A DNA stretch of 41,932 bases from Candidatus Gastranaerophilales bacterium (GTDB lineage Bacteria > Cyanobacteriota > Vampirovibrionia > Gastranaerophilales > Gastranaerophilaceae). The notes under the pieces were generated by a model, which worked only from the letters and a program-made list of their open reading frames with translations, was not told the DNA's origin and made no database searches. Both the position numbers and the translations under genes were made by a program. Where the stretch lies: positions 1-41,932 of the forward strand of contig CALUTI010000011.1 in NCBI GenBank assembly GCA_944323695.1, given 5' to 3'. This document shows, one piece after another, positions 1-41,932 of the stretch (positions within the stretch are counted from its first letter, which is position 1; each line of letters begins with the position of its first letter).

Positions 1-256
1 TAAGCTGTTCTCCAACTCCATACATCCCAGAAGGGGAATATGTCTTTGAGACCATAGCGGAGCCGGAGGTGAGAGCGGGAGCGAGCAGAGGCTGAAGGGC
101 TTTGCGCAGGCAAAGACCGTAACGCCGTTTCATGCGAGCGACCAAGACAGCGTCGTCGAAAAGACATATTCCCCTTGCGGCTTTCTCAAAACCCTTGCTA
201 TTTCTATTTAGAGGAGACGCCCCCCCCCCGGTTCTGAATTTTTTCATTTTTTCCAT
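1..256 (-). CDS. 5' part of a prepilin-like gene (leader region), runs off the window
   Basis: The reading frame starts at the ATG on the minus strand at 256-254, preceded by a good ribosome site (AAGGAG), and stays open for 85 codons to the window edge. It begins MEKMKKFRTGGGASPLNRNS and continues as a charged, Gly/Ser-containing leader. Promoter and leader are nearly identical to those of the prepilin at 27141, so the part outside the window is probably a prepilin whose cleavage site and hydrophobic stretch lie further left. The G tract (minus-strand view of the C run at 220-229) has 10 bases and leaves the ATG in frame with the leader, unlike the G9 copy at 27168. It also carries a 75-bp in-frame segment (at about 74-148) missing from the other copy. 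The downstream product is inferred from the second copy only. Confidence 0.6.
   Translation of the reverse strand, partial: MEKMKKFRTGGGASPLNRNSKGFEKAARGICLFDDAVLVARMKRRYGLCLRKALQPLLAPALTSGSAMVSKTYSPSGMYGVGEQL
31..176. repeat. Palindromic element with 17-bp perfect arms, long-loop version
   Basis: Positions 31-47 (AAGGGGAATATGTCTTT) and 160-176 (its exact reverse complement) flank a 112-nt loop that is much richer in GC than the surroundings. The same arms at 27220-27236 and 27274-27290 flank only 37 nt. The 75-nt difference is a multiple of three and keeps the host leader frame open. A 4-bp microhomology (CGCT) at the indel edges fits a deletion in the other copy. Confidence 0.75.
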
Positions 257-282
257 AAGCTTTTCTCCTTATTTTTTGTTTT

Positions 283-311
283 ATTTTAACAAATTTTTTT
301 ATTTTAGGCAA
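283..311 (-). promoter_or_regulatory. Promoter of the left prepilin copy
   Basis: On the minus strand, TTGCCT (311-306), a 17-nt spacer and TAAAAT (288-283) precede the ribosome site and ATG at 256. The spacer and -10 are shared with the copy at 27086-27114; only the -35 differs (TTGCCT here, TTGTCA there), because the inverted repeat ends within the spacer edge. Confidence 0.55.
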
Positions 312-327
312 CAACAACTAAAAACTA

Positions 328-1719
328 TTATGAAATACTTACCAGCGTATTGCTGATTTCTGTCATAAGATTAATGTCATTAGTCCGGCGGGCTAATTTT
401 TGAGCTTTTTCGAGCAGATTTTTTGCTTTACTTTCATTTTTATATTCAAGCATAATTTCTGCAGCATTCAAATAATTTTGAGCAGCTTTTTGAGGTGAAT
501 CAGCATCAAGATAATTTTTGACGGCTTTTGAATATGCTTTCAACGCTTCAGGAGAATCGCCGAATTTGTCATAAGCATCACCAATACTTGATGAAACATA
601 GCCTTTTACTTTTGCGTTATCAGTTTCATCTGCAATTGTATCTGCTATTTCATAATAGTCAAACGCAGTCTGTTCATACATATCAGAATAAATGTTACCG
701 ATTTTTGCCATTGATTTTGACTGTGCTGAAAGATTTTCAACCTCTCCGGCGTATGATACCGTGCTGAAATAATGATCTATTGCCGGCTCAATCTGGTTTA
801 CATCATTGTAAATTTCCGCCATTGAATAGTGAGCGCGAGTTTTTACATTGCTGTCTTTTGTTCTTTGAACTGACTGATTGTAGCTTTTCAAGGCTTGCGC
901 AAGGTAATCGTGATCGTCATAGATTTTTCCGACCTCTAAAAATATTTTTGACTGTGTTTCTTTGTCATCAACTTCATTTGCGCGTTCTAAAGCTGTTTGA
1001 AAAGCCGCTATAGCTTCTTTTGGCTTGTTGGCATAAGTCATCTTTTTAGCTTTTATAAATAATTTTTTTAATTCAGCATCCTGGGGTATAAAAGGGTTAA
1101 CCTGTTCCTGCTGAACTTCTTCTGCTTGAGTTGTTCTGTTTGAAGTTTCTTCCGGAAATTTTACAAGAAAATCAGGATTTACGTCATTTTCATTGTATTT
1201 AAAATCAATTTGCTGTAAAAACAGCGCATCAACCCAATTTTCTACAACCTTTGAATCTTTATCAAGGGTCTTGGAAATATAAGTATCTAAAATTGAGGCT
1301 GCATTTTTAAGGTTTGATTTAATAAGCTTGCTGTTCGGAGTGTCTTTTGTTACCTGTTTTTCAATAAGCGAAAGGTATCCGTTGACTTCTTCTTTCAAAT
1401 CGTCCGGAGTTCCTATTGCTAAGGCTGTATTTTTAAAATCTTTAAGGATTTGGGCAATATTTATATTAGGATTGCGCTGGGCAAGCGCCGTTGCAACTTC
1501 ATTGGGGTATTGAATCTGTGGCTGGTTATTCGTCTGATATGAGGCATAATTATTGCGGTCAACGTATTGAAGTCCTTTGCTGCGGCTATTTTGGTTTGCC
1601 TGTTCCTCTCTTTGCGCATTAGAAGTTGAGCGCTCCTCGTCTTGTTTTTTTCTGACCTGATTGCGCCTGTCTTGTATAAAATATGGACGTTGATATACGC
1701 TGTTTAAATTCAACCCCAT
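328..1719 (-). CDS. TPR-repeat protein, cytoplasmic, 463 aa
   Basis: Two parts are visible. Residues 1 to about 70 are polar and rich in Q, N, R and E with no signal peptide (starts MGLNLNSVYQRPYFIQDRRN). The region from about residue 215 to 460 holds around six tetratricopeptide repeats with the typical A/Y/A spacing, for example around KEAIAAFQTALERA, AQALKSYNQSV and PEALKAYSKAVKNY. TPRs are protein-binding scaffolds, so it probably assembles a complex, but the partner is unknown. A purine-rich site (AGAGGT) about 7 nt upstream supports the start. A poorly conserved helical segment joins the two halves. The gene stands alone, with the U32 gene 100 bp upstream in the same orientation. Confidence 0.75.
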   Translation of the reverse strand: MGLNLNSVYQRPYFIQDRRNQVRKKQDEERSTSNAQREEQANQNSRSKGLQYVDRNNYASYQTNNQPQIQYPNEVATALAQRNPNINIAQILKDFKNTALAIGTPDDLKEEVNGYLSLIEKQVTKDTPNSKLIKSNLKNAASILDTYISKTLDKDSKVVENWVDALFLQQIDFKYNENDVNPDFLVKFPEETSNRTTQAEEVQQEQVNPFIPQDAELKKLFIKAKKMTYANKPKEAIAAFQTALERANEVDDKETQSKIFLEVGKIYDDHDYLAQALKSYNQSVQRTKDSNVKTRAHYSMAEIYNDVNQIEPAIDHYFSTVSYAGEVENLSAQSKSMAKIGNIYSDMYEQTAFDYYEIADTIADETDNAKVKGYVSSSIGDAYDKFGDSPEALKAYSKAVKNYLDADSPQKAAQNYLNAAEIMLEYKNESKAKNLLEKAQKLARRTNDINLMTEISNTLVSIS

Positions 1720-1820
1720 TTACATACCTCTGGTTTTACATACCTATCATACATGATGTGAGTTTTTTTTAACTCATACTTTTGTATTATATTTAAGGTT
1801 TTTTGAGGATATGTCAAGAA

Positions 1821-3575
1821 TCAACCGCAAACAATCATTTCACAATTTTTACAATCAAACTTTAACGGATATTTTTTACCCTTTTCGTCAATCAAGAATA
1901 ATTTTACGGGTGATTTACACATATTAAAAGCGAATTTGAGACAATGTTTTGTGCGCATTAATTCAACGTTTTGGGGTCTTGTGCTTTCGTAAGACATTTC
2001 GCAGGATTTGCAGCCGCAATTTTCATAAAAACTTTTTGCTTCGTGGTTGTGAATATTTGCCCTGTAGTCTAAATCTTTTACGGGGAATTCCGCATAATGC
2101 ATAGGCTGTTGAACATCACGCTCATAGTTATTAAGTCGTTCTTCCATTAATTTATCAAGAATTTCTCGGCGTAGATTATTTATTTCCGAAACCGGCAAGA
2201 ACGGTAATTCGTCATTTATCTTTATTTCCGTTATATAAAAATCACTTTCACCGCATTTTTTCAATTGGGATATGAAATTTTCCTGCATCTTGTCAGGATT
2301 TTTCGGTTTTTCATTGGCAAGAACTTCCATTGCAACTTCATTTCCGTCCTCATCAATTGCATGCAGGACACCTTCATTATATAAAAATTTTGCTGAAATT
2401 CTGCGTTTTATTTTGGAATTTGAGAGCTGTTTTTCAAATTTGGCGTCAAAATTTCTGTATATTGTCATCCCTTTTTTAAAGTTATCAATTTTGTTCGGAT
2501 AAACTTTAATTCCCTCAACCTTATTCACAAGGCAGCCTTTAAGCTGACCTTCAATAAAGTAGCACAGACCGTCTTGAGGGTTTATTTGAGCATTTATTTC
2601 GAAATAATTTTTTCCAATAGCAGTAATTTTACCAAGTTTTTCACCCATAGATTTTGGCGTTGCAAAGTTAAAACATTCCTTTCTGCCATCCAGAAAATAA
2701 TCCGTAAAGCCTCTGTTAAAACTTTTACTCACATCCGGTTCAAAATCAAGAAATACTGTGCCGGAAGAGGTTCTTTCAGAAATTTTATCAAGTTCATTTC
2801 GATAGTATGCAACAACATTTTTCACATAATTGGTATCTTTTAATCTGCCTTCTATTTTAAATGACTTAACACCGGCATTAACTAATGCTTTCAAATGTTT
2901 TGAAGCATTAAAATCTTTCAGACTCAAAAGATACATATCTTTTGCAATAATATTACCTTTTTCATCCGCAAGGGTATATTTTTTCCGGCAGCTTTGGGCA
3001 CATTCACCTCTATTTGCCGAACGTCCGCCGTTTGCACAACTCATATAACACTGTCCGCTATATGATACGCATAAAGCTCCATGGATAAATGTTTCTATTT
3101 CCGTTTTTGTATTATTACAAATTTCTTTTATCTGCTCAATCGAAAGCTCTCTGGCCAGAATTACCCTTGAAACACCGACTTCATCAAAAAATTTCACTTT
3201 TTGCAATGTTCTGTTATCGCACTGCGTGCTCATATGAACAGGTATCGGGGGTAATTCGCCTCTTATTGCCAACTCTAAAAGCCCCATATCCTGAACAATA
3301 ACGGCATCAATTCCCGTATCATAAAGATCTTGAATTAATTTTTTTGCCAGAATTAATTCATTATCATCCAAAATTGTATTTATGGTCACATGAACTTTTA
3401 CATTAAACTTATGTGCATATTGGACAACTTCTCTAATATCTTCTATTAAATTTCCGGCGTTTTGTCTTGCCCCGAAATTCTTTGCCCCGATATATAAAGC
3501 ATCACAGCCGCTGTTTATTGCGGCAATTGCTGTTTCTTTGTCTTTTGCAGGTGCTAAAAGTTCAACTTTTTCCAT
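1821..3575 (-). CDS. Peptidase U32 family protein, RlhA-like RNA hydroxylase, 584 aa
   Basis: The U32 signature is clear: ETFIHGALCVSYSGQCYMS at about 161-179, with Cys169, Cys176, Cys192 and Cys196 in the spacing used by RlhA/TrhP-type proteins for an iron-sulfur cluster. N-terminal ELLAPAKD and the TIM-barrel pattern fit. Family knowledge: U32 proteins such as RlhA (23S rRNA C2501) and TrhP (tRNA U34) carry out prephenate-dependent RNA hydroxylation. The length and extra C-terminal region favour the RlhA-like subgroup, but substrate cannot be told from sequence. The last 75 residues add eight cysteines including CGCxxC and CxxC, which may form a second metal site. There is no Shine-Dalgarno; a TTGTCA-17-TAAAAT promoter ends 6 nt before the ATG, so the mRNA is probably leaderless. 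Confidence 0.85.
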   Translation of the reverse strand: MEKVELLAPAKDKETAIAAINSGCDALYIGAKNFGARQNAGNLIEDIREVVQYAHKFNVKVHVTINTILDDNELILAKKLIQDLYDTGIDAVIVQDMGLLELAIRGELPPIPVHMSTQCDNRTLQKVKFFDEVGVSRVILARELSIEQIKEICNNTKTEIETFIHGALCVSYSGQCYMSCANGGRSANRGECAQSCRKKYTLADEKGNIIAKDMYLLSLKDFNASKHLKALVNAGVKSFKIEGRLKDTNYVKNVVAYYRNELDKISERTSSGTVFLDFEPDVSKSFNRGFTDYFLDGRKECFNFATPKSMGEKLGKITAIGKNYFEINAQINPQDGLCYFIEGQLKGCLVNKVEGIKVYPNKIDNFKKGMTIYRNFDAKFEKQLSNSKIKRRISAKFLYNEGVLHAIDEDGNEVAMEVLANEKPKNPDKMQENFISQLKKCGESDFYITEIKINDELPFLPVSEINNLRREILDKLMEERLNNYERDVQQPMHYAEFPVKDLDYRANIHNHEAKSFYENCGCKSCEMSYESTRPQNVELMRTKHCLKFAFNMCKSPVKLFLIDEKGKKYPLKFDCKNCEMIVCG

Positions 3576-3581
3576 AAACTT

Positions 3582-3610
3582 ATTTTATTACAACGAATAT
3601 GACTTGACAA
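3582..3610 (-). promoter_or_regulatory. Promoter of the U32 gene, leaderless geometry
   Basis: Minus strand: TTGTCA at 3610-3605, a 17-nt spacer, TAAAAT at 3587-3582, then six bases and the ATG at 3575. The expected transcription start coincides with the start codon. Confidence 0.7.
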
Positions 3611-3692
3611 TCATGCTTTTTTATGATATAAAAAGTGTGGGGTAAATGTATATTTATAAGTCTTGTCTTTCGACGAGACTTTCTTTTTCGGG

Positions 3693-3899
3693 TCAGGTTA
3701 TAAGATTGTTTTCATACGCCAAATACAGCAAATGGCGGCGGTTTTGGGCTCTTAAACCAGTCATTACTCTATGTAATTCCGATAAAAATTTATTCAAATC
3801 ACGATAATAATACTTATTTGCAATTTCTCTATAGGTCATGCCGCTTGATAAATATTTATAAATTCTCTCTCCTAAATAATTATATAATTTGTTCTCCAT
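3693..3899 (-). CDS. Small helix-turn-helix-like protein, 68 aa
   Basis: Starts MENKLYNYLGERIYKYLSSG. The segment SGMTYREIANKYYYRDLNKF followed by a basic helix (HRVMTGLRAQNRRHLLYLAY) looks like a short helix-turn-helix of the GerE/LuxR or sigma-region-4 type, so DNA binding is plausible but unproven. I chose the ATG at 3899 because AAAGGA lies 7 nt upstream; a longer reading from a TTG at 3920 would run through that ribosome site. It has no partner domain. It is transcribed away from metG, with a gap of about 150 bp that holds the metG terminator hairpin. Confidence 0.6.
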   Translation of the reverse strand: MENKLYNYLGERIYKYLSSGMTYREIANKYYYRDLNKFLSELHRVMTGLRAQNRRHLLYLAYENNLIT

Positions 3900-3999
3900 T
3901 ATTTTTTCCTTTAATATCAAAAATGCTTATATTAATATTATAAAACATTTTTTAATATTAAAATTAATGATATTTCCTGAAAAATCTACACTTAAATAT

Positions 4000-4026
4000 T
4001 TGGGAATGCAAGTTATACATTCCCAA
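4000..4026 (-). terminator. Hairpin downstream of metG
   Basis: TTGGGAATG (4000-4008) and CATTCCCAA (4018-4026) form a 9-bp stem with a 9-nt loop just past the metG stop. On the minus strand it is followed by ATATTTAAG, a weak U-tract, so termination may be inefficient. Confidence 0.5.
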
Positions 4027-4047
4027 TAAAAACATTATTCAGAAAAA

Positions 4048-5604
4048 TTATTTTTTCTTTGATTTATCGGCAAGTTCGCTGTCAACCCGCAAAAATACCG
4101 GTTTTATATCCTCTTTTGATATAAACTTGCCGACTTTTATGTTATCACAGGTTAAATCATCCAATTTAATACCCAAATCAAAGGACAATTGTTTTGCCAT
4201 TTCACGGGCAATATTCGGACAATAAGGATAAATAAGCGCCGTTACTATACACATAATTTCTAAAACAGTTGTAAGAACCTGTCCGCACTCAGTCCATTTT
4301 TCTTCCTTAGCCAAAGTCCAGGGGGCATTATCGGTTACAAATTTATTTGTCATATCAACAAGCCCGATAATTTCCTGTGCAGCTTCCGCTATTTCAAAAT
4401 GGTTAAAATGGTTTTCTACAATTTTGATAGTTCCAAGCGCCTTTTTAAATAAATCGGATTGAACTTTAAATTCAGGCTTAACCTCACCGTCAAAGTATTT
4501 TACAAGCATTGAAAGAGTTCTGTTTAAAAGATTTCCCATACTGTTTGCAAGGTGAGCATTAACTTTTTCCTTAAAATCTTCATCGGAATAATTTCCGTCA
4601 CGGCCGCAAGGTGCTGATGTTGCCATGTAATATCTAAAGGCATCCGGATATTCAAGTTCAAAGTTTTCCAAAACAGCTGTCGGAGAAATTACATTACCCA
4701 AAGATTTTGACATTTTGGATTCATCAATAGTAATCCAGCCGTGTGCAAAAATGTGTTTTGGCAAAGGTAAATCCAACGCCAGCAAAAATGCCGGCCAATA
4801 AATACTATGGAATTTCAAAATATCTTTTCCGATTACATGAACATCAACAGGCCAGAGCTTTTTGTATAATTCTGACGGATTTTCGGTATCATAGCCGATT
4901 GCCGTAATGTAATTTGAAAGAGCATCTATCCAAACATATATTACCTGATCCGGATCATCTAATACATCAATTCCCCACTGTACGTTTGTTTTTGCACGGG
5001 AAACAGAAATGTCCTGAATATCTTCAAGCTGGTTCAAAACCTCATTTGCCCTGAATGACGGAACTATAAAATCCGGATTTTCTTTAATATGCTTGATGAT
5101 TGCATCTTTATATTTTGAAAGTTTAAAGAAATAATTTTCTTCTTTTACCAATTCAGGTTTTTTCAAGTGATCAGGACATAGACCGTCTTCCGTTAAGTCT
5201 TTTTCGTTTAGAAAGCATTCGCATCCGGAGCAGTATAATCCTTCATAAGAGTGTTTATAAATATCTCCTTTTTCAACAAGCTTTTTGAATATTTTTTGAA
5301 CGGTTTTTTCATGGTATTCATCTGTTGTTCTAATAAATTTTGTATAATCAACATCCAGTGCTTTCCAGGCATCTTGAAACTTTTTTGCATTCATATCGCA
5401 AAGTTCTTTTGGAGTAATTCCCTGTTCTTTTGCTGTTTTTTGAATTTTAATACCATGTTCATCAGTACCTGTCAAAAAGAAGACCTCTGTTCTTTGAGAA
5501 TAGTGTCTTGCAATAATATCTGTTAAAATCTTTTCATAGGCATGACCGATATGGGGTGCGCCGTTTACATAATCAATTGCCGTTGTTAAGTAATATTTAT
5601 CCAT
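4048..5604 (-). CDS. metG: Methionyl-tRNA synthetase, 518 aa
   Basis: Class I synthetase that charges tRNA-Met in the cytoplasm. HIGH motif at residues 18-21 (GAPHIGHAYEK), KMSKS at 297-301, and the methionine-pocket segment VIYVWIDALSNYITA at about 221-235. One zinc-knuckle-like insertion is present, with CSGC at 125-128 and CPDH at 143-146. The anticodon-binding helical domain occupies about 350-500. There is no C-terminal Trbp111/EMAP dimerisation domain, so it is the short form. A ribosome site GAGGG lies about 8 nt upstream of the ATG, and an extended -10 (TGATATAAT) at 5634-5626 gives a normal short leader. Its substrate tRNA-Met lies at the far end of the window. Confidence 0.96.
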   Translation of the reverse strand: MDKYYLTTAIDYVNGAPHIGHAYEKILTDIIARHYSQRTEVFFLTGTDEHGIKIQKTAKEQGITPKELCDMNAKKFQDAWKALDVDYTKFIRTTDEYHEKTVQKIFKKLVEKGDIYKHSYEGLYCSGCECFLNEKDLTEDGLCPDHLKKPELVKEENYFFKLSKYKDAIIKHIKENPDFIVPSFRANEVLNQLEDIQDISVSRAKTNVQWGIDVLDDPDQVIYVWIDALSNYITAIGYDTENPSELYKKLWPVDVHVIGKDILKFHSIYWPAFLLALDLPLPKHIFAHGWITIDESKMSKSLGNVISPTAVLENFELEYPDAFRYYMATSAPCGRDGNYSDEDFKEKVNAHLANSMGNLLNRTLSMLVKYFDGEVKPEFKVQSDLFKKALGTIKIVENHFNHFEIAEAAQEIIGLVDMTNKFVTDNAPWTLAKEEKWTECGQVLTTVLEIMCIVTALIYPYCPNIAREMAKQLSFDLGIKLDDLTCDNIKVGKFISKEDIKPVFLRVDSELADKSKKK

Positions 5605-5625
5605 TTATATTTCCCTCTTGAAAAA

Positions 5626-5634
5626 ATTATATCA
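5626..5634 (-). promoter_or_regulatory. Extended -10 element of metG
   Basis: TGATATAAT on the minus strand, with TATAAT at 5631-5626 and the upstream TG at 5634-5633. No good -35 box is seen at 17 nt, which fits an extended -10 promoter. The metG ribosome site and ATG follow about 20 nt downstream. Confidence 0.5.
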
Positions 5635-5711
5635 CAAAAAAGTTACAAAACTTGAAGAAACAGGCAATTTTTACATTTAAAATAACTTTATATACATGTA
5701 AAGGAGTAGGT

Positions 5712-6110
5712 ATGTCCTGGATAAACGATTTAGATGCTCTTTCATCAGCAGGTGTATTGGGTTTTGACGCACCCGCGTATGTAATGGGAACACAACCCAG
5801 ATACTACGGTCACCCGGCACTGGAAACACTTCCTGATACATTGCCAAAAATGAATAATCAACCTCAAAAAGATGAATTCAAGCCAAGCAATTCAAGTGTA
5901 AATAACCCGAAATGGAAAAAATGGCTGTTTGGTCTTCTGGCAACTGCCGGTCTGATTTTTGGCGCATCTAAATTAAAGTTTACTAAAAATTTGATTAGCA
6001 AAATTAATTTGACAAATATAAAAGCTTTACCGCAAAAGGCTTGGAACGGTATCAAAGCAGGATGGAGCCGACTTGTTGGACTTTTTAAACCTAAAACGGG
6101 AACTCCGTAA
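5712..6110 (+). CDS. Unrecognised 132-aa protein with one hydrophobic segment
   Basis: I do not recognise the family. The ATG at 5712 (MSWINDLDALSSAGVLGFDA) is preferred because AAAGGAG stands 5 nt upstream; an in-frame ATG at 5652 has no ribosome site. Residues 1 to about 60 are Pro/Tyr-rich and polar, followed by a single likely membrane or amphipathic helix (KWLFGLLATAGLIFGASKL, about 77-95), then a basic C-terminal tail with WNGIKAGW and RLVGLFKPK. The arrangement suggests a membrane-associated small protein. It converges on der with only 3 bp between stop codons and no visible terminator between them. Confidence 0.6.
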   Translation: MSWINDLDALSSAGVLGFDAPAYVMGTQPRYYGHPALETLPDTLPKMNNQPQKDEFKPSNSSVNNPKWKKWLFGLLATAGLIFGASKLKFTKNLISKINLTNIKALPQKAWNGIKAGWSRLVGLFKPKTGTP

Positions 6111-6113
6111 ATT

Positions 6114-7445
6114 TTAAGACTTTTTATCTTTTCTTTCTCTGACAGATATTCTTATCGGCGTTCCGAAAAACCCGAAGGCTTCGCGTAGTTTATTTTCCAG
6201 ATATCGTTTATAATGATCTTTTAACAAATCCGCATTATTTGCAAAAATAATAAATGTCGGAGGCTGAACATTAATCTGTGTAGAATATAAAATCTTAAGC
6301 CTTTTATTTTTAACACTTTGCGGCGGGTTAAGCGTATAGGCTTCATTTATAATTTTATTTAAAAGACCTGTCGAAACTCGTTTTGTGCTCTGCTCGTAAA
6401 CATCAACAGCTTTTTCAAAAATCTGGTTTAATCTTTGTTTGGTTACAGCACTTATATAAATTTTCGGCGCAAAGTCCAAAAAAGGAATATCCTTTGCAAG
6501 TTTTTTATCAAATTGGTTAATTGTGTTTGATTTTTTGTCTTCTATCAAGTCCCATTTGTTTATTGCTACAATTAAACCCTTTCCTGCTTCTGTTATAATT
6601 GATGAAATCTTTTTATCCTGATCTGAAATACCTTCCGTTGCATCTATTACAAGAACAGCAACATCACAGTCGCGGATTGATCTGATGGCTCTGTCTACGG
6701 CAAATTTTTCAACACCCCAGTCAACTTTTGACTTTTTGCGGATGCCTGCTGTATCAACTATTACAAACTCTTTGTCTTTATAGTTTATTCTTGAATCTAT
6801 ACTGTCTCTTGTTGTTCCTGATATGTCGGAAACTATTACTCTGTCTTCATTTAACAGAGCATTTACTATAGATGATTTTCCGGCATTTGGTCTGCCGACT
6901 ATTGCTATTTTTATGGTTTCATCTTTTTCCGGATTTTCATCAACTTCAAAATCTTTTGTTATAAGTTCCAACAAATCGCCTACACCGCCTGAACCATGCA
7001 AGGCAGAAATTCCTATAGGCTCCCCGATTGCAAGAGAATAAAAATCACTCGTCATATATTGGGAATTTGGATTGTCCAGCTTATTTACAGCAAGAAAAAC
7101 AGGTTTATCTGTTTGGCGGAGTATATTTGCAATATCGTAATCAACCGGATTAACGCCCTCTTTTCCGTCAACAAGAAAAATTATTTTATCTGCCTCATCA
7201 CAAGCAATCTTTGCCTGATCAAAAATAGACAGCATAATCTCATCCTCGTCTCCCGGAATAATGCCGCCTGTGTCTATGCAGGTGAAAATTTTATTTTGCC
7301 ATTCAACATCAAAATAAATTCTGTCGCGGGTAACCCCCGGTAAATCATCTACAATTGAATTTCTTGAACCTATAAGACGATTTACAAAAGTGGATTTCCC
7401 GACATTTGGTCTGCCGACTATTGCAACTATTGGTTTTCTTTTCAT
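6114..7445 (-). CDS. der: GTPase Der (EngA), 443 aa
   Basis: Tandem-GTPase factor for 50S ribosomal subunit maturation. First P-loop GRPNVGKST at 11-19 with DTGG and NKLD; second P-loop GRPNAGKSS at 184-192 with DTAG and NKWD; a C-terminal KH-like domain from about 355 ends with the basic tail. Length is typical. No Shine-Dalgarno precedes the ATG. Instead a -10 box TATACT (7457-7452) ends 6 nt upstream, so the transcript is probably leaderless. It is divergent from aroK with overlapping promoters, only 51 bp apart. Confidence 0.96.
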   Translation of the reverse strand: MKRKPIVAIVGRPNVGKSTFVNRLIGSRNSIVDDLPGVTRDRIYFDVEWQNKIFTCIDTGGIIPGDEDEIMLSIFDQAKIACDEADKIIFLVDGKEGVNPVDYDIANILRQTDKPVFLAVNKLDNPNSQYMTSDFYSLAIGEPIGISALHGSGGVGDLLELITKDFEVDENPEKDETIKIAIVGRPNAGKSSIVNALLNEDRVIVSDISGTTRDSIDSRINYKDKEFVIVDTAGIRKKSKVDWGVEKFAVDRAIRSIRDCDVAVLVIDATEGISDQDKKISSIITEAGKGLIVAINKWDLIEDKKSNTINQFDKKLAKDIPFLDFAPKIYISAVTKQRLNQIFEKAVDVYEQSTKRVSTGLLNKIINEAYTLNPPQSVKNKRLKILYSTQINVQPPTFIIFANNADLLKDHYKRYLENKLREAFGFFGTPIRISVRERKDKKS

Positions 7446-7451
7446 AAAAAC

Positions 7452-7490
7452 AGTATAACATGAACAAATGTTTATATTTTATGTTAAAAT
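7452..7490. promoter_or_regulatory. Face-to-face divergent promoters of der and aroK
   Basis: Minus strand: TATACT at 7457-7452, six bases before the der ATG, with no clear -35. Plus strand: TAAAAT at 7485-7490, six bases before the aroK ATG, with TGAACA at 7461-7466 as a possible -35 (18-nt spacer). The two core promoters interleave within 51 bp, so polymerase binding at one should exclude the other. Neither gene has a ribosome site. Confidence 0.6.
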
Positions 7491-7496
7491 TACAAC

Positions 7497-8000
7497 ATGA
7501 AGAGTTTAATTGTTTTAGCGGGAATGATGGGCTGCGGCAAAAGTACTGCCGGTGAGCTTTTGAGCAAAAAAATCGGATATGAATTTATTGATATAGATAA
7601 AGAGCTTGAAAAATCCGAAAATATGTCTGTTACAAATATTTTTAATGAATATGGAGAAAAATATTTCCGCAAAATTGAAAAACTGAAAATTTTTGAATAT
7701 GTAAATCGCAAAAATATTGTTATGGCTCTTGGCGGCGGGGCGTTTGAAGATGAAGAAACAAGAAAAATTCTAAAGCAGCACGGCGTTGTTATTTATCTAA
7801 AGGCAACTCCTGAATGTATTTTTCAAAGAATTAAATCTGAAATCCACAGGCCTCTTTTGAGAAAAAATTTTTCTGTTGATTCCATTGCTTTTATACTGAA
7901 AAAAAGAGTTAATAACTATGAAAAAGCTCATTATACCGTAGATACCTGCGGAAAAACTCCGGATGATGTTGTTGATAAAATTATGAGGATAATAAAATGA
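7497..8000 (+). CDS. aroK: Shikimate kinase, 167 aa
   Basis: Fifth step of the shikimate pathway: phosphorylates shikimate with ATP in the cytoplasm. Walker A GMMGCGKST at 9-17, shikimate-binding DIDKELE at about 32-38 with the following Arg58, GGG at 79-81, and the lid arginine in HRPLL at about 117-121. Length is normal for the short monofunctional kinase. The stop overlaps the aroB start (ATGA), so the two enzymes are co-translated. No ribosome site is present and the -10 TAAAAT ends 6 nt upstream, which suggests leaderless initiation. Confidence 0.95.
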   Translation: MKSLIVLAGMMGCGKSTAGELLSKKIGYEFIDIDKELEKSENMSVTNIFNEYGEKYFRKIEKLKIFEYVNRKNIVMALGGGAFEDEETRKILKQHGVVIYLKATPECIFQRIKSEIHRPLLRKNFSVDSIAFILKKRVNNYEKAHYTVDTCGKTPDDVVDKIMRIIK

Positions 8001-9064
8001 TTAATTTAAACGTTAACATTAAAGAAAATAACAAAACTTATCCAATTATTATAGATAACAACGATATAAAACTTTTAAAGACAGAAATTTTAAAACACTT
8101 AAAAGGAAAAAAATTTGTTGTTGTATTTTCACAAAAGGTCGATAAATTATACGGCAGTCTGCTGGGTTTTGAAAAAAATGACAAATTTATCTTAAAAGAC
8201 GGTGAAAATCAAAAAAATCTAAAAAATTACGAAAAAATTCTTGCATTCTGTCTCAATAAAAAATTAACAAGAGACGATGCTATTATTGCAATAGGCGGAG
8301 GAGTTGCAGGAGATATTGCAGGTTTTGCTGCATCTTCTTATATGAGAGGAATTGATTTTATACAGGTGCCGACAACTCTTTTGGCATGTGTCGACAGCTC
8401 TGTCGGAGGGAAAACTGCTGTTAATACTTCTTTCGGAAAAAATCTTATCGGCTCTTTTTACCAGCCAAAAGCCGTTATTATTAACACAAACTTTCTGAAA
8501 ACTCTTGATGAAAGAAATTTCAAAACCGGTCTTGGAGAAGTTGTAAAATATGCTTTTATTGAAAAAAGCTGCAAGTGCAAAGAAGAGCTTAATCTTATTA
8601 ACTTTTTGGAAGAAAATTATAAAAAAATACTGGATTATGATTCACAAATTCTCACTGAATTAATAAAAATTTGTCTTTTATTAAAAATTTCCGTTGTAGA
8701 AAACGATGAAAAAGAATCCGGGTTGAGAAGAATTTTAAATTTTGGTCATACATACGGTCATGCAATAGAAAAGCTTACAAAATACAAAAAATATACCCAC
8801 GGGGAATGCGTTGTAGAGGGAATTAAATTTGCTTTTAATTTAGCTTTGAACAATAATCTTATTGATAAAAATTATTTGTATTTTATGCAGGATGTAATTA
8901 AAAAATTTAGCTTTAAAGAAATCCCGCCGTTTGAATTAAAAAAAGTTATACCGGTTATGAAAACAGACAAAAAATCTTCAACGGATTTTATAAGATTTAT
9001 TTTGCCTGTTGATTATTCAACAGTGAAAGAATTTGAGTTTAACGAGCTGCTTACCATTTCTTAA
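7997..9064 (+). CDS. aroB: 3-Dehydroquinate synthase, 355 aa
   Basis: Converts DAHP to 3-dehydroquinate using NAD+ and a divalent metal. The nucleotide-binding segment AIGGGVAGDIAGFAASSYMR (about 98-117) is followed by PTTLLACVDSSVGGKTAVN (about 125-143). Predicted metal ligands are Glu181 (GEVVKYA), His251 (FGHTYGHAIE) and His268 (YTHGE). The 4-bp overlap with aroK marks a two-gene operon. The 3' end overlaps the convergent small membrane-protein gene by 14 bp. aroC lies about 4 kb away on the other strand, so the pathway genes here are clustered loosely rather than in one operon. Confidence 0.96.
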   Translation: MINLNVNIKENNKTYPIIIDNNDIKLLKTEILKHLKGKKFVVVFSQKVDKLYGSLLGFEKNDKFILKDGENQKNLKNYEKILAFCLNKKLTRDDAIIAIGGGVAGDIAGFAASSYMRGIDFIQVPTTLLACVDSSVGGKTAVNTSFGKNLIGSFYQPKAVIINTNFLKTLDERNFKTGLGEVVKYAFIEKSCKCKEELNLINFLEENYKKILDYDSQILTELIKICLLLKISVVENDEKESGLRRILNFGHTYGHAIEKLTKYKKYTHGECVVEGIKFAFNLALNNNLIDKNYLYFMQDVIKKFSFKEIPPFELKKVIPVMKTDKKSSTDFIRFILPVDYSTVKEFEFNELLTIS

Positions 9065-9392
9065 AAATAAAAAATACGGCAAGTATAATAAACAAAAATC
9101 CTACAAGATAATTCCATCTGAATTGTTCTTTCAAATACCAGACGGAAAAACCGCTAAATACAAGAAGGGTTATTACTTCCTGAATGGTTTTTAATTGAGC
9201 TGCGTTATATACATCATAACCAATTCTGTTTGCCGGGACCTGAAAACAGTATTCAAAAAATGCTATACCCCAGCTTATTAAAATAACACTTATCAACGCT
9301 GTATTTCTAAATCTTAAATGCCCGTACCAGGCAAATGTCATAAAAACATTTGATATTGTTAACAAAGCAATTGGTGCTATATATTTAATCAT
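9051..9392 (-). CDS. DUF486/DMT-type small membrane protein, 113 aa
   Basis: Four likely membrane helices (roughly 5-22, 30-48, 68-86, 92-110) and the segments TFAWYGHLR, ISWGIAFFEYCFQVPANRIG and YNAAQLKTIQEV are characteristic of the DUF486 group in the drug/metabolite transporter superfamily. Transport substrate is unknown. The gene follows the 121-aa gene with a 2-bp gap, and its ribosome site (GAAGG) lies inside that upstream gene, so the two are an operon. The stop codon lies 14 bp inside the 3' end of aroB on the opposite strand. Confidence 0.85.
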   Translation of the reverse strand: MIKYIAPIALLTISNVFMTFAWYGHLRFRNTALISVILISWGIAFFEYCFQVPANRIGYDVYNAAQLKTIQEVITLLVFSGFSVWYLKEQFRWNYLVGFLFIILAVFFIFKKW

Positions 9393-9394
9393 TT

Positions 9395-9760
9395 TTACTT
9401 AACCAGTCCTTCTGTCTCATTATACATAACCATATAGAAATCAGGACTTGTCATATTCGGATTTTTCTTCAAAAATTTTTTAACATCAAATTTTTCGAGA
9501 TATTTATCTAGTTTATTAATAATTTTCGGATTATCTTCGTGTTCTGTTTTAAGATTATTTATATAAGATTTTGTCATCATTAAGACTTCATCTTCCGTCA
9601 AAAGAGGAAGCCCGCCTATTTTAACTTCGTCCTGTTCTTCCTGTTCGAGGTATTTTTTTTCTTCCTGTTTTTGTTCTCTCGGCTGTTGATGTTTATTGCT
9701 GTCAGACGAGGTTGATGATTCTATTTTTTTATTAAAGGGATTGTTTACGGAATTAAACAT
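9395..9760 (-). CDS. Unrecognised acidic protein, 121 aa
   Basis: A strong ribosome site (AAGGAGGT) stands 5 nt before the ATG at 9760. Residues 1-45 are polar and highly charged (QPREQKQEEKKYLEQEEQDE, about 26-45), probably disordered. Residues 50-121 look helical (LTEDEVLMMTKSYINNLKTE ... SPDFYMVMYNETEGLVK). No signal peptide or known domain. It is the first gene leftward of the proposed origin and heads the two-gene unit with the DUF486 protein. Confidence 0.65.
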   Translation of the reverse strand: MFNSVNNPFNKKIESSTSSDSNKHQQPREQKQEEKKYLEQEEQDEVKIGGLPLLTEDEVLMMTKSYINNLKTEHEDNPKIINKLDKYLEKFDVKKFLKKNPNMTSPDFYMVMYNETEGLVK

Positions 9761-9834
9761 AAATACCTCCTTTTTAGATTTATAACGGTTATTTTAATGA
9801 TTTTCTTAAAAAAATCATCCGATTGATGTATTGC

Positions 9835-10080
9835 TGTAGAAAAACATGTTAATTCTGGTAGAAAACTCATGAGTTTTCTACATTGTTTTTTATTATTAAT
9901 AGTTTTCTACTATTTAATATTTTTATTTACTATTTTTTCTACAATACTTTCTACGATTATTATCACGGAATAATCATATTTTCAGGTATTTTTCTACAAA
10001 TAATTGGTGTTTATTATTACTGTTATATTTAAATATTATTATTTTAATTAATATAATATTTAATATAAAAATTTTGAACA
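9835..10080. other. Candidate replication origin: DnaA-box-like cluster plus AT-rich unwinding region
   Basis: This 420-bp gap (9761-10181) holds no gene. Exact copies of TTTTCTACA occur at 9874-9882, 9935-9943 and 9990-9998 (plus) and 9835-9843 (minus). Near matches are at 9857-9865 (minus, last base differs), 9903-9911 (plus, last base differs) and 9947-9955 (plus, two differences). The 9-mer differs at one base from the cyanobacterial DnaA box TTTTCCACA. About 10021-10075 is almost pure A/T, as expected of a DNA unwinding element. dnaN follows directly; several cyanobacteria have their origin beside dnaN with dnaA elsewhere. Genes left of it are mostly leftward and dnaN is rightward. Function is inferred. 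Confidence 0.65.
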
Positions 10081-10181
10081 AAAAGGCGAACTATAGTTTT
10101 TTAAACTTCTTTACATTAGTTTGTTTTGCTATATTTTTATTATAGAATTTATATAAAGAGATTTATATGAAGGAGTAATAA

Positions 10182-11303
10182 ATGAAGTTTGTTGTAAAAA
10201 AAGAGGATTTGTTTGACGGGATAAAGATAGTTGAGCGTGCTACAAGCATGAAAGCTCTGCAGCCTGTATTTTTAAATATATTAATAGAAACAGTAGATAA
10301 AGGTACCATCAGACTTGTTGCAACAGATTTGGATTTAACTGTAACAGCATTAGTTGATGCTCAGGTTGAAGAAGCCGGAAAAATTACTCTACCTTCTAAA
10401 ACTCTTAATGAAATAGTCTCTAAATTGGGCAATAAATTAATAACTTTTGAAATGCCAGAAGGTGAAACAACAGTAAATATAACATGCCAAAATTCAAAAT
10501 TTGATATTATAGGTATTTCAGCAAACGAATTTCCTCCTGAAGTTTATCAGGTTGAATTGAATGACGAAGAAAGCTTTGAAATTGAATTAAAACCTTTTTC
10601 AAAAGCAGTCAGACAAGCAGGTTTTGCTGCAGCAAGCTATGAAACCAGCAATCTTTTGTCTGGTATAGTTTGTGATATATCAGGTCAGGTTTTGGAAATA
10701 GCATCAACTGACGGAAACAGACTTGCACGCGTAAGAGAACACATTGATAACAAAGATAATAAGACAAAACAACTTATTATTCCTGCCAAAACGCTTAATG
10801 AATTCATAAAAATGAGTGCATATATTGATGAAGATTCAGTAAGAATTTACACTGAAAAAACAAAATTAATAATTAAATCCGAAAGAACCATGACAATTTC
10901 AAGACTTTTAGACGGTCAATTCCCGAAATACAATCAGTTAATTCCGTCAGAAAGTCCGAAAGAAGCAATTGTTTCTGTTTCACAATTAATATCAGCATTG
11001 GAACGTGTATCAATTATGGTTAATGAAAAAACAAGCATAGTAAAAATGAACTTTGCTGATAATGAGTTAACCCTTAATGCTGATACACCGGATTCAGGTA
11101 AATCAGAAGAAAAAATTGATATTCAATACACATCAGAACCTTTGCTTATCGCATTCAATTATAAATATGTTCTTGAAGCATTAAAAAATATAGATGCGGA
11201 AGAAGTAAAAATAGGATTAAACACAGGATTATCTGCAACAGTCTTAAGACCAAACAGCGAAGAAGATTTCGTATGTTTGATTATGCCTGTCCAGATAAGA
11301 TAA
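10182..11303 (+). CDS. dnaN: DNA polymerase III beta subunit (sliding clamp), 373 aa
   Basis: Ring-shaped processivity clamp that tethers DNA polymerase III and other replication proteins to DNA. It starts MKFVVKKEDLFDGIKIVERA and shows the three clamp domains of about 120 residues each, with recognisable segments IRLVATDLDLTVTA, EFPPEVYQVEL, LLSGIVCDISGQVLEIASTD and DGQFPKYNQLIP. It ends with the typical LIMPVQIR. The ribosome site AAGGAG lies 8 nt upstream. A possible promoter is TTGTTT (10120-10125) with TAGAAT (10142-10147). It abuts the box-rich AT segment proposed as oriC. A terminator follows. Confidence 0.97.
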   Translation: MKFVVKKEDLFDGIKIVERATSMKALQPVFLNILIETVDKGTIRLVATDLDLTVTALVDAQVEEAGKITLPSKTLNEIVSKLGNKLITFEMPEGETTVNITCQNSKFDIIGISANEFPPEVYQVELNDEESFEIELKPFSKAVRQAGFAAASYETSNLLSGIVCDISGQVLEIASTDGNRLARVREHIDNKDNKTKQLIIPAKTLNEFIKMSAYIDEDSVRIYTEKTKLIIKSERTMTISRLLDGQFPKYNQLIPSESPKEAIVSVSQLISALERVSIMVNEKTSIVKMNFADNELTLNADTPDSGKSEEKIDIQYTSEPLLIAFNYKYVLEALKNIDAEEVKIGLNTGLSATVLRPNSEEDFVCLIMPVQIR

Positions 11304-11346
11304 AATTAACTTGCACAAAGGTGCATGTTTTTATATCCAATTATTT

Positions 11347-11370
11347 GAGCCTTTTTTAAAAGGCTCTTTT
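11347..11370 (+). terminator. Rho-independent terminator of dnaN
   Basis: GAGCCTTTT/AAAAGGCTC with a 2-nt loop (11347-11366), followed by TTTT and C/T-rich sequence. It lies 44 bp after the dnaN stop. Confidence 0.85.
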
Positions 11371-11397
11371 CTTTATTATAATGATGTTTTAAGATAG

Positions 11398-11601
11398 GAA
11401 AGAATAAGGCAAAATAAATCTATAAGAGTACTAGCAGATGAATACGACTTGCAGAAATATCTAATCGGCCGTCTGGAAAACTGCGTAAATGAGCCGAAAT
11501 TAATATCTTTGAGGTCTTTGTGTGAAGCGTTAGGTATAAAGCCTTCAGAGCTTTTAAAAAGAATAGAAAATAAATTACCAAAAGATTTTTTTTCTTATTG
11601 A
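11398..11601 (+). pseudogene. XRE-type helix-turn-helix remnant
   Basis: A 67-codon open frame lacks any ATG, GTG or TTG at its head and follows an in-frame TAG (11395-11397). Its translation contains RQNKSIRVLADEYDLQKYLI followed by NEPKLISLRSLCEALGIKPS, the layout of a Cro/CI (XRE) helix-turn-helix with its trailing helix, ending KRIENKLPKDFFSY. So the recognition fold is almost whole but the start is gone. It is the only candidate content of the 329-bp gap between dnaN and the C_GCAxxG gene. It may be a decayed regulator, or initiate at a non-standard codon such as ATA. Confidence 0.55.
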
Positions 11602-11626
11602 AAAATGAAAGATTTTAAAATAAAAT
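11598..11626 (+). promoter_or_regulatory. Promoter of the C_GCAxxG operon, leaderless geometry
   Basis: TTGAAA (11598-11603), 17-nt spacer, TAAAAT (11621-11626), six bases, then the ATG at 11633. The -35 overlaps the last codons of the XRE remnant. No ribosome site is present. Confidence 0.7.
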
Positions 11627-11632
11627 AATAAT

Positions 11633-12031
11633 ATGAAAGAAAAAGCAATAGATTATTACGTAAATAAAGGTTATTCTTGTTCTGAGAGTATTGTTCGGGC
11701 GGCTATAGATGAGGGAATGTGCCCAAAAGATTTGTTACCGTGTGCGACAACATTTTCAGGTGGTATGTCATCAGGATGTTTGTGTGGTGTAATTGCAGGG
11801 TCTCAGATAGTTTTGGGATACAATTTCGGCAGAGAAAACGTTAATGGCAATGAAGTTTTAGCACGCCAAAAAGCAGCAGAATTTATTGAAGAATTTAAAA
11901 AGCGTAATAAATTTACATGCTGTAGGATTTTGTCAAAAGATGTTCCGCCGGAAAATAAAAAAGCCCATTGTTCAAAATTTGTAGGAGATGGCGCCGAAAT
12001 TCTTGAAGCTATGATTAAGGTTAAGGTTTAA
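11633..12031 (+). CDS. C_GCAxxG_C_C family protein, 132 aa
   Basis: The family pattern is visible: a conserved early cysteine in YSCSES (Cys16), then SGCLCGVIAGS at 47-57 matching G-C-x-C-G-x-I-x-G, and later cysteines at 96, 97 and 113. Members are small, cysteine-rich and often thought to bind metal or participate in redox, but biochemical function is not established. The stop overlaps the start of the next gene by one base (TAATG), so both are translated together. No Shine-Dalgarno is seen; the -10 box ends 6 nt before the ATG. Confidence 0.85.
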   Translation: MKEKAIDYYVNKGYSCSESIVRAAIDEGMCPKDLLPCATTFSGGMSSGCLCGVIAGSQIVLGYNFGRENVNGNEVLARQKAAEFIEEFKKRNKFTCCRILSKDVPPENKKAHCSKFVGDGAEILEAMIKVKV

Positions 12032-12867
12032 TGAATAAAAAAACGGATAAACTAAATTTTTTGACAGCCGGAATGCCCTTGGCAACAGGAAAAGGAAGTT
12101 ATCCGGAAGCTTTTTCCATACTTGATGACTTAAATCTTGACGGAATGGAAATGGAATTTGTCCATGGGGTCAGGATTACCGACAAGTCAAAAGATTTTAT
12201 AAAAAACAATTCTGAAAATAAAGTTATAACCGCTCATGGTCCGTTTTATATAAATCTTAATTCAAAAGAAGAAGAAAAAATCGACGCAAGTGTTCAAAGA
12301 ATTCTTGACACAGCACAAGTTGCAAATGATGTCGGGGCATACAGTATAACATATCATGCAGCTTTTTATATGGGAAAAGATAAAGAAACTGTATATGAAC
12401 AGGTTAAAACCCAGACAAAACGAATTATGGATGTTATAGAAAAAGAAAAAATTAATGTCTGGATTCGTCCTGAAACAACAGGCAAGCCTACACAGTGGGG
12501 TGATTTTGAAGAAATAATCAGACTTTCAAAAGAATTTGAACAAGTTCTTCCTTGTATTGATTTTTCACATATCCACGCAAGAACTGCCGGAAAATACAAT
12601 ACCTATGATGAATTTGCGCATATTTTAGATAGAATTGGAAAAGAGCTAGGAACATTTGCACTTGAAAATTTCCATGCACACCTTGCAGGAATTGAATATA
12701 CAGCAAAAGGCGAACGTCAGCACCTTATATTGGAAGAATCCGATATGAATTATAAGGATTTATTAAAAGCATTGAAAGATTTCGGAGTAAAAGGCGCGCT
12801 TGTTTGTGAAAGTCCGAATATTGAAGGTGATGCTCAGATTTTGAAAGAATATTATTCTTCTTTATAA
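12031..12867 (+). CDS. Endonuclease IV-like TIM-barrel protein, 278 aa
   Basis: Xylose-isomerase/AP-endonuclease-2 superfamily. The metal ligands of bacterial endonuclease IV map well: His69 (AHGPF), His109 (YHAAF), Glu148 (ETT), Asp177 and His180 (CIDFSH), His215 (FHAH), Glu228 where Asp is usual and His231 (GERQH), and Glu260 (CESP). An intact trinuclear zinc site suggests a true phosphodiesterase acting at abasic sites in DNA repair. However, the short length and the GERQH variant resemble divergent or archaeal-type members, so I keep the substrate open. It is coupled to the C_GCAxxG protein, an unusual pairing. Its 3' end overlaps convergent aroC by 16 bp. Confidence 0.75.
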   Translation: MNKKTDKLNFLTAGMPLATGKGSYPEAFSILDDLNLDGMEMEFVHGVRITDKSKDFIKNNSENKVITAHGPFYINLNSKEEEKIDASVQRILDTAQVANDVGAYSITYHAAFYMGKDKETVYEQVKTQTKRIMDVIEKEKINVWIRPETTGKPTQWGDFEEIIRLSKEFEQVLPCIDFSHIHARTAGKYNTYDEFAHILDRIGKELGTFALENFHAHLAGIEYTAKGERQHLILEESDMNYKDLLKALKDFGVKGALVCESPNIEGDAQILKEYYSSL

Positions 12868-13865
12868 TGTCTTTTCATTTCTTCAATGCTGTCACCGCCG
12901 AACTTTTGCATTAATTCATCAACCAGAACGCATGCAATCCTTGCTTCTGCAACAACAGAACATGCTTCAACAGCACATGTGTCAGAACGTTCAAAATGTG
13001 CTTCGCATTCTGTCAAAGTTTCTTTATCAACGGTTCTTAAAGGTTTTACCATAGTAGGAATAGGTTTCATCACAGCTTTGACAACCAAATTTTCGCCGTT
13101 TGTCATTCCGCCTTCAATTCCTCCGGCGTTATTTGTTTTGCGAATAATTTTACCGTCTTTTAAAAACATTTCATCATGGTATTCGGAACCTTTTTTCCCA
13201 AGCGGATTTTCGCCAATTTCAACAGCTTTTATGGCACCTATACTCATAACAGCCTGAGCAATTTTGCCATCTAAGCCTCTATCCCACTGAACATAAGACC
13301 CCAAACCTATCGGAAGATTTTTGAACATAACCTCAAATTTTCCGCCGAGAGAATCTCCTTGTTCTTTTGCTACGTCGATTTCCTGTTCAAAATTTTCTAT
13401 TGTCGTACCAATTTGCAAAATTCTTGAAGAACAAGTGATGTCAAATTCTTTTAAAATAATTTTTGCAACAGCACCAACAGCAACTTCTATTGAAGTTTTT
13501 CTGGCGCTTGAGCGTTCAAGAACATCTCGAAGATCAGAAAGGTTATACTTTACACTTCCCGCATAATCTGCATGACCGGGTCTGTATTTTGTAAAAGCCG
13601 GTTTTTCATTAAAATCTTTATTGTTAATTACAAGACACAAAGGAGCGCCGGTTGTTTTACCGTTATGAATACCGGAAGTTATTTCAACAGTGTCTGTTTC
13701 CAACTGCATTCTTGAGCTTCTGCCGTAACCTTGCTGACGGCGTTTTAATTCATTGTTAATAAAATCTGTATCAACAAATAAATTTGACGGGATGCCGTCT
13801 ATTATTGCCGTCAGGCATTTTCCATGGCTTTCGCCTGCTGTTAAAAATCTGAAATTATTTAGCAT
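12852..13865 (-). CDS. aroC: Chorismate synthase, 337 aa
   Basis: Last step of the shikimate pathway, making chorismate from EPSP with reduced FMN. GESHG at 11-15, KRRQQGYGRSSRM at about 41-53, RPGHAD at 95-100 and the flavin-binding region RDVLERSSARKT near 114-125 are all present. Slightly short but complete. The start lies 11 bp inside the end of the upstream secreted-protein gene, so the two form an operon by overlap. Its stop falls inside the convergent endonuclease IV-like gene. Confidence 0.96.
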   Translation of the reverse strand: MLNNFRFLTAGESHGKCLTAIIDGIPSNLFVDTDFINNELKRRQQGYGRSSRMQLETDTVEITSGIHNGKTTGAPLCLVINNKDFNEKPAFTKYRPGHADYAGSVKYNLSDLRDVLERSSARKTSIEVAVGAVAKIILKEFDITCSSRILQIGTTIENFEQEIDVAKEQGDSLGGKFEVMFKNLPIGLGSYVQWDRGLDGKIAQAVMSIGAIKAVEIGENPLGKKGSEYHDEMFLKDGKIIRKTNNAGGIEGGMTNGENLVVKAVMKPIPTMVKPLRTVDKETLTECEAHFERSDTCAVEACSVVAEARIACVLVDELMQKFGGDSIEEMKRHYKEE

Positions 13866-14331
13866 ATCTTAAGAAAATTTGTTCCTTTGTCTGCATTAAT
13901 TCTTCTATAACTTTCCACTGTCCGTCAGGTTGTTTTTGGACAATCTGATAAGTTTTAAGCCAGTAGGTTTCGCCTGTCGGTTGTCTTTCAGCACTTACTT
14001 TATAGCCGTTTGCAACTTTTGTAACAGTTATATTTCTGTAATTATTTTTGTATTTTCGGATTTTTGCTGTTGCCTGACCGAGTTTAAGCTGTTTCATATA
14101 AGTTGCGGTATCAGTATTAACATTTACAAGACCGCCGTCAGGTTTTACAACCTGTCTTATAATTTTAGCCTTTGGTGAATAAAAATTCGGAATAGTTGTG
14201 CTGTAAGTATTCGCGGCATTTACATATTTATTGAAAAACTCTTTTGCTTCCGCAGCATCATCAGCAAAGGCTTGTAAGCCTGAAAATATAAAAATTCCTA
14301 ATATACAAATAATTGATAAAAATTTTTTCAT
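13855..14331 (-). CDS. Secreted protein of unknown function, possibly NTF2-like, 158 aa
   Basis: A classic signal peptide (KKFLSIICILGIFIFSGLQA, cut after AFA at about 23) directs export. The mature part is about 135 residues with alternating helices and strands (AKEFFNKYVNAANTY ... NGYKVSAERQP ... WKVIEELMQTKEQIFLRYAK). The pattern resembles the NTF2/SnoaL or DUF4440 fold, but no diagnostic motif is present. AGGAG lies 7 nt before the ATG. It precedes aroC with an 11-bp overlap; a functional link to chorismate synthesis is not obvious. Confidence 0.65.
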   Translation of the reverse strand: MKKFLSIICILGIFIFSGLQAFADDAAEAKEFFNKYVNAANTYSTTIPNFYSPKAKIIRQVVKPDGGLVNVNTDTATYMKQLKLGQATAKIRKYKNNYRNITVTKVANGYKVSAERQPTGETYWLKTYQIVQKQPDGQWKVIEELMQTKEQIFLRYAK

Positions 14332-14405
14332 AACTTTCTCCTACACAAATATAACGATAAAAATATTTTATTTGTTCATTTTTAGTATAGCATAATGCTG
14401 TGTAT

Positions 14406-16757
14406 TTATACAAGCTCTAAAGTGGTTAAGTCGTTTTCCAGAAGATTTTTTTGGAATTTTTCGCATTCTTCAACTAAAGTTTTAACTTCTTGATATTTTG
14501 TATTGTGTAAAACAGGTGACAAATCTTTTATTTCATTAAGTTGTATTTTGTAAAAATTGTGATTTCTCTCCAAAACCTTAATAAAATCAACATCTTCAAA
14601 TAAATCCAATAAGGTTAACACGGTTTCTACAGATTTTCCAAGAGCACTTGAACAGCGGAGAAAATCCACTTTTCCTTCATTGTTGTGTTCTGCATACCTT
14701 AGCATTTTTATAAAAGTTGTCAAAAATTCTTTATCATCAAAATATTTAATGCTGTAATTCATAAAATGAATTGCGGAAGGATGCGCTTCTTCAATTATAT
14801 AATCAAAAGTTTCTTTATCCGCCGGATAATCAAAAAACATCAACGCATCACATGACGGAATGTTTTCTCTCGTAAAGGTTTTATTTATTAAACTAGAAAA
14901 AGGAGTCAATAAATCTTTAACGGCTTTACTTTCCGCAAAAATCATAATATTTTGTTTTGAGTTTTTCACATAATCATTAACAAGCGGCAAAATATTTGTT
15001 TTTTTACGGTGATCGTATAGTTTCAGACCTATTTCTTCGGGTTCATCATCTTTCAAATATTCTGAATGTATATCGTCAACAATTAATTGAACGGAAACAT
15101 TTCCGTTATATTCATTAATCTGCGGATGAAACGCAATATCTATCATATCCCCCGGAACCAGAGAAATATCACCCTGCTGCCAGCGGACACATGTAAATTC
15201 GCAAGCCCCAGTTTGAACGGTAAGCCTCAGGTGGTCTTTATTTTCGCCCATCAAGCGTTTTTCTTTAATTTTTAAATTTTTCATTGCAAAAACAGGACTT
15301 GGATTAGATGCCCCAAAAGGTTCAAGTTTTGAAATTTCTTCAACCAGTTCGACATTTATATCTGTCGGAAAAACTTCCATATCAACATCAATGAACGGTT
15401 TTAATTCATGTCCGTTAAGCATTTCTTTTATAGTTTTGTTTAAAGCTGATTTAACCTGTTCAAAAGAAGTTTTTTCCTTTGAAAAATATAATCCTGCAGC
15501 AAGTTTATGCCCGCCAAATCCGTCCAGAAGCTCTGAATTTGCGTTTATAATATCATACAGCGAAAGCCCGTCCACTCCGCGCGCGGAGCATCTGAATTGT
15601 TTTGTTTCTTCTGAATATGTCATCAAAAAGGTCGGCTTATAGTACTTTTCAACTATTTTTGAGGCTACAATACCGATAATTCCAATATGCCATTCGGGTT
15701 TATAAAGAATGATTGCCGGATTTTTATTTCCTTCTTTTTTAAGCATTTCTTCCGCTTCTAAAAACATATTCTGGCAAAGTTCCTGGCGGACTTTATTGAA
15801 ATTGTTTAAAGATATTACGGCTGTTTCTATTTCCTGTTTGTTATCTGATATCAGAATTTTTACGGCATCCTCAACGGTATCAAGTCTGCCGGAGGCGTTA
15901 ATTCTAGGCGAAACGCCAAAAGCAATGTTTTCGGAAGTTATGCCTTTTTCAACATTATATCCGGCACTTTCCAAAAGTCTTTTTATTCCGTAATGTTTTC
16001 CTTGAGAAATTAATTGCAACCCTTTTGTCACAAGATATCTGTTTTCACCGATTAAAGGCACAATATCAGATATTGTACCGACAGCAACAAAAGGCAGAAT
16101 TTCATATACAAATTCGGTTTTGTTGTAGTGTTTTAAAAGCCCCTGAGCTACTTTAAAAGCTACACCAACACCTGCAAGGGATGTCAGACTTTCAATTTCT
16201 TTTGCAGAAAGCGTTTCATCTAAAGCGTTCGGAGCTTTTGGATTTATTATTGCAAAGGCTTTCGGAAGTTCTTCCGGAGCTTCGTGGTGGTCGGTAATAA
16301 TTACGTCAATTTTAAAACTGTTAATGAAATTTACAGCCTCAACATCACTTATGCCGCAGTCAACGGAAATAATAACTTTTGGTTTGACTGTTGTCATAAG
16401 TTTTACCAGAGCTTTTGTGTCAAATCCGTGGCCTTGTTTATCTCTGTCCGGAATAAAATAATTTACATCCGCTCCGAGATATTTAAAAGTTTTATATAAA
16501 AGTGAAGTTGAAGTTACCCCGTCTGCGTCAAAATCACCGTAGATTACGATTTTTTCGTTGTTATCAATGGCCTTTGAAAGTCTTTCAATTGTTTTTTCCA
16601 TATCAACAAAGACTTTCGGATCAAAAGGTTTCATCTCAAGCGGGTTAAGAAACTCGTGCATTTCTTCATCTGTTTTTATTCCGCGTGAAAATAAAAGTCT
16701 TTTGATTAAAGACTTTTCCCCGCTTTTATCTTCTTTTAACCTCCACTCTTTTTGCAT
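14406..16757 (-). CDS. recJ: Single-stranded-DNA exonuclease RecJ, 783 aa
   Basis: 5'-3' ssDNA exonuclease of the DHH superfamily, used in recombination and base-excision repair. Motif I GDFDADGVTS at 74-83, SVDCGIS at 131-137, DHH at 156-158, GVSPRINASGRLD near 287-299, the DHHA1 motif GGHKLAAGL, and an OB-fold region around residues 460-560. About 200 further residues form a C-terminal extension as in long RecJ forms of Bacillus. No ribosome site: TTAACA-17-TATTAT ends 6 nt before the ATG, so it looks leaderless. Confidence 0.95.
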   Translation of the reverse strand: MQKEWRLKEDKSGEKSLIKRLLFSRGIKTDEEMHEFLNPLEMKPFDPKVFVDMEKTIERLSKAIDNNEKIVIYGDFDADGVTSTSLLYKTFKYLGADVNYFIPDRDKQGHGFDTKALVKLMTTVKPKVIISVDCGISDVEAVNFINSFKIDVIITDHHEAPEELPKAFAIINPKAPNALDETLSAKEIESLTSLAGVGVAFKVAQGLLKHYNKTEFVYEILPFVAVGTISDIVPLIGENRYLVTKGLQLISQGKHYGIKRLLESAGYNVEKGITSENIAFGVSPRINASGRLDTVEDAVKILISDNKQEIETAVISLNNFNKVRQELCQNMFLEAEEMLKKEGNKNPAIILYKPEWHIGIIGIVASKIVEKYYKPTFLMTYSEETKQFRCSARGVDGLSLYDIINANSELLDGFGGHKLAAGLYFSKEKTSFEQVKSALNKTIKEMLNGHELKPFIDVDMEVFPTDINVELVEEISKLEPFGASNPSPVFAMKNLKIKEKRLMGENKDHLRLTVQTGACEFTCVRWQQGDISLVPGDMIDIAFHPQINEYNGNVSVQLIVDDIHSEYLKDDEPEEIGLKLYDHRKKTNILPLVNDYVKNSKQNIMIFAESKAVKDLLTPFSSLINKTFTRENIPSCDALMFFDYPADKETFDYIIEEAHPSAIHFMNYSIKYFDDKEFLTTFIKMLRYAEHNNEGKVDFLRCSSALGKSVETVLTLLDLFEDVDFIKVLERNHNFYKIQLNEIKDLSPVLHNTKYQEVKTLVEECEKFQKNLLENDLTTLELV

Positions 16758-16763
16758 AGTAAT

Positions 16764-16792
16764 ATAATATCATAAATAATATGTCGTGTTAA
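16764..16792 (-). promoter_or_regulatory. Promoter of recJ, leaderless geometry
   Basis: Minus strand: TTAACA (16792-16787), 17-nt spacer, TATTAT (16769-16764), six bases, ATG at 16757. Confidence 0.7.
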
Positions 16793-16811
16793 ATATTTTT
16801 ATAATAATCAC

Positions 16812-16840
16812 TTGTTTTTGAATTTGACGTATGTTATATA
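16812..16840 (+). promoter_or_regulatory. Promoter of the 94-aa gene
   Basis: TTGTTT (16812-16817), 17-nt spacer, TATATA (16835-16840). A leader of about 13 nt containing AAAGGA precedes the ATG at 16860. It diverges from the recJ promoter about 20 bp away. Confidence 0.5.
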
Positions 16841-16859
16841 TTAGACAAAGGATATGATA

Positions 16860-17144
16860 ATGCGAATTAATAATATTACATATACTCCATTGGCAGTTAA
16901 TTTTACTGCCAAAAAACGTGAGGGAAAAAATAATCACTATGTGTCGCCTGTTCGTGCAGGCTTAACAGCAGCTGCAATTTGGGGCGGTTTTGGTGTTGTT
17001 TTTGAAAAGGTTTCAAAAGCACTTACAAAAACTTTAAAATCCGATAAAAAATCTTCTCTTGTTTTAAATGGCGGTTGTGCGCTTGTTTTTGGTTCTATTG
17101 ATGCCTTCAAAACTGCTGTAAGAAACAAAAAAGCGGCTGATTAA
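16860..17144 (+). CDS. Unrecognised small protein, 94 aa
   Basis: Starts MRINNITYTPLAVNFTAKKR if translation begins at 16860, 7 nt after AAAGGA; an ATG at 16854 is too close to the ribosome site. A Gly/Ala-rich hydrophobic segment (GLTAAAIWGGFGVVFEKVSK, about 34-53) and a second one near NGGCALVFGSIDAF may be membrane-associated hairpin helices. The C-terminus is basic. Family unknown. Its stop codon sits in the loop of the terminator shared with pgk. Confidence 0.6.
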   Translation: MRINNITYTPLAVNFTAKKREGKNNHYVSPVRAGLTAAAIWGGFGVVFEKVSKALTKTLKSDKKSSLVLNGGCALVFGSIDAFKTAVRNKKAAD

Positions 17145-17154
17145 CAACCGCTTT
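17130..17154. terminator. Bidirectional terminator between the 94-aa gene and pgk
   Basis: AAAGCGG (17130-17136) and CCGCTTT (17148-17154), 11-nt loop. A-runs on the left and T-rich sequence on the right let it serve both convergent genes. The 94-aa stop codon lies in the loop. Confidence 0.7.
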
Positions 17155-17177
17155 CTATAAATTTATGTATTTTTATA

Positions 17178-18380
17178 TTACTTGTCATCAAGTGCTGCAA
17201 CGCCCGGAAGAACTTTACCTTCGATAAATTCCAAAGAAGCTCCGCCACCTGTTGATACGTGTGTGAAATCTTCAGCATTGCAGAATTTTTTAGCTGCAGA
17301 AACTGAATCACCGCCGCCGATAACAGAAGTTGCGCCATTTTTGGTTGCTTCAACAATTGCTTTTAATACAGCTTTTGTACCTTCTGCAAATGCAGGGTTT
17401 TCAAATGCGCCTACAGGGCCGTTCATCAATATAGTTTTTGATTCTTTAATTACATCTGCAAAAGCTTTTTGAGATTCAGGACCTGCATCAACACCTTCAA
17501 ATCCGTCAGGAATATTGTTGATGTCAACAACTTTATTTGTACCGTTGCCTGAAAAATCATCCGTTACAAGTACATCAGTTGCCATAACAAGTTTAACACC
17601 TTTATCGTGTGCTTTCTTTTCAATTGCTTTTGCAACTTCCAACTGATCGTCTTCACAAATTGAATTACCGATTTTTCCGCCGTTAGCTTTTACGAATGTA
17701 TAAGCCATACCGCCGCCGATAATTAAGTTATCAACTTTGTCGATTAAGTTTTCCAAAACACCGATTTTTGATGAAACTTTAGCACCGCCAACAACTGCCG
17801 TAAAAGGTCTTGTAGGATTATCAAGAGCTTGTGACAGGCATCTTAATTCTTTTTCCATCAAAAGACCTGAAACTGCCGGTTTTAAAACCTTTGCCAATTT
17901 AGCTGTTGATGTGTGGTTTCTGTGTGCAGCGCCAAATGCATCATTTACATAAAAGTCGCCAAGTTTTGCAAGTTCGTTTGCAAAAGTCATATCGTCATCT
18001 TTTGCTTCTTCTGCTTTGTAGTAACGAATGTTTTCCAACAACGCTACCTGACCGTCTTTTAAGCCTTCTAATTCTTTTTCTGCACCTTCTCCTACAGGTG
18101 TTGAAACAAATAATACTTCTTCACCCAAAACTTTTGATAAATATTTTGCAACAGGTGCAAGTGAAAATTCAGGATTTACTTCACCTTTTGGTCTGCCTAA
18201 GTGTGCCATAAGAATAATTTTTGCCCCTTTTTCTTTAAGGTAATTTACTGTCGGCAAAATAGCCTGAATTCTTGTGTCATCTGTTACGTTTTTGTCCGCA
18301 TCCAAAGGAACATTGATGTCAACTCTTATTAGAGCTCTTTTTCCTTTGATGTCGCCTAAATCTTTAATTGATTTTTTCAT
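17178..18380 (-). CDS. pgk: Phosphoglycerate kinase, 400 aa
   Basis: Glycolytic enzyme that makes ATP from 1,3-bisphosphoglycerate. The N-terminal signature KRALIRVDINVPLD is at about 14-27, with HLGRPKG, the substrate-binding basic patch LLENIRYYKAEE and NDAFGAAHRNHTS, then GGAKVSSKIGVLENL and the nucleotide-binding MNGPVGAFE and GGGDSVSA. Length is typical. The ribosome site AAGGAG is 6 nt upstream. It shares a terminator with the convergent 94-aa gene. eno, a later glycolytic step, lies 15 kb away on the same strand. Confidence 0.97.
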   Translation of the reverse strand: MKKSIKDLGDIKGKRALIRVDINVPLDADKNVTDDTRIQAILPTVNYLKEKGAKIILMAHLGRPKGEVNPEFSLAPVAKYLSKVLGEEVLFVSTPVGEGAEKELEGLKDGQVALLENIRYYKAEEAKDDDMTFANELAKLGDFYVNDAFGAAHRNHTSTAKLAKVLKPAVSGLLMEKELRCLSQALDNPTRPFTAVVGGAKVSSKIGVLENLIDKVDNLIIGGGMAYTFVKANGGKIGNSICEDDQLEVAKAIEKKAHDKGVKLVMATDVLVTDDFSGNGTNKVVDINNIPDGFEGVDAGPESQKAFADVIKESKTILMNGPVGAFENPAFAEGTKAVLKAIVEATKNGATSVIGGGDSVSAAKKFCNAEDFTHVSTGGGASLEFIEGKVLPGVAALDDK

Positions 18381-18517
18381 AAAATTCTCCTTCTTTTATA
18401 CAATTATTTTACCTAAAACATGAAATTTTCGCAAAATCAAATTTATGCCCGACTGTCGAATTTCAAAAAGTTACAAATGCCGGATAACATGTACGTGTTA
18501 CAGAAAGGATTTATATT

Positions 18518-18979
18518 ATGAAAAAACATTTAGGGTTTATTGCAATTTGTTTAATTGCCTTTGTTGCCGGTTATTCCATAAATAGTAAGGCGATTTCCGA
18601 TACCGGTTACAGGGTTGCGGTTGTTGATGTTCAGTCTTTAATATCAAAATCATCTCAGGTTACGGCATTAAAAGCAGATCAGCAGAAAAAATTGGATGCG
18701 ATGAAAGCTACTGTTGATAAGGCAAGACAGGAAATGGCAAATGAAACCGATCCGGCTAAGATTTCCCAATTAGAGGAAAAATACAGAAATGAAATTAATA
18801 ATCAAAAAGTTGCTCTCGATAATGAATATAATACAAAGTTAATGCAAATTGACAGCAACATAAAATCAATTGTTGTTGAAAAAGCCAAAGGAATGAACTA
18901 CAATCTTGTTTTACCAAAAAATATTGTACTATACGGCGGTGATGATATAACTGCAGAAGTCGCAAAATCTGTTAAATAA
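18518..18979 (+). CDS. OmpH/Skp-like periplasmic chaperone, 153 aa
   Basis: Exported protein: MKKHLGFIAICLIAFVAGYS is an uncleaved-looking or poorly cleaved signal segment followed by a short linker. The mature part begins RVAVVDVQSLISKSSQVTAL, the standard OmpH/Skp start, and continues as a long coiled coil (about 50-115) before a C-terminal strand region NYNLVLPKNIVLYGGDDIT. Family members escort unfolded outer-membrane proteins through the periplasm, consistent with TolC and an autotransporter in the same window. Ribosome site AAAGGA. It stands alone and ends at a strong terminator. Confidence 0.85.
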   Translation: MKKHLGFIAICLIAFVAGYSINSKAISDTGYRVAVVDVQSLISKSSQVTALKADQQKKLDAMKATVDKARQEMANETDPAKISQLEEKYRNEINNQKVALDNEYNTKLMQIDSNIKSIVVEKAKGMNYNLVLPKNIVLYGGDDITAEVAKSVK

Positions 18980-18985
18980 TATATA

Positions 18986-19013
18986 AAAAATCCGGAGATT
19001 TCTCCGGATTTTT
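18986..19013. terminator. Bidirectional terminator between ompH-like gene and the secreted 209-aa gene
   Basis: AAAAATCCGGAGA and TCTCCGGATTTTT form a 13-bp stem with a 2-nt loop. It has A/T tails on both sides and abuts the stop of the minus-strand gene at 19014. Confidence 0.9.
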
Positions 19014-19643
19014 CTAGTTATGTACATAAATGGTCAACATATCTTCTTTATCGCCATAATGTGAAAAGGTTATTTTACCGCGTTTTTTTAATGTGATTAA
19101 ACCTGTGACATATGGATTTTTAATAATGTTATCAGGGGAGTATGAATATTTATAAAAAGTTAAATCCGTATCATTGTATAATAATAGTGTTTTCTGTTTA
19201 AACCACCCCTTTTTAATTTTTATTTTGCCGTCTTTAAATTGTGAGATTTTTACAATTTCTGCATCAGGAAATATTTTTTGAACATCTTCTACAGATAGCG
19301 GTTTTTCCATAAAGATTCCATGACTATATGCTATTTCATTAAATTCAAGGTCAGCATTGTTTACAGTAATCAGACGTCCGTTATATAAAAATTCAAAATT
19401 AGAAGACAATGGTACTGCAATTTTTCCGTCACTGTAATAATATTGAGAATATCCGCCTGTGCCGGAGGATGTTTTTTTGGTTAGAATAATACTGTCATCT
19501 GCTTTTCCGTCTCTATTCCAGATTTTTTGTTCTGTGTGGTAAACAGCTTGTTCTTTATCTTTTATGCTGTCAAATTCATAGGCTTGTGCCATCTGCAAAC
19601 CTATAAAAAAAGCAAAGCATACCGCAATTAATCTCTTTTTCAT
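19014..19643 (-). CDS. Secreted protein of unknown function, 209 aa
   Basis: The ATG at 19643 follows AAGGAGTGG by 3-6 nt and gives a textbook signal peptide (KKRLIAVCFAFFIGLQMAQA) ending at about residue 21; an ATG 42 nt upstream would bury it. The mature part is beta-rich with many Tyr/Lys residues, such as SGTGGYSQYYYSDGKIAVPL and FKDGKIKIKKGWFKQKTLLL. I recognise no domain. It is a monocistronic gene converging on the OmpH-like gene and sharing its terminator. Confidence 0.65.
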   Translation of the reverse strand: MKKRLIAVCFAFFIGLQMAQAYEFDSIKDKEQAVYHTEQKIWNRDGKADDSIILTKKTSSGTGGYSQYYYSDGKIAVPLSSNFEFLYNGRLITVNNADLEFNEIAYSHGIFMEKPLSVEDVQKIFPDAEIVKISQFKDGKIKIKKGWFKQKTLLLYNDTDLTFYKYSYSPDNIIKNPYVTGLITLKKRGKITFSHYGDKEDMLTIYVHN

Positions 19644-19714
19644 AAACCACTCCTTTTTATATGACTTCCATATCAAAGTTAGCATAAAAGAGAATTATTT
19701 TAAATAATAAAAAA

Positions 19715-19734
19715 CGACCGCATTTCAACGGTCG
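19715..19734 (-). terminator. Terminator of the EF-hand gene
   Basis: CGACCG (19715-19720) and CGGTCG (19729-19734), 8-nt loop. On the minus strand it is followed by TTTTTTATTATT. It lies 55 bp past the EF-hand stop. Confidence 0.75.
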
Positions 19735-19788
19735 ATTTCCTTTTTCTGTATAAACCTATAGAAGGTTTATGGTTTTGTTACTAAGTTT

Positions 19789-20352
19789 TTAATCGTTGTT
19801 ATAGTTTTTGTATCTGTAGCTTAACATGCTGTAAGAATCAGTGCTTGATGAAGAAGAATCATCACTGTAGAAAGTTGACATATTAGTTGCACGCCGGTGA
19901 TTAAACTCATCAATTTTTTCCTGACGGGAAGCATCTACACTGTAAGCTGAAATTTCTGCACTTGTAATTTTTCCGTCATGGTTTGTATCCATTTCATCAA
20001 AATGTTCAAGAATATTGTTGATGGTATCTGATGAAAGTCCTGATGCACCGGATGCTGCAAGTTGTGTTAATTGTGCTCTTGTTAAGCCTTGAGAAGATAA
20101 AAGGTTCGTGTAGTTGGTTATTTCATCAGAACCTATAATGCCGTCGCCGTCTTTATCAATAGCGTTAAAGTTTGTTTGCAGATATGATGCAAAGCTCTGG
20201 TTAAGGTTTAAATAATTTTTTGAATCTGTTCTTGCATTTGAAATACTGTCTAGTGTTACTCCATCAGGATTTAGCTGTGCAAGATAAGAATATGTGTTTG
20301 TTAAACCGGCATAGATACCTGTTAATAAAGAATTTCCGGTATAATTTGACAT
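19789..20352 (-). CDS. Two-EF-hand protein, 187 aa
   Basis: Two canonical calcium-binding loops: DKDGDGIIGSDE (66-77) and DTNHDGKITSAE (122-133), each with Asp/Asn at positions 1, 3 and 5, Gly at 6 and Glu at 12. No signal peptide. The N-terminal 50 residues are polar and Tyr/Asn-rich. The C-terminus has a Ser stretch (DDSSSSSTDSYSML) and a Tyr/Asn tail. Both loops look competent for Ca2+. Its role is unknown; similar stand-alone EF-hand proteins serve as buffers or sensors. Confidence 0.85.
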   Translation of the reverse strand: MSNYTGNSLLTGIYAGLTNTYSYLAQLNPDGVTLDSISNARTDSKNYLNLNQSFASYLQTNFNAIDKDGDGIIGSDEITNYTNLLSSQGLTRAQLTQLAASGASGLSSDTINNILEHFDEMDTNHDGKITSAEISAYSVDASRQEKIDEFNHRRATNMSTFYSDDSSSSSTDSYSMLSYRYKNYNND

Positions 20353-20504
20353 GATTTTGCCCTCGTATTTATACTACCTCAACTTTATATTAATGATTTT
20401 TGAAAAAAAATCAACCATTCATATAAATGAAATTTTTATTGACTAATGATATTTCCCCAATTGGTGAATGTTTGAAGTTTATTATTGTTTTTATAATTTG
20501 AATT

Positions 20505-20804
20505 ATGGATATAATAATTTCTTCAAACAACAATGAGCGGATTTTTTCCGGAAAAAATGTAATCACCATCGGCACAAATGCGGGCTGTAATTTTCAATTG
20601 GATTTGGATTATGAGGTTTTGATTACTATCCAATTCGATTTTTCTATTCATAATTATATTATTCTAAATACTTTTGGTAATAAAAATGTTTTATTCAGAA
20701 GTGAACCGTTAAGACGACTTGAACTCGGTACACTTAACAGAATTTCTTTTAAAAATTCTAATGAAATGCTGAATATTAAACTTTTACAAAGAATTCCCGC
20801 TTAA
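20505..20804 (+). CDS. Degenerate FHA-like protein, 99 aa
   Basis: The segment NVITIGTNAGCNFQLDLDYE (about 18-37) has the FHA start pattern (I-G-x-x-x-x-C-x-x-x-L), followed by strands resembling the rest of the beta-sandwich (NYIILNTFGNKNVLF ... LGTLNRISFKN). The phosphothreonine-contacting S-R-x-H is missing, replaced by YEVLITIQF, so phosphopeptide binding is doubtful. It is a single FHA-sized module with no partner domain. A -10 TATAAT (20492-20497) ends 7 nt before the ATG and no ribosome site is present. Confidence 0.55.
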   Translation: MDIIISSNNNERIFSGKNVITIGTNAGCNFQLDLDYEVLITIQFDFSIHNYIILNTFGNKNVLFRSEPLRRLELGTLNRISFKNSNEMLNIKLLQRIPA

Positions 20805-20813
20805 TAAAAAAAA

Positions 20814-20831
20814 GCCGGCAGTCTTGCCGGC
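20814..20831 (-). terminator. Terminator of the tolC-like gene
   Basis: GCCGGCA (20814-20820), loop GTCT, TGCCGGC (20825-20831); minus-strand readout ends in eight T residues. It lies 40 bp past the tolC-like stop. Confidence 0.85.
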
Positions 20832-20870
20832 AGGTTTCACTTTTAAAGTAAAGAGGTGATGATTTAGATT

Positions 20871-22268
20871 TTATAATTTGCTTCCGACTGCTTTGTAGAG
20901 ACCGATGTAATCTACTAAGCAATCAATTTTATTTTGTGCTACAAGCTTATCCATTGTAAGAAGGTTTTCTTTAAACTGGATTAAATCGAGTTTTGAAATT
21001 GTTCCTTCATTATATCTGTGTTCGTTATAACCAAAATCCACACGTTCAAGTTTGGCTTGTTTTTCGGTTTCGCTCATTTTTTCTCTGTCCATTTTTATGC
21101 TTACAAGCGAATCATTAACTTCTTGAATTGCTGTTAAATTGGTTTTGTAATAGTTTTGCAAAATCCTTTCGTATTCTGCTTTTCTTAATCTTAAATTGGC
21201 AAATCTTGAACCGCCTGTGAAAAACGGATACATAATTGACCCGCCGAGCATTGCAAGCATTCCTTTGGTTGAGAATATACTACCAATGTCACTTGCATTA
21301 AATAATGCTAGTCCGGTTATATTTAAGGAAGGCAAGAATTCTTTTTTTGCAACGCGTACATCAATTCCTGCTTTTTCTACCATTTTTTCGGCTTTCATAT
21401 AGTCAGGTCTTTGAATTATTACTTCTGATGCGATTTCTACAGGTATAACTCCCGTAAAATCAAGGTCATCAAGGTATGTTCTTTCCAGTGAATTTGCATT
21501 TTCAGGACTTTCACCTATCAAAACACACATCTGGTGAAGCATTGTTTCACGTTGTTTTTTAAGTTCAATCAAATCAGTATTTCCGCTGATATAAGATTTA
21601 TTGGCCCTTACGGTGTCTGCGGTTGATGCTAAACCTTCTCTGTGGCTTAATACCATCAAATCATAAATTTCTTTACGATCCTTTACAATTTCTTCCTGTA
21701 TATCAATAATTTTGTCAAGCATTACAATATTTAGATATGTTGTGCCGACAGCAGAAGCTACTGATATATAAGCGCTTCTTTCATCAAGTTGTGAACCTTC
21801 CCACAATTTTTTGACGGATTTGGTTTTATCTCTGTTTTTCAAAAACAAATCTATTTCATATTGTGCTATTGCAGGAACAGCAAACGCACCTGTTGTATTT
21901 GTTGCTCCGGGCATTTTTAACAGGTTTGGTGCAAATCCGGCGGTTACGCTCGGAAGTTCATTTGCAAATTGTGCTCTTGTTTGTTGATAGTATTCCTCAA
22001 CAGCCAATGTTGCCATTTTTAAATCATAGTTATTTTCTATTGCTTTTATAATATAGCTGTTTAAATAGTCATCATTAAAGTTTTTCCACCAATCCATATT
22101 TACATATGCGTATTTGTAATCATTGTTAACTTTTTTATTTTTTTTGACCATGCTTTTAAATTGTTTTGGGGTAGCTGTAGATTTTTTTACATCATCAATG
22201 GCAAAAATAGGGGTCGCATTCATTGATAATATTCCCGCTATAAGTGTTGTTGCTATTACCTTTCTCAA
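20871..22268 (-). CDS. TolC/OprM-type outer-membrane efflux protein, 465 aa
   Basis: Outer-membrane channel partner of an efflux system. The signal peptide (RKVIATTLIAGILSMNATPI) is followed by the repeated OEP domains: NYDLKMATLAVEEYYQQTRA at the first helix pair, and the second-half equivalents around RLRKAEYERILQNYYKTNLT and YNEGTISKLDLIQFKENLLT. The initiation codon is TTG at 22268 with GAGGAAG about 5 nt upstream; no ATG lies near. It is divergently transcribed from marR-emrA-emrB-emrB and shares the operator region, so one regulator likely controls both. Confidence 0.9.
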   Translation of the reverse strand: MRKVIATTLIAGILSMNATPIFAIDDVKKSTATPKQFKSMVKKNKKVNNDYKYAYVNMDWWKNFNDDYLNSYIIKAIENNYDLKMATLAVEEYYQQTRAQFANELPSVTAGFAPNLLKMPGATNTTGAFAVPAIAQYEIDLFLKNRDKTKSVKKLWEGSQLDERSAYISVASAVGTTYLNIVMLDKIIDIQEEIVKDRKEIYDLMVLSHREGLASTADTVRANKSYISGNTDLIELKKQRETMLHQMCVLIGESPENANSLERTYLDDLDFTGVIPVEIASEVIIQRPDYMKAEKMVEKAGIDVRVAKKEFLPSLNITGLALFNASDIGSIFSTKGMLAMLGGSIMYPFFTGGSRFANLRLRKAEYERILQNYYKTNLTAIQEVNDSLVSIKMDREKMSETEKQAKLERVDFGYNEHRYNEGTISKLDLIQFKENLLTMDKLVAQNKIDCLVDYIGLYKAVGSKL

Positions 22269-22330
22269 TTGTTCTTCCTCTTTATAAAATTAATACTTGC
22301 ATTTTCAATAATCATATGTTAGCATACTAT

Positions 22331-22362
22331 TGTTGTAAATGCAACATATTTTTTTTACAACA
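22331..22362. promoter_or_regulatory. Nested inverted repeats, probable MarR operator
   Basis: TGTTGTAA (22331-22338) and TTACAACA (22355-22362) are perfect inverted repeats with a 16-nt gap. Inside, TGTTG (22331-22335) and CAACA (22342-22346) form a second short palindrome. They lie between the divergent tolC-like and marR starts, 29 bp before marR, as expected of an autoregulating MarR repressor site. Confidence 0.6.
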
Positions 22363-22390
22363 TAATATTAAGATTTGAAAAGGAAGTTGA

Positions 22391-22855
22391 ATGTACAAAA
22401 AAATTAAACATTATACTGATACTTTAAATTATGAACTTGAAAAAACGGCAAAAGTTATGAGAATACTTGGTATGCAGGTAATGGTTAAGCTTAATATAAA
22501 TTTATTATTGGATGAATATGTTGCTTTGGATATAATATCATGTCATCAGGGAATTTGTCAGAGAGATCTTGCAAAACTTATTATAAAAGATAGAGCAAAT
22601 ACCGGTCGGATTTTGAATGCTTTAGAAGAAAAAGGTTTTATAACACGTTTTGTGGATACAAAGAATAATAGACTTGTTCGAAAAATGGCGATAACTGAAA
22701 AAGGTTATAAAATGTTAATAAATATTAATAAAAAAATTGAGAGTTACATAGCAGAAACTAAGAAGGTTGTCTCTGAAGAAGAACTTGATGGGCTGTATAA
22801 TTCTTTAAAAAAAGTTAGAGAAAGATTTGAAGAACTGATAGAATTGAAAATATAA
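22391..22855 (+). CDS. MarR-family transcriptional regulator, 154 aa
   Basis: Winged-helix dimer type. The DNA-binding half shows GICQRDLAKLIIKDRANTGR as the helix-turn-helix and EKGFITRFVDTKNNRLVRKM as the wing. Helices at both ends (LNYELEKTAKVMRILGMQV; SLKKVRERFEELI) build the dimer. It is first in the efflux operon, ending 9 bp before emrA, and divergent from the tolC-like gene. Family members repress such loci until a drug or phenolic ligand binds; the ligand is unknown. Ribosome site AAGGAAG. Confidence 0.93.
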   Translation: MYKKIKHYTDTLNYELEKTAKVMRILGMQVMVKLNINLLLDEYVALDIISCHQGICQRDLAKLIIKDRANTGRILNALEEKGFITRFVDTKNNRLVRKMAITEKGYKMLININKKIESYIAETKKVVSEEELDGLYNSLKKVRERFEELIELKI

Positions 22856-22864
22856 GAGGTCAAA

Positions 22865-23869
22865 ATGGAAGAAAAGGAAATGCAAGCAGAAGAAAAACAA
22901 GAAATACAACAAAAGGAAAATAAATTATTTAAAAAACCGGTTATTATTACAATTGCAATAATTGGTTTAGCACTATTGGCATATTTTATAGTTGATGTAT
23001 TAACTTATCAATCAACCGATGATGCTTATGTTGAAACAACAACAGTTTCTGTAGCCCCAAAAGTAAGCGGTCAGATTGTTGAAGTTTTAATAAAAGATAA
23101 CCAGAGAGTTAACGAAGGTGATTTGGTTGCACGAATTGATGATACTGATTATAAAATAAAAGTCGACCAAATGACCGCTCAATATGAACGAGCTCTGTTG
23201 AACCAGCAGAATGCAAAAGCAAATTTGAATGCTGCAAATACAAATATAGAAGTTGCCAAAAAGGATTTGGAAAGATATCAAAATTTATATGAGGCCGGTG
23301 CGGTTTCAAAACAAACACTTGATGCTGCGCAGGCAAAATATGACAGTTCAAGAGCACAACAGGTAACAGCTGAACAGTCAATATTTTCAAAAGATGACAG
23401 CAAGGTTGCCGATGCAGATTTAAAAGTTTTAAAAGCGCAAAAAGATCAGGCAGAAGTTAATCTTTCTTATACAAATATTTATGCACCCCAATCCGGAACA
23501 GTAGCCTCAAGAAGAGTTGAAAAAGGTATGTATGTTCAAATAGGTACACCATTATTTACTATTGTTCCTGATGATATATGGGTTGTTGCAAACTTTAAAG
23601 AAAATCAACTTCGTCACATGAAGCCGGGACAACCGGTTGATATCAAGGTAGACACCTATCCGAATAAAGTATTTAAAGGGAAAGTTGACAGTATCCAAAG
23701 AAGTTCAGGTGCAAAAGCAAGTTTATTCCCGCCTGAAAATGCTGTAGGGTCTTTCGTTAAGATTGTTCAAAGGGTTCCTGTGAAAATTATTTTTACTGAA
23801 GAAATTGATCCTGAACAATATAATGTAGTTCCCGGTATGTCAGTTGTTCCTAAAGTAAAAATAAGATAA
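22865..23869 (+). CDS. emrA: EmrA/HlyD-type membrane fusion protein, 334 aa
   Basis: Periplasmic adaptor linking inner-membrane EmrB pumps to a TolC channel. Acidic/Gln-rich cytoplasmic stub (1-24), one membrane anchor (about 25-48), then STDDAYVETTTVSVAPKVSG, the usual start of the lipoyl half-motif, a long coiled-coil hairpin (about 95-195), second lipoyl half IYAPQSGTVASRRVEKGMYV, and a beta-barrel domain ending VVPGMSVVPKVKIR. AGAGGT lies 5-6 nt before the ATG. A strong hairpin separates it from emrB. Confidence 0.92.
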   Translation: MEEKEMQAEEKQEIQQKENKLFKKPVIITIAIIGLALLAYFIVDVLTYQSTDDAYVETTTVSVAPKVSGQIVEVLIKDNQRVNEGDLVARIDDTDYKIKVDQMTAQYERALLNQQNAKANLNAANTNIEVAKKDLERYQNLYEAGAVSKQTLDAAQAKYDSSRAQQVTAEQSIFSKDDSKVADADLKVLKAQKDQAEVNLSYTNIYAPQSGTVASRRVEKGMYVQIGTPLFTIVPDDIWVVANFKENQLRHMKPGQPVDIKVDTYPNKVFKGKVDSIQRSSGAKASLFPPENAVGSFVKIVQRVPVKIIFTEEIDPEQYNVVPGMSVVPKVKIR

Positions 23870-23883
23870 GAGTAGTTTTGCAA

Positions 23884-23905
23884 TAAGCCGGCTTTAGCCG
23901 GCTTA
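23884..23905 (+). promoter_or_regulatory. Intercistronic hairpin between emrA and emrB
   Basis: TAAGCCGGCT and AGCCGGCTTA form a 10-bp stem with a 2-nt loop, directly followed by the emrB ribosome site AAGGGGAG. There is no T-run, so it is not an intrinsic terminator. It may stall decay or set the adaptor-to-pump ratio, or block initiation. Confidence 0.5.
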
Positions 23906-23915
23906 AGGGGAGAAA

Positions 23916-25499
23916 ATGTCAGAAGCAGTTACCCAGGAAACAGAATGGAAACCATCGAGAAGTCCTTGGTTTATAATAATGCCGGTTATGCTTGCAACGT
24001 TTATGTATGCACTTGATGAAACCGTTGCAAACGTAGCGTTGCCTCATATTGCGGGAAGTTATTCGGTCAGTAATCAGGAATCAATATGGGTTTTGACAAG
24101 CTACTTAATGGCAAGCAGTATTGTAATTCCTATGGTAGATTTCTTCTGCAAATTTTTAGGAAGAAAAAATTTCTTTATGCTCGGCGTTTTTATTTTCACC
24201 GTTGCTTCATTTTTATGCGGAGTTTCAAACTCAATAGGAATGATAGTAATATCTCGTGCATTGCAAGGGATTGGCGGCGGATGTTTAATGCCTATGGCTC
24301 AGGCAATAACGATGGAAAGCTTTACAGGTGAAGCAAGAAACAAAGCTATGTCTGTTTTCGGTTTGGTTGTTGTTGTGGCACCTATTTTGGGTCCGGTTAT
24401 GGGCGGCTGGATTACGGAAAATTGGTCCTGGCCGTATATTTTCTTTATAAACGTACCATTTGGCTTTTTATGTATTGCGTTAGCAAAAAAATATCTTGAA
24501 GATCCTCCGTATGCGAGACGTCAAAAAAATACCCACCTTGATAAATTTGGATTTTTATGGCTTTGCGTATGGCTTATACCATTGCAGATAGTATTTGATA
24601 AAGGTAATGATGCGGATTGGTTTAATGCGCCATGGGTTTGCTGGTTTAGTGCAGTTGCTTTAATCGGGGCTATTTTATTCTTTGTTTCTCAGGTAAAAGG
24701 TAAAAAGCCAATGGTTAAACTGGATGTGCTTAAGGATTCAAATTATCTTTGCGGTACCATAATGTTAATATTGTTAAATGCTGTTTTATTGGCATCACTT
24801 GCTATATTGCCTCAAATGCTTCAGAATATGCTGGGTTATGATGCATTTACAAGCGGTGTTGCAATTATGCCGCGAGGTGTCGGGGCATTTACGGCTTTAA
24901 TAATCTTTGGAACATTAGGTGGCAGGTTTACTTATAGAACGTATGGTCTGGTAGGTTTATTCTGTTTAGGTCTTGGCGGATGGATGCTTGGTAATTTGAA
25001 TTTACAAATTAGTATGATGAATATTGTAATTCCGAATATCGTTTTTGGGTTTGGTCTTGTATTTACAATGATGCCTATTACAACGTTATCTTGTATTACA
25101 TTACGAAATGATCAGATGACAAACGCATCCGGTCTTCAAAATCTTTTAAAAACAATAGGGGGTGCAATCGGTACATCACTTGTTGCAACAATGCTTTCAA
25201 GATTTTCACAAGTCCATCAGAACGGTTTAGTAAAATCTTTAATAGATACAAATTCGGTTTTTGTTGAAAGAATTAACAGCTATGCAGGTTCATTTATCTC
25301 AATGGCAGGTGATAGCATGAATGCAACTTATATGGCAGGTAAAATGCTTTATAATCAGTTAATTCAACAGTCAACTTTGTGTGCTTATATGACGACTTTT
25401 AAAGTTTTCGCAATCGCATGTTTTATTTTAATTCCGTTTATGTTTATATTAAAAAGTGAAAAACATGCAGCCGTGAAGGTAGAAAATAATGCCGATTGA
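23916..25499 (+). CDS. emrB: EmrB-type MFS drug transporter (DHA2), copy 1, 527 aa
   Basis: Fourteen-helix proton-driven exporter. First-helix motif LDETVANVALPHIAGSYSVS, with the charged Asp in the pore, then loop motif KFLGRKNFFM, motif C in GPVMGGWITENWSWPYIFFINVPFG, and RSLQGIGGG-like RALQGIGGGCLMPMAQAI. The last third has NDQMTNASGLQNLLKTIGGA. It overlaps its paralogue by 11 bp, so they are co-translated. Compared with copy 2 the TM1 motif has Glu after Asp (DET rather than DGT). Substrates unknown. Confidence 0.93.
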   Translation: MSEAVTQETEWKPSRSPWFIIMPVMLATFMYALDETVANVALPHIAGSYSVSNQESIWVLTSYLMASSIVIPMVDFFCKFLGRKNFFMLGVFIFTVASFLCGVSNSIGMIVISRALQGIGGGCLMPMAQAITMESFTGEARNKAMSVFGLVVVVAPILGPVMGGWITENWSWPYIFFINVPFGFLCIALAKKYLEDPPYARRQKNTHLDKFGFLWLCVWLIPLQIVFDKGNDADWFNAPWVCWFSAVALIGAILFFVSQVKGKKPMVKLDVLKDSNYLCGTIMLILLNAVLLASLAILPQMLQNMLGYDAFTSGVAIMPRGVGAFTALIIFGTLGGRFTYRTYGLVGLFCLGLGGWMLGNLNLQISMMNIVIPNIVFGFGLVFTMMPITTLSCITLRNDQMTNASGLQNLLKTIGGAIGTSLVATMLSRFSQVHQNGLVKSLIDTNSVFVERINSYAGSFISMAGDSMNATYMAGKMLYNQLIQQSTLCAYMTTFKVFAIACFILIPFMFILKSEKHAAVKVENNAD

Positions 25500-27078
25500 A
25501 GAAACACAAGAAGAAGCTCAATATTATCCTAAAAACCCCTGGCTGACAGCATCGGCTGTTTTGCTGGCAGTCTTTATATTTGTTCTTGACGGGACAATTG
25601 CAAACGTGGCATTACCGCATATGGCAGGGAGTTTTTCAGTTACGCGTGATGAATCAATTTGGATTTTGACAAGTTATTTGATTGCAAGCGGTATTGTAAT
25701 TCCGGCAGTTGATTGGTTCAGTAAAGTTTTTGGACGCAAAAACTTTTTTATAATAAGTATTCTCTTATTTACCATTGCTTCTTTATTATGCGGGCTTGCA
25801 AATTCATTGCTTACAATGGTTTTGGCAAGAGTTTTGCAAGGTTTTGGCGGCGGTGGAATTGTACCTATTTCTCAAGCCATAATGCTTGAAAGCTTTCCGA
25901 AGAAAGAACGTCCGAAAGCAATGGCTGTTTTTGGTATGGGGATAATTATTGCACCTATCATAGGTCCTGTTCTTGGCGGTTGGATTACTGATAACTGGAC
26001 ATGGCCGTGGATTTACTTTATAAATGTACCTTTTGGCTGTGTCGCGGCAATTATGTGTAAAAAAATACTTGTTGACCCGCCTTATGCCAGACGGCAAAAG
26101 GGTGTAAAAATTGACGCTCTCGGTTTTTTCCTTTTAACTATTTGGATAATGTGTTTGCAGATAGTTCTTGATAAAGGTAACAATGCGGACTGGTTTAATG
26201 CGCCATGGGTTTGCTGGATGTTTTCAATATCCTGTATTGCCGGAATAGGATTTTTCATATCACAAATTGTTCGTAAAGAAACTTTAATAGATTTGAGTGT
26301 GTTTAAGGATATGAATTTTCTTGCGGGAACGGCAATTCAGGTTGTAATTCAAGCGGTTTTATATGCATCAATTGCCATTTTGCCGCAGTTTTTGCAAAGT
26401 ATGATGGGCTACACTGCATTTTTGAGCGGATATTCAATGATGCCGCGAGGTTTGGGAAGTTTACTATCTATGGTAATTGTCGCAAATATTTCCAATAAAA
26501 TCAGCAACCGGTTGATGGTTGTAATCGGGTTATCTTTGATTGGTACCGGCGGTCTTGTTTTGGGATTTTTGAATTTACAGATTGCAAGTATTAATATTAT
26601 GATACCGAACTTTATGATGGGTATGGGTATGGGACTTGCCATGATTCCTATTATTAACCTTTCTGTAGATACCTTGAGAAATGATCAGATGACAAACGCA
26701 TCAGGTATTCAAAACCTTTTAAAAACAATCGGCGGCGCAATCGGTACATCACTTGTTGCAACAATGCTTTCAAGGTTTGCACAAATTCACCAGTATATGC
26801 TGGTAGGAAAACTTTCTGAGTTAAATGGTGTTTATATGGAAAGATTACAAACCATGGCGGCAACATTTTCTCAGTATACGGAATTGTCGGTCGGAACATA
26901 TATGGCGCAAACTAATTTATACCGGCAATTAGTCCAACAATCAACGCTCTGGGCATTTATTGATTCTTTCAGAATTTTTGGTTTGCTTTGTTTTATAATT
27001 ATTCCGCTTTTGTTATTTATTAAATCAAATAAATCTCTATATGACAAAAATGACAAGCCGTCTATGCCAATGCATTAA
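25489..27078 (+). CDS. emrB: EmrB-type MFS drug transporter (DHA2), copy 2, 529 aa
   Basis: Tandem paralogue of copy 1 with the same architecture: LDGTIANVALPHMAGSFSVT in TM1, KVFGRKNFF loop, GPVLGGWITDNWTWPWIYFI motif C, and NDQMTNASGIQNLLKTIGGA. The two proteins align end to end. At 26737-26774 a 38-nt stretch is identical to 25164-25201 in copy 1, a sign of gene conversion or strong constraint. A ribosome site GAAGG lies inside copy 1. The pair may form a heteromeric or two-specificity pump sharing EmrA. The prepilin promoter starts 8 bp after its stop. Confidence 0.93.
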   Translation: MPIEETQEEAQYYPKNPWLTASAVLLAVFIFVLDGTIANVALPHMAGSFSVTRDESIWILTSYLIASGIVIPAVDWFSKVFGRKNFFIISILLFTIASLLCGLANSLLTMVLARVLQGFGGGGIVPISQAIMLESFPKKERPKAMAVFGMGIIIAPIIGPVLGGWITDNWTWPWIYFINVPFGCVAAIMCKKILVDPPYARRQKGVKIDALGFFLLTIWIMCLQIVLDKGNNADWFNAPWVCWMFSISCIAGIGFFISQIVRKETLIDLSVFKDMNFLAGTAIQVVIQAVLYASIAILPQFLQSMMGYTAFLSGYSMMPRGLGSLLSMVIVANISNKISNRLMVVIGLSLIGTGGLVLGFLNLQIASINIMIPNFMMGMGMGLAMIPIINLSVDTLRNDQMTNASGIQNLLKTIGGAIGTSLVATMLSRFAQIHQYMLVGKLSELNGVYMERLQTMAATFSQYTELSVGTYMAQTNLYRQLVQQSTLWAFIDSFRIFGLLCFIIIPLLLFIKSNKSLYDKNDKPSMPMH

Positions 27079-27085
27079 AAATTTC

Positions 27086-27114
27086 TTGTCAAAAATAAAA
27101 AAATTTGTTAAAAT
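27086..27114 (+). promoter_or_regulatory. Promoter of the prepilin gene
   Basis: TTGTCA (27086-27091), 17-nt spacer, TAAAAT (27109-27114), followed by ribosome site AAGGAG and ATG at 27141. Spacer and -10 are identical to the left-edge copy. Confidence 0.7.
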
Positions 27115-27320
27115 AAAACAAAAAATAAGGAGAAAAGCTTATGGAAAAAATGAAAAAATTCAGAAACGGGGGGGGGCGTCTCCTCTAAATAGAAATAGCA
27201 AGGGTTTTGAGAAAGCCGCAAGGGGAATATGTCTTTTCGACGACGCTCTCACCTCCGGCTCCGCTATGGTCTCAAAGACATATTCCCCTTCTGGGATGTA
27301 TGGAGTTGGAGAACAGCTTA
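27092..27320. repeat. Right copy of a long inverted repeat (partner 1-305)
   Basis: Matches the reverse complement of 1-305 apart from a missing 75 bp, one substitution and one base less in the G tract (9 versus 10). It spans the promoter, ribosome site and first part of the prepilin leader. Confidence 0.9.
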
Positions 27321-28159
27321 TTAAATGTCAAAAAGGTATTTGTCATCCTGAACTTGTTTCAGGATCTCATAAAGAGATTACGAACCGAGTTCGGAATGAC
27401 AAAAAAGTTAAAGCTGCATTTACTTTAGCAGAGGTATTGATAACGTTAGGAATAATCGGAGTTGTGGCGGCAATGACTATTCCTACATTAATAAGTAATT
27501 ATCAAAAAAAGATTACTGTTACAAAATTAAAGCAAACTTATTCAATTTTGTCACAGGCTTTGAAAATGGCTCAGGCTGAACATGGCGATCCAAATACATG
27601 GAGTATTGCAGGTGTAAAGGGTTCCTCTGCTTTGGATGAAGGTAAGCGTGAAGAAATTGTTACTAACTTTATGGCTACATATATTCATCCTTATATTAAA
27701 GTGGTAAAAGATTACGGGTATAAGTCATATCCGGAGCATGGTTATGACGGTCCTAATTTTCCTGATGGAGGTTTAGTGAGCTCAGAGCAAAATACTAAAG
27801 GTGATGCATTTGTTCTTCAAAACGGTGTGTGGGTTATGGGTTTAATTAGTACTACGGGTTGTTTAAGACCTGCCCCTGATAATCCGGATGTGTGTTTGGA
27901 GCGTAATTTTGACAATGTTTTATTTGTAACTGATGTAAATGGAGCGGATACACCGCCGAATGCTTTTGGCAAAGATTTATTTTATATATTTTTCGACAAT
28001 TCAAAACCCTCTGTAACAATGGTATCCGGAACAGGTTTAACCAGAGATGATTATATGGAAAGATGTGAGCAGGGTGGCTCATCAGTTAGTTCAGTCCATT
28101 GTGGTGCTGTGATATTTTTGGACGGTTTTGAAATCAAAGACGATTACCCATGGCTTTAA
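27141..28159 (+). CDS. Type IV/II pseudopilin-like prepilin with a 93-codon leader; currently out of frame at a G9 tract
   Basis: The body begins at the cleavage motif KAAFTLAEVLITLGIIGVVA, with Phe at +1 and Glu at +5, followed by the typical hydrophobic helix; the mature protein would be 246 aa from 27419. Upstream, ATG 27141 with AAGGAG gives MEKMKKFRNGGGRLL then a stop, because the tract at 27168-27176 has nine G residues. Adding one G makes 27141-27418 exactly 93 codons and joins the ATG to the prepilin. So the gene as sequenced is OFF, or relies on slippage; another in-frame start (27041) lies inside emrB without a ribosome site. The leader holds two palindromic repeats. An assembly error in the homopolymer cannot be excluded. 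Confidence 0.75.
27220..27290. repeat. Palindromic element with 17-bp perfect arms, short-loop version
   Basis: AAGGGGAATATGTCTTT (27220-27236) and its exact reverse complement (27274-27290), 37-nt GC-rich loop. The element is translated in frame within the prepilin leader, and the left-edge copy has the same arms around 112 nt. Confidence 0.8.
27345..27365 (+). repeat. 21-nt hairpin repeat, family member 1
   Basis: ATCCTGAA, loop CTTGT, TTCAGGAT. Same 8-bp stem and 5-nt loop design as 32068-32088 on the other strand, with matching flanks (GTC before, CTC/CTA after). It lies inside the prepilin leader and is translated HPELVSG in the prepilin frame. Confidence 0.75.
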
Positions 28160-29070
28160 GCTCTCGGGTGGGCTTCGTTATAGACTTCCTTCATGTGCTG
28201 CATAGAAACATGTGTATAAATTTGTGTGTTGGAAATGCTGGCATGACCGAGAAGTTCTTGTACAACACGTAAATCTGCACCGTTTTCTATCAGGTGTGTT
28301 GCAAAGCTATGCCTGAAAACGTGTGGAGTAACCTTTTTGGGCAGCTCGATTTTTTCAACAATTTCATTGATAACATTACGGATTGTTCGGGGCTGAAGTC
28401 TGTAACCTGTATTGTTTATGAATACAGGCGAACTTTCCGTTGGTTCTTCCACCCTGTAACCTTTTGGAATAAGCATACGGGCAGATGTTATGTATCTTTC
28501 AAGATAAGTTTTTGCACGGTCTGTTACAAGAATAATCCTTTCTTTGGCACCTTTTCCGAAAACTCTTATTTCATTGTTTTCCAGATTTAAATCCCCAAAA
28601 TTCAATCCGCTGAGTTCTGATACACGCATGCCGGTTGCCCATAAAAGTTCTAAAATCGCACGATTTCTGAAGCCGGAAGGGGTATCAATTTTTACGTTAT
28701 TAATAATTTTTTCGATTTCGTCAGGTGTGAGAAATTTTGGTAAAGATTTGGGACGCTTTGGGGAGTTCAAATTCATTGCCGGATTTGAATTAACTTTTCT
28801 TTCTCTGTATAAGAATTTGTAAAATGTTCTGATTGATGCAATCTTTCGGGCGATAGTTGTTTTTTTGTAATTGAATTTTTGAATAAAATGCAGGTAATCC
28901 CGAACCTTGGAAAAGTTTACATCTTCGCATGAAGTGTCATCCATCCAGACAAGAAAACTTAAAACATCGGAACAGTAAGCTTTTGCCGTATGCTCGGAAA
29001 AGTTTTTTTCAACTAAAATATATGATTTGAAATCTTCTAAATCCTGCTTTGAATTTGCGTTTAAACCCAT
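28156..29070 (-). CDS. Tyrosine recombinase XerC/XerD, 304 aa
   Basis: Site-specific recombinase that resolves chromosome dimers or acts on related sites. N-terminal SAM-like DNA-binding domain (about 1-95) and catalytic domain with Arg149 (TGMRVSEL), Lys173 (KGAKER), His250 and Arg253 (HVFRHSF), His276 (LGHAS) and nucleophile Tyr285 (IYTHVS). All six residues are intact. Length and the lack of neighbouring integrase partners favour the housekeeping Xer type, though I cannot tell XerC from XerD. Its stop overlaps the convergent prepilin stop by 4 bp. Confidence 0.9.
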   Translation of the reverse strand: MGLNANSKQDLEDFKSYILVEKNFSEHTAKAYCSDVLSFLVWMDDTSCEDVNFSKVRDYLHFIQKFNYKKTTIARKIASIRTFYKFLYRERKVNSNPAMNLNSPKRPKSLPKFLTPDEIEKIINNVKIDTPSGFRNRAILELLWATGMRVSELSGLNFGDLNLENNEIRVFGKGAKERIILVTDRAKTYLERYITSARMLIPKGYRVEEPTESSPVFINNTGYRLQPRTIRNVINEIVEKIELPKKVTPHVFRHSFATHLIENGADLRVVQELLGHASISNTQIYTHVSMQHMKEVYNEAHPRA

Positions 29071-29152
29071 CCATTCACCGTATTGCTTTTTTATAATATA
29101 TATTATACAATATATTTAGAATATTTAGAATAGTTAAAAATCAGGAGATAAT

Positions 29153-30967
29153 ATGAGTTGTAAAAAGTTATTAGTATCAGCAATGGTTCTTACAGGTATT
29201 ATGTGTGCTTCTACTGCGTTTGCTGCTAATTTGGAAGCTAAAGTTGAAAAAAATAAGGTTTCCCAAAAATATCCGGAAATCAGTAAAATGATTGAATATA
29301 ACAATTATTCACAGGCTGATGCGGCTTTGAACAACCTTTTAAAACAAAATCCTAATAATATTGATGCTCAAGCTCTGCAAATTATTTCTATGGCAAAACA
29401 ATATAAACTTGCTCCGGCTCAGGCTGAGCTTGATAAACTAATGAAAAACAACTCTAAAAATGCAGATCTTCATTATGCTCAGGGTTTAATTTATATGCTC
29501 AGACAAACTTCTTCTGATGTTGAATATATTAGAAATGCAAGAAACCTTACAACAAACGCAATTAAAGAATTTGTTAATGCTGTTAACTTAAACAACAATC
29601 ATTTTGAAGCATATAATGCAATGGGTGTTGCCACATTAAAACTCGGCAATAAAAAAGACGCCGAAGAATTATTCAAAGTAGCTTTACAAATCAAACCGGA
29701 TTTTGCACCTGCTTATGATAACCTTGGTACACTTGCAATGATGGATAACAGACTTGATGATGCTGAAAAATATTTTCAACAATCATTAAAATATAACTCT
29801 CATAACCCGACATCAATGTATCATATGGCACAGGTTGAAGCAAGAAGAAAAAATTATTCTTCTGCATTAACATGGATTAACCACTCAATCCATATTAATC
29901 CAAATTCTTCACCTGCATTGAATTTACAGGGTGAATTGTATTTAAGACAGGGTAATCAGGCTGCTGCTATCAATTCGTTTAAAAAAGCAGTTGCCGTAAA
30001 ACCTGAAAACTCACGTCCTTATATCAACCTTGCAGGTGTTTATGAACGCAGAGCGGATTCAGAATTTGCTATGGAGCAGTTAAAGACCGCAATTGTAATT
30101 AATCCGAATTATAAAGACGGTATTTATAGAGTTGCTAATATGTCTTTGGAAACAAAGAAATATGATCAGGCACTTGAATATTATGCAAAATTGTTAGGTG
30201 ATGAAACTTATAACGATGACGCAATAATCGGACTTGCCAATACATATTATGAAATGGCAAAAGATACTGCTGACAGCGAATCTTATACAACAAACAAAGA
30301 TGTTTATTTGGCTTATGATTACGTAAACAAAGCTATTGAAAAAACACCGGATGATTTGAAATTGCATCTTGCAAAAATTAAACTTGCAAGAATTACACAT
30401 CAGGTTCCGATGTCAACAGAAAGCTTGAACTATATTATTCAATCTGCAAGTAACAGTTTGATGGATACTGTAATCAAAGGTGAAGCATATTTGGCTCTTG
30501 GCAGAGAAAAAGACGCTGTTTATACTTTTGAAAATGCAATTAATTTCTCAAAAACTACAGATGATTATTTGTATTTGTCAGAAATTCTTTTGCATAACAA
30601 ACAATTCAGAACTGCAAGAACTGCATTGGAAAAGGTTTTGCAGCAGGATCCGGATAACGTTGTTGCTAAAAATGGTATAGATTATATTAATCTTTGCGAA
30701 ATTAAATCAAATGAATTTTTGGATGTTGCAAGAAGACAATTTAAAGAAGAAAATTACGCGTCAACAATTGAATATTGCAACCGCGCAATTGACTTCTTCC
30801 ACAATTCTGCAGAGATTGCAAAATTAAAAGCAATGGCTTATGAAGCTGAAAAGAATTATCAGGGTGCTGTTAAATATTATAACCAGTACTTATCTTATAA
30901 CCCAAATGCAGCGGATAAAGGTACTGTAACCAGAAAAATTAACAAATACAAGAAAAAAATTAAATAA
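29153..30967 (+). CDS. Exported TPR-repeat protein, 604 aa
   Basis: Signal peptide KKLLVSAMVLTGIMCASTAF (cut near residue 24), then about a dozen or more tandem tetratricopeptide repeats filling the rest, for example FEAYNAMGVATLKLGNKKDA, FAPAYDNLGTLAMMDNRLDD and SRPYINLAGVYERRADSEFA. It ends in a basic tail (NKYKKKIK). The secretion signal and TPR scaffold suggest a periplasmic assembly platform. Ribosome site AGGAG. It is followed 4 bp later by an 83-aa gene and then engB, forming an operon. Between it and xerC is a 16-bp palindrome (29092-29107) with TATAAT on each strand. Confidence 0.85.
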   Translation: MSCKKLLVSAMVLTGIMCASTAFAANLEAKVEKNKVSQKYPEISKMIEYNNYSQADAALNNLLKQNPNNIDAQALQIISMAKQYKLAPAQAELDKLMKNNSKNADLHYAQGLIYMLRQTSSDVEYIRNARNLTTNAIKEFVNAVNLNNNHFEAYNAMGVATLKLGNKKDAEELFKVALQIKPDFAPAYDNLGTLAMMDNRLDDAEKYFQQSLKYNSHNPTSMYHMAQVEARRKNYSSALTWINHSIHINPNSSPALNLQGELYLRQGNQAAAINSFKKAVAVKPENSRPYINLAGVYERRADSEFAMEQLKTAIVINPNYKDGIYRVANMSLETKKYDQALEYYAKLLGDETYNDDAIIGLANTYYEMAKDTADSESYTTNKDVYLAYDYVNKAIEKTPDDLKLHLAKIKLARITHQVPMSTESLNYIIQSASNSLMDTVIKGEAYLALGREKDAVYTFENAINFSKTTDDYLYLSEILLHNKQFRTARTALEKVLQQDPDNVVAKNGIDYINLCEIKSNEFLDVARRQFKEENYASTIEYCNRAIDFFHNSAEIAKLKAMAYEAEKNYQGAVKYYNQYLSYNPNAADKGTVTRKINKYKKKIK

Positions 30968-30971
30968 CTGA

Positions 30972-31223
30972 ATGCAAAAATTTGATATACGAAAAACATT
31001 TGAAATATTTTTGAGAGAGCCTCTAAGTGTCCTAACTGAGGGGCTTTTTCAGATTGTAAATATTAAGACAAATATTTTTAGCAATAAACCCTCTGTAAAT
31101 ATTGATATTGTAAATAAAAAGACACAGATTACAGTTGTAGACAGTGATAATATGTACAATTTATTTCAAACGGTTTTGTATAAACGCAGATTAAAAGAAC
31201 AAAAGGAAAAAGCACTCAAATGA
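30972..31223 (+). CDS. Unrecognised basic protein, 83 aa
   Basis: It starts 4 bp after the TPR gene stop without its own ribosome site, and its stop overlaps the engB start (ATGA), so it is translated by coupling on both sides. Sequence: QKFDIRKTFEIFLREPLSVL then a beta-like stretch (NIDIVNKKTQITVVDS) and a basic helix (LYKRRLKEQKEKALK). No known domain. Its position suggests a link with ribosome assembly or the TPR protein, but that is a guess from order only. Confidence 0.65.
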   Translation: MQKFDIRKTFEIFLREPLSVLTEGLFQIVNIKTNIFSNKPSVNIDIVNKKTQITVVDSDNMYNLFQTVLYKRRLKEQKEKALK

Positions 31224-31786
31224 GACCTTTTATGCAGGCAAATTTTATAGTCAGTGCTGAAAAGTTAAGTCAGTGTCCGGATTTTCAGCTTAATGAATAT
31301 CCGCTTTTGGGTCGTTCAAATGTCGGTAAATCCTCATTTATTAACGCATTGGCTAACAATAAAAAACTTGCAAAAACCTCTAATACCCCGGGGAAAACAA
31401 GATTAATAAACTTTTTTAATTTTTCCGACAAATTTATAATAGCAGATTTGCCGGGTTATGGTTATGCAAAAGTTTCAAAAGAAGCCCAAAACCGCTGGCA
31501 AAAATATCTGGAAGAATATTTATTGAAGCGGACACAGATTAAATCTTTAATCCAGCTTATAGACGGCAGGCATGAAATTCAAAAAAATGATTTTCAGATG
31601 CGTGAATGGGTTGAGGCGTATAACCTTCCTATATTTACCATTGTTACTAAAATAGATTACGTGCCAAAACCAAAAATTCAAAATGTAATAAAAAAAGTTG
31701 AAAAAGAGTTTGGCGGGGAAGTTTATCCGTTTAGCTCTGTTGACAACAGATATAATGAAAAGATTTTAGAAAAACTGCTCGGATAA
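31220..31786 (+). CDS. engB: Ribosome-biogenesis GTPase EngB/YsxC, 188 aa
   Basis: Single-domain TrmE-Era-EngA-type GTPase for late 50S assembly. P-loop GRSNVGKSS (about 32-40), G2 Thr in TPGKTRLINFF, G3 DLPGYGYAK, G4 TKID. The length is typical. Overlaps the 83-aa gene by 4 bp. Two assembly GTPases, this and Der, sit in the same window. A long stem follows the stop. Confidence 0.95.
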   Translation: MRPFMQANFIVSAEKLSQCPDFQLNEYPLLGRSNVGKSSFINALANNKKLAKTSNTPGKTRLINFFNFSDKFIIADLPGYGYAKVSKEAQNRWQKYLEEYLLKRTQIKSLIQLIDGRHEIQKNDFQMREWVEAYNLPIFTIVTKIDYVPKPKIQNVIKKVEKEFGGEVYPFSSVDNRYNEKILEKLLG

Positions 31787-31824
31787 TTAATTTCCATAAA
31801 AACTATTATAGGCACCTATCAGCA

Positions 31825-31862
31825 TTTTCTTTCTCTTTGTTGCGAAGCAAAGAGAAAGAAAA
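31825..31862 (+). terminator. Long stem downstream of engB
   Basis: TTTTCTTTCTCTTTG (31825-31839) pairs perfectly with 31848-31862; outer AGC/GCT pairs extend it past one mismatch. It sits about 40 bp after the engB stop. It has no T-run after it, so it could equally be a repeat element. Confidence 0.45.
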
Positions 31863-32067
31863 CGCTGGCAAAAGAAAGAGAAACACGCGATTGAAATGAC
31901 CGAGTAAGCAGGGGACACCCCTGCCACCCCGTTAAAGCCGGCTGTGCCGGCTCCGCGCCTAAGGACAACGGCGCGGCTTGACAAAGTGTTCGACCTTAAC
32001 GGAACGAGCAATCATTACATAACGAAGCAGCAACAAAGCGAGCGTTGTTTGAGCGGTTGATTTTTAG

Positions 32068-32088
32068 ATCCCGCAACAGGTGCGGGAT
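32068..32088 (-). repeat. 21-nt hairpin repeat, family member 2
   Basis: ATCCCGCA, loop ACAGG, TGCGGGAT. Read on the minus strand it is GTC-ATCCCGCA-CCTGT-TGCGGGAT-CTA, parallel to member 1 at 27345-27365. The differing stem bases change in pairs, so pairing is kept. Confidence 0.75.
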
Positions 32089-32426
32089 GACGTAAAAGCG
32101 AGTTTGCGAGCTCGGGTTGAGTTATAGTAATGATTAGCGAGTGCAGTTCCGGTCGAGAGCTTCTTTGGGTACTTTCTTGTCGGTACAAGAAAGTACCATG
32201 TATAAATAACAGTTTTTTATGTAAAGCGATATTACTAATGATTGTATTATTTTACAAATAGTCGCATAAAGCGCCTTTATCAATGTTGACACAATACGTT
32301 GTCCTGCCTCAGGCAGATAATAGTTTTTGTGGAAAATTTTTCAAATAAAAATCCATTAAACAGAGGATTAAATAAAAAGTTTGATCTGATAAAATGAACA
32401 TGGGTAGGTAATCTGTGGGGTTAGTA

Positions 32427-32651
32427 ATGAGAGAGTATCCTGAGGTTGAAGAAGATTTTTATCCCCAGACAAAGGGAGAGATTTCGGAATCTATTACGCA
32501 AAACTGGACAGAGCAGGCACTTGAATGCTACAGAATTCATTGTGACTGCAAAAAATGTTCTTTAGCAAATGGTAATTACTCTTTTGTCTGTCAAATGCCA
32601 AAAGTGATAGACGCATTAATAAATCTTACAGGCAAACCCCGTTTGGCTTAA
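32427..32651 (+). CDS. Small cysteine-cluster protein, 74 aa
   Basis: Starts MREYPEVEEDFYPQTKGEIS at the ATG 32427; a GTG 12 nt upstream is possible and only a weak G-rich site (GTGGGG) precedes it. Five cysteines at about 34, 39, 41, 44 and 55 (CDCKKCS and VCQMPK) suggest a metal or iron-sulfur site. The context is a helical protein ending in KVIDALINLTGKP. Family not recognised. It is isolated by the hairpin island upstream and a terminator downstream. Confidence 0.6.
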   Translation: MREYPEVEEDFYPQTKGEISESITQNWTEQALECYRIHCDCKKCSLANGNYSFVCQMPKVIDALINLTGKPRLA

Positions 32652-32688
32652 TACTCCTTTTTTCCATTTTTCTGACAAAGTAATTGTT

Positions 32689-32716
32689 GCACTTCTCCAA
32701 AAGAAGTGCTTTTTAT
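32689..32716 (+). terminator. Terminator of the cysteine-cluster gene
   Basis: GCACTTCT (32689-32696) and AGAAGTGC (32702-32709), then TTTTTATT. Confidence 0.85.
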
Positions 32717-32723
32717 TGTAAAA

Positions 32724-32749
32724 AAAAGCACCGCATGTGCGGTGCTTTT
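32724..32749 (-). terminator. Terminator of the small-protein pair
   Basis: AAAAGCACCGCA and TGCGGTGCTTTT, 12-bp perfect stem with a 2-nt loop; minus-strand readout ends in a run of T residues. It lies 13 bp past the stop of the 72-aa gene. Confidence 0.9.
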
Positions 32750-32761
32750 CAGTCTGGTAGC

Positions 32762-32980
32762 CTATTGCGGGGCTAACCCTTCTTTGTGGAATTTCATCAG
32801 TTTTGCCAGATGCCATTCCTTGGCTTTTATCTCCTCGATATTGTTCTTTATCACTTCCAATTCTGCAAGCAGCGTGTCTAAACTTTTGTGCTGTCTTACA
32901 TATGGCTGTTGTTTGGGTTCTGCTTCACCAATACATGGCAGAAAACAGTTTTCCGCAAACAAATCGTCAAAATTATCCAT
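32762..32980 (-). CDS. Unrecognised small protein, 72 aa
   Basis: The ATG at 32980 is 8 nt after AAGGAG; an ATG six bases earlier is too close. Sequence begins MDNFDDLFAENCFLPCIGEA and has a strongly helical coiled-coil half (SLDTLLAELEVIKNNIEEIK, about 34-53) followed by KEWHLAKLMKFHKEG. Two cysteines near the start. No family. It is the second gene of a pair with the 70-aa gene (28 bp gap) and may associate with it through the coiled coil. Confidence 0.65.
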   Translation of the reverse strand: MDNFDDLFAENCFLPCIGEAEPKQQPYVRQHKSLDTLLAELEVIKNNIEEIKAKEWHLAKLMKFHKEGLAPQ

Positions 32981-33008
32981 ACACATAACTCCTTAATTCA
33001 ACGAGCTG

Positions 33009-33221
33009 TTACATCTCTTTTTGTGCAACAAATGATTTGAACAAATCTGCCAAATCAAATTTGCCGAATTTGAACGCATAAGGCTTTTCAGCATATTCGC
33101 TGTCTGTAATCTTATGTAAATCCTGCATTTGCTGATAATCCAAAGAATTAAAGTCGAAACTTGTCATTTCGGCAAAATCAACCATTAAATCTTCTTCGCT
33201 CATAATTTTCTTCTCGTCCAT
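33009..33221 (-). CDS. Unrecognised acidic small protein, 70 aa
   Basis: MDEKKIMSEEDLMVDFAEMT at the start and FDLADLFKSFVAQKEM at the end, so overall acidic with an amphipathic C-terminal helix. The ribosome site AAGGAG is about 9 nt upstream. No domain recognised. It heads the pair with the 72-aa gene and ends at the shared terminator. Possible adaptor or anti-sigma-like size class, but nothing in the sequence proves it. Confidence 0.6.
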   Translation of the reverse strand: MDEKKIMSEEDLMVDFAEMTSFDFNSLDYQQMQDLHKITDSEYAEKPYAFKFGKFDLADLFKSFVAQKEM

Positions 33222-33319
33222 AATACACTTCTCCTTAAAGATCTTACAAAAAATTTATCGGATATTTATGTAATCTTCTTTAAGAATTTTATAAGCATTG
33301 TTACATATTTTTACATTAA

Positions 33320-34699
<1,380 letters not shown>

Positions 34700-34763
34700 T
34701 TATAACCGTTTTTTCCAATGTATAAGAATTAAATTTTGTTTATTTTCATTGTGGGAGGAAATT

Positions 34764-35429
34764 ATGACAAGAAATATATTAATGACGGTTACAAATGTAG
34801 ATTATTTTGGGGACGGAAAAACCCGAACGGGGCTCTGGTTTGAAGAATTTGCGGTGCCTTATATTACTTTTATGGAGAAAGATTATCATGTAAGTATTGC
34901 AAGTTTAAATGGCGGAGAGGTTCTTTTAGACCCTCAAAGTGAAAATTTTATTAAAGATATTAAATGGCATGAGGCAAAAAAAGTTTTGGAAAATACGGAA
35001 AAATTGGAGAATTTCGATTGCAGTATGTATGATGCAATAGTTTTTCCGGGCGGGCATGGACCTATGTTTGATATTGCAGAAAGTGAAATTGTCGGAAGAT
35101 TCGTATCCGAGTTTTATAAAAATAACAAACTTATTGCGGCTATATGTCATGGTCCGGCAGGTCTTTTGATGGCGAGAAAAGAGGACGGTGATTATATAGT
35201 TTCCGGAAAACGTGTTACATGTTTTACCGATAAAGAGGAAGAATTTTATCATAAAGAGGGGCTTTTGCCGTTTAGTCTTGAAGAGGCACTGAAAGCCCGC
35301 GGTGCAATTTTTGAAGAGCGTGGCGTGGGTGAAATTAATGTTATTGTTGACGGGAATATAATTACAGGACAGAATTATCAATCTTCTCAAACTTTTGCTG
35401 ATACTATTGTAGAATATTTCAGTAAATAA
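34764..35429 (+). CDS. DJ-1/PfpI (Hsp31-like) family protein, 221 aa
   Basis: Class I glutamine-amidotransferase-like fold. Nucleophile elbow AAICHGPAGLL with Cys128 and His129, acidic residue in GLWFEEF near 24-30, and the oxyanion loop FPGGHGPMFDIAES. The arrangement resembles Hsp31/HchA-like glyoxalase III or chaperone members rather than intracellular proteases. Start chosen at 34764 after GGGAGG, since a start further up would bury that ribosome site. The terminator is shared with the convergent autotransporter. Confidence 0.88.
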   Translation: MTRNILMTVTNVDYFGDGKTRTGLWFEEFAVPYITFMEKDYHVSIASLNGGEVLLDPQSENFIKDIKWHEAKKVLENTEKLENFDCSMYDAIVFPGGHGPMFDIAESEIVGRFVSEFYKNNKLIAAICHGPAGLLMARKEDGDYIVSGKRVTCFTDKEEEFYHKEGLLPFSLEEALKARGAIFEERGVGEINVIVDGNIITGQNYQSSQTFADTIVEYFSK

Positions 35430-35456
35430 AAAAGCGGGTTTTAAACCCGCTTTTTT
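35428..35456. terminator. Bidirectional terminator between the DJ-1 gene and the autotransporter
   Basis: AAAAAAGCGGGTTT and AAACCCGCTTTTTT form a 14-bp stem with A and T runs on both sides. It overlaps the DJ-1 stop and ends 3 bp before the autotransporter stop. Confidence 0.92.
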
Positions 35457-35458
35457 AT

Positions 35459-38400
35459 TTATTTTATATTACTCAATTTTAACTTTGCCGGTTCTTTTAT
35501 TACGACTTTATCACTAAAATTATCGGCTTTTGCCGGAGCTTTACCCAAAGCCCATCTGAAGCCAAAACCAAGTGCAATACCGTTTCTGCCTCCATTTCTT
35601 AACATTGCTTGTCCATAACCTGTGAATCTTTCACCCCAGCGTTTTTGGACACCGACACCATATTCAAAATATGGTTTTACGGATAAATCCGGAATTGAAG
35701 TATTTGCAGCCATAAAGTCGGTATTATCCATAATATTCCAAACCATTCTCAGATTGATATATGGTTGCCAGCCGTTTTTCAGGTTTCCTATGAATTTTAC
35801 GCCCGGCGCAATTTGAATTGCGTTCAGCGGATCGGATTTCATTCTTACACCTGCAGCATTTGTATAATCAAAAGTATTTACAAATGAATAAGACATCAAG
35901 TAGTTTGGCTGGATGATGAATTTTCCTTTTGCAAGCTCCCAATTATAACCGGTTTTTGATGCAATACCTGCCATTAACATTGGGAAGTCCTCACCGCCAT
36001 ACATTGTTGTTGCGTCAACAACACTTGCACCTGCGTTTGCGGTTAATGCAGTAAAGAAATTATTTTTGTAAATAACACCTGTTAAGCCAAGTGTACCGCC
36101 ATTTTGCCACATGCTGTTACCGCTGAATGCTTGATGAGAACCATTATATCCGGCATATACGCTGAATTGTGCTTCAGCACCGTTTTTCAGTTCATACATT
36201 TCGCTGTCAGCACCAAAGAAGGTTCCATACATTACATTTGATACTTTTGGACCACCGTCAAGCTTTACGTTTTCAAATGTTGCATATGGTCTTACCCATC
36301 CTGCGGATTTTTCTTCAGGCAGATATGTCGGAGAAAATACCATTGGTGTATTTGAGCCTCCGGCAGCTGCATAACTGTTTTTCATTCTTAATGCTTTACG
36401 TTCTTCTTGTGTCATAAGCATTTTCATATCTATGTTCATAAATGCCTGATCGTATGAATTCAATTGAACAAGGTATCCGCCCAATTGTGCGGCAACAGGT
36501 GCAGCTAATACTGAAGGGTTGAAGTCTCTCCAGCCGTTGCCTCTGCCACCGTATGTTACAATACCGTTTTGGTCAATTGAACCTTTTAACCATCTTATCG
36601 GTGATAATGTATCCATAGCGACGAAATCTTCATCTATAGATGCTTTTGTCGGGTCAATGCCGGTTGCTTCATATATATTAAATGAGAAATTATCTTTAGT
36701 TGAAGTTGTAGTTGTTGGGTTAACGCCTTCGATTACGATTTTTCCGTCCTGACCGTAGTTTATTCCTTGGAAATAGTCAGCTTTTCCTGATGCCAAATCA
36801 GCGTCAACGCCGAGAGAAACTTCACCGTTTACATTAAACAAACCGTCTTCAAAATTATCAAGCTGATTGTTTATTGTAAGTAATTCAGTTCCTTTATTCA
36901 AGGTAATTGTGTTATTGTTTCCGGCAACTTGTGAACCGTTGTTCAACCATAATGTAGACATACCGTTAACAGTCATATCAGCATTTTTAATATAAGACTG
37001 TAAATTCAATGTACCGGTACCGTCAACATTCATATTGTATTTATTAGTACCGGAAATACCGCTTGAAATAACAACGGATTTGTCATCACCGATATTCATG
37101 CTAAGTTCTTTACCTGCGTCGCCGGCCATGAAAATGTCGCCGCCGTCAGAGGCACTGTTGCCGGAGAATACGACATCATTTTTGTCGGCCGTAATTGACA
37201 GATTTTCTTTTGCATAAATAGCTCCGCCGTTTCCGCCTGATGTATTGTTAACAAAGCTTGTATCTTTTACTGCTGCATCAATGAATGCAGCAATCGCACC
37301 GCCGTCGGCGTTTGCTGAGTTGCCTGTAAAGCTTGAATTTTCAACGGACAAAGATGAATTATTGCTTGAAGCATCAATTCTTGTACCTATTGCACCGCCG
37401 TAAGTTCCTGATGAGTTATTGTCAAAGTTTGAATTTGAAATTGTAACTTTGCCTTCGTCATACAAGAATATTGCACCGCCGCCTCCGTTTGAATTCAAAG
37501 GAGTGTCAGGGTCAATATTTGTTCCGGTGGTTTTGTTGCCTGAGAAAGTTGAATTTGTTACATTTAAAATACTGTCTGAAACAAGCGCGCCGCCTTCGGC
37601 TCCTGTTTCGTTATTTGTGAATATAGTGTTATCAATATTGATTGTTGATGTTGAGCCGTTTGCCTGTAATATTGCGCCGCCTGCGGCATCGGATTTGTTA
37701 CCGTCGAATATTGAGTTTGTAATATTTACATCTTGAGTATTTTTTTCTGATATAAATATAGCACCGCCTGCGGAAGATGTTTCCTTTCCGGTTGCGATGT
37801 TTTGAGCAAATGTTGCATTATTCAAACTTAACTTGCCGTCAACGCCCTGGAATAACGCACCGCCTTGAACTGCTTTATTTGAAATGAAAGAAGCATTATC
37901 GCCGATAGTCATTGCACTGCCGATATTATAAATAGCGCCGCCTTTAGAGGCTGTTCCGTTTGCCGAGTTGTTGGCAAATACTGAACTGCTGCCGATTTCC
38001 AAAGTTGTGTTTGTGCCGTTGTAAATAGCTCCGCCTTCTTTATTCAAAGTTGAGTTGTTTGAAAATTCAGCGTTATTACCGATTTTAACGGTATTTGAAT
38101 TTGTTTTGCTATTGTATGAATAAATTGCACCGCCATTTCCGAGAGTGCCGTTTGCGGTATTATGGATAAATTTTGCATTGTCACCGACCGTCAAGTCATG
38201 GCCGTTTGTCAGATATACCGCACCGCCGTGTGAATTTGATGTGTTATTGGTAAATTCGGCATTTGCACCAAGTGTTACGGAACCTTCTTTGTTACCGTAG
38301 ACTGCACCGCCTAAATTTGCTGTGTTGGTGTCAAATTTGGTATTATCACCCAGGTTTATGTTTGCTCCCGTGTCATTATAAATAGCTCCGCCGTATTTAC

Positions 38401-39886
38401 TGGCCGTATTATTCATAAATGTAGCGTCTGACAAGGCTATATCTGATTTATTATAAATCGCACCGCCGTGATTGGACGCGGTATTGGTGTTGAAAGTAGC
38501 TCCCTGTCCGATTGCAGTGTCTATGGCTTCATTTATAAATATTGCACCGCCTTGATATGCTGAGTTGCCTTCAAAATACGAATTTGTGCCTAAAGTAAAA
38601 CTTGTGGTATCCTTTTCGTCGTTTTCAAGGTAAATAGCACCACCGTAGGATTTTGAATCAGTCAGAGTATTGTTTTTGAAAACAGCGTTGTTACCGATGG
38701 TTGTTGATGAACCCTGTCCGTCTCTTGAACCGCCGTAAACAGCAGCACCGCCCCATGCGGCTGTGTTGTTTTCAAATGTGGTATTATCGCCGATAGTTAA
38801 GTCGCCCATGTTTTGAACAGCACCGCCGGCTGCTTCAACAGCTTGATTGTCTGAAAAAGAAGCATTATCGCCGATAGTCATTGTAGCGCCGGTGTAGTTA
38901 TAAACGCCGCCGCCGTTTTTCTGGGCTGTATTGTTTGTAAAGCTTATATTATCTTTAAAGTTAGCTGTAGCGCCTGTTTGGTTAAAGAAACCACCGCCAT
39001 ATTGTGCGGAGTTGTTATCAAATGTCGTGTTATCGACGGTCAGTGTACCTTTATTATATACAGCGCCGCCTTCCGTGCCTGCCGTATTGTTTTTAAACGT
39101 TGAGCCTGTAATTAAGCTCTGGTTTCCTGTCGCATCGTTTGTGAATTTTGAGAAAATAGCGCCGCCCTGTAAAGTAGCATTGTTATTATCAAAAGTGGTA
39201 TTGCTTATATTGAAATAATGTGTTGTTCCTATTCCGGCATCAGTTGTACCTATTGCACCGCCTCTATTTGAGGAATTGTCTGTAAATTCGGAATTGTTAA
39301 GGGTTAACTGCCCCCAGCCGCCTAAATAAATGGCACCGCCGCCGTCGGTAGAATCAGCAGGATTATGACCGCCTGCGTTGTTATTTATAAATTTGGTATT
39401 ATTTATTTCAGCTTCGGAATAAAGTCCTATAGCACCGCCTGAATATACAGTTGCTTCATTGTTTTCAAAAGATGAATTATTTATGACAAGTTTAGGGCCT
39501 GCATTTGCCGGAATTTTGTCGGGGAATGATGTTGATATAGCGCCGCCATCCCAGCTTGCAATGTTGTTTTGGAAAGTACTGTTATCAATGTTCACGGTAC
39601 CGTCTTGAATAAAAATACTGCCGCCATACCCACTTCCCGTTGCGTTGTTATTTTCAAATACTGTATTTGAAATTGCCACATTTAGCGGACTTCTGACAGA
39701 CGGATCGGATTTATTATCTATGAATTGATATGCACCGCCAAAGCCGCTTCCTGTTTGGGAGCTTACTGTTGTGTCAGCTATTGAATATGATGTATTGGAA
39801 TCAATAACTTGACGTGCTTCAGTCATGTTCATTGCAAAAGCCGATAATATTATCGCAGTTGCAAGTAATTTTCTTTTTTTTGTCAT
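35459..39886 (-). CDS. Pmp-like autotransporter adhesin, 1475 aa
   Basis: Signal peptide KKRKLLATAIILSAFAMNMT ends near residue 24. A passenger to about residue 960 contains nearly 30 copies of GGAI(Y/F) or close variants, alternating with F-x-N-N-x-A, which builds a right-handed beta-helix as in Chlamydia polymorphic membrane proteins. A pertactin-like linker follows (about 960-1200), then a C-terminal autotransporter beta-barrel (about 1200-1450). The barrel's last strand ends FGFRWALG, but 24 further residues (PAKADNFSDKVVIKEPAKLK and so on) follow, unlike classic barrels ending in Phe or Trp. Ribosome site AGAGG; a -10 TATAAT at 39946-39941. Likely a surface adhesin. Confidence 0.9.
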   Translation of the reverse strand: MTKKRKLLATAIILSAFAMNMTEARQVIDSNTSYSIADTTVSSQTGSGFGGAYQFIDNKSDPSVRSPLNVAISNTVFENNNATGSGYGGSIFIQDGTVNIDNSTFQNNIASWDGGAISTSFPDKIPANAGPKLVINNSSFENNEATVYSGGAIGLYSEAEINNTKFINNNAGGHNPADSTDGGGAIYLGGWGQLTLNNSEFTDNSSNRGGAIGTTDAGIGTTHYFNISNTTFDNNNATLQGGAIFSKFTNDATGNQSLITGSTFKNNTAGTEGGAVYNKGTLTVDNTTFDNNSAQYGGGFFNQTGATANFKDNISFTNNTAQKNGGGVYNYTGATMTIGDNASFSDNQAVEAAGGAVQNMGDLTIGDNTTFENNTAAWGGAAVYGGSRDGQGSSTTIGNNAVFKNNTLTDSKSYGGAIYLENDEKDTTSFTLGTNSYFEGNSAYQGGAIFINEAIDTAIGQGATFNTNTASNHGGAIYNKSDIALSDATFMNNTASKYGGAIYNDTGANINLGDNTKFDTNTANLGGAVYGNKEGSVTLGANAEFTNNTSNSHGGAVYLTNGHDLTVGDNAKFIHNTANGTLGNGGAIYSYNSKTNSNTVKIGNNAEFSNNSTLNKEGGAIYNGTNTTLEIGSSSVFANNSANGTASKGGAIYNIGSAMTIGDNASFISNKAVQGGALFQGVDGKLSLNNATFAQNIATGKETSSAGGAIFISEKNTQDVNITNSIFDGNKSDAAGGAILQANGSTSTINIDNTIFTNNETGAEGGALVSDSILNVTNSTFSGNKTTGTNIDPDTPLNSNGGGGAIFLYDEGKVTISNSNFDNNSSGTYGGAIGTRIDASSNNSSLSVENSSFTGNSANADGGAIAAFIDAAVKDTSFVNNTSGGNGGAIYAKENLSITADKNDVVFSGNSASDGGDIFMAGDAGKELSMNIGDDKSVVISSGISGTNKYNMNVDGTGTLNLQSYIKNADMTVNGMSTLWLNNGSQVAGNNNTITLNKGTELLTINNQLDNFEDGLFNVNGEVSLGVDADLASGKADYFQGINYGQDGKIVIEGVNPTTTTSTKDNFSFNIYEATGIDPTKASIDEDFVAMDTLSPIRWLKGSIDQNGIVTYGGRGNGWRDFNPSVLAAPVAAQLGGYLVQLNSYDQAFMNIDMKMLMTQEERKALRMKNSYAAAGGSNTPMVFSPTYLPEEKSAGWVRPYATFENVKLDGGPKVSNVMYGTFFGADSEMYELKNGAEAQFSVYAGYNGSHQAFSGNSMWQNGGTLGLTGVIYKNNFFTALTANAGASVVDATTMYGGEDFPMLMAGIASKTGYNWELAKGKFIIQPNYLMSYSFVNTFDYTNAAGVRMKSDPLNAIQIAPGVKFIGNLKNGWQPYINLRMVWNIMDNTDFMAANTSIPDLSVKPYFEYGVGVQKRWGERFTGYGQAMLRNGGRNGIALGFGFRWALGKAPAKADNFSDKVVIKEPAKLKLSNIK

Positions 39887-40051
39887 AATTTATTCCTCTT
39901 TTTAAAAGTTATTTAATAATTAATATTATTTCCTGGCGTTATTATAATTCATATTTTTATTTTATTGTATAGTATTAAATTTAATATGTCAACCAGTTTA
40001 ATACAATTATTTATCCCAAGATATTAAAGTAAAATATTTTATATAATGAAT

Positions 40052-40375
40052 ATGACTTTGGAAGTATGCAAAAATTTTGGAAATAATGTAAAAAAATACA
40101 GAAAAGCCGCCGGCTACAGTCAGGAAACTTTTGCCGAAGCTATTGAAATCGGGACAACATCTTTGAGTCTGATTGAAACTGGGAAAGGCTTTGTCACAGC
40201 AAGAACTCTTGCAAAAATAGCAGAGGTTCTTAATGTGGATGTGTTTAAATTGTTTATTGCAAAAAATGATGAAAATTTGGATTTATTTTATCAAAATATA
40301 TTAAGAAAAGTTGAAAAATATAAAAATGATAACGAAAAATTGTTACTTTTAGAGGCATTTTTGAATGTTTTATGA
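40052..40375 (+). CDS. XRE-family DNA-binding protein, 107 aa
   Basis: Helix-turn-helix of Cro/CI type: NVKKYRKAAGYSQETFAEAI then EIGTTSLSLIETGKGFVTAR and TLAKIAEVLNVDVFKLF. A C-terminal helix (DLFYQNILRKVEKYKNDNEK) may dimerise. The ATG at 40052 sits six bases after TATATA (40040-40045) with no ribosome site, resembling the leaderless genes, and the -35 is weak. An ATG at 40046 would fall within the promoter. It converges on the MATE gene with a 6-bp overlap. Confidence 0.85.
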   Translation: MTLEVCKNFGNNVKKYRKAAGYSQETFAEAIEIGTTSLSLIETGKGFVTARTLAKIAEVLNVDVFKLFIAKNDENLDLFYQNILRKVEKYKNDNEKLLLLEAFLNVL

Positions 40376-41749
40376 AGCTATGTGGCGGTTGATTTTTTCT
40401 TTAAAGATCAATTTCTTAATATTGATAAAATAACCAATAGAAACAACAACGGATGCTGTAACCCATGCAATCGGACCTGCATAGAAAATTCCGTAATATC
40501 CGAATTTTACGGCTAAATAAACTGCTGCAAAGGATCTTATCATAAGTTCGGCAAATGAAGATGTTAAAGGTATTATAGTTCGTCCCATGCCTTGAAGTGC
40601 ATTTCTGAAAATAAAAATCTGTCCTAAGAAGAAATAAAATAATGTGCTTATCCATAAATATTCATGTGCCAGATTAATTACGGCAGTTTTTTCTTTGCCT
40701 ATGAATATTCCAACGATATTTGTTCCCCAATGCCGCATTATAACTGCCATTAATATACTTAGGATTAAATTTATTAATGAAGTTCTCAAAACTCCGTAAC
40801 GAATACGATTTATATTTTTAGCACCAAAATTTTGTGCCACAAAAACAGAAACTGCAACGCCAAAAGAAAGCATTGGCATGGTCGCAATTTGCTCTATTCT
40901 TAACGCTGCCGTCATAGCGGCAATTACATTAGGACCAAAGGTGTTGCATACACTTTGAATAATCAATATTCCTATACCAAGAACGGAAAATTGCATTGCC
41001 ATAGGAAAGCCTACCCTCAAGTGTTCCATGATAAATTCATAATCTTGTTTTCTATTTTCTTTTTTAAATATCCAATCAGATTTTTTAAAATGAAGTATGG
41101 GGAATCGTTTTTTCACAAACAAAAGACATAAAATAACCGAAAAAGTTTGTGATAATACAAGGGCAACGGCAGAACCCGGAACACCCCAATGGAATTGGAG
41201 GATAAAAATTAATGCTAAAATAACATTCAAAACAGATGCGAGCATTAAAAAGTACAAAGGCGTTTTGCTGTCCCCAAGAGCTCTGACGACACTTGCCAAA
41301 AGGTTATAATAGTTTGCCGTAATAAGTCCGAACACACAAATTTGAATATACCAGTAGGCATCGTGAAAAATTTCCTGAGGAACATTCATGAATAGCAAAA
41401 CAGGTTTCATAAGTATCATAAAGATTACAGAGAAAAATAACGTAAATATTGTACTTAAAACAGTTGATACAACAACGGAACGTCGAACTCCATGTTCATC
41501 ACCTGCACCGAATTTTTGCCCTGTAATAATTGCAAAACCGTTTGTCATGCCTGTAACGGCAAACATAATCAAGAAGAACAGCGGTGCAACAGCTCCGACA
41601 GATGCAAGGGCGTTAACGCCGAGAGTCCTTCCTACAATTACAATATCTGCAAGATTATATAACTGCTGAAAAATATTTCCGATTAAAAGGGGTATGGAAA
41701 ACAGCAGTATAAGCTTTAATGGAGCACCTTTTGTTAAATCTTTAATCAT
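40370..41749 (-). CDS. MATE-family multidrug efflux protein, 459 aa
   Basis: Na+- or H+-coupled exporter with about twelve membrane helices. Typical start LILLFSIPLLIGNIFQQLYN, then DIVIVGRTLGVNALASVGAV, GQKFGAGDEHGVRRS, NLLASVVRALGDSKTP, and in the second half MAMQFSVLGIGILIIQSVCN with VAQNFGAKNINR and RNALQGMGRTIIPL. NorM/DinF-type. No ribosome site is visible before ATG 41749 and no clean leaderless promoter either, so initiation is unresolved. A second efflux system in addition to EmrAB. Confidence 0.93.
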   Translation of the reverse strand: MIKDLTKGAPLKLILLFSIPLLIGNIFQQLYNLADIVIVGRTLGVNALASVGAVAPLFFLIMFAVTGMTNGFAIITGQKFGAGDEHGVRRSVVVSTVLSTIFTLFFSVIFMILMKPVLLFMNVPQEIFHDAYWYIQICVFGLITANYYNLLASVVRALGDSKTPLYFLMLASVLNVILALIFILQFHWGVPGSAVALVLSQTFSVILCLLFVKKRFPILHFKKSDWIFKKENRKQDYEFIMEHLRVGFPMAMQFSVLGIGILIIQSVCNTFGPNVIAAMTAALRIEQIATMPMLSFGVAVSVFVAQNFGAKNINRIRYGVLRTSLINLILSILMAVIMRHWGTNIVGIFIGKEKTAVINLAHEYLWISTLFYFFLGQIFIFRNALQGMGRTIIPLTSSFAELMIRSFAAVYLAVKFGYYGIFYAGPIAWVTASVVVSIGYFINIKKLIFKEKINRHIAS

Positions 41750-41858
41750 AATAATTTAATTATTGTTCACACTAAGCAAAAAAATTATATAACTAAATAC
41801 TTGAAAATTCAAATTTTTTGTGTGAGAATAAAACTTGTCAATAAAAAGAATAGTTTGT

Positions 41859-41932
41859 GGCAAGGTAGCTCAGTTGGTGAGAGCGCACGGCTCATACCCG
41901 TGAGGTCGAGAGTTCGAATCTCTCCCTTGCTA
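41859..41932 (+). tRNA. tRNA-Met (anticodon CAT), elongator type
   Basis: Cloverleaf complete: acceptor GGCAAGG (41859-41865) pairs with CCTTGCT at 41925-41931, with a G-T closing pair as in many elongator tRNA-Met and discriminator A at 41932. D-stem GCTC/GAGC, anticodon stem CACGG/CCGTG with loop CTCATAC giving anticodon CAT, T-arm GAGAG-TTCGAAT-CTCTC. The G1 base rules out initiator features, and the sequence matches tRNA-Met better than tRNA-Ile2. CCA is not visible because the window ends here. Confidence 0.95.

Follow-up and report, generated by a model that had tools for sequence, protein, structure and literature searches.

A predicted chromosomal origin beside dnaN in Gastranaerophilales, with a lineage-wide T6 DnaA box matched to a changed residue in the DnaA recognition helix

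In photosynthetic cyanobacteria (Synechococcus elongatus, Anabaena and Cyanothece; PMC4674748, PMC7198777), the chromosomal origin consists of an array of DnaA boxes beside dnaN with dnaA located separately, and the locus that we describe here is arranged likewise. Their box is TTTTCCACA and their DnaA has D at residue 433; in contrast, this locus and its T6 relatives have the box TTTTCTACA, which is identical in its first five and last three letters and has T instead of C at position 6, and a DnaA with K or R at residue 433. The canonical box, TTWTNCACA, receives base-specific contacts everywhere except at position 5 (PMC7561715, PMC5295017), and D433 is listed among the residues that make base-specific contacts (PMC7561715, PMC5043019). 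In the basal unwinding system of firmicutes (B. subtilis and C. difficile oriC2; PMC7561715), we find the same order of boxes, a short GC-containing spacer, a DnaA-trio, an AT-rich DNA unwinding element (DUE) and dnaN as at this locus, and the trio of one relative (G003), CACCTACTATTACTACTATT, closely resembles the C. difficile trio. Unlike in firmicutes, dnaA of Gastranaerophilales is not beside the predicted origin, the box consensus is without C6 and the trio is TTA-rich. Lineage-specific boxes with altered recognition residues in DnaA domain IV are also known from Thermotoga maritima (12-mer AAACCTACCACC; PMC4285127, PMC10316083) and from Epsilonproteobacteria, in which T5 is fixed (PMC5043019); however, in the present case the 9-mer frame is kept, and the swap affects the invariant C6 alone and goes with residue 433. 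The open-access papers that we searched gave no origin description for the TTTTCTACA box or for Gastranaerophilales/Melainabacteria.

Seven predicted DnaA boxes upstream of dnaN

The window (the whole stretch of DNA that was analysed, 41,932 nucleotides) is contig C11 of a 1.73-Mb genome that is 97.8% complete in 19 contigs; its nearest relatives with a name carry the label Candidatus Gastranaerophilales (Vampirovibrionia). A 421-bp intergenic region of 19% GC (9761-10181), predicted to be the oriC region, lies between a small divergent ORF that matches nothing in Pfam (9395-9760, - strand) and dnaN, the gene for the DNA polymerase III sliding clamp (10182-11303, + strand; TIGR00663, E 1e-84; Pfam). 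The dnaA gene is on contig C4, while dnaN and the box cluster are on C11. A sequence-only reading had reported four exact and three near copies of a 9-mer within 165 bp, adjoining dnaN and a pure-AT stretch, and we located all of these: seven predicted boxes span 164 bp, an AT run follows at 10023-10075, and dnaN starts at 10182, 184 bp from the last box, a location beside dnaN as in cyanobacterial oriC. The exact TTTTCTACA copies are box 1 (9835-9843, - strand), box 3 (9874-9882, + strand), box 5 (9935-9943, + strand) and box 7 (9990-9998, + strand), which is proximal to the DUE. The near copies are box 2 (TTTTCTACC, 9857-9865, - strand), which is head-to-head with box 3, box 4 (TTTTCTACT, 9903-9911, + strand) and the degenerate box 6 (CTTTCTACG, two mismatches, 9947-9955, + strand), which lies 43 bp before box 7. 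With box 3 as offset 0, boxes 1, 2, 4, 5, 6 and 7 are at -39, -17, +29, +61, +73 and +116.

Boxes 2 and 3 with their 8-nt spacer form a perfect 24-bp palindrome, GTAGAAAACTCATGAGTTTTCTAC (9858-9881), that folds as a hairpin when single-stranded. It also scored as a terminator on the + strand, a role that we rejected because the flanking genes diverge and because it is built of two conserved boxes. The CATGAG core of the palindrome may have an extra role.

The claim that such a cluster is not expected by chance holds. About 0.004 exact copies are expected in 164 bp (Poisson P ~1e-11 for the four observed), and when the intergenic region was shuffled 5000 times with its dinucleotides kept, four exact copies were never reached (maximum 1); the seven TTCTAC cores compare with a maximum of 4 in the same number of shuffles. 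Lone copies of the 9-mer had been noted near 1236 and 4412, and these are present (at 1238 and 4412); however, that list was incomplete, as a third is found at 8695 in the window. Genome-wide there are 47 exact copies of TTTTCTACA, and the four at 9835-9998 are the sole cluster: we found no rival cluster of TTTTCTACA in the 97.8%-complete assembly and no box cluster near dnaA, where a stretch of 19.9 kb has no TTTTCTACA and never more than one TTCTAC in 300 bp. The absence of a stronger box cluster near dnaA, on which the sequence-only reading had staked its proposal, is borne out within about 10 kb of that gene. Separately, TTTTCTACA is half as frequent genome-wide as the reversed control word (47 and 93 copies), hinting that stray boxes are avoided.

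Downstream of box 7, we found a DnaA-trio, TTATTATTACTGTTA (10011-10025, + strand; other strand 3'-AAT AAT AAT GAC AAT-5'), in which one triplet (CTG) is imperfect. A run of this kind after the last box fits the definition 3'-[G/A]A[T/A]-5' (PMC7561715), and a scan of the 42-kb window showed it to be the only run of at least five such triplets. The trio is followed by a predicted DNA unwinding element of 53 bp of pure A+T (10023-10075). Further downstream there is a possible dnaN promoter (10110-10137, + strand), a weak consensus match that is apart from the boxes and lies in a region where the number of such matches is not above that in shuffles.

Position 6 of the box and residue 433 of DnaA

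The changed box base is C6, an invariant position of TTWTNCACA, rather than the free N5. T6 replaces C6 in each of the seven boxes and, across about 60 relatives, in nearly every box, and region 9761-10181 contains no TTTTCCACA; in 13 of 13 photosynthetic cyanobacterial genomes we found TTTTCCACA clusters, as published (PMC4674748). It had been pointed out that the box differs from the cyanobacterial one by a single transition, and the C6-to-T difference stands; however, it is lineage-wide and not peculiar to one genome. The members of three genera (g18, g24 and g27) have the boxes TTTTGCACA or TTATGCACA (C6) or, in two of these members, TTATGAACA and TTATAAACA (A6). In two further genera, g17 (L407-L409) and g22 (L398, L402 and L406), the boxes upstream of dnaN are TTTTGCACA, TTTTGAACA or TTTTAAACA.

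When domain IV was aligned to E. coli DnaA (1J1V), the genome's own DnaA was found to have K before H434 (motif NKKHTT) where E. coli has D433, and the Asp of the canonical motif R/K-D-H-T-T is absent. A change at a box-contacting residue of domain IV had been suspected, and this D433-to-K replacement confirms it. Among the genomes in which both box and DnaA could be read, all 39 with T6 boxes have K or R at residue 433, and the 11 members of g18, g24 and g27 (C6 or A6 boxes) all have N. The residue is D in the 25 members of the phylum outside the class whose domain IV was read, of which the 13 photosynthetic ones had their boxes tested. The second-best separating column of domain IV is E. coli R401 in the basic loop, which partly tracks box class. 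The turn before the recognition helix is usually one residue shorter than in photosynthetic cyanobacteria. Variation at contact residues other than 433 leaves the box unaffected: several T6 genomes have P for T435 (the motif in G256 is NKKHPT), and of the several genera with HPT for HTT (L149, L150, L156, L157 and L159-L162) nearly all keep TTTTCTACA clusters.

A DnaN tree unites the genera with N and the genera g17 and g22, whose boxes are also C6/A6, in a single clade (SH-aLRT 100%). Because this clade is nested within K/R lineages, the association of residue and base rests on about two concordant evolutionary events, not on 75 independent ones. We did not find the DnaA of g17 and g22 in the 120-140 kb around dnaN, and we predict that it has N or D before H434. 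A plausible chemistry for such a pairing is that the amino group of C (or A) donates a bond to Asp or Asn, and that O4 of T receives one from Lys or Arg. We lean towards the view that residue 433 works almost alone as the switch, D or N reading C (or A) and K or R reading T, with a class-wide change to K/T6 after the split from photosynthetic cyanobacteria and a reversal to N/C6 in a nested Gastranaerophilales clade. This putative switch is the best-supported but unproven part of the account.

A different account of the same boxes, that 9761-10181 is an origin in which T6 is neutral drift, with DnaA still reading TTWTNCACA and TTTTCTACA serving as a weak box, we consider unlikely. Such drift would suit an AT-rich genome and an intergenic region of 19% GC, where C to T is the expected mutational direction; however, position 6 alone changes while C5, A7, C8 and A9 are kept. 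In f3, the members with TTNTCTACA boxes have no more than 10-11 bp of pure AT in the upstream region, which shows that the box also occurs outside AT-extreme stretches. Also against drift, a nested clade of the same family pairs TTTTGCACA with N in place of K, and no other column of domain IV separates the box classes as well as the residue before H434 (0.97).

Two side observations concern DnaA in other members. The recognition helix is strongly altered in f6 (L189 and L190; GRGNSA) and f7 (L182-L188; NRTHSS), in which a box cluster beside dnaN was not found. One g20 bin (L351, G505:C9) has a second DnaA with a canonical GRDHST motif that may be contamination.

Conservation and GC skew in relatives

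We found 79 distinct dnaN loci in GTDB genomes, and about 60 of them have 3-8 copies of TTTTCTACA directly upstream of dnaN. The facing pair formed by boxes 2 and 3 is exactly 8 nt apart in 56 of 59 usable loci (the window's own included), most commonly with the spacer CTCATGAG and often also with TTCATGAG, and the offset of box 1 is kept in 53 of 56 relatives. Across the relatives the boxes occupy the fixed offsets -39, -17, 0, +29/30, +61/62, +73/74 and +116/117, which the window's boxes match exactly, and the sequence between boxes is much less conserved than the boxes themselves. In 51 aligned loci, the 15-nt triplet run past the last box (consensus TTATTATTACTATTA) is at a fixed offset and almost invariant, and a tract of near 100% A+T follows it. 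The same elements are also found in other families of class Vampirovibrionia, as is a box pair 42-43 bp apart like boxes 6 and 7; outgroup families of the class have T6 boxes upstream of dnaN, some 42 bp apart, and then trios such as CTACTATTACTACTA.

Where dnaN has no adjoining boxes, the cluster is still present elsewhere, about 1.4-5, 9, 18, 36 or 43 kb away, and in some genomes it is absent from the dnaN contig and located on another. These displaced clusters keep the boxes and, in several cases, the trio too. Among 20 genomes without boxes directly upstream of dnaN, G252 is the sole case in which we did not find a cluster. In families f6, f7, f9 and f10, a clear box cluster was sought next to dnaN or dnaA and was not found. 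On the dnaN contig of G003 (L287, ~3300-3700), the eight-mer ATTAAGCT occurs about 20 times within 300 bp. Some Vampirovibrionia genomes have a second, divergent dnaN-like gene (G227:C67:2084-2419, G026:C5:30334-30684 and G395:C5:14176-14529).

GC skew had been put forward as a check on the origin, and its outcome was favourable in part. Of four relatives with long contigs, three have their minimum of cumulative GC skew at the cluster or close to it: in G242 it is 70 bp from the cluster centre (over 400 kb), in G245 it is 2.4 kb from the cluster, and in G240, taking 110 kb to each side, it is 5.3 kb away, with an inversion-like block beyond. In the long contig of G244, however, we found no clear minimum, and on the window's own short 42-kb contig the skew is -0.052 to the left and +0.040 to the right of the cluster with the minimum at 18.5 kb. 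At three sites with C6/A6 boxes (G169, G194 and G226), the skew changes sign in two of three, with minima 17 kb away and, in G226, 55 kb away.

We consider it very improbable that the boxes form not an origin but a regulatory array for the dnaN promoter, with DnaA or another factor as the transcription regulator. In the window, as in about 60 relatives, dnaN does follow the cluster directly; however, the cluster is kept where dnaN is 1.4-43 kb away, it is accompanied by a DnaA-trio and an AT tract, the GC skew switches at the cluster in relatives, and the promoter-like match is downstream of the boxes and apart from them. It is hardly credible that the cluster is a DnaA-titration or reactivation site of the datA or DARS type with the origin elsewhere, for although such sites also hold several DnaA boxes, this is the sole cluster in a genome whose 97.8%-complete assembly has no rival cluster of TTTTCTACA, and the trio, DUE and skew switch are features of origins.

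The predicted origin and its meaning

Our preferred reading, to which we give a probability of roughly 0.93, is that 9761-10181 is the chromosomal oriC, with seven boxes in fixed geometry, a trio and an AT element, and with a T6 box because the recognition helix has K for D433; binding, unwinding, firing and the K-to-T6 contact are what we infer. For a computational result, the origin call itself comes close to certainty, and the sole cluster, its conserved geometry, the trio and the skew in relatives bear out the earlier proposal of a candidate origin beside dnaN. The plan would be that of an ordinary DnaA-dependent oriC, with a box code that is non-canonical, lineage-wide and matched by the change in the recognition helix. 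DnaA would bind the seven TTTTCTACA-type boxes, an inverted pair and an array directed towards dnaN. If the basal unwinding system of firmicutes is taken as the model, a filament would then grow from box 7 (9990) along one strand through the trio (10011-10025) and open the pure-AT element up to 10075, where the helicase would be loaded.

Both C6 of the box and D433 of DnaA pass as nearly universal, and origin finders use TTWTNCACA; throughout an entire class of common gut bacteria, searches of this kind would overlook origins or put them in the wrong place. The joint change in DnaA and its box provides a simple rule, open to testing, for site recognition by the initiator, and it suggests that an essential protein of this kind is able to change its code. 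The cluster also supplies an origin map for Gastranaerophilales. If the switch at residue 433 is real, an essential initiator and its sites in the genome would have changed their code together on two occasions in nature.
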